Shown here: positions 1 to 37,352 of the stretch, one piece after another
How positions within the stretch are numbered: the first letter of the stretch is position 1
How the letters are laid out: every line of letters starts with the position of its first letter
IMG/VR virus record: IMGVR_UViG_3300017917_002941
Span: 1 to 37,352 of that record
DNA from: a virus
Length of the DNA stretch: 37,352 bases
Reading direction: 5' to 3' (one strand)
Program-made: the position numbers and the translations under genes
Notes under the pieces: generated by a model
Seen by the model: the letters and a program-made list of their open reading frames with translations, nothing else
Database searches by the model: none
What the model was told of the DNA's origin: nothing

Positions 1-228
1 CTTACGCATATTATCTCCGAGGGTATTGTAATACTCTACCCAACGCAGGGCTTCTTCTTTGGTCTCAAATTCACGCTCTGCCTTGACCTTGTGAGTTTGA
101 ACAATACCGTCGTATACGGGGTGGACTTGGACGATGTGAAAGTATTTGGTCATTGGTGCTTTGAGTTTGTGAATGTTGTCACGGACATATTCGTCAGTCC
201 ATTCTTTAAACGATCTAGTTTCGGTCAT
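1..228 (-). CDS. Small hypothetical protein, C-terminus cut by window edge
   Basis: An open frame of 76 codons begins MTETRSFKEWTDEY and runs off the left end of the window. A strong GGAGGAAG ribosome site lies just before the ATG. The start overlaps the stop of the upstream 56-residue gene (ATGA), so the two are probably translationally coupled. The protein is charged and soluble, with no signal peptide or membrane segment. I do not recognise a family. It resembles the small host-interaction genes that fill early regions of T4-type phages. Confidence 0.7.
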   Translation of the reverse strand, partial: MTETRSFKEWTDEYVRDNIHKLKAPMTKYFHIVQVHPVYDGIVQTHKVKAEREFETKEEALRWVEYYNTLGDNMRK

Positions 229-395
229 TTTACTTCCTCCTCAACAACTTCGCAATCAGTCCACTGGGTATCAACAAAGTCCAAAGCCTCGTCCTCAGTG
301 TCAAAACAACCCAATGCCCTGCCCAACCAACGCTCGGGACCAGTGCCATCTACATCACCGCCCCATTCAACTTCTCTAACAACAAATTGGGTCAT
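225..395 (-). CDS. Small acidic hypothetical protein (56 aa)
   Basis: The protein starts MTQFVVREVEWGGDVDG and ends in an acidic stretch VVEEEVK. Its stop overlaps the next start by ATGA, and its own start overlaps the previous stop in the same way. It therefore sits inside a coupled run of tiny genes. The composition, rich in Asp, Glu and Trp, is typical of small cytoplasmic phage proteins. No domain is recognised. Confidence 0.7.
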   Translation of the reverse strand: MTQFVVREVEWGGDVDGTGPERWLGRALGCFDTEDEALDFVDTQWTDCEVVEEEVK

Positions 396-535
396 ATCAA
401 TGTTCCTTCAATTTCTTTTTCAACGATTTTCCAGAGATTCCAACCTTTGATGCTATTGATATGTTCCTGAGCCTTTTCTTGGGTCGGAAACACTGAATCA
501 ATCTTGTCGTTGCGTATGACAATGTAGACAGTCAT
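392..535 (-). CDS. Small hypothetical protein (47 aa)
   Basis: The protein begins MTVYIVIRNDKIDSVF and has the pattern of a short beta-strand followed by a helix rich in Lys and Glu. Its stop overlaps the start of the 56-residue gene (ATGA). It lies one base beyond the stop of the 61-residue gene. No family is recognised. Its reality rests on the precise head-to-tail packing. Confidence 0.65.
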   Translation of the reverse strand: MTVYIVIRNDKIDSVFPTQEKAQEHINSIKGWNLWKIVEKEIEGTLI

Positions 536-536
536 T

Positions 537-722
537 TCAGCGATCCTTCATACGCTTGAACACAGCCATAATTTCAGGGTCTTGCAAGAGTTCGGTCAAC
601 TTTTCAAAAGCAAAGTCTTGGATGAACTGTTCTTCTTCTGCAGTCAGTGCAGTGCCTTGACGGTCACCACGCTTAATGGCGCAGAGCATTGTGTATCGTT
701 GTTCGCGGGTGAAAAAGCTCAT
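537..722 (-). CDS. Small hypothetical protein (61 aa), first gene of an early operon
   Basis: The protein begins MSFFTREQRYTMLCAI and is mostly helical and charged. A GGAGAACG ribosome site precedes the ATG. A sigma70-type promoter (TTGCTC, 17 bp, TATAAT) lies about 24 bases upstream, so this is the first gene of the run that continues to the left edge of the window. No family is recognised. Timing is probably early, because the promoter is host-type. Confidence 0.75.
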   Translation of the reverse strand: MSFFTREQRYTMLCAIKRGDRQGTALTAEEEQFIQDFAFEKLTELLQDPEIMAVFKRMKDR

Positions 723-745
723 CTCGTTCTCCTTACTATGTTTAT

Positions 746-774
746 ATTATAGCAAATCGGACGCCACCGAGCAA
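746..774 (-). promoter_or_regulatory. Sigma70-type promoter
   Basis: On the minus strand TTGCTC and TATAAT are separated by 17 bases. The -10 is preceded by TTGC, close to an extended -10. It points at the 61-residue gene. Confidence 0.75.
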
Positions 775-798
775 CCGAAATTTTGTAATACTCAAGTA

Positions 799-1224
799 TT
801 ATTTTACAAGAGCGTAAGGAGCATTCCACTTGCCGATGTTAACATCAATGTACCAGCCCACATCAAAATAATCAGTTTGAACGTCACTGTTATCGTGGTT
901 ACCTGCGTTCATTGCAACAATAACTTCGTTAAGGAAGTTACGAGCAACACCGCTGAAGTGTTCTTTGTACCAATAAGGGTTAACATCTACGGAACGGTTC
1001 TTGCGAATGTACGCAACCTGTTCAGTCGACATTTTACGACCGCTAGGACCGTTGGCGTCAGTTTCAATAAAGTTTTCAACAAAGTCGATAGGACCCGACT
1101 TAATGTTCAAAACCAAGGACATGTGATTACGCACAGACAGCGAACCTTTGACATTGTACTTTTTCAGCACAGACTTGATCACGGGTGCAATTTTAGCCTT
1201 GCGTTCTTGACTCATGTATGCCAT
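799..1224 (-). CDS. Conserved small protein, LPD29-like
   Basis: The protein has 141 residues. Its N-terminal half reads KIAPVIKSVLKKYNVKGSLS, then SVRNHMSLVLNIKSGPIDF, a pattern I associate with the LPD29-type domain of phage and mobile-element polyvalent proteins (from memory, not searched). An aromatic C-terminal part (VGWYIDVNIGKWN) follows. The ribosome site AAAGGAGCTC precedes the ATG. A sigma70 promoter lies about 33 bases upstream, which suggests early expression. Function is unknown. No catalytic motif is visible. Confidence 0.8.
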   Translation of the reverse strand: MAYMSQERKAKIAPVIKSVLKKYNVKGSLSVRNHMSLVLNIKSGPIDFVENFIETDANGPSGRKMSTEQVAYIRKNRSVDVNPYWYKEHFSGVARNFLNEVIVAMNAGNHDNSDVQTDYFDVGWYIDVNIGKWNAPYALVK

Positions 1225-1256
1225 TTCAGAGCTCCTTTGTGTTTCAGTGTAAGTGT

Positions 1257-1286
1257 ATTATAACCGAAAAATGGACCCTGGGTCAA
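1257..1286 (-). promoter_or_regulatory. Sigma70-type promoter
   Basis: TTGACC and TATAAT are separated by 18 bases on the minus strand, directed at the 141-residue gene. The sequence CGGTTGACC around the -35 recurs at the promoter at 8588-8616. Confidence 0.75.
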
Positions 1287-1344
1287 CCGAAAAATTAGTA
1301 CACAAAAAGTATACATTTTTACCTGGGCCCGTTTTTAATACTTT

Positions 1345-1926
1345 TTAGCTATATTCGTAAGGAGTATCTTCGTCAGAATAGTCAACCTGAATATTCTTAC
1401 CGTGAACATTATCATATTCTTGATAATAATGTTCATTAGGCATTAATATTCTAAATGACCCAGCATATTTTAATGCAATAAAAGTCATTTCTTCTTTTTT
1501 CAGAATATCGCAAATAACAAAGCCGGTAGCACATGCGCCCGAAATATTTTTAAATGGGCTGTGTTTAAATTCGTTTTTTTGTAACGATTTGTGAATATCA
1601 GTATGCGGCCTAAACATAATTCGTGTAATGCCTAATTTTTGATTACGCAAACGAATTTTATCGAATAATGTGAGCTCAGTTAATGTAGCTTCATTTACTT
1701 CATTAATAGTTACTAGAACTTCTTTAAATTTCAATGAGCCTTTGGTGTGTGAATTATCAGGAGTTTCTTTGGTACTCCACGGTAACTTTGCGTCAACGTG
1801 ATTCACATAATAAGTTTCGCCATGGAATTTTAAGACCCACATGGGAACGGTCTGGTCTTCTAAATGCTTTTTGTTAAAATGGAAGACTACATCCTTACAA
1901 GCAAATTCGATCTATGATTGTGACAT
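1345..1926 (-). CDS. Late hypothetical protein with in-frame UAG at codon 5
   Basis: The 165-residue open frame from its internal ATG at 1842 (MWVLKFHGETYYVNHV) has no ribosome site. Reading upstream in the same frame gives 23 more sense codons back to a UAG at 1912-1914. Before that come four codons M-S-Q-S from an ATG at 1924-1926. That ATG has an ideal site (AAGGAG, 7 bases away, 1934-1939) and an exact T4-type late promoter TATAAATA at 1946-1953. The extended N-terminus (IEFACKDVVFHFNKKH) looks like real coding sequence. I therefore call the gene from 1926, read through the amber codon, probably with the phage's own CUA tRNA at 4812-4886. Alternatives are a nonsense mutation with weak restart at 1842, or a sequencing error. 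The family is not recognised. Confidence 0.6.
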
Positions 1927-1933
1927 TTTAATT

Positions 1934-1939
1934 CTCCTT
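1934..1939 (-). promoter_or_regulatory. Ribosome binding site that decides the start
   Basis: AAGGAG is placed 7 bases before the ATG at 1926, whereas the ATG at 1842 has no such site. This is the main reason to begin the gene upstream of the in-frame UAG. Confidence 0.75.
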
Positions 1940-1945
1940 GAAAAA

Positions 1946-1953
1946 TATTTATA
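1946..1953 (-). promoter_or_regulatory. T4-type late promoter TATAAATA
   Basis: An exact match to the T4 late promoter consensus on the minus strand. It lies 19 bases before the ATG of the amber-containing gene. Confidence 0.7.
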
Positions 1954-1972
1954 CAAGATAATACATTAAAGA

Positions 1973-1994
1973 AAAGGGCCAGTCGAGACCCTTT
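1973..1994 (-). terminator. Probable terminator hairpin
   Basis: AAAGGG and CCCTTT can pair on the minus strand, followed by TTCTTT. It lies just after the stop of the zinc-ribbon gene. Related AAAGGGCC hairpins end other genes at 4910 and 6958. Confidence 0.55.
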
Positions 1995-2001
1995 GGTTAG
2001 A

Positions 2002-2847
2002 TTAAGCAAAAATTTCTAGTGCTGTTCCGCACTGATTACAAAACTGTGCGTTTGCTTTGTTTGTATGTCCGCATGTTTGGCAACGAGGCTTATGCTTGAC
2101 TGTAACCGGCTTCTCCACAGGCTTATTATGGCCAAGGTCACCGACTAGCTTAAAGATAAGATTGTGCTTTTCTGCTTCCAATGCGCCTATGTAGGCAGTT
2201 TGGAATTTCTGTTCACTCTTGCTACCAGGAACAGTAATACCAACATCGTTCATCCAGTCCATAGTGGCCGCGCCATCATGAATCTCTGCCTGGTTTAGAA
2301 TACCGTTGTCGGCACAATAGTTATTGATTGTGGCTGTGGCTTGTGCTTTTACATACTCACCCTTACTGTAATCAACACTGCGTAGAACGCCATTAACATT
2401 CATGCTGTTTGTGCTGACTGTGGATCCTAGTGGGTGAACCCAATCATTTCCACCATAGGCACCTTTGTTCCACACTGTGGTCATTGGTGCAACATAAACC
2501 TTTTCAAACTGATACTCGATCCTTACTAGGCCGTCTTCGACTCCAACACCTCGGTGTTGTTCTACTGCACCAGTGCGTTCAATAAATTTAAATCGGTTGC
2601 CTTCGGTGAGGTTGTTATTACGAATACTTCGTTCAAGGTCGACTGTTTGTCCTGCGTTAAGTACCAGTCCACCAGGAACAACGTTATCACCATCAATATA
2701 CACATTAACGACAGCGCGGGTCGTATGTAGATTTTTAAGAGTGATTGCATACTCTGATCCGAATGGGATATAGACTGTGTCTCCGTATTCTTTTAAGACA
2801 CGATTGTTGACTTTGATGGCCGCAGCCAATTTAGATTTATACATCAT
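2002..2847 (-). CDS. Probable virion-associated protein with C-terminal zinc ribbon
   Basis: The best start is the ATGATG at 2842-2847, giving MMYKSKLAAAIKVNNRVLKE, because GGAG lies 8 bases upstream and a TTTAAATA late-promoter-like sequence lies before it. The longer frame upstream runs through that promoter. The protein has about 281 residues. The N-terminal half is beta-rich (YIPFGSEYAITLKNL, VVNVYIDGDNVVPGG) with the look of a small phage surface domain. The last 30 residues form a four-cysteine zinc ribbon, CQTCGHTNKANAQFCNQCG. The role is not known. The late promoter and fold suggest a virion or assembly protein (inference). It lies just downstream of the GIY-YIG gene. Confidence 0.8.
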   Translation of the reverse strand: MMYKSKLAAAIKVNNRVLKEYGDTVYIPFGSEYAITLKNLHTTRAVVNVYIDGDNVVPGGLVLNAGQTVDLERSIRNNNLTEGNRFKFIERTGAVEQHRGVGVEDGLVRIEYQFEKVYVAPMTTVWNKGAYGGNDWVHPLGSTVSTNSMNVNGVLRSVDYSKGEYVKAQATATINNYCADNGILNQAEIHDGAATMDWMNDVGITVPGSKSEQKFQTAYIGALEAEKHNLIFKLVGDLGHNKPVEKPVTVKHKPRCQTCGHTNKANAQFCNQCGTALEIFA

Positions 2848-2877
2848 TAAATTTTCTCCAATATTTAAAACGGCCCA

Positions 2878-2907
2878 CAGACTAAAGGCCCAAATGTTTA
2901 AAGTCTG
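2878..2907 (-). repeat. Hairpin repeat flanking the GIY-YIG gene (copy 1)
   Basis: The core GACTAAAGGC-N8-TTAAAGTC (plus strand, 2880-2905) matches the second copy at 3501-3526. In this copy the outer stem is CAGACT/AGTCTG. The stop codon of the endonuclease lies inside it. Confidence 0.7.
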
Positions 2908-3458
2908 ATATCCTTGGTTTTCGTACGATTCCATAACCGGCCTAATTCTATAGACTTTACAGTTTCATACGATATATTTAGTTTATTACAGATGTCTCTT
3001 CTTGTCAACTGTTTCGATGATAAATCCTCTCTAATTTGCTCAACCTGCTCTAATGTAAGTTTAGGTCCTTTCGTATTGTTTTTAGGTTTAGACAAATTAG
3101 CACAATGACTATCACTAAACTTCATACCGATCCTGCTAGTAGATATTTTTTGGCGAGATTCTAGGGAAAATATCCTGCCTTCTACTCCGTCGCCGCCCTC
3201 TGTTTGGTTTCTTAATATACCTGTGCCTAAATCTATACGTCCCCACCATTGTATTAGTCTACGCTCTAGAGCACAAGCTCCAACATTAGTTAGGTTGTTT
3301 TCTAAAATTACGATTAGAGATCTGTCTTTTGGTTTAGGGACTCTATGTTTTTCGTAGGCTCGTTTACCTGTACCTTTACCTATGTAGTAAGGTGTTCCTG
3401 CCTTTGCAGTTTTTGAGTCTTTGTTGCGTAGATACGCATATACATAATATTTGAGCAT
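2898..3458 (-). CDS. GIY-YIG homing endonuclease (Seg-like, free-standing)
   Basis: The protein has 186 residues. The N-terminal GIY-YIG nuclease module shows YVYAYLRN then PYYIGKGTGKRAYEKHR, with catalytic-type Tyr and Arg, and a later LERRLIQWWGR segment carrying the expected Glu. The middle SLESRQKISTSRIGMKFS matches a NUMOD3-type DNA-binding motif. The C-terminus LTRRDICNKLNISYETVKS is a helix-turn-helix. Such enzymes cut alleles lacking the insertion and copy themselves by repair. A strong AAGGAGG site precedes the ATG and a GATAAATA late-type promoter lies at 3546-3553. Related hairpins lie on both sides. No split coding sequence was seen around it, so it is probably not inside a group I intron. 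Confidence 0.9.
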   Translation of the reverse strand: MLKYYVYAYLRNKDSKTAKAGTPYYIGKGTGKRAYEKHRVPKPKDRSLIVILENNLTNVGACALERRLIQWWGRIDLGTGILRNQTEGGDGVEGRIFSLESRQKISTSRIGMKFSDSHCANLSKPKNNTKGPKLTLEQVEQIREDLSSKQLTRRDICNKLNISYETVKSIELGRLWNRTKTKDIRL

Positions 3459-3500
3459 TATCGCCTCCTTAAAAGCGATAACACTATTGAACAGCCTACT

Positions 3501-3526
3501 GACTAAAGGCTCTTGAATTTAAAGTC
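3501..3526 (-). repeat. Hairpin repeat flanking the GIY-YIG gene (copy 2)
   Basis: The sequence is GACTAAAGGC-N8-TTAAAGTC, as in copy 1, but with outer stem CTGACT/AGTCAG and a further CTA/TAG. The change from CAGACT/AGTCTG keeps pairing, so the structure rather than the sequence appears conserved. Confidence 0.7.
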
Positions 3527-3545
3527 AGTTAGTAGTTATCAAGTT

Positions 3546-3553
3546 TATTTATC
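3546..3553 (-). promoter_or_regulatory. Late-promoter-like GATAAATA
   Basis: One mismatch to TATAAATA. It lies upstream of the GIY-YIG gene, beyond hairpin copy 2, so the hairpin would be in the 5' leader. Confidence 0.45.
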
Positions 3554-3609
3554 ATTTTGTAATCCTGAATCCTACGCACCACAAATCTAGGCGTGCAAAC
3601 CAGTTTCCT

Positions 3610-3816
3610 TCATTCTTGCCAAACCCTATGCGTAGCATACGGTTCTGTTTGTCTAAGTCGATTTTTGTCAACTTCATCTTGTCTCCTCACCATTTCGTTC
3701 CATTCGTTTACGCTCTTGCCCTGAAGTTCGCGAATGACATGTCCGCCGCCTGCTTTAACTAGGATAGGATACCATAGGTGATCTTCTAACACAGGGATAG
3801 CGCGAACTGATGTCAT
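3610..3816 (-). CDS. Small hypothetical protein (68 aa)
   Basis: The protein begins MTSVRAIPVLEDHLWYP and is basic at its C-terminus. The start overlaps the stop of the upstream 75-residue gene by ATGA, so translation is probably coupled. No family is recognised. It is the last member of a four-gene run that starts at 4799. Confidence 0.65.
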   Translation of the reverse strand: MTSVRAIPVLEDHLWYPILVKAGGGHVIRELQGKSVNEWNEMVRRQDEVDKNRLRQTEPYATHRVWQE

Positions 3817-4040
3817 TTGTCTAGACCTTTAATCCAATCAAACTTCTTGCCTTCTTCATAATACTCTCGAGCACGGCCCGAGTAGTACATGATCTCGCCG
3901 CATTGAGTACATTTGTAGCGATGTAGGTCAATGTCTACTGTAGTACTGACAGTTTCGTACTGCCACTCTCCGGCGATTTCATCACCAAAGTAGTCCTCAG
4001 TGACCCAGCGACTTGTTGTTCTTTGGTGGTTGCAAGACAT
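3813..4040 (-). CDS. Small putative zinc-binding protein (75 aa)
   Basis: The start is placed at MSCNHQRTTSRW (4040), because it overlaps the stop of the upstream gene as TAATG. A CNH near the start and a later YKCTQCGEIMYY could form a zinc site. The protein is short and rich in Tyr, Asp and Glu. Function is unknown. It is part of the coupled small-gene run 3610-4799. Confidence 0.7.
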   Translation of the reverse strand: MSCNHQRTTSRWVTEDYFGDEIAGEWQYETVSTTVDIDLHRYKCTQCGEIMYYSGRAREYYEEGKKFDWIKGLDK

Positions 4041-4465
4041 TACCAACACCACTTAAAAACAATTTCCTCATCTTCAGGAAAGTGGTCTTTAACTACTCGA
4101 CGCATGGCGTCTACTAAGTCATCTGTCCAATTTAGGTCAGTGGGCTTGTAGACCTTAGCAGCCCATTCACGCAACTGTTCTTTACAGTAGTCCCATTCTT
4201 CATCATTGTCTACTTCGTTGAACCACATGCTTTGGTAGCTGTCATTGTGTAACTTTTCGCCCCACAGTTCTAGGTAGGCATGCCAATAGTTTCGATAGTC
4301 ATCGGATTCTAATACGCTGACCCACTTGTTATCTTTAAAATTGCCACCGTGTAATTGTGTTAGTGGTTCAATTCCTTTGGCAGCAAGTAGTTCGTTTAAA
4401 TTAGCAAGTAACACTGGTTGAACATCGTCCATCCAGTCATAAACTTCAATAGTCGTCGTCTTCAT
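4040..4465 (-). CDS. Hypothetical acidic protein (141 aa)
   Basis: The protein begins MKTTTIEVYDWMDDVQPV and is very rich in Trp, Asp and Glu through its length. No membrane segment or catalytic motif is seen. Its 5' end overlaps the 3' end of the upstream gene by 20 bases, and its stop is joined TAATG to the next start. Strong acidity could suggest DNA mimicry or binding to a basic partner, but this is only a thought. Confidence 0.7.
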   Translation of the reverse strand: MKTTTIEVYDWMDDVQPVLLANLNELLAAKGIEPLTQLHGGNFKDNKWVSVLESDDYRNYWHAYLELWGEKLHNDSYQSMWFNEVDNDEEWDYCKEQLREWAAKVYKPTDLNWTDDLVDAMRRVVKDHFPEDEEIVFKWCW

Positions 4466-4799
4466 CTGAACCCTTGTAAAAGACTTTGGTATGATCGGTA
4501 ACAGTGTAGTCTTTGAGACTTAATATTTGTCTACGAGGAATACTGCCTCTGATAAACTCATATTTTACAAATACACCTAGGCCTCGGTCAATTTCTTTAA
4601 CAGTTTTACCATGCCACGGCTTGCCCAAAATGTATTTTACTTTGACCCACTTAACATTGTTTTCTGGAGCACCGGACCATTGGCTCTTAAAACTGTAGTA
4701 GTCACTATGCCCACCACTCATGCTAACAATGCTCAATGGGCGACACCAGTCTTCTGGTTCTACACAATCGTCGGCTTCGAGTATTTGTACAGTGATCAT
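4446..4799 (-). CDS. Hypothetical protein (117 aa)
   Basis: The protein begins MITVQILEADDCVEPED and has a mixed fold pattern ending in an acidic tail GSDEDDDY. The ATG lies only 13 bases after the CCA end of the tRNA at 4812-4886, so its mRNA is probably made by processing of a transcript that begins at the tRNA promoter. No clear ribosome site is present. The family is not recognised. Confidence 0.65.
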   Translation of the reverse strand: MITVQILEADDCVEPEDWCRPLSIVSMSGGHSDYYSFKSQWSGAPENNVKWVKVKYILGKPWHGKTVKEIDRGLGVFVKYEFIRGSIPRRQILSLKDYTVTDHTKVFYKGSDEDDDY

Positions 4800-4811
4800 A
4801 GTGTATGTGTA

Positions 4812-4886
4812 TGGTGCGCTAGACAGGAATCGAACCTGCTGTCTCGGGTGTTAGAAGCCCTTGCAATACCTTATAGCCTCTAGCGC
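4812..4886 (-). tRNA. tRNA, probable anticodon CUA (amber suppressor)
   Basis: The minus strand folds as a 72-base tRNA with encoded CCA. The acceptor is GCGCTAG/CTAGCGC (7 perfect pairs), the D arm has loop TAAGGTA, and the T arm is GCAGG-TTCGATT-CCTGT. Segment lengths equal those of the Met tRNA at 34618. The anticodon arm is AGGGC-TTCTAAC-ACCCG. Centred on its three GC pairs, it gives U33 and anticodon CUA, reading UAG. Both end pairs of that stem (A-G and C-A) are mismatched, as is one D-stem pair. Shifting the loop by one base to CTTCTAA would give UCU (Arg) but leaves only two anticodon pairs and removes base 26. A promoter lies at 4895-4923. In-frame UAG at 1912-1914 fits suppressor function. 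Confidence 0.7.
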
Positions 4887-4894
4887 ATGAGTGT

Positions 4895-4923
4895 ATTGTA
4901 TATAAGAACAAAGGGCCCGTCAA
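4895..4923 (-). promoter_or_regulatory. Sigma70 promoter for the tRNA, -35 in a terminator loop
   Basis: TTGACG, 17 bases, TACAAT on the minus strand, just before the tRNA. The -35 hexamer is exactly the loop of the tmRNA terminator hairpin at 4910-4931. Confidence 0.6.
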
Positions 4924-4931
4924 GGCCCTTT
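4910..4931 (-). terminator. Terminator after the tmRNA
   Basis: Stem AAAGGGCC/GGCCCTTT with loop TTGACG. It lies 43 bases after the tmRNA tag stop codon. Confidence 0.65.
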
Positions 4932-4973
4932 GGTTATTTTTGTTTACAAGGCATAACTGCCCCGTGGCCTAAC

Positions 4974-5006
4974 TCAAGCTGCTAGTAAAACAGAAGAGTC
5001 ATTAGC
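4974..5006 (-). other. tmRNA tag reading frame, ANDSSVLLAA-stop
   Basis: The resume codon GCT at 5004-5006 starts A-N-D-S-S-V-L-L-A-A, then TGA at 4974-4976. The AND start and LAA end are those of bacterial degradation tags. LAA is the known ClpX signal. The frame is also open upstream to an ATG at 5105 (43 codons), but that part is tmRNA structure, not a separate gene. Confidence 0.9.
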
Positions 5007-5162
5007 GGCCTTGGATCCGAAACGGAAACCTTTAGCCATTTTGACTTTTACTGTGCCAGATGCATTTGTGTTTGCATTTATAAGTTTTGCTTGATTTACG
5101 GTCATTGCCTACCGTGCTGTCCACTCTGTTACTGATCACCCCGTCGAATCCTGTCAGGCCCA

Positions 5163-5288
5163 TCAAAAAAGATCTTTCTTAGCTTGCTCTTGGTCCTCTT
5201 CAAACTTGCTCCAATCATAGGTTGCTACTTTGTATATCCAATACCCGTGTAGACCAATAATTAACAATGCTAAGACTAATTTGTCCAT
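5163..5288 (-). CDS. Small membrane protein nested between the two tmRNA pieces
   Basis: An ATG at 5286-5288 opens a 41-residue frame: MDKLVLALLIIGLHGYWIY is a clear membrane helix, followed by a charged tail with FEEDQEQAKKDLF. It starts 11 bases after the CCA of the tmRNA acceptor piece and its stop ends one base before the first G of the coding piece. The ORF thus fills the spacer that tmRNA processing would remove. No ribosome site is evident: only AAAAAAGATTTT precedes the ATG, and that sequence can pair with the end of the ORF. The frame is also open further upstream, but there it is tmRNA acceptor sequence. The composition argues for a real protein. Function is unknown. Confidence 0.6.
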   Translation of the reverse strand: MDKLVLALLIIGLHGYWIYKVATYDWSKFEEDQEQAKKDLF

Positions 5289-5299
5289 AAAATCTTTTT
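5289..5299 (-). other. Left arm of the 12-bp stem closing the tmRNA spacer
   Basis: The minus-strand sequence right after CCA is AAAAAAGATTTT. It pairs with AAGATCTTTTTT at 5164-5175 just before the coding piece (12 bp with one G-T). This brings the two tmRNA pieces together and places the 41-codon ORF in the loop. Confidence 0.7.
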
Positions 5300-5371
5300 T
5301 GGTGGACCTGCCGGCATACGATAGCCGGGTCCGAGACGCTGTTCTCTTTGCTTCATACAGCAATAAACTAC

Positions 5372-5400
5372 ATTATATATTTATTTAGATTTGTTGTCAA
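5372..5400 (-). promoter_or_regulatory. Consensus sigma70 promoter for the tmRNA
   Basis: A perfect TTGACA, 17 bases, perfect TATAAT on the minus strand. Transcription would start near 5365, about 65 bases before the acceptor CCA. Confidence 0.85.
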
Positions 5401-5939
5401 CCTTGACCACGAACTCGGTCAAAGAAACTTGGTTTGGGTTGTCCTTTTACATTGCCGTGACGACGATGTTGTCCTGCATAGTCATAATAACGACCAATTA
5501 CCTCAAACCCATAGGTAAAGAAAATAGCAGCCGGTGGTGAGCTGGGTCTTAGAATACCCACACGCTGTTTGCCCTTGGGTGCAGGTTCAATTTTTTTGTC
5601 GCCATGACGAACAGGTTGCAACCAAGCATCGGGCTTTAGTTTTACCAACCATGCATAAGGTAGATCAGTAGCGTAGGCAGCGTTTTTTTCTTTAAGATAG
5701 TATTCCAAGGGATAAAACCAAAGTGCTCTACGACCTATACCACGTCCTATGTAGTTAATATCAAACTGCGGATGATCAACGTCAGGGGTTCTAGCAAACA
5801 TTTGTCGATCACTAAAACCTAACTTATCGCTGTTGGTAAATCTTACAAAATACTCGCCAGGGCCATGTTTCTTGACGTCGTTGACTATTTGGTCTCGAAT
5901 ACTGAGTTTGGTTTCGTTTAAAATTTCGTAGACACGCAT
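5397..5939 (-). CDS. Putative capsid-targeted protein (180 aa)
   Basis: The first nine residues MRVYEILNE match the pattern of leader-tagged proteins in the 10612-17457 operon and end in L-x-E, as T4 prohead protease sites do. The body contains YIGRGIGRRALWFYPLEYYL and DLPYAWLVKLKPDAW, and ends in a basic, Pro-rich tail. I cannot name the family. Because T4 packages ADP-ribosyltransferases in this way, an ART-like role is conceivable but not supported by a clear motif. A TATAAATA late promoter ends only 4 bases before the ATG and there is no ribosome site. The 3' end overlaps the tmRNA -35 box. Confidence 0.8.
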   Translation of the reverse strand: MRVYEILNETKLSIRDQIVNDVKKHGPGEYFVRFTNSDKLGFSDRQMFARTPDVDHPQFDINYIGRGIGRRALWFYPLEYYLKEKNAAYATDLPYAWLVKLKPDAWLQPVRHGDKKIEPAPKGKQRVGILRPSSPPAAIFFTYGFEVIGRYYDYAGQHRRHGNVKGQPKPSFFDRVRGQG

Positions 5940-5943
5940 CTAG

Positions 5944-5951
5944 TATTTATA
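5944..5951 (-). promoter_or_regulatory. T4-type late promoter TATAAATA, directly before an ATG
   Basis: An exact consensus followed by CTAG and the ATG of the 180-residue gene. T4 late transcripts start about six bases after this box, so the mRNA would be leaderless or nearly so. Confidence 0.7.
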
Positions 5952-5975
5952 AAAATGCTAGATGGTTGAAGAGCA

Positions 5976-6056
5976 TTATTCGTCGTTCTCGTGATCTTTG
6001 ACAACAATCATGTAGTAAACAAGGCAAATACCAGCAATGAGTAAAATATACATCAT
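5976..6056 (-). CDS. Tiny single-pass membrane protein (26 aa)
   Basis: ATGATG opens MMYILLIAGICLVYYMIVV, one membrane helix, followed by a short acidic tail KDHENDE and TAA. A GATAAATA box lies 5 bases before the first ATG, the same geometry as at 5944-5951. It is a plausible leaderless late gene. The short length keeps confidence moderate. Confidence 0.5.
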   Translation of the reverse strand: MMYILLIAGICLVYYMIVVKDHENDE

Positions 6057-6061
6057 GCTGG

Positions 6062-6069
6062 TATTTATC
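6062..6069 (-). promoter_or_regulatory. Late-promoter-like GATAAATA
   Basis: One mismatch to the T4 late box. It lies 5 bases before the ATG of the 26-residue gene. Confidence 0.45.
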
Positions 6070-6071
6070 AA

Positions 6072-6917
6072 TTAGGTCCAAAGAGCGCCTCTGACCTTGA
6101 TTAAACGAATCATCATTGCTTCGTCTTCTTGCTCGTATTCTTCTTCCATACGGCGCAGTTCATCTAGCATTTTGCTGACATGCTCCCTTTGTTCAGGAGT
6201 TTCGTCGTCGTGATCTAGTTGAGACCAAATATTAGAATCATCATCCCTACGTCTAGCACAGTATTCACCCCAACCGCTGGCGTCGTATGGATCTACTCGC
6301 ATTGGTCTGGTGTTTTTCCACCAGTTGTACAGGTCGAGTATTTCCTGTGCGTTAACGGCCTGTGGAGTAGGCTTACCGTAATTAGGATCTTTTTCGTCTA
6401 CCCAATCCTCATCGAACTTTAGTTCCTTGGCCCAATTTAGGTACTCAAGACCTGCCTCAGGACAACGCCATGTGCGCCAACGGAACCAACCTGCGGCCCA
6501 AAATGGTGCATGATACTTTTCCCGAGCTTCGCGATCCCAAGCAATATGATGCCAGGCTTGTTCTATTTCAACAAAATCAACAAGCTCATTAAAAAGACAA
6601 GGTAGAAACCTATTGCCAACATCACACCACCCTCCTGGCTTAATATCTCTAGGGTGTGCAGTAAGGCTATGAGTGCGAGTGACCCAACGATTATTAATGT
6701 AATATTTAATATCATAAAGTTTATCTACAGGCCACCAAATAAATTTCTGGACAGCATCTAGGCCCTCTTCGGCAATCCAGTAGCGAACTGGATGCTGTTC
6801 TTTAGCTTGTTTTTCCCAGCGATTCCAATCGCCAGCAGTTTTTGCGCCACCCTTAGGCATACCGCGTAGCCAGTCAGCAAAGGGTGTACAACTCCAATAA
6901 CGTGATCTTTGTCCCAT
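6072..6917 (-). CDS. Conserved phage hypothetical protein, Trp-rich (281 aa)
   Basis: The start is set at MGQRSRYWSCTPFADWLRG (6917). The open frame extends 12 codons upstream, but that stretch holds a sigma70 promoter whose -10 is only 6 bases before this ATG. The protein is strikingly rich in Trp and ends in acidic helices (LRRMEEEYEQEDEAMM). I recall closely similar proteins of unknown function in other large phages: the block FIWWPVDKLYDIKYYINNRW is characteristic. It has no membrane segment and no known catalytic motif. The promoter suggests early expression from a leaderless mRNA. Confidence 0.85.
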   Translation of the reverse strand: MGQRSRYWSCTPFADWLRGMPKGGAKTAGDWNRWEKQAKEQHPVRYWIAEEGLDAVQKFIWWPVDKLYDIKYYINNRWVTRTHSLTAHPRDIKPGGWCDVGNRFLPCLFNELVDFVEIEQAWHHIAWDREAREKYHAPFWAAGWFRWRTWRCPEAGLEYLNWAKELKFDEDWVDEKDPNYGKPTPQAVNAQEILDLYNWWKNTRPMRVDPYDASGWGEYCARRRDDDSNIWSQLDHDDETPEQREHVSKMLDELRRMEEEYEQEDEAMMIRLIKVRGALWT

Positions 6918-6923
6918 AGCAGT

Positions 6924-6953
6924 ATTATATAGTCTTTGCACACTTGAGGCCAA
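6924..6953 (-). promoter_or_regulatory. Sigma70-type promoter directly before an ATG
   Basis: TTGGCC, 18 bases, TATAAT. The -10 is followed by ACTGCT and the ATG at 6917, so the transcript would start at the ATG. Confidence 0.55.
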
Positions 6954-6957
6954 GAAA

Positions 6958-6977
6958 AAAGGGCCTCACGGCCCTTT
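6958..6977 (-). terminator. Rho-independent terminator
   Basis: On the minus strand AAAGGGCC-GTGA-GGCCCTTTTTT, placed 17 bases after the stop of the 115-residue gene. Confidence 0.8.
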
Positions 6978-6994
6978 GATCGGACCGTATAGAC

Positions 6995-7342
6995 TCAAGC
7001 CTCAGTGGACTCGGTGCTTTCGGTGGCCTTCTTGCCACGTGCTTTGATAGCGCTCAGGCTAGGCTTAGCAGCCTTGACTTTAACTGTGGGCTCAGCATTG
7101 TACTTTGCATCGGCAGTCTCAATGGCCTGACGATAGACTTCTTTGTCCATGAGTGCAGTAGTTTTGAGATGTGTAACTGCATCAGCCTTGCTCATGGCTG
7201 AGGGCAGCTCGATAAGCTCGATATCAGTGTGACCAGTCTTAATCAAGACCTTGACACGACTCAGATCGTTAGCGAAACGAACTTTGTAGTTACCCTTAAC
7301 GGTGGAAACACCGGCGACTTTGAACAGATTGTCGTTAGACAT
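6995..7342 (-). CDS. Conserved small phage protein (115 aa)
   Basis: The protein begins MSNDNLFKVAGVSTVKGNYK and has a compact N-terminal domain. A Lys/Ala-rich, then Ser/Thr/Glu-rich, probably disordered tail follows (KATESTESTEA). I recognise it as a recurring phage protein without known function. It stands alone between a sigma70 promoter and a terminator, so it is probably strongly and independently expressed. Confidence 0.8.
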   Translation of the reverse strand: MSNDNLFKVAGVSTVKGNYKVRFANDLSRVKVLIKTGHTDIELIELPSAMSKADAVTHLKTTALMDKEVYRQAIETADAKYNAEPTVKVKAAKPSLSAIKARGKKATESTESTEA

Positions 7343-7400
7343 AATAATACCTCTACAGGTTTAAGTTGATGAAAAATGTGTTCGAATTAACACAGTCTCT

Positions 7401-7429
7401 AGTTTACTGCCTTTTCGAGTGGCTGTCAA
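7401..7429 (-). promoter_or_regulatory. Sigma70-type promoter
   Basis: TTGACA, 17 bases, TAAACT on the minus strand, directed at the 115-residue gene. Confidence 0.6.
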
Positions 7430-7460
7430 CCACTTTTTGGTCGGCAGTTTAACCAAAACT

Positions 7461-7655
7461 TTAACCAACCAACACACCCGGACCAGCCAGGCAGCGATCA
7501 TAACCACCAAACATGCCTTCAACAATACGTTGGGCGTTGGTAGAACTGGTTGCTTGAACTGTAATACGCAAATATTGCATACCAGAAGTTCCGATAAATG
7601 TACCCGAGGGCTCACGCTGACCCAGGCTGTAAATTACTTCATAAGTTTGATTCAT
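7461..7655 (-). CDS. Small conserved hypothetical protein (64 aa)
   Basis: The ATG at 7655 (MNQTYEVIYSLGQREPSG) is chosen because GGAGATT precedes it and it overlaps the previous stop by ATGA. The longer frame upstream lies inside the metallopeptidase gene. The sequence suggests a small beta-alpha domain (YLRITVQATSSTNAQRIVEG). Function is unknown. Confidence 0.7.
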   Translation of the reverse strand: MNQTYEVIYSLGQREPSGTFIGTSGMQYLRITVQATSSTNAQRIVEGMFGGYDRCLAGPGVLVG

Positions 7656-8098
7656 TTTGAATCTCCATTGATAACTTCCAACAAGCGAAATGCCAGTTCG
7701 CGTTCTTGGCGAAACGCTTCTAGCTCCCAAGGCCTACGGTGATAAGCCAAGTCTTCATTTGTGTACGGTTGCCCGTACCAAAAATTAACCATCTCATTCT
7801 TTACTACACGGTTTTGCAGACGCCCGCGAGCAATTTGTTTGACATGCACCATTTCGTGTGCAATAGTTTGAACCAATTGGTGCTCGGGTAATCGACTATC
7901 GAGTACCATGCCAATGATATCTTTGTCAGCTTGCACTACACCACCGTAACACCCATGACCTGAAACTAGTTCCTTGTCAGTGAGCACTGTGAGCAGGTAC
8001 CTACTACGAGTTAGATTAAGCTCTTTGATGTAAAAGTTCACAGCAGCCTCGATAAAGGCACGACGCTGGCTCCGACGCATGTCGACGTGAAGTTCCAT
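7652..8098 (-). CDS. Zinc metallopeptidase-like protein (HEMVH)
   Basis: The start is placed at MELHVDMRRSQRRAF (8098), just after the previous stop. The longer frame only overlaps the upstream gene. The protein has 148 residues. The zincin motif QTIAHEMVHVKQ lies at about residues 77-88 (His-Glu-x-x-His). A distal WELEAF may supply the third ligand. A small one-domain HExxH protein of this type in a phage could be a protease or a DNA-bound SprT relative. The substrate is unknown. It is coupled to the next gene by ATGA. Confidence 0.8.
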   Translation of the reverse strand: MELHVDMRRSQRRAFIEAAVNFYIKELNLTRSRYLLTVLTDKELVSGHGCYGGVVQADKDIIGMVLDSRLPEHQLVQTIAHEMVHVKQIARGRLQNRVVKNEMVNFWYGQPYTNEDLAYHRRPWELEAFRQERELAFRLLEVINGDSK

Positions 8099-8100
8099 GA

Positions 8101-8553
8101 TTAGGCCGCAACCCGGAGTTCTTCGTCGAGCCGAACAAAACCGCGGTCGTCGAAACTCACGTACCATTGTCCGTCGGTACGCAGGATGTAAGCATATTCT
8201 TGGTAGTCGTGATTCTTTTCGTAGTCGGCAACATCAGCAAAGTAGCGAGCCTCGGTGCCTTCTTCGCCGCGGTCACGACCGTAGAACTTACACATGTTAC
8301 CATATTGTGCATCATACGCCTCGTGTTCAGGACTACCCCAGCGACCGGGGTTGTTAAAGGGATGCTTGACACCGATCTCAGCGCCAAGGGTAGACACATC
8401 GCCCAGGTCAATCAGATCTCGCAGTTTGAATGGATCACAGTAGTGCTCTTGTAGGATTCGGCCATTGTGTTTCAGGTATCCGTCCCAATGACAGTAAACC
8501 TGACCAACTGTACCGTCTGCAAATTCAAGAGCGATTGTGCTACGTGTTGCCAT
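8101..8553 (-). CDS. Conserved phage protein of unknown function (150 aa)
   Basis: The protein begins MATRSTIALEFADGTVGQVY and continues CHWDGYLKHNG, a pattern I recall from many phage and some bacterial hypothetical proteins. The middle is rich in His, Tyr and Asp (YCDPFKLRDLIDLGD). AAGGA lies about 10 bases before the ATG, and a sigma70 promoter is about 35 bases upstream. No enzyme motif is recognised. Confidence 0.8.
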   Translation of the reverse strand: MATRSTIALEFADGTVGQVYCHWDGYLKHNGRILQEHYCDPFKLRDLIDLGDVSTLGAEIGVKHPFNNPGRWGSPEHEAYDAQYGNMCKFYGRDRGEEGTEARYFADVADYEKNHDYQEYAYILRTDGQWYVSFDDRGFVRLDEELRVAA

Positions 8554-8587
8554 GGTGTCGATGTCCTTAATCGTTTACAGTGTTTAT

Positions 8588-8616
8588 ATTATAACAAGTT
8601 TGGGTTCAGTGGTCAA
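8588..8616 (-). promoter_or_regulatory. Sigma70-type promoter
   Basis: TTGACC, 17 bases, TATAAT, directed at the 150-residue gene. The -35 lies over the 3' end of the small ORF 8606-8782. Confidence 0.75.
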
Positions 8617-8782
8617 CCGAATTTTTGTGCTTGTTATGACGCTTGTACCGTGTACGATTTTGTACTACTTTGGGTTTAAAAGGAGTGTTGTTAGAAAACA
8701 ACAAGTTATGCACCCTAGGATTAGGGTGTTGTTTTTGTACAACAATGATTAAATCTTGCTTTTGACGCATTTGGTTGTCCAT
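8606..8782 (-). CDS. Small basic ORF (58 aa), possibly leaderless
   Basis: The frame begins MDNQMRQKQDLIIVVQKQ and ends with a Lys/Arg/His-rich tail. Its ATG lies six bases after a perfect -10 box, so the mRNA would start at or near the ATG. A hairpin (CACCCTA/TAGGGTG) lies within the coding sequence. The stretch could instead be a regulatory leader RNA. No family is recognised. Confidence 0.45.
   Translation of the reverse strand: MDNQMRQKQDLIIVVQKQHPNPRVHNLLFSNNTPFKPKVVQNRTRYKRHNKHKNSVDH
8700..8732 (-). promoter_or_regulatory. RNA hairpin within the 8606-8782 transcript
   Basis: CACCCTA-ATCC-TAGGGTG forms a 7-bp stem, with AACAA and TTGTT possibly extending it. It could be an attenuator, or could simply lie within the small ORF. 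Confidence 0.4.
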
Positions 8783-8788
8783 TTCTGT

Positions 8789-8817
8789 ATTATAGCAGAA
8801 ACGGATAACCCTGTCAA
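8789..8817 (-). promoter_or_regulatory. Consensus sigma70 promoter
   Basis: TTGACA, 17 bases, TGC-TATAAT: both hexamers are perfect and the -10 is extended. It is followed after six bases by an ATG. Confidence 0.85.
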
Positions 8818-8827
8818 CAGTCAGGAA

Positions 8828-9019
8828 TTAATCATAGTCTCTGCGAAGTTTGCGCTGAAGTCGTCGACGATTTTCTTCCCAGTCGGGCTCTCGGCGCTCT
8901 GGGTTTTTAGGAACAATGACCTGTCCGCGGCGATTGGTAGGTTGATCTTCGCCAATGACAAATTCATCGTCACTATCGTAGTCATCATCCAGATAGTCAT
9001 CTGGTCTAATACGAGGCAC
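8828..9019 (-). CDS. Small highly charged protein (63 aa), GTG start
   Basis: A GTG at 9019 follows GGAG by 7 bases. The protein starts with an acidic block (DDYLDDDYDSDDE) and ends with an Arg-rich one (NRRRLQRKLRRDYD), so it is polar and probably disordered. A sigma70 promoter lies about 34 bases upstream. No family is recognised. Confidence 0.7.
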   Translation of the reverse strand: MPRIRPDDYLDDDYDSDDEFVIGEDQPTNRRGQVIVPKNPERREPDWEENRRRLQRKLRRDYD

Positions 9020-9052
9020 AGTTTTTCTCCGTGGTTAAAAAATTATTTAGCC

Positions 9053-9081
9053 AGTATAAACGGTTTTATACACCCTGTCAA
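9053..9081 (-). promoter_or_regulatory. Sigma70-type promoter
   Basis: TTGACA, 17 bases, TATACT on the minus strand, upstream of the GTG-started 63-residue gene. The -35 overlaps the end of the preceding gene. Confidence 0.7.
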
Positions 9082-9281
9082 CGGGCTAAAACTTCCAAAA
9101 ACATTTGTTGTAATTCTGCAACATCTTCTGCAGACACATAGAAATCTGTAGTAGGATCGTAGTACTCTCCTGCCTTGGGATCGTAGTAAAGCACCTGCCC
9201 ATTGGGGTAGAAGAACGGACCTTCTAGGCCTTTACGTGGTTGCCATTTTGTATCACGATCGCGAAGAATTTTGTAACCCAT
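9078..9281 (-). CDS. Small hypothetical protein (67 aa)
   Basis: I choose the ATG at 9281 (MGYKILRDRDTKWQPRKG). A TTG five codons upstream is possible and would overlap the preceding stop. The middle is rich in Tyr, Pro and Asp (YYDPKAGEYYDPTTDFY) and a Leu-rich helix closes the protein. It follows the small membrane-protein gene in the same operon. No family is recognised. Confidence 0.65.
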   Translation of the reverse strand: MGYKILRDRDTKWQPRKGLEGPFFYPNGQVLYYDPKAGEYYDPTTDFYVSAEDVAELQQMFLEVLAR

Positions 9282-9292
9282 AGTATTATCTT

Positions 9293-9445
9293 TCAATCCT
9301 TGTTGTAGACACGACGGTGCGAGCGATATGCTGCCTGAGTTTCACTGATGCTCCAGCGAACAGCCTGCTTCATGAGTTTGTAAGAATTCTTTGCCAGGAC
9401 CAGCACAAAAAACACCGGCATCAGTGTGAGTTGAATGTAGTACAT
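9293..9445 (-). CDS. Small membrane protein (50 aa)
   Basis: The frame begins MYYIQLTLMPVFFVLVLAK, a membrane helix, and continues with a basic cytoplasmic-type tail (YRSHRRVYNKD). AGGAG lies 6 bases before the ATG and a TTGACA/TAAAAT promoter lies about 30 bases upstream. It is therefore well supported despite its length. The role is unknown. Confidence 0.7.
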   Translation of the reverse strand: MYYIQLTLMPVFFVLVLAKNSYKLMKQAVRWSISETQAAYRSHRRVYNKD

Positions 9446-9475
9446 CGCTGGCTCCTATTTGCTTACTATGCTTCT

Positions 9476-9504
9476 ATTTTAGCAAAAACGGATAGCCCTG
9501 TCAA
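9476..9504 (-). promoter_or_regulatory. Sigma70-type promoter
   Basis: TTGACA, 17 bases, TAAAAT. Its spacer closely resembles that of the promoter at 8789-8817, suggesting a duplicated promoter. Confidence 0.75.
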
Positions 9505-9514
9505 CTGTAGGGTT

Positions 9515-10144
9515 TTATACTTCTGTTACTGTAAGTATTACACTAGGAATACCGGGTCGTGATGGACTTGTTTGTGGCGGTTGTGCAAATATTCTTAATG
9601 CTGAATCTGCGCTAGACCACATGATTTCAAAATAATCACCGGGCGCAGCCTGCTCAACAAAGTTCCAGGCAGCAACTAACTTGGCATCATTTTTTGGCAA
9701 TGTAACTTTTGTGTTTGACCAGTTAACAATATTTCCGTTTTTATTCAACCATATATCAACTTCATCTTCGCCGCTGTCAGTTTTATCGAGCTGTAAACTA
9801 AATTGAATATTATAGACACCGGCGTGAGCAAGAGTGATTCTTGAGTTATCAACTATACTAACGCCATTAGATAAGGATGTTGTACTGTAAGTCACAGCAT
9901 GTGCTGTATTAATAGAAGTATTGGTTTGAGTAACATTACTATAGAATGTTCCATAGTAACCGGTGGTGCCACTGCTAGAATTTAAAAGTCTAAGAGTTCC
10001 GTCTTCTTGGCCTACATAGATTGCATAGTCATCAAGATCAACGACGAACTCCCCAGGACGAGCCATGCCGTTGTATTGTGATGGGCTAAGACCTGTGTGT
10101 TTGCTTACAGTTCTAGCAATGCCTGAAACGGATCTAACAGTCAT
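9515..10144 (-). CDS. Virion surface / fibre-type protein with jelly-roll-like domain
   Basis: The protein has 209 residues. The N-terminal part includes MARPGEFVVDLDDYAIYVG and LRLLNSS, a short beta element common at the start of phage fibre and tropism domains. From about residue 70 the pattern AGVYNIQFSLQLDK, VDIWLNKNGNIV and PGDYFEIMWSSAD matches the C1q/TNF-like beta-sandwich used in phage surface proteins. It probably decorates the capsid or forms a fibre tip that meets the host surface. It starts directly after the stop of the secreted nuclease gene. Assignment is by pattern, not by search. Confidence 0.75.
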   Translation of the reverse strand: MTVRSVSGIARTVSKHTGLSPSQYNGMARPGEFVVDLDDYAIYVGQEDGTLRLLNSSSGTTGYYGTFYSNVTQTNTSINTAHAVTYSTTSLSNGVSIVDNSRITLAHAGVYNIQFSLQLDKTDSGEDEVDIWLNKNGNIVNWSNTKVTLPKNDAKLVAAWNFVEQAAPGDYFEIMWSSADSALRIFAQPPQTSPSRPGIPSVILTVTEV

Positions 10145-10582
10145 TTAGTTACACCAACTTTGTTTTGCATCGCCGTAGTATTCTCGAGCGAAACCGTTGG
10201 CAATCAAGGCAGCACGTAGACTCTGTCCGTTTAGAATGATATCACCTAGCACACGGCCGCCAAATTTATCCCAGGCATAAAGAGTAACTTGTCTTTTTTG
10301 ACTATTTGCAACTGCATTTTTAGTAAACTCGGTGGCAGCTTTACCTCGAGCATCTTCGCCAGGGCACTGAGCACGGAAACCTTTTTCAGGAGTGTCAACA
10401 CCATAGATTCTGACAGCTAATTCAGGTTTGAGAGGTGCAGGAAGGAAAGGTGCAGAGATAACAACTGTGTCACCGTCGTTAACACGGATAATTTGTGCAT
10501 CGTATGTTACACCTTGGGGTTGTTTTTGTGCCCAAGATACAGACGCCATGGATAGCAATAAAATTGAAATTAATTTTTTCAT
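10145..10582 (-). CDS. Secreted thermonuclease (micrococcal nuclease family)
   Basis: The protein has 145 residues. It starts with a signal peptide (MKKLISILLLSMASVSWA, likely cleaved before Gln19). The SNase fold then shows IRVNDGDTV (Asp ligand), RIYGVDTPEKG (Arg, Asp-Thr, Glu) and WDKFGGRVLGDI (second Arg), so the catalytic set looks complete. Such enzymes cut DNA and RNA with calcium. Export to the periplasm by a phage nuclease could break incoming rival DNA or scavenge nucleotides (inference). A late-type box lies about 20 bases upstream, and AAAGGATC serves as ribosome site. Confidence 0.92.
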   Translation of the reverse strand: MKKLISILLLSMASVSWAQKQPQGVTYDAQIIRVNDGDTVVISAPFLPAPLKPELAVRIYGVDTPEKGFRAQCPGEDARGKAATEFTKNAVANSQKRQVTLYAWDKFGGRVLGDIILNGQSLRAALIANGFAREYYGDAKQSWCN

Positions 10583-10600
10583 GTTTGATCCTTTGACTAA

Positions 10601-10608
10601 TATTTATT
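10601..10608 (-). promoter_or_regulatory. Late-promoter-like AATAAATA
   Basis: One mismatch to the T4 late box, placed before the nuclease gene. Confidence 0.45.
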
Positions 10609-10611
10609 TGG

Positions 10612-11214
10612 TTAACCGTAAATTAAACTGTCGATACGTGTGTATCTAATATTGAATGCGTTACATAGCAATTCTATTTCACGCAAGCATTCTCGTCGGC
10701 CGCCACCGCACATATAAAATGGACTAATCTGCTTTAGTATGCTGATAGGCATAAAGTCTGGCATGTATATGCCTTCTTCTTCCCAATCAGAATATCTAAA
10801 ATGACTTTGGAATTCTTGTTGTTCTGCAGGAGTCAACACTGTGTTAATGTCCAGCATTCTGCTGTCATTGACTCTGCGCTGTACCATAGCCCTGATGGTC
10901 TTAATGATTATTCTGTCTGGTACACCCTGGTCCATCCAAGGTCTAAAGAATCCGTATTCTTTGCTAAAATAGTTAATGCGGTCAGCAGTTTGCTCAGTGA
11001 GTCCTGCTTCCATCATATAGTTGATTACATCGACGTAGTCGTCGGCAGTTTGTCCTTCGGCATTGTATAACACATATATTCCACTGCGAGCACGATTTAA
11101 TAATTGTGCAACACCTTCAACAACTGCACCAGACCAAGCGTCGTAGGCTGGCTGTACATCAACTACAAGGATGTTGGTGTTAGCTGATTCTGTAACGAAT
11201 TCGTTGGCTCTCAT
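10612..11214 (-). CDS. Leader-tagged putative capsid cargo, isochorismatase-like N-terminus
   Basis: The start is at MRANEFVTE (11214), overlapping the previous stop by ATGA. The longer frame is only overlap. The leader is shared with the upstream genes. After it comes NILVVDVQPAYDAWSG, reminiscent of the Asp-containing first strand of cysteine-hydrolase (isochorismatase) or Rossmann-like domains. A conserved CGGGRRECLREIELL near the C-terminus also fits that fold, where a nucleophilic Cys would sit. The 200 residues suit one domain. The assignment is tentative. It is the last gene of the seven-gene late operon. Confidence 0.75.
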   Translation of the reverse strand: MRANEFVTESANTNILVVDVQPAYDAWSGAVVEGVAQLLNRARSGIYVLYNAEGQTADDYVDVINYMMEAGLTEQTADRINYFSKEYGFFRPWMDQGVPDRIIIKTIRAMVQRRVNDSRMLDINTVLTPAEQQEFQSHFRYSDWEEEGIYMPDFMPISILKQISPFYMCGGGRRECLREIELLCNAFNIRYTRIDSLIYG

Positions 11215-11510
11215 TTGTTGCGACCCGATTTCATGTTGGCACACCAATGTGCCATTCTTTGTTTCTCGCCTGAGCTATTTTTGGCAATACTGCGTAGTTT
11301 GGTTACGCTTTGTTTGCAGTTAACACCTACACGTTTAGCTAGTCCTTTACGGCCAGGATTCTTGCCATCATCAAAGTTTTCTTCAATGTCTTCGTTTTTC
11401 TTTCTTCCTTGGCAGTGGGCACGTTGGCTAAAACCTTTAGGATTAGCGCAGTTAATAGAGCGTTTGTATTTCTCGCTCCACTTCTCAGAAATAAATTCTC
11501 TAGCTCTCAT
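11211..11510 (-). CDS. Leader-tagged small basic protein (99 aa)
   Basis: The leader MRAREFISE is followed by INCANPKGFSQRAHCQGRKK, a Cys/His-rich basic motif I recall from many T4-type phages of water bacteria. A C-terminal block LRSIAKNSSGEKQRMAHW follows. The protein is strongly basic and probably binds DNA inside the capsid, like T4 internal proteins (inference). It is coupled on both sides by ATGA overlaps. No ribosome site is seen, which fits translational coupling. Confidence 0.85.
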   Translation of the reverse strand: MRAREFISEKWSEKYKRSINCANPKGFSQRAHCQGRKKNEDIEENFDDGKNPGRKGLAKRVGVNCKQSVTKLRSIAKNSSGEKQRMAHWCANMKSGRNK

Positions 11511-12631
11511 TTTGCTGCTTGTTGTTTTTGGAATTGCTGATGACGACGGTCTAGGTGTTTTAGGCCTGGATTAATTTTCTTAGTTACTGCACGAGTATCG
11601 GTAAAATCGTCAACACGACTTGCTACACGGTTCTTCCAATACCAAATGGTTACCTTAGACGATAACCATGGATCGGTTTCTAACTGTTTACGATTACGAG
11701 CTGCTTCTAGTTCGGCTGCTTGAAACTTAGGATCGTTGGGCTGATATGGGTTAACAAACATCATACCCATTGCTTTTCCGGCTCGCATATAATTGTCTCT
11801 GCCTGTCAACTGTATAAATCCACGACCTTTGTAACGCTCACCGTCGCCAGCAAACTTGTTGCCTAGCTTTTTAGCTGTGCGAGGATTTTCGTATTTGCGT
11901 TTGAAGTAATCAGGGCTACCACGTTCAACCATATGTGTAAAGTTCATAGTCTCGTGTGCAGTCTGTGCTAGTAATTGTGTTAGTTCGTTGCCAGCGATAC
12001 CTGCCGATTTAGCCACCGTGGATAAGATGTCTGCCGGTGACATCATCTTGTATTGCGACTGTATTGATTGTGGTAGACCCGGGGACTGTGCAACTTGTCC
12101 ACCGCTCAAAGCCAAGGCTGCTGCTGTGGCTCCTGTGGCTAATTTTGATTTCCAATCTTCTTCTAATGCTGTCGATGCATCAAATGGGTTTCTGATAAAT
12201 TGACCCCACTCACTGATCATTCCCTGGCTCAGTTCCTTAATCATTTCATCAGAAATATAACGCCTACGGTTTGCGTTACGTAAAAATAGATTAACTTGAA
12301 TAGGCTGATCACCTTTCATCTTAATCCATTGCGTAATTCTATTTCTACCTTCGTGGCTTACTACTCGTGCCGGTCGTCTGAAATCACCTTCTTCCCACTC
12401 TGGTGGGTCGTTGATTTCTAAGAAAGGATAAGCAATCTTGCCACCTGCTTGCATATGCTTGGCAATATCGGGATTCTCGGCCCCTGGCGTCAAGGGATTT
12501 GCTAACATTAAAAACATCCTAGGACTCATTGTTACTCTGAGTCCAAAGTAATCAACATCGGTACTACGAGGTGTTTCGCCCCAACCACGCGGATCAAATT
12601 CAGCTTCGGTGATAAATTCTACTGCTCTCAT
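11507..12631 (-). CDS. Leader-tagged GH19-type lysozyme / chitinase-like protein
   Basis: The protein has 374 residues. The leader MRAVEFITE is followed by an N-terminal domain with RPARVVSHEGRNRITQW and PIQVNLFLRN, a ParB/polyvalent-like pattern. From about residue 200 there is a GH19 glycoside hydrolase domain: LLAQTAHETMNFTHM (catalytic Glu), GDGERYKGRGFIQLTG and a C-terminal VTKKINPG. The enzyme would cut the glycan chains of peptidoglycan. Its place in a leader-tagged operon suggests it may be packaged in the head rather than used only as a lysis enzyme, which would be unusual. It could also simply be the endolysin. Confidence 0.88.
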   Translation of the reverse strand: MRAVEFITEAEFDPRGWGETPRSTDVDYFGLRVTMSPRMFLMLANPLTPGAENPDIAKHMQAGGKIAYPFLEINDPPEWEEGDFRRPARVVSHEGRNRITQWIKMKGDQPIQVNLFLRNANRRRYISDEMIKELSQGMISEWGQFIRNPFDASTALEEDWKSKLATGATAAALALSGGQVAQSPGLPQSIQSQYKMMSPADILSTVAKSAGIAGNELTQLLAQTAHETMNFTHMVERGSPDYFKRKYENPRTAKKLGNKFAGDGERYKGRGFIQLTGRDNYMRAGKAMGMMFVNPYQPNDPKFQAAELEAARNRKQLETDPWLSSKVTIWYWKNRVASRVDDFTDTRAVTKKINPGLKHLDRRHQQFQKQQAAK

Positions 12632-13872
12632 AATAATTCGTTGGCAATACGGTTAACGGCTGTGCCTATCCAATCTACAACATCGCCGGCAATAGTATAG
12701 GATGCATCCATTGCATCATCTTCGTTAACTTCTTCTAAAGATTCAGTTATAGCACTGTAGAAATCTTGTTCAGTACACCAGTCATGTACCACTTCAGTTA
12801 AAGGATCGTACATTGAATCTGCATCTTTGAACATATCAATGTCGTCGCCTACACGGTCAATGATATCCTTAACCAATTTTGACCCGTAGTCATTAAATGC
12901 TTCCCATATCATTTCATAAGTTTCGTCTCGGTCAAGGAACATCTTGATATCCCGTCCGTGCTCGCTCCAAATATCTTTGATAATTCTTTGAGCAATTTCT
13001 TTGGTGTTCTCACCAATGAAGATTTCCATCTGTCTTGCAAATTCGCCTTTGAAATTCTTATATAAATCTCTGTACTGGTCGATATCGAGAAGCAATGCCT
13101 TAACACTGAACTTTTCTGCCTGGTCTCGGAAAATGTTACGTAGCTGCGGATAACGTTGTACTAAATCAATAATAGAAACCGGACGGTCGAGTTCGTTCAT
13201 GAACTGTTTGCTTTCAAAGTGCCACTGGTATTTTTCGCCGTTATGTTCAGGACGTCGGGGAATAATGATATACAGTGGACCACGACGGCTATAAGTGTTA
13301 AACATATTATGGGCTGATGTTGATGCTGTGCACCATTTAGTTCCTTGCCCGTAGTAGCAAGCAGCAGTCTGATCCTCGGGCACTATGATCCTAATATCGT
13401 TGTCCCGATAGTATTCTTTGGCCTGACCTCTTTCAACATTGCCGTCGTCCGTGGTAACATCAGCCTGACTGTCAACAACTGAAGCAAAGTCATGAAAATC
13501 TTTAAAACGATTTATGTCGTTGTGAGGTGGCCCTAATTTTTTACGCTGTACAAGTTGATAAAATTTAGCCAACACTGGACCCATTTGGTTTAGTACATCT
13601 TCGAGATGCATGGTGTCGCGCACATATGTTCTTGCTAACCATTGAACGTATTGCTTGTTTTTAGTAGGGTCAGTCTTTTCAAGCATATCCAACACAGTAT
13701 ATGCTACGTTGTGTGCAGTAGTTGGACTGGGTTGCTCAAAGTATTGAGCATTGATACCTAGTCGTTGCCACCAACTTGGACCTTCACGACGTAAACGATC
13801 GTAGATAGCAGACCCAAGATTTTTAAGGGTAACGTCTCTGCTGTACTCTAATAAAAATTCTTTAGCTCGCAT
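12628..13872 (-). CDS. Leader-tagged protein with GxGTKWCTA domain
   Basis: The protein has 414 residues. The leader MRAKEFLLE is followed by a helical N-terminal part. Around residues 160-240 lies IRIIVPEDQTAACYYGQGTK then WCTASTSAHNMFNTY, YIIIPRR and YQWHFESKQFMNELDRPV. I recall this WCTA module from many large-phage proteins, but its function is not established. The conserved Cys and Gly-x-Gly-Thr might form an active site. The C-terminal third is acidic and helical. It is coupled to the GH19 gene by ATGA and follows the GP88-like gene directly. Confidence 0.82.
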   Translation of the reverse strand: MRAKEFLLEYSRDVTLKNLGSAIYDRLRREGPSWWQRLGINAQYFEQPSPTTAHNVAYTVLDMLEKTDPTKNKQYVQWLARTYVRDTMHLEDVLNQMGPVLAKFYQLVQRKKLGPPHNDINRFKDFHDFASVVDSQADVTTDDGNVERGQAKEYYRDNDIRIIVPEDQTAACYYGQGTKWCTASTSAHNMFNTYSRRGPLYIIIPRRPEHNGEKYQWHFESKQFMNELDRPVSIIDLVQRYPQLRNIFRDQAEKFSVKALLLDIDQYRDLYKNFKGEFARQMEIFIGENTKEIAQRIIKDIWSEHGRDIKMFLDRDETYEMIWEAFNDYGSKLVKDIIDRVGDDIDMFKDADSMYDPLTEVVHDWCTEQDFYSAITESLEEVNEDDAMDASYTIAGDVVDWIGTAVNRIANELL

Positions 13873-15564
13873 TTAGTGGTACATTAAAAAACTATTGATG
13901 ACATCTCTACGATTGGCAGCACGATCACCGGCGCCGGGCTGAACAATAACGTTCCAATGAGGTTTGTCGCCTATAGGAGTATTTAACATCTGATCATAAG
14001 TGATGATTGTATCAGGGTTGACTTTATATGCTTTAGCTAATCGGTCCTTGAATACTTCCAATGACTGCGGATCCTTGAACTGTGTGCGACCTTTTTCGTC
14101 TTTAATTAGTTTGTTGCCTTCGCGAGCAATTAAGTCGTAGAACATATCTTTAGGAACAGTGACACCTTGCTTGACACTCTGCTTAGTAGCATCTCTGTGG
14201 AATTCAACTTTCTTTACTTCACGACTCTTAGCACCAGAACTAAAGTTAATAATAAAATTGGGTGGTGTATCTGCTGTGGCTACATCTCCCATTTTTGTAT
14301 ATGCATAGAACTGTACATCAGGGTTACTACGTGCAACGTCAAATGCTAGGTCTAGATATTCTTTACTAAAGAAGTCGCCGGCATCGTGCCAACGAACTAC
14401 TAACTTAATTCCATGCTTGTCGGCCTTTTTCTTAATAACGCTGATTTCTCGGTTAACCATATCACTGTAACCCTTAGGATCATTTACTAAGAAATTCAAT
14501 GCTTGTGCAGCACTCATTGAGCTTGCAGGGAACATAACATAACCGCCTTTGCGAGCATAGCAGAACAATTGACATTCGCCGGCACCTGGACATGTAGTAA
14601 TCTCAACAAAGTCGCCGGATCCTTCGTCGACAACAATGCCAGATATTGCCGGCAAGGTTAAGTCATAAATTATTTCGCCTTCGGTCTTAGACTTTTCCAT
14701 CTTGGCATTAGTGCCTAGTAACGAGCGTGGCCTAGTTGTAATCTGGTTAGCTAAATCATCTAAGTCCCAAACGTCATCAGGATCGTCGCTCTTGGTAATC
14801 GCCTTGATGTTACTAGCATGGATAATAGGTTTAAATTTATCCTGTTTGGTTTTTGTGCCAGCTTTAATTCTATCCATGTAGGCATGCAACTCTTTGCGAC
14901 TCATTTTTTTGTGAGGTGCATTGAGTTTTATTTCTTCAAATTTGAGACCTGGATTTCTTTTATTCCTAGGCTTAAATTGTATTACGTTAGCACCACCTTG
15001 GCTACCTTTAGTTCTAACCAGATTTGGTAATTCGGGTGCGTATTCAAACCCAAGAGCTTCAAGTTCTGCAAGAAGTTCGGCGATACTTTGTTTCAAACTT
15101 TGAACATTGTGTGGATTACCGGCAGCAATAGTTGATCCAGAATGTTGGATGTGTTCTAGATCTTCCAGGTCTTGTTGTAGTTCTTGTGCTATTGCTCTGG
15201 CAGTATTTAGATCACCGGCTGCTTCGTGTACGCTGCCTTTGGTGATATAGTTAGGAGCAATTGAAATAATATCACCTACACGGTGTTTAGCCGGTTTGGT
15301 TCCGGGCTGAACTTGTACAATCTGTATCTTTACTTTTCCAAATTCGGTAATCTCTTTAATTTGTCCTATTAGGCTTTGGTACGTAGGAAACTGTTTAGTT
15401 AGATCAACTAATCTACCTACGCCCACTTGACGCTTATTCATGATTTCGTCTCTGTTTTCGTCAACAGTATCACCGCCGACCTTAACAGTGTTAACAGTGA
15501 AACCGCCGAGGGTACGACTGGAGGACTGTTTTTTTGTTTCGGGTGTAAATTGATGTGCTCTCAT
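13873..15564 (-). CDS. Leader-tagged GP88-like protein (563 aa)
   Basis: The leader MRAHQFTPE is a divergent member of the set. Residues about 50-110 form a small beta domain. From about residue 320 the sequence TTCPGAGECQLFCYARKGGY, then VVRWHDAGDFFSKEYLDLAF and VQFYAYTKM, matches the phage GP88 family (named from mycobacteriophage gp88), a TIM-barrel-like domain with conserved cysteines. Its reaction is unknown. The Cys pattern recalls metal- or FeS-binding enzymes. The gene ends before the WCTA gene with TAA directly followed by its start. Family assignment is strong; capsid packaging is inferred from the leader only. Confidence 0.88.
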   Translation of the reverse strand: MRAHQFTPETKKQSSSRTLGGFTVNTVKVGGDTVDENRDEIMNKRQVGVGRLVDLTKQFPTYQSLIGQIKEITEFGKVKIQIVQVQPGTKPAKHRVGDIISIAPNYITKGSVHEAAGDLNTARAIAQELQQDLEDLEHIQHSGSTIAAGNPHNVQSLKQSIAELLAELEALGFEYAPELPNLVRTKGSQGGANVIQFKPRNKRNPGLKFEEIKLNAPHKKMSRKELHAYMDRIKAGTKTKQDKFKPIIHASNIKAITKSDDPDDVWDLDDLANQITTRPRSLLGTNAKMEKSKTEGEIIYDLTLPAISGIVVDEGSGDFVEITTCPGAGECQLFCYARKGGYVMFPASSMSAAQALNFLVNDPKGYSDMVNREISVIKKKADKHGIKLVVRWHDAGDFFSKEYLDLAFDVARSNPDVQFYAYTKMGDVATADTPPNFIINFSSGAKSREVKKVEFHRDATKQSVKQGVTVPKDMFYDLIAREGNKLIKDEKGRTQFKDPQSLEVFKDRLAKAYKVNPDTIITYDQMLNTPIGDKPHWNVIVQPGAGDRAANRRDVINSFLMYH

Positions 15565-15565
15565 A

Positions 15566-16588
15566 TTATTTGTTAAAGTATCCTCGGACCATGTCTAATC
15601 CGCTTTGAACCTTTTGTCTATCTGCTTCGGCTCGTGCTTGTGCCTCAGGTGTTTCGGCTTTGTCACGCTTTTTGGCATTGATGTCTATCATGGCTTTTTC
15701 TGTATAACGCTCAAGGAACTTATTTAGAAAATCTTCTGCAGATTCGAATCTAGCTAAATCACCTTGACCGTACATGTTATTTAACTCAAAGCTACGAGCC
15801 AGGCCTTGTACACCTTTTACCAACTTGGCAATCTTAACATCGTTAATATCATTACCAGGGAACTGCTTTAGCTGTGGATCTATCTGAGGATTTTTTATTC
15901 CTAATTGTTTAGCTTCGTAAGCAAATATATCGTAGATAAATCTTTCAGGGTCGGTACTAACTGTGACAACCTGTGTACCCTTTTGTTTACTAAATGGTAC
16001 ATGTTGGCCGTCAACGACTTTTAATTGCACACCGGCATGTTGTATGCTTAGGTCTAGTAGGTCGCCAAGAACACTAAACATATTGCCAAACAACAAACCT
16101 TTTACACCACGTTCGGGAGTAACTCGAGCAGCACCCCAATGACTTAAACTTTCTGGGTGCCACATGAAATCTATTTGCACATAGTCTTTAGCGCCAATTT
16201 GAAATATAGGATGGCCGGGTTTGCTTTCACTGGTATCAACATAAGGAGCAAGACCTGCACGAACAAACTCGTCAGCTAATGCGTTCCAATAATTGGTAAA
16301 CTGTCCTTGTGTCAGGCCTTCTTGGTCTGGGGCAATCATCTGTAAATCAATGTCGCCGTAAATCTTGTCTGGATCTTGGGCAGTATCAACTTCGTGGTAT
16401 GCACTAGAGCCAGTGGGTCGTCCACGTTTAACTGGTGGTAACTTTTTAGCGGCAAGAAATTTATTAAAGTCGCCGACAAAACGATCAACAACTTTTAATG
16501 TTTGCCCAACAACAGCAGGTTTCAACACAGTACCTTGTGTTATAGTTGTATCCCAACCACCTTCAAAAATAAATTCTCTGGCTCTCAT
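15566..16588 (-). CDS. Leader-tagged nucleotidyltransferase
   Basis: The start at MRAREFIFE (16588) overlaps the previous stop by ATGA. The five codons upstream belong to the overlap. The protein has 340 residues. At about residues 60-85 it has GRPTGSSAYHEVD and YGDIDLQMI, the G-S and D-x-D signature of the polymerase-beta nucleotidyltransferase fold. YVQIDFMWHP later supplies the third acidic residue. Target (protein, RNA or small molecule) is unknown. An enzyme delivered with the DNA could modify a host factor at once, as T4 Alt does (inference). Confidence 0.85.
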   Translation of the reverse strand: MRAREFIFEGGWDTTITQGTVLKPAVVGQTLKVVDRFVGDFNKFLAAKKLPPVKRGRPTGSSAYHEVDTAQDPDKIYGDIDLQMIAPDQEGLTQGQFTNYWNALADEFVRAGLAPYVDTSESKPGHPIFQIGAKDYVQIDFMWHPESLSHWGAARVTPERGVKGLLFGNMFSVLGDLLDLSIQHAGVQLKVVDGQHVPFSKQKGTQVVTVSTDPERFIYDIFAYEAKQLGIKNPQIDPQLKQFPGNDINDVKIAKLVKGVQGLARSFELNNMYGQGDLARFESAEDFLNKFLERYTEKAMIDINAKKRDKAETPEAQARAEADRQKVQSGLDMVRGYFNK

Positions 16589-17457
16589 TGTTGTCCTGTC
16601 CAAGTTGCATATAGGCCGCCACCTGAGTAATAGCCGCTGCTGTAGACTTTACTCAGATTCGTATCTACATAGGCCTTTAATTCTTGTTTGGTGGTGTCTG
16701 GTTTAACGTCAAAGGCAAAATAATGATGTCTTGATTTGTTCTGACCTATATACTGCCCGCCTAGTTGACTCATTATAATATCAATTCTTTTTTCAGCTGC
16801 TTTATTATGGCTAGAAATCCTGCTTGTAGCGTCCCAGTGATCAAAGTTTTTTGGATCTAAGGTTTTAATATCACTGTCATCGATTTTAAAATAGCCCTTC
16901 ATCTCAACGCCGGGAATCTGACTTAGACTCATCCAGTTTCTACGACCGCCGGGCGTTTGGCTAGAGCCAGCAAGTAGGGGACGCTTCAAGATTGTTAGTA
17001 CAATACCATACAATGCTTTGGCAATACCTACACCTCTGTAATCTTCGTCTACTGTAATTGTTCCCACTTGCATAGCACCTTTAAGTGGAAAATAGTAACT
17101 AGCATCCATTACAGTAAGTTGTCCTATTAGTTTACCAGGAGATTGTTCATATTTTTCTTTTTCTTCGGCGTTACGTCGTTTTATGTACTCTATCCTACGT
17201 GCCCATTCTGATCTAGTATAAAAAGGAGGACGCTCTGTACGCATAGGTACCTCTGGGTACTCACCTTTGTCTTTTGGATCCCATATTTTTATTGTAAAAT
17301 CACCACGGTCGTTAGTTATAGAATACAACAACCCGCTGCCGCCGGGAAGTTTACGAACAACTTTTTCTTTACCGTAAGAGTCTAAGTAATCTTTTCCGCC
17401 CTCAAAACCGCTTTTTGACAAGCGTTCTATTTCATTTAAAAAATCTGCTGCTCGCAT
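16585..17457 (-). CDS. Leader-tagged GNAT acetyltransferase
   Basis: The protein has 290 residues with leader MRAADFLNE. The acetyl-CoA binding motif is clear: VGTITVDEDYRGVGIAKALYG at about residues 131-151, preceded by the GQLTVMDASYYF strand. Before it lies a charged linker that is probably exposed. The substrate is unknown. Because it carries the leader, it may be injected to acetylate a host protein (inference). The start has no ribosome site but lies directly after the preceding stop. Confidence 0.88.
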   Translation of the reverse strand: MRAADFLNEIERLSKSGFEGGKDYLDSYGKEKVVRKLPGGSGLLYSITNDRGDFTIKIWDPKDKGEYPEVPMRTERPPFYTRSEWARRIEYIKRRNAEEKEKYEQSPGKLIGQLTVMDASYYFPLKGAMQVGTITVDEDYRGVGIAKALYGIVLTILKRPLLAGSSQTPGGRRNWMSLSQIPGVEMKGYFKIDDSDIKTLDPKNFDHWDATSRISSHNKAAEKRIDIIMSQLGGQYIGQNKSRHHYFAFDVKPDTTKQELKAYVDTNLSKVYSSGYYSGGGLYATWTGQQ

Positions 17458-17458
17458 A

Positions 17459-18280
17459 TTACCAAGCCCTGCAACTCCAATAACGTGCCTTCCAACGTGG
17501 CCCTGGATTATCGCAGTTATGTCTTGCTCTAAAGCTCTTACGACGCTTTGGATTAGACTTTTTAATTTTCATGTTAGGGTCACCAAAGTTTACTTTAACA
17601 ACATTGCCCTTGGGTCCTTTTACGTATACTTTGCTTTTCTTAACATCGCCTTTCATCGGCTTGCCCAACTGAACTTTGCGGCCCTGATACTCAGCTTCTG
17701 CTAGCTGTCCAGAGAAATACTTAACAACATCGTCCCAGGTTTTTATAGAAGGATTTCTTGTTACGTAACTTAGATATTGCTCACACGATCTTAGGTGTTC
17801 TTCGGTAAACTTTTTTTTGTCGTATGCATCTGTACGGTTTGCAACAATAACTAGGTACTCTAATGCAGTGTTCTTTACTGAGGTACGTAACTTTTTCTTA
17901 AGTTCGTCGCTCAATGATTTAATAGTTTTAATACCCCAGGTCATTGCATTACTGCAATCAGATAGTGTTACACCCATTTCTGGTGCAGGCTTAAGTGCCT
18001 TAGTTTCTGGCTCTTTCTCTGGCTCAATTTGAGTATACTGTGATGTTCTGGTATCAGGACGCTCAATGGCACCTAAGGGTTCATATGCTGTTCTTGCAAT
18101 TATAGAAGGATTGCCAAAACCTGCTTCAGACAAAATCTCTACTGCTTTTTGATCTAGTTCAATTACTACGCCGTCGTCACGTAGATCTTGTATAGTGGCT
18201 TCAACAAGAGTATCACCCACTTCAATGGCTAGTACATCGCCAATCTGTGGCTCGATATCTGTTAATTCGCTGTATCTCAT
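17459..18280 (-). CDS. First gene of the leader-tagged operon, basic C-terminal motif
   Basis: The protein has 273 residues and begins MRYSELTDIEPQIGD, a related but divergent leader. The middle is helical. The C-terminus contains KVNFGDPNMKIKKSNPKRR followed by KSFRARHNCDN and WKARYWSC, a strongly basic Cys/Trp motif that recurs at the ends of T4-type phage proteins. It may bind nucleic acid or be a packaging signal. GGAG lies before the ATG and a CATAAATA late-type box about 25 bases upstream, so the whole operon down to 10612 may start here. Confidence 0.85.
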   Translation of the reverse strand: MRYSELTDIEPQIGDVLAIEVGDTLVEATIQDLRDDGVVIELDQKAVEILSEAGFGNPSIIARTAYEPLGAIERPDTRTSQYTQIEPEKEPETKALKPAPEMGVTLSDCSNAMTWGIKTIKSLSDELKKKLRTSVKNTALEYLVIVANRTDAYDKKKFTEEHLRSCEQYLSYVTRNPSIKTWDDVVKYFSGQLAEAEYQGRKVQLGKPMKGDVKKSKVYVKGPKGNVVKVNFGDPNMKIKKSNPKRRKSFRARHNCDNPGPRWKARYWSCRAW

Positions 18281-18304
18281 TGGTGTCTCCAGAGGGTATT
18301 GTTA

Positions 18305-18312
18305 TATTTATG
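18305..18312 (-). promoter_or_regulatory. Late-promoter-like CATAAATA for the leader-tagged operon
   Basis: One mismatch to TATAAATA. It lies upstream of a good GGAG site and the first operon gene. Confidence 0.55.
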
Positions 18313-18340
18313 TAAGCTATACAAATAGCCTAATCCAATA

Positions 18341-18817
18341 TCAACACCTATGGAAGTTCTGGTGTTTAAACCATTTTCTTGTTCTAAGTGCGGTTTTTAG
18401 TGGTATGTTATAACGTTCAAAACGTTCGCGATGTTGGAAGAAACTAGGACCATGGCTCATTAAGTAGTCCTTGCCGTTGCGTACACGTTTGGGTCCTATA
18501 ATGTCCCATTGATATTGATGCGCCATTTCGTGTGCTAAAGTAATTATGAACCATTGAATACAATACCATTTGTCGGATAGCTTAATAACGCAAGAGCTGC
18601 CTGTTTCTAATTCTTTGGTATGTCCGTGGCACCAACCCCAGGCTTTGTGTATACGTCCTAGACGTATCTCGGGTCTAGTTAGTTTGCCGTTAAATATTTC
18701 TTCGTTGAGAATGCTGTATATTTTGTTAACTTCTCGTAGGCTAGGTCTGTAAGGCATACGAATCTGGTGCGATTTGCACGGCAGCGGCGTCATCATTAAT
18801 TCGTGTAATTTAGACAT
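18341..18817 (-). CDS. SprT-like zinc metallopeptidase
   Basis: The start at MSKLHELMMTPLP (18817) has AAGGAG 7 bases upstream. The protein has 158 residues. The layout is that of SprT-like domains: VNKIYSILNEEIFNGKL, then the zinc motif TLAHEMAHQYQWD at about residues 91-104, then SHGPSFFQHRERF carrying the third ligand. Cellular relatives (Spartan) cut DNA-protein crosslinks. Phage homologues may act on DNA-bound proteins, but the target here is unknown. It faces the plus-strand gene at 18905 across a divergent pair of late-type promoters. Confidence 0.9.
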   Translation of the reverse strand: MSKLHELMMTPLPCKSHQIRMPYRPSLREVNKIYSILNEEIFNGKLTRPEIRLGRIHKAWGWCHGHTKELETGSSCVIKLSDKWYCIQWFIITLAHEMAHQYQWDIIGPKRVRNGKDYLMSHGPSFFQHRERFERYNIPLKTALRTRKWFKHQNFHRC

Positions 18818-18838
18818 TTGTACACTCCTTACCAAAGT

Positions 18839-18846
18839 TATTTATT
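18839..18846 (-). promoter_or_regulatory. Late-promoter-like AATAAATA
   Basis: One mismatch to TATAAATA. It is directed at the SprT-like gene and is divergent to the plus-strand box at 18867. Confidence 0.45.
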
Positions 18847-18866
18847 TTTTCCTTGCTTTTTAGCAA

Positions 18867-18874
18867 TATAAATA
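18867..18874 (+). promoter_or_regulatory. T4-type late promoter TATAAATA on the plus strand
   Basis: An exact consensus, 30 bases before the only plus-strand gene. Confidence 0.7.
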
Positions 18875-18904
18875 AATTACTCGATTAACTAACAGGAGAA
18901 TCAA

Positions 18905-19279
18905 ATGGAAATCGTTATCATTGGTGGCTTAGCCTTGGTTGCACTTTGGTGGTTTTTCTTCCGCGAAAAGCAGGTAGAATCTAAACCGGCTGCACCATAT
19001 AAAGTAGAAACGCCGCCTGCTGTGGCACCCGTTGCTGAACCAGCAAAATGCGGTTGCGGCCGTAGTCCTACTGGATACTGTGTAGGATTGCATAAACTAA
19101 GCGATGCTGAATGGGCAGTTCATACTGACAACCCAAATAAAGTTGAGCAACCAGTGGCTCCTGCAGAAGCTAAGGCTACACCAGCTAAAAAGCCATCTAA
19201 GCCTCGTGCTAAAAAGCCAGCTACAGCCAAGGCTGCACCAGCTAAAGCTAAACCAGCTAAAAAAGTAGGTAAGAAATAA
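18905..19279 (+). CDS. Membrane-anchored CDGSH-like iron-sulfur protein with Lys/Ala tail
   Basis: This is the only convincing plus-strand gene. AGGAG precedes the ATG, with an exact late promoter behind it. The 124 residues divide into three parts. First comes an N-terminal membrane anchor (IVIIGGLALVALWWFFF). Next is a Cys/His motif CGCGRSPTGYCVGLHKLS (about residues 49-66), close to CDGSH iron-sulfur sites (C-x-C ... C-x-x-x-H) but with VGL for DGS. Last is a low-complexity basic tail of repeated AKPAK units like histone H1. It may hold an FeS cluster at the membrane while the tail contacts DNA or RNA (inference). Zinc binding is an alternative. Confidence 0.8.
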   Translation: MEIVIIGGLALVALWWFFFREKQVESKPAAPYKVETPPAVAPVAEPAKCGCGRSPTGYCVGLHKLSDAEWAVHTDNPNKVEQPVAPAEAKATPAKKPSKPRAKKPATAKAAPAKAKPAKKVGKK

Positions 19280-19307
19280 AAAAAAGGAGATCAATTCTCC
19301 TTTTTTT
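19278..19307. terminator. Bidirectional terminator between converging genes
   Basis: AAAAAAAGGAGA-TCAA-TTCTCCTTTTTTT works on both strands. It follows the plus gene and contains the final codons (EEEKKEN) and stop of the minus gene. Confidence 0.8.
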
Positions 19308-19515
19308 CTTCTTCTAACTGGGCCTTTATATCGTCAAGCTCTTGTATCAATGCAAGAATACGTATAGGCCCTTCTTCAACGATTAAATGTTCGCCGTATC
19401 CAAATTCAATTCTTGTGTATCCGCACTGTGTTATTTCCATTGTGATTATATCGCTGTGTCTTACAATCACAGTTCCGACACCAAGTTTGGTTAATGGAAT
19501 AAAATCAAAATTCAT
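19291..19515 (-). CDS. Small hypothetical protein (74 aa)
   Basis: The ATG at 19515 (MNFDFIPLTKLGVGTVI) overlaps the previous stop by ATGA. The N-terminal two-thirds look beta-rich (VGTVIVRHSDIITMEITQCG) and a charged coiled helix closes the protein. Its 3' end forms one arm of the bidirectional terminator. No family is recognised. Confidence 0.7.
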   Translation of the reverse strand: MNFDFIPLTKLGVGTVIVRHSDIITMEITQCGYTRIEFGYGEHLIVEEGPIRILALIQELDDIKAQLEEEKKEN

Positions 19516-19925
19516 TCGTCTTTGACTTTGCCCCAATTAGATTTGGCGCGAATAGCAAAGGCTAATTCTCTCATTGTACCAAACTCTTTGCTGCCTCGTT
19601 TGTGAGGACCGCTGGCTTTTAGGGCATTGTATTGTTTGAGCAATTCTGCTTTTGAACGACCTTTGTACTTGCCTTTTTCTTCTGGACTTACCTTTGTCTC
19701 AGTATCCCACTTTTCGTCAAGTTCTTCCTCGTCGATTTTTTTAGCAATATCGTGCGCTTTGGTGATTACTCGTTTAGGAAGACCGTGTACTGGTTCGTTG
19801 CCGTAACCGTATTTCTTCTTTGCTACCGCCATGCCTACTGCATATGGGTTTACAGGTTTTTCTGTAACAGGCTGCGAGCCTTCAGTTAGAATGTCTAGAT
19901 ATTTTCGAATTTGTTGTGAGCTCAT
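19512..19925 (-). CDS. Putative head or internal protein (137 aa)
   Basis: The N-terminus MSSQQIRKYLDILTE resembles another type of T4-phage leader, ending in I-L-x-E, which suits prohead protease cleavage. The body is basic and contains KYKGRSKAELLKQYNALKAS and FAIRAKSNWGK, a helical pattern I recall from small phage structural or internal proteins. It has an AATAAATA box and AAAGGAT site upstream, consistent with late expression. Function is unknown. Confidence 0.75.
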   Translation of the reverse strand: MSSQQIRKYLDILTEGSQPVTEKPVNPYAVGMAVAKKKYGYGNEPVHGLPKRVITKAHDIAKKIDEEELDEKWDTETKVSPEEKGKYKGRSKAELLKQYNALKASGPHKRGSKEFGTMRELAFAIRAKSNWGKVKDE

Positions 19926-19944
19926 TGCTAGTATCCTTTAAAAA

Positions 19945-19952
19945 TATTTATT
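19945..19952 (-). promoter_or_regulatory. Late-promoter-like AATAAATA
   Basis: One mismatch to the T4 late box, upstream of the 137-residue gene. Confidence 0.45.
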
Positions 19953-19973
19953 GAATACTAGCAACGAAACCCT

Positions 19974-20996
19974 CTACTTTAGTATAGTCTTGGATGACTC
20001 CCACAGTGCAAAACTTGCCAAGTTCTTGCCTTTGGCTTCGACCATAATATCGGCCCAAGACCAGTGCGACAATGCCCACTCGTTAACTGCTCGGTTGTGC
20101 ATAAAGTCGCTGTGAGCACGTAATTTTTGCCTACCAATTCCTTGCTCGTTTAACGAGTTAAAGCATGGTAACACATCTACTGGATGATCCACGAGTATAT
20201 CTTCACGACTGACAGAATAGTGGCAAACAGGGCGAACACCACGCCAGCTATCAATGACCCTCTCAATGCGGGGGTCCACAGGACTGACATATGAGCCCGT
20301 CTTACACCAATGGTGATGAATATCCAATACGATAGGAACGACATCAGCCAGAGACAAACAATCATCCAACCCATAACTTATCTCCTCGTTTTCGATAGTA
20401 ATACAATTTCTTGCTTCTGGCGTGAGCCGGGTATAGGCACTACGAATGCCTTGAGGACCTTGCCGTCCGCTAATGTGTACATTGATCTTGAAGTCTTGGA
20501 ACGTCTTGCCATAGCCCATCCATCGAGCCATGTCTGCATGGTATTCGAATTCTTCGATGCTACGATTGACAATGTCCGGGTTATCGCTAGCCAGCACAGT
20601 AAACTGGCCAGGATGAAAACTAAGACGTACACCGTTTGCTCGAGCAAGGTCTCCAATGGTGCCAAAATGACGCTCGCAATATGCACGAACGTCGGGCTGT
20701 CGCCAAAAATATGACCAACTAGCTTCAGTGTACACAGGTAGAATGTCACTGCTAAGGCGCACCATACGAAGTTCTTCATTGAGTTCTCCTACACGATTAA
20801 CCAAGAGTCGGGTAGCCTCAATGTTTTGTTTCATAAGGTCCCATAACTTTTCTTCTGCTACTGCACGAGTCTGGCGGTTAAGCCAAGCCACGGTAGTAGC
20901 ACCTGTATTGTATTTCTTACAGTCGTCTTTGGGCTTGATGCCATTGACTTGGTCAGGACGATCGATCCACTTGCAAGCGAAGCCAATTTTTTTCAT
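19974..20996 (-). CDS. uvdE: UV damage endonuclease UvdE
   Basis: The protein has 340 residues, the usual size of a bacterial-type UVDE. Family blocks appear in order: IGFACKW at the start, RLSFHPGQFTVLAS (about 130-143), KINVHISGR, a metal-ligand ENEEI, LDIHHHW, CHYSVSRED and a C-terminal AHSDFMHN. The enzyme is a TIM barrel that nicks DNA 5' to UV photoproducts and starts an excision pathway. It may protect the phage genome in sunlit water. The start overlaps the preceding cytidylyltransferase-like gene by ATGA, so the two are co-expressed. Confidence 0.95.
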   Translation of the reverse strand: MKKIGFACKWIDRPDQVNGIKPKDDCKKYNTGATTVAWLNRQTRAVAEEKLWDLMKQNIEATRLLVNRVGELNEELRMVRLSSDILPVYTEASWSYFWRQPDVRAYCERHFGTIGDLARANGVRLSFHPGQFTVLASDNPDIVNRSIEEFEYHADMARWMGYGKTFQDFKINVHISGRQGPQGIRSAYTRLTPEARNCITIENEEISYGLDDCLSLADVVPIVLDIHHHWCKTGSYVSPVDPRIERVIDSWRGVRPVCHYSVSREDILVDHPVDVLPCFNSLNEQGIGRQKLRAHSDFMHNRAVNEWALSHWSWADIMVEAKGKNLASFALWESSKTILK

Positions 20997-21463
20997 TTGA
21001 TAAGATCAGTAGAATGTTGAGGAATGGTTGAAATGACTTTGTCTTTTTGTGTTTCTAATTTAGCTGTTCTTGCTCTTAGTTCGCTAGAACTGTAAACATG
21101 TGATCGTTTATGATAATGCAATTCGATTCCGTTGTCGATGCAATATTGCTTACCTGTGAAATCTCTATTCAAATACTCATCGCTAAGGAATCGGATATGA
21201 ATAGTCTGTGTCTGTAGTAATTGTAACAGGTCAAACTCGGTCTCGTAAACCAGAATTTCATCCACATAACGACAAGCCTGCAATTGTACATAACGTTCGT
21301 ATACACTTTGCACAGGTTTATTTTTGATTCCAGGGCGATCTACAGTAGGGTCAACTTGAAGTGCTACAATTAAATAATCGCAAAGTTGTTTTTCCATTTT
21401 GAGCATGGTAACATGCCCTGCATGTAGCAAATCAAAACTTGAGCAGTTGAATCCAATTTTCAT
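20993..21463 (-). CDS. Cytidylyltransferase-like nucleotidyltransferase (copy A)
   Basis: The start at MKIGFNCSSFDLLHAGH (21463) has AGGA about 10 bases upstream. The protein has 156 residues. It shows the HxGH motif (LLHAGH), a middle VDPTVDRP, and YSSSELRAR, the ISSSxLR-type C-terminal motif of cytidylyltransferases such as TagD. It would join CTP or ATP to a small phosphorylated substrate, perhaps to build a nucleotide or lipid head group. It is a clear paralogue of the gene at 25349-25825 (shared DPT-DRP, NKPVQS, RYVDEI-VYETE). Both lie near repair and nuclease genes. The substrate is unknown. Confidence 0.9.
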   Translation of the reverse strand: MKIGFNCSSFDLLHAGHVTMLKMEKQLCDYLIVALQVDPTVDRPGIKNKPVQSVYERYVQLQACRYVDEILVYETEFDLLQLLQTQTIHIRFLSDEYLNRDFTGKQYCIDNGIELHYHKRSHVYSSSELRARTAKLETQKDKVISTIPQHSTDLIK

Positions 21464-21481
21464 ACTAAATCCTATTATAGG

Positions 21482-21510
21482 ATTATAGCACAAATTTAAT
21501 CAAAGATCAA
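21482..21510 (-). promoter_or_regulatory. Sigma70-type promoter
   Basis: TTGATC, 17 bases, TATAAT on the minus strand, before the copy A cytidylyltransferase-like gene and over the stop of the fibre-like gene. Confidence 0.75.
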
Positions 21511-23645
21511 CCAGCAATTAGACCAAACGCAGACCAACGTGCACCGCCCAAACTTACCCATCCAATTGGTGATCCAATTGCTGGATTTTCGTTCCAAACA
21601 ATGTGACCCATTGGACGGTTATCTGTGGGCATTCTTGGTGCACTGGAATGGTTGGTTCGTCCAATGTTTACATTTTTTACTGTAACTGAACCGTCGGCTC
21701 CTACAGTAAGTTGCTCCTTACCATTTGCACTGATAATAAGGTTCTGGTCTCTGATGGTACCAAAAATAGCAGTGTCCTTTTGACGCTTGCCTGCGACGAT
21801 TTGGACTTCTTGGTCCCATAGGTCCAAGGCACGCTCGGGTTCTATAGTGTTGATACCGATACGTTTGTTACTGACATAAAGTGTTTGGTCTAGTAATGTT
21901 TCGCCGATAACTTGCAGCTCTTTTAGTGCACCCACGCTCTGCAAGTTACTGTTAATAACGTTAGGAGCCATAGTGCCATCAAAATCTACCATTGGGTGCT
22001 CACCAACTAGCACTATGCTGGCATCTATGCCTTCTTCGGCTATGCGCTGAAACACGCGATCAGTGTATTGATCGAATGTTCCATCTTCGTATTTCTTGTT
22101 GAAATGATCGACTACTATATTGACAATTTGCTTAACAAATGCGCTTTCTTGGTCTAAGGTGCCTTCGACCGTAACGTTACCCTTGAACACTGCATCGTGT
22201 CCAACAGTAAATTCTCCGATAACTTGTAGATCTTGTGCAACTAATTTGTTTTCAACAACGGTATTATCGTCTTGTATGGTAATTTGACAATTTGTAGCAC
22301 GGTCTTGGATACCTGTGCTTTCAAAACCTTTAAGGATACCGCCATCAATATTATCTGCAGATATAATTAGTTCACTAGGATTTACGGCTCGACCGGGAAT
22401 ACTCCAGTCTGGAAATGTAAATGATGTAATAAGATCTTTAATAGCTGCGTTAGCCTGCTGACGTACAATGTCAGTAAGGTCTATATTAGTTAGGGCTACG
22501 GCAATATCTTCGGCAACACGATCTCTGTTTTGTCTTTCAAAATCTGGAATTAGTTTGCTAACAACTTCTGCGTTAATTAGTCCAACAATATCAAGTTGAT
22601 CAAGTTTAGATTTTATTTCTTTGTTGATGTTTTCTTTAACGCTACTTGAGAACTGACTAACAACAATTTGTGAAATATGCTCTTGCAGTAGATTGGCTAC
22701 ATCTACATCCTTCATTCTATTCTGGATGGTAGCCAGTGCATCTTCTTTAACTGTACCTTCAATGATTACGTTACCTTTGAATACCGCATCACGATGTACA
22801 GTCATTTCTCCAGCAACTTCTAGTCCAGCTGCTACTAATCTGTTTTCAAAAACGGTTGCAGCGTCTAATATAGTAACTTGACACTGTGTAGCACTATCCT
22901 GAATTCCAGTACTCTGTAAGTTTTTAAATATTCCGCCACTGACGTTTTCTGCTGAAATAATTAAACTTCTTGTATCAATTGATGATCCAGGTACACTACT
23001 TGCAGGAAAACTAAAATTAGTAATTATATTTTTTACAGCAACTTCAGTCTGGCGAAGTACAATGTCATTTAGATTAATATTGGTTAGACTAGCCGAAATT
23101 TCGGATGCAACACGATCTCGATTTTGTTGTTCTAGACGAGGTATTAATTTTTCAGTTACTTCTCGAGTCAATAACCCAATAACATCTAGATCCATTAAAC
23201 GTGTCTCAACTTCTGCGTTTAAACGATCGGTGATAGTTTTTGTAATTTCTGAGTTGGCCGATGCAACTGCTTGATCAGTGCGTTCACGAATAATGTCGTT
23301 ATAATTAATTTGGGCCAAGCTGGCGGTTATTTCTGCAGCAACCCAATTTTGTTTTTGTAATTCTGGTATCAGATTTTCGGCAATTTCTCTGCTGATTAAA
23401 TGTGTAATGTCAAGTTCAGCTAACTTCTTTTCTAATTCGGCATTGACATTTTGTTTAAGGGTTTGGTCAAAATGTTCTACTACTGCTTGGTAAATTTGTT
23501 CCTGCAGAATAGTGCTTAAATCCGAGTCAGCTAATTTGCTTTGTATAGCATTGATAGCATCTGTTTGTACTTGTTTGATTACATCAGTAAAAAAGCTGCT
23601 GGCCAAGGCCTCAACAAACTGCTGGGAAGTTTCATTAATTGACAT
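21507..23645 (-). CDS. Large repeat-built virion fibre-like protein (712 aa)
   Basis: The protein has two long internal repeats (about residues 148-300 and 350-495) plus a partial third near 75. Each reads as a helical block (LIPxxERQNRDRVA), then FP-x-S-x-PG, then SLIISAENVSGGI and a STGIQDxAT segment, ending DAVFKGNVxxEGT. The C-terminal part (IGINTIEPERALDLW) is of the kind seen in phage fibre and baseplate proteins. The alternation of trimeric-coil-like and beta-helical pieces suggests a long fibre. No signal or membrane segment is present. A sigma70 promoter for the next operon overlaps its stop. Confidence 0.82.
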   Translation of the reverse strand: MSINETSQQFVEALASSFFTDVIKQVQTDAINAIQSKLADSDLSTILQEQIYQAVVEHFDQTLKQNVNAELEKKLAELDITHLISREIAENLIPELQKQNWVAAEITASLAQINYNDIIRERTDQAVASANSEITKTITDRLNAEVETRLMDLDVIGLLTREVTEKLIPRLEQQNRDRVASEISASLTNINLNDIVLRQTEVAVKNIITNFSFPASSVPGSSIDTRSLIISAENVSGGIFKNLQSTGIQDSATQCQVTILDAATVFENRLVAAGLEVAGEMTVHRDAVFKGNVIIEGTVKEDALATIQNRMKDVDVANLLQEHISQIVVSQFSSSVKENINKEIKSKLDQLDIVGLINAEVVSKLIPDFERQNRDRVAEDIAVALTNIDLTDIVRQQANAAIKDLITSFTFPDWSIPGRAVNPSELIISADNIDGGILKGFESTGIQDRATNCQITIQDDNTVVENKLVAQDLQVIGEFTVGHDAVFKGNVTVEGTLDQESAFVKQIVNIVVDHFNKKYEDGTFDQYTDRVFQRIAEEGIDASIVLVGEHPMVDFDGTMAPNVINSNLQSVGALKELQVIGETLLDQTLYVSNKRIGINTIEPERALDLWDQEVQIVAGKRQKDTAIFGTIRDQNLIISANGKEQLTVGADGSVTVKNVNIGRTNHSSAPRMPTDNRPMGHIVWNENPAIGSPIGWVSLGGARWSAFGLIAG

Positions 23646-23647
23646 AG

Positions 23648-24373
23648 TTATATTTGAATTGAAATTATGTGCTCGTAGTTCTTTTTAATAATGCTCTTGT
23701 GCATTAGGTTCTTATGAACAAGGAAATTCTTTGCACCAGCATCTAAGCTAAATTTAGCCAACTGTTTAAAATACATAGCACGGCGATCAAACGGACCGAC
23801 TACCATAACACTTTCGTCGTCAACTACATAATTGGTTCCTAGATAAGCATTCTTATCTGTAGCTTCATATTCGTACTGTTCAAAGAAAATCTTTTTACCT
23901 TGGTTACCACGAATCATAACTGGATGACTAAAATCCTTTTCCTTAAAGTCTTGATTCTTATAGTCTCTTAGTGTGGTTATGATCAAATCCGTGGCCAAGC
24001 ATACTAGATCGTTAACCTGTTTTCTTTGCTCTTGGTCTGTGCTAGCAAAGGTAAAATATTCGTCTGTGGCCACTACTACGCTGTAACCCTTTTTATTTAG
24101 ATTATCAAAATCAACATAGGTAAACTTAACATTATTTTCTTTAAGAAAATCTTGTACACTTGGACTTATTTGAGTCACAAAGAGTTCCTTACCTGTTATT
24201 TTTAACAGGCTTGGACTAAAACCTATAAACAAAATCTTAGATGACAGTGTATCATAATATGAAAACACATCATTTAAAATTTCGTTTTTCTTAACTGCTA
24301 TTTCGTTTGAACGAGCGTTACTTTGATAAGCTTCGAGTAAAATATCGCTGTATTTTTCAAAAGATGTTGACAT
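23648..24373 (-). CDS. Hypothetical protein, SAM-methyltransferase-like fold possible
   Basis: The protein has 241 residues. The N-terminus MSTSFEKYSDILLE ends in L-L-E, again like a head leader. The centre ILFIGFSPSLLKITG and FTYVDFDNLNKKGYSVVVAT resemble a Rossmann-like GxGxS strand followed by an acidic residue, as in methyltransferases, but no complete motif set is present. Late-type GCTAAATA and AGGA lie upstream. The function is not recognised. Confidence 0.72.
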   Translation of the reverse strand: MSTSFEKYSDILLEAYQSNARSNEIAVKKNEILNDVFSYYDTLSSKILFIGFSPSLLKITGKELFVTQISPSVQDFLKENNVKFTYVDFDNLNKKGYSVVVATDEYFTFASTDQEQRKQVNDLVCLATDLIITTLRDYKNQDFKEKDFSHPVMIRGNQGKKIFFEQYEYEATDKNAYLGTNYVVDDESVMVVGPFDRRAMYFKQLAKFSLDAGAKNFLVHKNLMHKSIIKKNYEHIISIQI

Positions 24374-24399
24374 TCAAAATTCCTATATGTCGTACTCTT

Positions 24400-24407
24400 A
24401 TTTAGCG
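24400..24407 (-). promoter_or_regulatory. Late-promoter-like GCTAAATA
   Basis: Two mismatches to TATAAATA, in a suitable place before the 241-residue gene. The support is weak. Confidence 0.35.
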
Positions 24408-24450
24408 ATTTTGGGTTATTACACATCCTGTGTTAAAGTATAGTCATTAA

Positions 24451-24474
24451 AAAACCGCCTACCTGGGCGGTTTT
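24451..24474 (-). terminator. Rho-independent terminator
   Basis: On the minus strand AAAACCGCC-CAGGTA-GGCGGTTTT followed by TT, right after the exonuclease gene. Confidence 0.85.
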
Positions 24475-24480
24475 GTTTGA

Positions 24481-25032
24481 TTATTGAGGTGCTCTAGGCT
24501 GTATATTAAGCTGTTTGTATATACTTTGCACAGCCTTTGCCTGGTAATAACAGTCCATGAGTGCATTGTGTGCTTGGTCTCGTCCCTTTTCTCTAGGATC
24601 ACCGTGTACACCAAACAGTGTTCGACTGTCGCGGATCTGCCAGAAGTGCCAAGGAAAGCCCCAGCCTTGACTACGATATAGGTCCTCTAACATGACAATA
24701 TCAAATGCAGGACCTTGTGCCCAAATATACTCTGCTCCAACTAAGAATTTATTAAGTTCGTGCTTGAGCTTTTGTACGCCAATACGCTCACCACCTTCGC
24801 CCAGTGCTTCGTCTCGAACCTTAGGATCTTGTTGCCCCCACCAGTCAATGGTGCTGTCGTCAACTGTGCGACCTAGAGTCATTTGCTCTTCGATGTCTAA
24901 ACGATGGTACAAGCCTGGTCCGGGCTCAACGTCTGGCTTAAAAGGGTTAAACTTGATTGCCCCAATGGTCAATATGACAGCATCGGGTCTAGTACCTAGG
25001 GTTTCTAGGTCAATCATTACACAGGTACTCAT
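24481..25032 (-). CDS. DEDDh 3'-5' exonuclease (DexA-like)
   Basis: The protein has 183 residues with the full DEDDh set. VMIDLETLGTRPD (Asp and Glu near residue 8) is followed by WAQGPAFDIVML (Asp in motif II) and DQAHNALMDCYYQA (His and Asp in motif III). This is the RNase T / T4 DexA type of single-strand DNA exonuclease. It would aid recombination or nucleotide recycling. It is the last gene of an operon that begins with dnaK or hsp20 and closes at a strong terminator. Confidence 0.92.
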   Translation of the reverse strand: MSTCVMIDLETLGTRPDAVILTIGAIKFNPFKPDVEPGPGLYHRLDIEEQMTLGRTVDDSTIDWWGQQDPKVRDEALGEGGERIGVQKLKHELNKFLVGAEYIWAQGPAFDIVMLEDLYRSQGWGFPWHFWQIRDSRTLFGVHGDPREKGRDQAHNALMDCYYQAKAVQSIYKQLNIQPRAPQ

Positions 25033-25352
25033 CGGCTCAAACTTGTTAATGTAATAATCTTGCTTATTTCTTCGCCAAGTAATTCAGAATTGTTTACAAT
25101 GTACAAATTAGTAATTGTTTGATCTTTTTGAGAGTTATATGTTCGAGTTTCAACAATAAAACCACCGCTAGCATTGTAAATGTTTAACCTAAGTGGTTCG
25201 GTACCTAGTGCATCGTCGACTACTCCAATGGCACCTCTATGCCTAGGAGATCTTACTGGATTCTTAGCAACAAGAAGACCGGCTTCGGACTCTATTTCAT
25301 CATCTCGGTTGAGCCAACGCTTGAGCCATTTTCTAAAAGTATATTTTTTCAT
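25029..25352 (-). CDS. Hypothetical protein (107 aa)
   Basis: The N-terminus is strongly basic (MKKYTFRKWLKRWLNR) and a beta-rich C-terminal half follows (LRLNIYNASGGFIVETRTYN). Both ends overlap neighbouring genes by ATGA, so it is co-translated with the cytidylyltransferase-like gene and the exonuclease. No family is recognised. Confidence 0.7.
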   Translation of the reverse strand: MKKYTFRKWLKRWLNRDDEIESEAGLLVAKNPVRSPRHRGAIGVVDDALGTEPLRLNIYNASGGFIVETRTYNSQKDQTITNLYIVNNSELLGEEISKIITLTSLSR

Positions 25353-25825
25353 TGGTTGTTTGCCTTTTTATTTTCAGCTTCGGCAACTCGTTTACGCAAA
25401 CTAGAGCTACTAAAACTATGATCACGCTTATTAAATACATGCTGAATACCTCTACCCACACCTTCATTTCTTCCAGTGAAGTTGGTGTCTTCATACTCTA
25501 CACCTAGTATACGCACATCAATAGGCAGTGTCAAGATCAAATCGATTAGATCTTTTTCCGTTTCGTAAACAACAATTTCATCTACATAACGGCAAGAACC
25601 TACGCTGATTTGTCTCTCTACGATGCTTTGTACGGGTTTATTTTTAGTATCCGGTCGATCTATAGTAGGATCAGTTTGCAGTCCACAAATTAAGTAGTCG
25701 CAGTGATTTTTAGCTTCGGCCAGCATGGCTACATGTCCGGCATGGAAAAGGTCAAATGTCGAAAATGTTATTCCGATTTTCAAACCTTGTGCTTTGAGTT
25801 CTTTTATTTTATTGAGTATCATCAT
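25349..25825 (-). CDS. Cytidylyltransferase-like nucleotidyltransferase (copy B)
   Basis: The protein has 157-158 residues from ATGATG. It shows FSTFDLFHAGHVAML (HxGH), LQTDPTIDRPDTKNKPVQS and a C-terminal FSSSSLRKRVAE. It is the paralogue of the gene at 20993-21463 and is closest to TagD-like glycerol-3-phosphate cytidylyltransferases, although the substrate cannot be told. The ribosome site is weak. The start lies three bases after the clpS stop, which suggests coupling. Confidence 0.9.
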   Translation of the reverse strand: MMILNKIKELKAQGLKIGITFSTFDLFHAGHVAMLAEAKNHCDYLICGLQTDPTIDRPDTKNKPVQSIVERQISVGSCRYVDEIVVYETEKDLIDLILTLPIDVRILGVEYEDTNFTGRNEGVGRGIQHVFNKRDHSFSSSSLRKRVAEAENKKANNQ

Positions 25826-25828
25826 GTA

Positions 25829-26134
25829 TTATTCGTCAAGTTCTAGTTTGATTACTAAAGGAAAACCGTGTTTTTTAGCAAGAATACTAACTTCAATACC
25901 CTTTTGTTCTGCAATTTCGTAGGGTAATACAGCTACTACTGCACTGCCATCTTCGTGAATTTTTATTGTTAGTTCCTCGGCTCGAGCTCGATCGAGATGA
26001 AAGACTGCTACCAGACTCTCAATGACAAAAGACATAGTGGTCACTTCATCGTTGAGATAGATTACCTTGAACTTTGAAGGTTCTTTGATATCTGTTTTTA
26101 CTTGTGTTTTAACGATTGTATCTGTTGATGCCAT
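25829..26134 (-). CDS. clpS: ClpS, N-end rule adaptor of the Clp protease
   Basis: The protein has 101 residues with a short disordered head. The ClpS core is clear: FKVIYLNDEVTTMSFVIESL (N-D-E and T-x-M of the binding pocket), IKIHEDGSAVVAVLPYE (the conserved His and Pro-x-E), AEQKGIEV and a final HGFPLVIKLELDE. Cellular ClpS delivers proteins with certain N-terminal residues to ClpAP and can block other substrates, including ssrA-tagged ones. A phage copy would redirect host proteolysis, and here the phage also makes an ssrA tag. A hairpin separates it from hsp20. Confidence 0.95.
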   Translation of the reverse strand: MASTDTIVKTQVKTDIKEPSKFKVIYLNDEVTTMSFVIESLVAVFHLDRARAEELTIKIHEDGSAVVAVLPYEIAEQKGIEVSILAKKHGFPLVIKLELDE

Positions 26135-26154
26135 GGTATTATTTCATGATTAAT

Positions 26155-26172
26155 GTAGGGGTTGCCCCCTAC
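26155..26172 (-). promoter_or_regulatory. RNA hairpin between hsp20 and clpS
   Basis: GTAGGGG-GCAA-CCCCTAC, a 7-bp stem with no U-run after it. It could be a processing or stability element rather than a terminator. Confidence 0.5.
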
Positions 26173-26179
26173 ATATATT

Positions 26180-26629
26180 TTACTTGTCTACGCTGGTAAT
26201 TGCAATCTTCCTGGGCTTCAAAGCCTCAGGTACTATGCGACTCAAGCTAACAGTTAGCATACCATTCTTAATAGTTGCTCCATTAACTTCGATATAATTA
26301 CCTAGTGTAAAGGTTTTGACAAAGTCCCTGGCGCTAATGCCACGGTGTAGGTATGTCGGCCCAGTAGTCAAACGATCTGAGCGTGTACCCGAAATAACCA
26401 GATGATTATTTTCTACGTTGATGTCGATTTCGCTTTGATCGAAACCTGCTACTGCAACTTCAATGGCATAACTATCGTCGCTGTACTTGATAATGTTGTA
26501 AGGTGGATAGTTTGAATCATTGTAGCCATGCATTTTAGCAAGGTCGTCAAACATTTCGTCTAGACCGATCGTAAATCGGTTAAAAGGACCAAAATCAATT
26601 CGTCCTACAGTAAGTCCTGTGCTACTCAT
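26180..26629 (-). CDS. Small heat shock protein, IbpA-class Hsp20
   Basis: The protein has 149 residues. The alpha-crystallin domain runs from about residue 40: PPYNIIKYSDDSYAIEVAVA, then the DINVENNHLVISG strands, YLHRGISARDFVKTF and NGMLTVSLSRIVPE. The C-terminal KPRKIAI provides the I-x-I-type oligomerisation motif. It holds unfolding proteins for DnaK, encoded just upstream. AAGGAG lies 7 bases before the ATG. A phage Hsp20 may assist virion protein folding; T4-type cyanophages also carry Hsp20. Confidence 0.95.
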   Translation of the reverse strand: MSSTGLTVGRIDFGPFNRFTIGLDEMFDDLAKMHGYNDSNYPPYNIIKYSDDSYAIEVAVAGFDQSEIDINVENNHLVISGTRSDRLTTGPTYLHRGISARDFVKTFTLGNYIEVNGATIKNGMLTVSLSRIVPEALKPRKIAITSVDK

Positions 26630-26694
26630 TTTAATCTCCTTTCATAAGCAAGTTAAATTTGGGGACCCGATAGCGGCATCCCCATTGGACTCGA

Positions 26695-28611
26695 TTACTC
26701 TTTAGCAGGCTTTTCGGTAAACTCAGCATCAACTACATTGTCATCTTTTGCGTCTGTTGACTTTGCTGTTTCTGCTTCAGCTTTTGCTTTTTCAGCTTCG
26801 CTCTTAATACGATACAATTCGTTGCTGGCCTGCATCATATCGCCGATCTTCTTGTTAATTTCTTCGGCATCGTCGCCCTTAACGGCTGCTTCAAGGTCAG
26901 CAATAGATGTTTCTAACTTAGTTACTTCCTCTTCAGGTAGCTTGTCTTTGTATTCAGCTAGATCCTTGCGAATCATTGTCATCTGACCTTCGGCGCTGTT
27001 ACGAGCATTAATCAATGCAATAGCTTTTTTGTCTGCTTCTGCGTTAGCTTCTGCATCCTTGATCATTTCCTGAATCTCGGTATCACTTAGACCGCTGTTG
27101 GCCTTGATAGTAATCTTGTTTTCTTTGCCTGTGCCTTTATCCTTGGCGCTGATATTCATAATACCGTTAGCATCAATATCGAATGTAACTTCGATTTGTG
27201 GCACACCACGTGGTGCAGGAGCAATACCGTCGAGGTTAAATTCACCTAGTAACTTATTGTGTGTAGCAAGTTCACGCTCTCCCTGGAATACCTTAATAGA
27301 TACCGCAGGTTGATTGTCCTCGGCAGTGCTGAATACCTGGCTGTGCTTGGTAGGAATAGTTGTATTCTTTTGAATCAACTTGGTCATTACGCCGCCCAAG
27401 GTTTCTATACCCAAGCTCAATGGTGTAACATCAAGTAGCAGAACGTCGTTACGATCGCCAGCTAGAACTGCACCCTGGATAGCTGCACCAACTGCAACCG
27501 CTTCGTCTGGGTTAACATCCTTACGTGGAGTCTTGCCGAATAGTTTTTCAACTGCCTCTTGAACCTTAGGCATACGTGTCTGGCCACCAACAAGGATAAC
27601 TTCGTCGATGTCGTTGGCACTAACCTTAGCGTCCTTTAATGCTGTACGGCATGGCTCAAGACTGCGCTGAATTAAGTCATCAACTAGTGCTTCAAGTTTA
27701 GCACGAGTAATCTTGATGTTCATGTGCTTAGGACCGGTAGCGTCCGCAGTAACGTAAGGCAAGTTAACATCAGTTTGGCTGCTGTTGGATAGTTCAATCT
27801 TGGCCTTTTCGCTGGCCTCTTTTAGTCGCTGTAGAGCCAACATATCGTTCTTAAGGTCAACACCGCTTTCCTTCTTGAACTCATCAATTAGGTAGTCCAT
27901 GATGCGCTGGTCAAAGTCTTCACCGCCTAGGAATGTATCACCGTTGGTGCTTAGAACTTCAATTTGCTTGTCACCATCAACATCGGAAATTTCGATGATG
28001 GATACGTCAAATGTACCACCACCTAAGTCATAGACAGCAATCTTACGATCACGCTTGTCTTGTTTGTCTACACCGTATGCCAGTGCAGCCGCTGTGGGTT
28101 CGTTAATGATACGTAGAACTTCTAGTCCAGCAATCTTGCCTGCATCCTTGGTAGCTTGACGCTGACTGTCGTTGAAATACGCAGGCACAGTGATAACCGC
28201 TTGGGTAACTTCATGTCCCAGGTAATCTTCGGCTGTTTTCTTCATTTTGCGAAGAACTTCAGCAGAAATTTGTGGAGGAGCTAGTTTCTTGCCGTTAGAT
28301 TCAACCCATGCATCACCATTATCTGATTCAATGATTTTGTATGGCATCAGGTCGATATCTTTTTGTACAGCCTGTTCTTTAAACTTACGTCCGATTAGAC
28401 GCTTGGCTGCATAAATTGTATTCTTAGGGTTTGTAACTGCTTGGCGTTTTGCGCTGGCACCAACTAGCACATCGCTGTCAGTGTAGGCAACAATACTAGG
28501 AGTAGTACGTGCGCCTTCGCTGTTTTCAATTACTCGGGATTGTCCGTTTTCAATAACGGCTACGCATGAATTGGTGGTACCGAGGTCGATACCAATGACG
28601 TGTTTGCTCAT
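26695..28611 (-). CDS. dnaK: DnaK (Hsp70) chaperone, full length
   Basis: The protein has 638 residues, the normal bacterial length. All landmarks are present: [10 protein letters not shown] (7-14), [15 protein letters not shown] (near 195), [14 protein letters not shown] (near 338), the linker [14 protein letters not shown] (near 390), a complete substrate-binding domain and lid, and a tail with [10 protein letters not shown]. Nothing looks degraded. AAGGAG precedes the ATG. DnaK folds and refolds proteins with DnaJ and GrpE; neither gene is in this window, so the host's would be used. It was probably acquired from a Gram-negative host (inference). A complete dnaK in a phage is rare. Confidence 0.97.
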
Positions 28612-28636
28612 TGTATTTCTCCTTTAATTAAGCAAG

Positions 28637-28681
28637 AATATTTGTAAAGCAACCCCACCCGGGCATTGCTCTACAAATATT
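28637..28681 (-). promoter_or_regulatory. Long hairpin at the 5' end of the dnaK transcript
   Basis: AATATTTGTA and TACAAATATT pair fully, and GAGCAA/TTGCTT extends the stem to 16 pairs around a GC-rich loop. It lies directly after a CATAAATA box and before AAGGAG, so it would sit at the mRNA 5' end. Confidence 0.65.
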
Positions 28682-28688
28682 ATTTATG
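28681..28688 (-). promoter_or_regulatory. Late-promoter-like CATAAATA for dnaK
   Basis: One mismatch to the T4 late box. It overlaps the end of the preceding gene and lies just before the leader hairpin. Confidence 0.5.
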
Positions 28689-29031
28689 AAAGTTCTTTCT
28701 TTGTCAAGAAAAAATGAATCAAATCTGGATATTCAGTATTGGCCCCAAAGTAAACAACACGGTTGTTTAGTGAATCCAACATTTGCTGTATTCTGGGTTC
28801 TAGATCCGATTGGTAGTTTTTAGAAACTAGAATAGTTTCTGCTGTTTCTGCAATGCTCAAAGCCCATTCAGTGTCGGGCATTTGGCTATGATAAAGATGT
28901 AGGTCAAATCGATCAGGAACAGTCTTTAGCCATAGAACAAGAGTGGCTAATTCTTCCTGTACTGCATTAATAACTAAAAAATTCTGTTTAGATTTAATTT
29001 GATCCGGTGGTGTTATTATTCGACTGGCCAT
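28684..29031 (-). CDS. Hypothetical protein (115 aa)
   Basis: The protein begins MASRIITPPDQIKSKQNFLV. It alternates strand and helix (NFLVINAVQEELATLV, RFDLHLYHSQM, NRVVYFGANTEYP), which suggests a small Rossmann-like domain. Its start overlaps the end of the membrane protein gene by 38 bases, so it is probably coupled. No family is recognised. Confidence 0.7.
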   Translation of the reverse strand: MASRIITPPDQIKSKQNFLVINAVQEELATLVLWLKTVPDRFDLHLYHSQMPDTEWALSIAETAETILVSKNYQSDLEPRIQQMLDSLNNRVVYFGANTEYPDLIHFFLTKKELS

Positions 29032-30637
29032 TATTGAGATATTGTTCTATTTGATCTTGTTCACCATGTGTCAAGTCATCTACGGAAATAATACCCTTGT
29101 TGATATTATCAATCAAGAATTTTAAATACGCTTCGTCGTAAGTATATGAATCTGTAATACGCTTGTCAACCTTTATCCATTTATTTCCGTTGAATTTATA
29201 TAATGTTGACGGTAAAGAGCTAACGTTTAAAAACAAATCGCCCTTTTTTGGATCAGCAGGAAACTGCGTACCAAATCTAGCATCAGAGGGTTCGACATTA
29301 TCTGCCTGTGCAGCTAATTGCTGTTGAATCTTTTTGCGTTCAAGGTCTGCGTAAACTTCAGGGTACAAATCTTTGATAACCCTGGAATGTACCATTTTTC
29401 CATCAATGGTAAAGTACTCGTTGCCAAGATCTTTGTAATAAGGGCCTTGGTATGCAGGCTCAACAAGATAATCACCAGGGCGTTCAATACTAGCATCTAG
29501 TCCGGGTGCGTTAGGACTAGAAGATTCGGCTTGTTTAATTTTTTTTACTCGAGGCTTTCTTTTTTTTAAGGGTTTAACCTCGTTAAACATCCAACCAATA
29601 GGTGCAGGATCTACTTTTACATTATCAGTTTCTTCGGGTACGTAAACCATCGGCTTGATATCTTTAAAGTGATCAAACTTTTTGGTTAGGTATGGATGTT
29701 GCTCAAGTATACTAGGTTCTTCAACAGATACTGCTTCTGGTATTATTTCAGCAACCTCTTGTGCTACTACACCAACTTGCTCCACAGGTGGCGCCGGGGG
29801 TAAAGTTTGTTCACTAGGAACGGTATTATTGTTTTCGGCACGTAAACTACCCTGTTCTTCCTGCGGAGGTTCGATTTTATCCTCTCGGCTCCAACGTATA
29901 CTTTGTTGTGCAGCCAAAATTAACACCAAGGCCAACGGATCGAACACTACCACAATAATAATGGTTACCCATCGTACTGCGGCTTCAAGTAAATTATTAT
30001 CTAGAGTATTGCCATAAATTAATGCGGCAATGTATTTAATCGGTCCTACTTCAGCTTCAACCTTGCGTACTTCAGCCGCAATGGGAGCTCTTTCTTCTCT
30101 GAGTTTAGTAATTGTTTTCTGCTCGGCTGCAATTTCAGATAGTAGTCGAGCTCTTTCTTTAGCTTGGGATTTGCGTATAGCCACGGCTTTATCGGCGCCC
30201 GTTTCTGAAGTCGAGCGGCCCATGACTTGGTCCACCGCCTCATCGAGTTGTTTAAGTGCTTTGCGATTGACATCTATATTGTCCTGTGCTACTTTAATTT
30301 TTTCATCGTAAATGGCAATTTTGGCCTGCACATCGCCAGACACGAGACTTTGGTCGCTGTGCGCTTTACTCAAGAAGCCAAAGATACCCATGCTGGTCAG
30401 CAGCATAAGCAAACCTACAGCCGGAACCAAATAGAGTTTGTAGGTTAACTTGGCCCTTGACCAATTTATTTTTAACCAGACTGCCGCAGTGATCTTGCCT
30501 ACTTCAAGAGCAGCACCCATAATAATGATAGGAATTACAGCCGCAGAAAAAATAGAGGTAAGGCCTACTATACTATAGTAAGCCGCCACTGCGCTGATAA
30601 CCAACGCAACAAACAAGGTAAAATAACCAAATATCAT
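28994..30637 (-). CDS. Multipass membrane protein with coiled coil and structural C-terminal domain
   Basis: The protein has 547 residues. Three N-terminal membrane helices (about 3-25, 28-55, 68-92) are followed by a long charged coiled coil (about 95-200, with KAVAIRKSQAKERARLL). A fourth helix (about 212-240, VTIIIVVVFDPLALVLILAA) comes next, then a Pro/Glu-rich linker. The C-terminal domain has FPADPKKGDLFLNVSSLPST, LYKFNGNKWIKVDK and DSYTYDEAYLKFL. Similar proteins occur in T4-type phages of water bacteria. The role may be in the host membrane during infection or in injection, but it is not known. Confidence 0.85.
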   Translation of the reverse strand: MIFGYFTLFVALVISAVAAYYSIVGLTSIFSAAVIPIIIMGAALEVGKITAAVWLKINWSRAKLTYKLYLVPAVGLLMLLTSMGIFGFLSKAHSDQSLVSGDVQAKIAIYDEKIKVAQDNIDVNRKALKQLDEAVDQVMGRSTSETGADKAVAIRKSQAKERARLLSEIAAEQKTITKLREERAPIAAEVRKVEAEVGPIKYIAALIYGNTLDNNLLEAAVRWVTIIIVVVFDPLALVLILAAQQSIRWSREDKIEPPQEEQGSLRAENNNTVPSEQTLPPAPPVEQVGVVAQEVAEIIPEAVSVEEPSILEQHPYLTKKFDHFKDIKPMVYVPEETDNVKVDPAPIGWMFNEVKPLKKRKPRVKKIKQAESSSPNAPGLDASIERPGDYLVEPAYQGPYYKDLGNEYFTIDGKMVHSRVIKDLYPEVYADLERKKIQQQLAAQADNVEPSDARFGTQFPADPKKGDLFLNVSSLPSTLYKFNGNKWIKVDKRITDSYTYDEAYLKFLIDNINKGIISVDDLTHGEQDQIEQYLNNGQSNNNTTGSN

Positions 30638-30690
30638 ATAATTAATTATCAGAAAAGGTACCTATATTATTAGTACCCTAGTCGATCAGG

Positions 30691-31236
30691 TCAAAGCCTA
30701 GAATTGATAGCGTCCCAATTTATAATACGCCAAATGTTAGTTAGATACTTAGCTTTATTTGAACCGTAATCAGTGAACCAGGCGTGTTCCCACCAGTCAA
30801 CTAATAAGGCAATATCGGAGCGTATTGCGTGATTTTTAATGGTTTTAATATCACCGGACCTACTCATGTAGATCCAATTCGAACCTTGTAGTGACATAGC
30901 CTGCTTGGTAAATTCTTCCTTAAACTTATCAAAGGTTCCGTACTTTCGCTCAATTAGGCTTAGACTCAACCCGTGTGGACGGTTAGCATTTCTTGGACTT
31001 TTAAACTGAGCAAAGTATAAGTTATGCAAGTATGCACCTGCTTCGTTAAATGCAGGATCGCCTTCACCTTTGTTGTATCTATCTACATAACTTTTGGCCA
31101 ACCCTGAATAATGTACCTCAAGGCTTGATTGGCTTATTACCGGGCTTAGAGCACTTTTGGAGTATGGAAGTCGTGCCAACTCAAGAGTCTTTTTGCTTTT
31201 TTCTTCTACTAGATTAATGGCTTTACGTAATTCCAT
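30691..31236 (-). CDS. Fe/Mn superoxide dismutase
   Basis: The protein has 181 residues, slightly shorter than the usual 190-200. All four metal ligands are in place: His in LEVHYSGLAKSYV, His in YLHNLYFAQF, and Asp plus His in VDWWEHAWF. The second-shell Tyr34 equivalent is kept (KSY). The usual His-His pair (KHHxTY) is replaced by Leu-Ala, and the Gln-bearing loop is altered, so activity may differ. The C-terminal YLTNIWRIINWDAI is typical. The enzyme would remove superoxide during infection. It is joined TAATG to the IF-1 gene, with AGGAG as ribosome site. Confidence 0.93.
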   Translation of the reverse strand: MELRKAINLVEEKSKKTLELARLPYSKSALSPVISQSSLEVHYSGLAKSYVDRYNKGEGDPAFNEAGAYLHNLYFAQFKSPRNANRPHGLSLSLIERKYGTFDKFKEEFTKQAMSLQGSNWIYMSRSGDIKTIKNHAIRSDIALLVDWWEHAWFTDYGSNKAKYLTNIWRIINWDAINSRL

Positions 31237-31457
31237 TACTTGCTCCTATAAACAACTCGACCTCTGGTAAGATCATATGGGCTCATTTCGACTTCAACTT
31301 TATCGCCTTGAATGATCTTGATATCGTGTTTACGCATTTTACCGCCCAGATATGCGATGATCTGGTGACTGTTTTCAAGCATTACACGAAACATTGCATT
31401 GGGCAATACTTCGTGAACCACGCCAGTCATGCGTAAATTGTTATCTTCTTTGGCCAA
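31236..31457 (-). CDS. infA: Translation initiation factor IF-1
   Basis: The protein has 73 residues, full length, and aligns over its whole length with bacterial IF-1 by eye: [54 protein letters not shown] and the final VVYRSK. The start codon is TTG (31455-31457) with GAGGA five bases upstream; an ATG is not available. IF-1 binds the 30S A site and helps start selection. A phage copy could bias initiation toward phage mRNAs, including those with leaderless or TTG starts, but this is inference. It is cotranscribed with the dismutase. Confidence 0.96.
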
Positions 31458-31459
31458 TT

Positions 31460-31810
31460 TTATCCTCGTTGTTTATTTCTAAAGTTTTCCACATCCTTAA
31501 CACCTTTCATGATTGCGTCGGCATAGTTAATTGCCTGCTGTTTGTCCATGGCAACACTAGCTTCGTATTCTACATATCCCTTGGTTAGCAAAGTCCAAAT
31601 AGTTTGCCAACGATTAAGTTCCCAAACTCGGCTTTTCACTTGTGTATGTATACCAACTGAAACGCCAGTTTCATCTGCTTCAACCCAAACACTGTGATTG
31701 TGGTTAGGGTCACCGCAATGACAAAGAACTTCGTAACTTTTTGCATCACCCCAATCGCCGCGGAGAGCAATACCTTCCGCAGGAGTCTGCGGTTTGTCTG
31801 TTTTGATCAT
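31460..31810 (-). CDS. Conserved hypothetical protein (116 aa)
   Basis: The protein begins [20 protein letters not shown] and contains [20 protein letters not shown], a Cys/His motif that may bind zinc. Aromatic strands ([20 protein letters not shown]) and a C-terminal helix follow. I recall related phage proteins with this CxCGDPxHxH element, function unknown. It lies two bases before the IF-1 start. Confidence 0.75.
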
Positions 31811-31813
31811 GGG

Positions 31814-32125
31814 TTATTCTTTCATCTTGATTCGCAGTGTTGCGTAGCGACCAGGGTCTCGGTCAATAGCCTTTTGAATCAATTGCTTGACTCCTTCAAA
31901 GTCTGAACATTGGCCAACAAACGCATCATCAAGATAAGCATAGTACTGTCCGTTGAGTTTCTCAACTTCCATGACACCTTCGGTGCCATCAGATTTAATT
32001 AATCCTGTATTGTTTTTGAGCTGTTCAAGGCCGCGAGCAATTTTATAGTAGGCGTAGTTTTCGCCAAACTTAAAAATTACATAGTACAAGATAGCCCAAA
32101 GGACAATTTGAATAAGTAGATCCAT
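31814..32125 (-). CDS. Small membrane-anchored protein (103 aa)
   Basis: An N-terminal membrane helix (LLIQIVLWAILYYVIFKFG) is followed by a soluble domain with MEVEKLNGQYYAYLDDAFVG and a Lys/Arg-rich end. The hydrophobic anchor lacks a cleavage site, so the protein probably stays in the membrane. No family is recognised. Confidence 0.75.
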   Translation of the reverse strand: MDLLIQIVLWAILYYVIFKFGENYAYYKIARGLEQLKNNTGLIKSDGTEGVMEVEKLNGQYYAYLDDAFVGQCSDFEGVKQLIQKAIDRDPGRYATLRIKMKE

Positions 32126-32133
32126 AATAATAT

Positions 32134-32310
32134 TTAGTCAGCCCACTTTAATCCGAACCAGCTAGCGTCATGTTCTTGGTTAAAACTGAAGATATACCCT
32201 GATCCAGGCCACTGTGTTTCCACAGTCCAATCACCTTTTTTAAAGTGTTTGGTACACCAAAGTATAGCCTCCATAACGCGGTCTGTGTTATTAACTGAAA
32301 TTCTAGACAT
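32134..32310 (-). CDS. Small hypothetical protein (58 aa)
   Basis: The start is placed at MSRISVNNTDRVMEAILW (32310). The open frame extends further upstream from a TTG, but that part overlaps a sigma70 promoter (32336-32364) whose transcript would begin downstream of the TTG. The sequence is aromatic at the end (SWFGLKWAD). No ribosome site is evident. No family is recognised. Confidence 0.65.
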   Translation of the reverse strand: MSRISVNNTDRVMEAILWCTKHFKKGDWTVETQWPGSGYIFSFNQEHDASWFGLKWAD

Positions 32311-32335
32311 AGCAAATTGAGTTAGTGATACTGTA

Positions 32336-32364
32336 ATTATACACTCAAATGGGTATTTGGTCAA
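32336..32364 (-). promoter_or_regulatory. Sigma70-type promoter
   Basis: TTGACC, 17 bases, TATAAT on the minus strand. It decides the start of the 58-residue gene and may drive IF-1 and SOD too. Confidence 0.75.
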
Positions 32365-32843
32365 GGCAGATCTTTACCGTTTGATGATAAATGCAACATC
32401 AAACTGTATTGCTCCCAGGCTGCTTGAACCGCAGGATATTTGGCCCTAAGATCATGTTCAGCCCATTCTTTTAGAATTAAAGTTCGGGCATAAGATGCAT
32501 CATTATTATTGGCTTCGTGTCCCATGGCTCTTTCGTGGATCTTGGCCATGTATTTTAGATCGCGTTCAGGGATTTCGACCACACAAACTCGATCAAATTC
32601 GGGACTTACATAGTCCTGGTAGTTTCGGTAGTAAAAATCTCTAACATCTCTTACTACATTGGCATTTGCAGGATCCGAAAAGAAAACGTATTCTTTGTAT
32701 CTAGCACAACGTTTTGAGTCGTTAACTATTTCTGCGTTATAAAAACGCAGCATTTTTTCGACACGGGCACGATCATTATTTTCCATCTGGGCGCTTTGGT
32801 ATGTCTCCCATGCAGAGAGCTTCGAGGGTTTTATAGTGTTCAT
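32361..32843 (-). CDS. Hypothetical protein (160 aa)
   Basis: The protein begins MNTIKPSKLSAWETYQSAQM and overlaps the upstream gene by 68 bases. An internal ATG at 32786 would reduce the overlap to 11 bases and give MENNDRARVEKML. The body contains RYKEYVFFSDPANANVVRD and a helical end. It is soluble and charged with no recognised motif. The precise start is uncertain. Confidence 0.7.
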   Translation of the reverse strand: MNTIKPSKLSAWETYQSAQMENNDRARVEKMLRFYNAEIVNDSKRCARYKEYVFFSDPANANVVRDVRDFYYRNYQDYVSPEFDRVCVVEIPERDLKYMAKIHERAMGHEANNNDASYARTLILKEWAEHDLRAKYPAVQAAWEQYSLMLHLSSNGKDLP

Positions 32844-33288
32844 AGGCTTGTTTCAGTGCTTCGTATTTTTCTAGTAATTCGGGTTTGGGTTGCAGTATGC
32901 CCAGGCGTGCTTCAACACGATCCATAAATTCACTTAGGCTCCGGCCACCGACTTTTATATCGCCGCCTTCTTTTACATTAATTCCATTAGTAGAAATATC
33001 AACGGTTGACTGAGTGCTACCCCAAATACCGCCACCAGTTCCGTTTGCGCCAGCGCCTATGCTATAAGTATTCCAACTAGAACCAGTAGCACCGTAGACA
33101 CCCCCGCCACCACTACCGCCAACTGTAACAGTTGAATACTGAGGATTGTAGGTAGAACTAAACATCGTTGAAGTATCTATACCACTTAGATCGATGGTGT
33201 CTATTGAATTACTACTATCTAGATTTATAGAAACATTACTAATAAAATCATCTAGAGATGTGTGTTTATAGGTATATTTGTTGGCCAT
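32776..33288 (-). CDS. Gly-rich small virion-type protein (170 aa)
   Basis: The protein begins MANKYTYKHTSLDDFISNV. The middle is Gly/Ser-rich (TVGGSGGGGVYGATGSS, GAGANGTGGGIWG), followed by INVKEGGDIKVGGRSLSEFM and a C-terminal helix PKPELLEKYEALKQAYEHYK. This layout occurs in small T4-phage proteins that are thought to be virion components. AAGGAATAGG precedes the ATG. The role is inferred from layout only. Confidence 0.75.
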   Translation of the reverse strand: MANKYTYKHTSLDDFISNVSINLDSSNSIDTIDLSGIDTSTMFSSTYNPQYSTVTVGGSGGGGVYGATGSSWNTYSIGAGANGTGGGIWGSTQSTVDISTNGINVKEGGDIKVGGRSLSEFMDRVEARLGILQPKPELLEKYEALKQAYEHYKTLEALCMGDIPKRPDGK

Positions 33289-33289
33289 C

Positions 33290-33793
33290 CTATTCCTTTA
33301 TTTGTTCTATTTTTATGTCGCATTGTCGCAAGAAATCTATACCGTGTGCGTTACGATAAGCTTCTTTGTAGTAGACTTCTTGAATTCCACTCTGGTAAAT
33401 CAGTTTAGCACATTCAATGCAAGGTGCGTGAGTAATGAATATACTTGCACCGTCACCGCTTTCGTTGGACTTAGCCAGTTTTGCAATGGCATTGCTTTCT
33501 GCGTGAAGTACTTCGGGCTTAGTTTTTAGTCTATAACATTTTCCTTCTTCATCAACCAAAGGAAACATAGAATCAAACTCGTCGTAGTGTTGCTCATAAT
33601 CTCTCATGAGCTCATTTGGATATTCTCTATCTTCGCAGTTGTTTTCCCAGCCCGCTGGCATACCATTATAGCCAATACTGATAATGCGGTCGTCTTTGAC
33701 CACAATAGCACCAACGTGTAATCTACGTGCCGTACTTAACTCAGCAAACCTGTGCGCTGTGTCCATGTAGGCATGTACTAATTTTCTTTTCAT
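33290..33793 (-). CDS. dCMP deaminase
   Basis: The protein has 167 residues, the size of T4 Cd. The zinc site is complete: VLHAESNAIAKLA (His and Glu) and THAPCIECAKLIY (two Cys). The N-terminal RRLHVGAIVVKDDRIIS, YNGMPAGWENNCED and a C-terminal dimer strand fit the family. It turns dCMP into dUMP for thymidylate synthesis. The stop codon is UAG; suppression would add DGQQIYL before a UAA. A TTGACT/TAAAAT promoter lies just upstream. Confidence 0.95.
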   Translation of the reverse strand: MKRKLVHAYMDTAHRFAELSTARRLHVGAIVVKDDRIISIGYNGMPAGWENNCEDREYPNELMRDYEQHYDEFDSMFPLVDEEGKCYRLKTKPEVLHAESNAIAKLAKSNESGDGASIFITHAPCIECAKLIYQSGIQEVYYKEAYRNAHGIDFLRQCDIKIEQIKE

Positions 33794-33801
33794 AGGTTGT
33801 T

Positions 33802-33831
33802 ATTTTACAGAATCGTCAAGTGTGTAGTCAA
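33802..33831 (-). promoter_or_regulatory. Probable sigma70 promoter for dCMP deaminase
   Basis: TTGACT, 18 bases, TAAAAT. It ends 8 bases before the ATG, so the leader is very short. Confidence 0.5.
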
Positions 33832-33850
33832 AGAAATTTTTGCCAAAAGA

Positions 33851-33870
33851 AAGCCCACCGAAGTGGGCTT
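33851..33870 (-). terminator. Rho-independent terminator
   Basis: AAGCCCAC-TTCG-GTGGGCTT followed by TCTTTT on the minus strand, a tetraloop hairpin just after the 71-residue gene. Confidence 0.85.
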
Positions 33871-33875
33871 AGGGT

Positions 33876-34091
33876 TTAACAGTTCTCTAGTGCGTAAACA
33901 TTAAATGCTCTGCACATAACTGCGAATTCTTCTCGGCTCATACACAGGTCTAGTTTAACTTGTGCATCAGCAGGAAATCTTGAGTTGTTCATGTAAGTTA
34001 AAAACTTTACATTGACTTGATTCCCCACTTCAACAGTGTTGATTGATACTTCCAGTGAGTAATCACCTGCTTGTTGAATCTTGGTTTTCAT
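33876..34091 (-). CDS. Small hypothetical protein (71 aa)
   Basis: The start is set at MKTKIQQAGDYSLEVSI (34091). The longer frame lies within the upstream GNAT gene. Beta-type strands (VGNQVNVKFLTYMNNS, DAQVKLDLCMS) and a short helix follow. It overlaps the GNAT gene by 29 bases and closes the operon before a terminator. No family is recognised. Confidence 0.65.
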   Translation of the reverse strand: MKTKIQQAGDYSLEVSINTVEVGNQVNVKFLTYMNNSRFPADAQVKLDLCMSREEFAVMCRAFNVYALENC

Positions 34092-34539
34092 TTTTTGAAC
34101 CTTGTTGAAGTTGATATTCGTAGTTGACTGTTTCAAAGTTTTCTTTGTAGATCTGGGCACCATTGTTAAGATGGAAACGCTTGGCCATGTCTGTCTTAGG
34201 GCTAAGTGTTACAAATCTCTTAATGGAACCTTGTTGATTGCGAATGTGATTTACTGAATCAAAAATTAGGCGGCGGCCTGCACCCGGAGCATAACTCCAT
34301 ATAGTGTAGAAAACTGCCACGCTGGGTTTTTCTGAATCAACAAAAAGTTCACCTTCGGTAGTAGGAACGCTATCTTGGTAGCTAACGCAGGTAATGGCTT
34401 TTACTTGATCTTCTTCTTTTAGAACAAACACATCACGGTTTGGCCCAACCCTTTTTTCAAAAGGTATGGCAGGCCTGACGGGATCCTGGCGGAGGAGATT
34501 GAAAAAGCTGTCTGCAATGTCTTTGATTAGGTAAAGCAT
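34063..34539 (-). CDS. GNAT-like acetyltransferase (158 aa)
   Basis: The phage-type GNAT layout is visible: VKAITCVSYQDSVPTTEGEL, FYTIWSYAPGAGRRLIFD (GxGRxL, acetyl-CoA loop) and FVTLSPKTDMAKRFHLNNGA, the typical strand-helix near the end. Similar proteins occur widely in T4-type phages. The substrate is unknown. The tail (GSKNENQDSTSR) is polar. It lies directly downstream of the tRNA-Met. Confidence 0.82.
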   Translation of the reverse strand: MLYLIKDIADSFFNLLRQDPVRPAIPFEKRVGPNRDVFVLKEEDQVKAITCVSYQDSVPTTEGELFVDSEKPSVAVFYTIWSYAPGAGRRLIFDSVNHIRNQQGSIKRFVTLSPKTDMAKRFHLNNGAQIYKENFETVNYEYQLQQGSKNENQDSTSR

Positions 34540-34617
34540 GATATTGTGACCCGGTAGTTGACAAAGCTATTTAGCAGCCGCAGACAAAATTTAAGAAAAA
34601 TGGTTTTTAAGGATGAG

Positions 34618-34692
34618 TGGTGGGACCGTTCGGGGTCGAACCGAAACCGTAGCGATTATGAGTCGCTGGCACTACCTTTATGCTACAGTCCC
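34618..34692 (-). tRNA. tRNA-Met (CAU) with encoded CCA
   Basis: The acceptor is GGGACTG/CGGTCCC, the D arm is GCAT...GTGC, and the anticodon arm AGCGA-CTCATAA-TCGCT gives CAU with perfect pairing. The T arm is TTCGG-TTCGACC-CCGAA, with A73 and CCA encoded. CAU could also be an Ile-lysidine tRNA, which sequence alone cannot fully exclude. A homing endonuclease stop codon lies inside its 5' part. Confidence 0.9.
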
Positions 34693-35324
34693 GTCCAGGT
34701 TCCTTTTCTAATATCTATTATATCTGATTTTCTAATAACTTTCAACCTCTTTGGAAAGCAATACCACTTTGCTCTATCTCTTTCCGTTTCGTAACCTTTT
34801 ACTTCGACATAAAGATTTTTTTCAGGTAGAAAAAAGTCAGGAAAATATTTTCTGGTTCCATTCCATTCATATTCAAACCATTCGTTAGAGCGCTCAATAG
34901 CAATTTTATTTTCAACACAGTATTGATAAAACTCAAGCTCCCATCTACCTTGAAATTTAATGCCATTGTATTCAAATTGTTTTACTCGTCCTCTATTAGA
35001 TGATGTATAAGATTCTGGGTAATTTTCAACAGCTTTTTTCATCCGTTCAGAGTGATTAGATTTTTGTTCATCACTCCATCTGATAGCTCTGCTATGGTCG
35101 CTTAATTTTTTTCTTGTTGATTCTTTTAATTCGTAGTGAGGATCAGACCATTGATTTTTAAATGTTCCGCGTTCTTTTCTTGTCCTCAGGGATTCTGTTC
35201 TTTTAGCTTGTCCTTTATGGATATGATCTAAATTTCTAGTTGGATTATTTTTACATAATCTTTCGTGGTTATGCAATGAATTTTTACTTTTGCACTCTTT
35301 ATTACAATATTGACATACTAACAT
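34683..35324 (-). CDS. Homing endonuclease, zinc-finger plus PD-(D/E)xK-type, overlapping tRNA-Met
   Basis: The protein has 213 residues. The N-terminal CQYCNKECKSKNSLHNHERLC is a zinc-finger-like motif. A central basic linker holds WSDEQKSNHSERMKKAV (NUMOD-type). The C-terminal GRWELEFYQYCVENKI, FEYEW, KYFPDFFLPEKNLYVEVKG is the Vsr/PD-(D/E)xK-like nuclease core of phage free-standing homing enzymes. The last codons and the UAG stop lie in the first ten bases of the tRNA. Cyanophage homing enzymes next to tRNA or photosystem genes are comparable. A TATAAATA promoter and AGGAT site lie upstream. Confidence 0.85.
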   Translation of the reverse strand: MLVCQYCNKECKSKNSLHNHERLCKNNPTRNLDHIHKGQAKRTESLRTRKERGTFKNQWSDPHYELKESTRKKLSDHSRAIRWSDEQKSNHSERMKKAVENYPESYTSSNRGRVKQFEYNGIKFQGRWELEFYQYCVENKIAIERSNEWFEYEWNGTRKYFPDFFLPEKNLYVEVKGYETERDRAKWYCFPKRLKVIRKSDIIDIRKGTWTGL

Positions 35325-35346
35325 AATATTTAAATCCTGTTAGTTA

Positions 35347-35354
35347 TATTTATA
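35347..35354 (-). promoter_or_regulatory. T4-type late promoter TATAAATA
   Basis: An exact consensus about 23 bases before the ATG of the endonuclease. It may also give a late transcript of the tRNA-Met. Confidence 0.7.
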
Positions 35355-35370
35355 CAATAAAGAGGTTTTT

Positions 35371-35411
35371 GGAGTCTAGTGTTTTAACCTAAAATTATTG
35401 CACTAGACTCC
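35371..35411. repeat. Perfect 11-bp inverted repeat
   Basis: GGAGTCTAGTG and CACTAGACTCC are separated by 19 bases, between the metallophosphoesterase gene and the endonuclease. No U-run follows on the minus strand, so it may be a processing or stability hairpin rather than a classic terminator. Confidence 0.65.
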
Positions 35412-35415
35412 AATA

Positions 35416-35994
35416 TCAGTCAACTACAGTACCAGCTCTTTCACGGAAACCAACGTGCCCGCCTTGTTCTTGGATACGCTCGATGGCATCTTCAAACAGG
35501 ATAGGAGCAAAGTCGATACATTCAACACTAACGTTAAAGTAACGCGGATCGATAACCTCACGGCCGTAATCCATCATCGTTACACGGTTAGCATGGAGGT
35601 GTCCATGAATGTTGCACCCAAAACGCTCGAGGCTAGCTGTGTGCACAGGCACATGACTAAGAATCATTCCGTTCATTACATGGTACCCGCGAATATCTCG
35701 AAAGTACTTGGTATAGTCTTCCAGTTGGAAGATATCGTGGTTACCCTTGATCAGCACCTTGTCACCGTTGAGGCGATCAAGTATGTTGAGGTAACGACGA
35801 TTAATAACCACGTCGCCGAGGTGATAAACCTTGTCCTTGGGGCCCACACGTTCGTTCCAACGCTGTACCATTACTTCGTTCATTTCTTCTGCACTGGCAA
35901 ACGGACGCAGTGGTGAACCATCTGCTCGCTTAAACACGGTGCAGGTTTTCTCGTGACCGAAATGAGTGTCACTTACCAGAAAAACTGCTGGCAT
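35416..35994 (-). CDS. Calcineurin-like metallophosphoesterase
   Basis: The start at MPAVFLVSDTHFGHEK (35994) has AAGGAG upstream. The longer frame lies in the next gene. The protein has 192 residues. Metal motifs appear in order: DTHFGH, YHLGDVVINRR, LIKGNHD, LSHVPVH and IHGHLH, the full set for a two-metal site. It could cut cyclic nucleotides, nucleic acid or phosphoproteins. Its tight link to a phosphotyrosine-type phosphatase suggests a joint role in removing phosphate marks or signals (inference). Confidence 0.92.
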   Translation of the reverse strand: MPAVFLVSDTHFGHEKTCTVFKRADGSPLRPFASAEEMNEVMVQRWNERVGPKDKVYHLGDVVINRRYLNILDRLNGDKVLIKGNHDIFQLEDYTKYFRDIRGYHVMNGMILSHVPVHTASLERFGCNIHGHLHANRVTMMDYGREVIDPRYFNVSVECIDFAPILFEDAIERIQEQGGHVGFRERAGTVVD

Positions 35995-35995
35995 A

Positions 35996-36526
35996 TTACT
36001 CTCCTTCTTGTTCTCTACGCCGACGACGCTGGTCGGCAAGAATAAAAACTTTTTCGTTATCGTTGGTCCAATCCTCATCGAGCTTAATACCGTTAATGGT
36101 ATGCGGCTCATTTTCATCATAAGTCCAACCCAAGGCCCGCATCATTTTATGCTTAACCAGCAGGTTTGGGCTACGGAAAACCTCAGTATCATTAAAACCC
36201 AACATAACACCAACTTCGCAGACTGCGCCACTACGGCACACACCTGCCACACAATGAACAACAACGTCCATATGATTAGCCAGTGCATGTTGCAAGAGTT
36301 GAACTAATTTTTCAGCTTGTTCGTCGGTGATTTTAAACTCATCAGCAAAGTCGTCGTCACGTTCCAGATCTAAGAACTCAAATTGATGCACTTCCTTGAA
36401 CTTGTAAAGTGGCTCAGGAAACTCCATAGCTGGGTCGACAATCTGAATCAGCATGGCATTTTCATCAACACGAACGTGATGTCCTTTTTTGATGTCGCTA
36501 AGTGCAACGTTTTGAATCCACGGCAT
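35996..36526 (-). CDS. Dual-specificity / tyrosine phosphatase-like protein
   Basis: The protein has 176 residues. The catalytic P-loop VVHCVAGVCRSGAV (His-Cys-x5-Arg-Ser) lies near residue 90-103. The general acid Asp may lie in the acidic block LDLERDDDFAD. Tandem with a metallophosphoesterase it forms a two-phosphatase cassette. The substrate could be phosphoprotein, RNA 5' ends or a signalling nucleotide. The tail is strongly basic (RRRRREQE). AAGGAAT precedes the ATG. It stops one base before the next start. Confidence 0.93.
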   Translation of the reverse strand: MPWIQNVALSDIKKGHHVRVDENAMLIQIVDPAMEFPEPLYKFKEVHQFEFLDLERDDDFADEFKITDEQAEKLVQLLQHALANHMDVVVHCVAGVCRSGAVCEVGVMLGFNDTEVFRSPNLLVKHKMMRALGWTYDENEPHTINGIKLDEDWTNDNEKVFILADQRRRRREQEGE

Positions 36527-36536
36527 TTTTATTCCT

Positions 36537-36713
36537 TTATTTGTAACGCTCTAAGAGCTCACGGTGTCGCTGTTCAACGTCTTTCATATGTTGGTCCAGC
36601 TTCTTTTGTGCGGCATTACGGTCTTTAGTTTCCTTTTGCCAGTCCTTCCAAAGCTCAAGAGCTTGCGAGCCTGGCATCAAAACCATACCACGGTAAACAA
36701 CATCTTTTCTCAT
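36537..36713 (-). CDS. Small helical protein (58 aa)
   Basis: The frame starts MRKDVVYRGMVLMPGSQAL. From residue 20 it is a long charged helix ending in MKDVEQRHRELLERYK, probably a coiled coil. It fills the space between the phosphatase and a 64-residue gene exactly. AAGG lies upstream. No family is recognised. Confidence 0.65.
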   Translation of the reverse strand: MRKDVVYRGMVLMPGSQALELWKDWQKETKDRNAAQKKLDQHMKDVEQRHRELLERYK

Positions 36714-36722
36714 AATGGCCTT

Positions 36723-36917
36723 TTAGAAAGCAAACTCACGTACCCATTCAAATCTTGTTGACGCAGGTACCCACTTGAATTGTTGCTTGCGACGTTCTGC
36801 CTGCTCCCAATCAACACAGAGCATGACCCAGCCGCGGTCAATTGAGAAGCCCACTGCGTCAGCAACACGAACAACTTGGAAGAGTCGTCCTTGCATTTTA
36901 GCGACTACAACTGTCAT
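36723..36917 (-). CDS. Small hypothetical protein (64 aa)
   Basis: The ATG at 36917 (MTVVVAKMQGRLFQVVR) has AAAGGAG seven bases upstream and a sigma70 promoter behind it. The longer frame reads through that promoter. The sequence looks like a small beta domain with a Trp-rich end. It is the first gene of the run leading to the phosphatase pair. No family is recognised. Confidence 0.72.
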   Translation of the reverse strand: MTVVVAKMQGRLFQVVRVADAVGFSIDRGWVMLCVDWEQAERRKQQFKWVPASTRFEWVREFAF

Positions 36918-36948
36918 TTTGGGCTCCTTTCTTAAACACAATAAATGT

Positions 36949-36977
36949 ATTATAGCAGGATTTGCCCAAACGGACAA
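36949..36977 (-). promoter_or_regulatory. Sigma70-type promoter
   Basis: TTGTCC, 17 bases, TGC-TATAAT on the minus strand, with an extended -10. It drives the 36917 to 35416 gene run. Confidence 0.75.
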
Positions 36978-36995
36978 CCTAAAAAAAATGTAGTA

Positions 36996-37211
36996 CTATC
37001 CTACTAGCTCTTGGTTATCCCCAAAGTAGTCCCAACCCTTACCTCCAAGGGCTTTCCAGGCTTCCCATTTTGCGGCTTCGTCTTTACACGCTTGCGGTTG
37101 TCCAATGCTACCTACCACAGCACCACACTCGCATCGGTAACTGATACCCGAGTCTACATCAAAGTATGCTGTACCGCCACAAGGCAAATTGAGAGGTGGC
37201 AAATTGTGCAT
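36996..37211 (-). CDS. Small zinc-ribbon-like protein (71 aa), UAG stop
   Basis: The protein begins MHNLPPLNLPCGGTAYFDV and contains CGG and CECGAVVG, a possible zinc site. A Trp-rich end follows (WEAWKALGGKGWDYFG). GGAG precedes the ATG, and the start is joined TAATG to the stop of the gene at the right edge. The stop is UAG; read-through would join it in frame, through 26 open codons, to the 64-residue gene. No family is recognised. Confidence 0.7.
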   Translation of the reverse strand: MHNLPPLNLPCGGTAYFDVDSGISYRCECGAVVGSIGQPQACKDEAAKWEAWKALGGKGWDYFGDNQELVG

Positions 37212-37352
37212 TATGCAAACTCCAATTTACCGTCGCTCAGTGTTTCCCACATGCGGCGCTTTTCGTAGTAGCGAGCCATACCGGGCCAGTCTGCGGCAAA
37301 GATTTTAAACTCGTAGCCGTGACTCATGACGTGGCACTTGTGATCTTTGTCC
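37211..37352 (-). CDS. Gene cut by the right window edge, C-terminal 46 residues
   Basis: The visible part reads from DKDHKCHVMSHGYEF to WETLSDGKLEFA then TAA. Its stop overlaps the next start (TAATG). The start lies outside the window. No family is recognised from this fragment. Confidence 0.65.
   Translation of the reverse strand, partial: DKDHKCHVMSHGYEFKIFAADWPGMARYYEKRRMWETLSDGKLEFA

Follow-up and report, generated by a model that had tools for sequence, protein, structure and literature searches.

A phage-borne permuted tmRNA gene with a putative protein-coding gene in its intervening sequence and a probable long tag

Introduction

One survey describes 133 unique tmRNA structures from phages; 53 of these are two-piece, mostly aquatic, and include that of the T4-like phage Melnitz (PMC9004378). 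An expanded tmRNA database contains 79 phage sequences among 97,179, and tags of 10 aa are the commonest across tmRNAs as a whole (PMC11915505). Here we analyse a viral stretch of 37,352 nucleotides (IMG/VR record IMGVR_UViG_3300017917_002941), referred to as the window. An earlier note on it had proposed a circularly permuted tmRNA encoded by a T4-type phage, and had called this combination unexpected. It is not: T4-type phages with a permuted tmRNA have been published (PMC9004378), and ten records of isolated phages match the corresponding Rfam model.

A permuted tmRNA gene in the window

The Rfam covariance model RF04321 (tmRNA_permuted) matches the window in full length, at 5362-4974 on the minus strand, covering model positions 1-213. 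With 93.8 bits against a gathering score of 47, and E = 4.2e-17, the match is far beyond chance. By this match and the elements collected in Table 1, the window carries a phage-borne permuted (two-piece) tmRNA gene, as the earlier note had claimed. The 3' acceptor half is encoded upstream of the 5' half. The 5' signature that the note had named, GGATTCGACGGGG, is indeed present on the minus strand, and the upstream acceptor pairs with GGGCCTG at 7 of 7 positions, as stated, provided that one G-U is counted; the latter, at 3:70, is the alanine identity pair (G3-U70). The tag frame is open from the conserved resume codon up to a stop that follows LAA-type residues. A search of the locus with tmRNA models, which the note had suggested as a check, succeeded with RF04321, whereas the family-specific alpha, beta and cyanobacterial models all stayed below threshold in the window, and membership of the window tmRNA in these families was rejected on that ground. 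Several of its phage relatives do match the beta or alpha models.

The T loop is atypical, with 8 nt (TATCGTAT) instead of the canonical 7. A canonical 7-nt loop is usual, not strictly defining, for permuted tmRNA, and alpha-like phage tmRNA types in our set likewise deviate from TTCGANT. Since the RF04321 score is high, we take the 8-nt loop as variation and not as grounds for exclusion; with such a loop, the tmRNA could nevertheless be impaired. A group I intron form was rejected for the window, as no intron family matched, T loop included. In blastn searches of isolated phages the window tmRNA had a single weak match, and an exact scan of IMG/VR for TGACAGGATTCGACGGGGT yielded zero matches.

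Table 1. Elements of the tmRNA locus and their positions in the window
Feature	Position	Strand	Basis
Sigma-70 promoter, TTGACA-17-TATAAT, exact consensus	5372..5400	minus	exact match, one of two in the window
tRNA-like 3' half of permuted tmRNA	5300..5362	minus	RF04321 positions
T arm with 8-nt loop	5328-5311	minus	sequence
Acceptor CAGGTCC, then A, then CCA	5310-5304; CCA 5302-5300	minus	sequence
Intervening sequence, 138 nt, between CCA and GGGCCTG	5162..5299	minus	sequence
Nested ORF, 41 aa, MDKLVLALLIIGLHGYWIYKVATYDWSKFEEDQEQAKKDLF, one predicted membrane helix	5163..5288	minus	sequence, conservation
5' half plus mRNA-like region, comprising GGGCCTG, GGATTCGAC, the resume context AUAAAUGCAAAC and the tag frame	4974..5161	minus	RF04321
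Acceptor strand GGGCCTG	5161-5155	minus	sequence
Tag reading frame with stop, ANTNASGTVKVKMAKGFRFGSKAANDSSVLLAA, most likely 33 aa	4974..5075	minus	resume context
ANDSSVLLAA, C-terminal part of the probable 33-residue tag	5006-4977	minus	sequence
Intrinsic terminator AAAGGGCC-TTGAC-GGGCCCTTT and T-rich stretch	4909..4931	minus	hairpin -16.9 kcal/mol

The open reading frame in the intervening sequence

The 138-nt spacer is filled by an ORF, the ATG of which lies 11 nt past the CCA and the TGA one base short of GGGCCTG. In the predicted fold, the two ends of the spacer form an 11-bp closing stem (AAAAAGAT.../...ATCTTTTT), which stacks on the acceptor stem and has the start codon beside it. The Shine-Dalgarno sequence is weak (AAAAAAGATTTTATG), unlike in many relatives, where it is clear, as in the family member L469 (AAAAGGAATTTTATG near CCA). 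A homologue at the same position within another phage tmRNA (L120) is identical at 28 of 41 residues (68%). The two ORFs differ at 10, 4 and 24 sites in codon positions 1, 2 and 3, respectively, and 22.5 synonymous versus 15.5 nonsynonymous changes give a pN/pS of about 0.15 for this one pair (the window, itself L001, versus L120). A profile scan recovered relatives at 35 loci, one of which (L490) looks spurious and some of which are near-duplicates. The relative lies inside a permuted tmRNA in L456, L457, L464, L465 and L469; the remaining relatives are separate genes, mostly just upstream of the tmRNA on the same strand and often ending at the tmRNA start. RF04321 is present at 27 of the 35 loci, in 27 of 27 cases on the strand of the ORF and around or downstream of it. 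The 41-aa ORF has zero tblastn matches in isolated phages and no match in Pfam or PHROG. Judged by these substitutions and homologues, the nested ORF is under codon-level purifying selection and represents a microprotein family linked to tmRNA. Since the ORF is conserved, we infer that it is translated; the product would be a 41-residue single-span membrane microprotein.

Pattern scans provided 138 distinct phage intervening sequences. The initial ORF survey was biased, in that one scan demanded TGAT and another AAGGA beside the segment, and a third scan was run without either; the statistics refer to 94 phage tmRNAs from a scan pattern blind to the intervening segment. In a strict test (Shine-Dalgarno, start at most 22 nt from CCA, and 20 or more codons of ORF reaching the segment end) 25 of the 94 scored, against a mean of 0.22 and a maximum of 3 in 300 shuffles, which preserve base composition only. 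A looser test on the same set gave 47 against 15 expected from dinucleotide shuffles. Start codons in the 42 high-confidence cases are located 8-15 nt from CCA, and stop codons usually precede the 5' half by 1 or 12 nt. Many of the encoded products are single-span membrane peptides of 22-41 residues. Pfam searches identified a thioredoxin (L126, E = 4e-21), DUF2061 proteins (L072, E = 3.5e-20, and L131) and a CxxCxxCC protein (L151, E = 1.3e-6). One ORF family was found with differing T arms and tags, which argues for module exchange. The intervening sequence may thus be a cassette site, occupied by unrelated small genes in different phages. The longer spacer of L108 (215 nt) apparently holds two consecutive short ORFs.

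Alternatively, the nested ORF could be mainly regulatory: ribosomes that initiate just past CCA and terminate a single base short of the RNase P site would open or cover the closing stem, so that maturation of the pre-tmRNA reports the translation state. The positions of the start and stop codons in the 42 cases would fit such a device, as would base pairing between the two ends of the segment, the Shine-Dalgarno sequence lying in the 5' one. We nevertheless consider it unlikely as the main role, given the diverse cargo, which includes real enzymes such as thioredoxin. Moreover, the window ORF family also occurs as a stand-alone gene upstream of tmRNA, and therefore a sequence-specific protein function is probably selected. 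The presence of unrelated genes at the site leads us to favour a cargo role; regulation may exist alongside it, the two being non-exclusive.

Length of the tag

The earlier note gave the tag as ANDSSVLLAA. The frame does end in ANDSSVLLAA-TGA, but the resume context AUAAAUGCAAAC marks GCA 5075 as the resume codon, and the window tag most likely has 33 residues, not 10, with an N-terminal extension preceding ANDSSVLLAA. Among 122 automatically read phage tags, 80 have 10-15 residues (69 exactly 10) and 40 have 23-33; the tags of L120 and L132, misframed by the automatic reading, were read by hand and are both ordinary 10-aa tags. Many long tags consist of an extension joined to a normal end, for example, ANDSRFALAA. 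In the ADTFDFSAMSFTGNTV-type (ADTF) extension, changes over 18 codons are mostly synonymous (pN/pS 0.16, 19 sequences). The window tag falls into a VKVxMGKGFRFGS-like group shared with L080, L096 and L104, where conservation of the extension is less firmly supported, with a pN/pS of 0.40 in five core sequences. By their reading frames, long tags (23-33 aa) are a second class in these phages and, by its codon changes, the extension is conserved as protein in the best-sampled family, which suggests a purpose beyond ClpXP marking.

Were GCU at 5006 the resume codon, the tag would be only ANDSSVLLAA and the stretch upstream of it would be untranslated. The canonical ANDxxxxLAA pattern, starting GCU-AAU-GAC, is compatible with this possibility. 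However, the conserved resume context precedes GCA 5075, just as it precedes the tag in phages with a plain 10-aa tag, not a single stop codon interrupts about 40 long-tag frames, and the ADTF extension family has the low pN/pS given above, so that the short tag is decidedly unlikely.

Predicted expression and function

The locus would be expressed as a single transcript running from the sigma-70 promoter to the terminator. Host RNase P and 3'-end nucleases would cut at GGGCCTG and CCA to produce the two-piece tmRNA, and the spacer, a segment that cellular genes discard, might become a small mRNA after excision or be translated on the precursor. Host alanyl-tRNA synthetase, via G3-U70, and host SmpB would then employ the tmRNA for rescue of stalled ribosomes, appending the 33-residue tag, in which the N-terminal extension precedes an ordinary SsrA-type end. 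Phage SmpB is absent from 16 of 16 records examined, and tmRNA function would therefore rely on host SmpB. Each of these steps, whether processing, charging, tagging, reliance on host SmpB or synthesis of the microprotein from the nested ORF, is one that we infer from the sequence.

It is improbable that the window tmRNA is a decoy or degenerate copy which competes with host tmRNA instead of performing full trans-translation. The 8-nt T loop TATCGTAT could be taken in this sense, and for the CDS-less tmRNA of phage DS6A, inhibition of the endogenous tmRNA has been reported (PMC11915505). Yet the window gene retains the acceptor stem, G3-U70, the GNTTCGAC motif and the resume context, together with a strong promoter and a tag frame that is open and ends in LAA.

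Phage context

The assignment to a T4-type phage, also put forward in the earlier note, is supported by the Gp23 capsid protein, detected in nine records (172-383 kb, lowest E 1e-100) that are related to the window or carry the same tmRNA type; the window fragment itself is without Gp23. By these capsid genes, the relatives of the phage are T4-type jumbo phages. ClpS, Hsp20 and a DnaK-like protein are encoded together in the window (25829-28611, minus), and ClpS is present in most of the large related phages (ten of 16 records examined). ClpS steers ClpAP to N-degrons and inhibits degradation of SsrA-tagged proteins by ClpAP. The note was thus right about a nearby phage ClpS, but its link to tag proteolysis is weaker than proposed: an adaptor that normally holds ClpAP back from such substrates would not be expected simply to promote their breakdown.

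Immediately downstream of the tmRNA, at 4886-4812 on the minus strand, lies a tRNA with anticodon CUA (Pyl according to ARAGORN), and in XacN1 two annotated tRNA-Sup genes are found about 1 kb upstream of the permuted tmRNA. Suppressor recoding is not claimed, as only 3 of 50 window ORFs terminate at TAG and readthrough would extend them by 7-11 residues. Eight window ORFs (5397-5939 and 10612-17457, minus) share an N-terminal MRAxEFxxE-like motif. The motif resembles the sequence that targets internal head proteins of T4 to the capsid, and by this analogy suggests a set of packaged proteins. The nested tmRNA ORFs of L168 and L176 start with MRIKELTES.

Overall interpretation

We put at about 0.77 the probability that the window contains a permuted tmRNA gene whose intervening sequence, serving as a cassette site, is colonised by a protein-coding gene, the long tag being part of this reading. 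About half of the phage intervening sequences have no ORF. These ORF-less segments usually end in TGAT, and their closing stem is strong, with a mean of 10.7 bp versus 4.4 when shuffled (9.4 versus 4.7 in ORF-bearing segments). Hence the spacer might be only structural RNA and the ORF a by-product of the closing stem and of the conserved TGAT before the 5' half, but this is highly improbable in view of the codon-position pattern, the pN/pS, the stand-alone homologues, the Pfam domains, the excess over shuffles, and open frames of up to 119 codons that the closing stem leaves unexplained.

More tentatively, and with somewhat less than even odds, the phages may have made the permutation spacer an expression site, where maturation of a single transcript would couple two outputs, a rescue RNA with a phage-specific long tag and a short mRNA of a host-modifying microprotein; translation of the spacer would possibly control maturation of the tmRNA. 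If the colonised-spacer reading is correct, a segment viewed as discarded can be a recurrent home for phage protein genes, one conserved microprotein family is tied to tmRNA, and there is a class of phage tags that are two to three times as long as usual. Annotation overlooks both the RNA and its cargo: ARAGORN called no tmRNA in the window, and the public record of Melnitz annotates only the tmRNA at its locus, with no CDS for the spacer ORF. The layout in the isolated phage Melnitz is similar, which makes the idea directly testable.

Comparison with known systems

The cellular tmRNAs covered by RF04321 (Alphaproteobacteria, some Betaproteobacteria and Cyanobacteria) have the same gene order and G3-U70 acceptor stem as the window gene, and share with it the GNTTCGAC motif, the resume context and an LAA-ending tag. 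They differ in the spacer, which has 138 nt and an ORF in the window. In Alphaproteobacteria and Burkholderiales, 32 of 34 mapped spacers are 5-58 nt long, and no convincing ORF was present in the 34; two apparent ORFs, in segments of 24 and 37 nt, were set aside, as they run into the tmRNA itself. One alphaproteobacterial permuted tmRNA (G192:C36:19018-19436) spans 419 nt, far longer than its peers.

The ten isolated-phage records that match RF04321 (L440-L449) belong to XacN1, UF_RH6, X1, Rb1, QDWS359, QDWS595, PHB04, IME-SM1, BUCT628 and FBPa45, phages of Pseudomonas, Xanthomonas, Stenotrophomonas, Alcaligenes, Bordetella and Acinetobacter. The tmRNA feature is absent from the annotated regions inspected in these records. 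In nine isolated beta-type phages with a mappable segment, the latter is 26-126 nt long and contains no convincing ORF. The spacer of HTVC008M holds only a short stem-loop.

A close counterpart is the two-piece tmRNA of Melnitz and pelagimyophages, likewise permuted and in a T4-like phage according to PMC9004378, which in the passages covered makes no mention of a spacer ORF. In Melnitz (L493, MZ577097, 46013-46345), GGAG and an ORF begin in the spacer, and the ORF extends into the 5' half (MFKWLSKTRLVVITRDYFRERNRKADAKIPKYLSG...); it is kept in 18 metagenomic relatives, with a pN/pS of 0.31 over the first 38 codons. Unlike in the window, the acceptor is GGGGGCG, the nested protein is different, the tag has 14 residues (ANDNYVPVDYALAA) and, per that paper, the tmRNA is alpha-related.

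Protein genes in the permutation spacer were not reported in the main texts of the part of the literature covered, and the nested spacer ORF and the long tag appear to be two unreported features. Group I intron tmRNAs, some with homing endonuclease genes (PMC11915505), also carry a protein gene within tmRNA that is removed on maturation, whereas the window ORF lies in the permutation spacer, no intron was found, and the cargo is not an endonuclease. In GCA-2688965 sp002688965.2, a tRNA-Ala gene is located in the permuted spacer, likewise a second gene inside the first (PMC11915505). That case is a single one, "unique" according to its authors, and concerns an RNA gene, whereas the phage spacers appear to hold protein genes, and do so recurrently.
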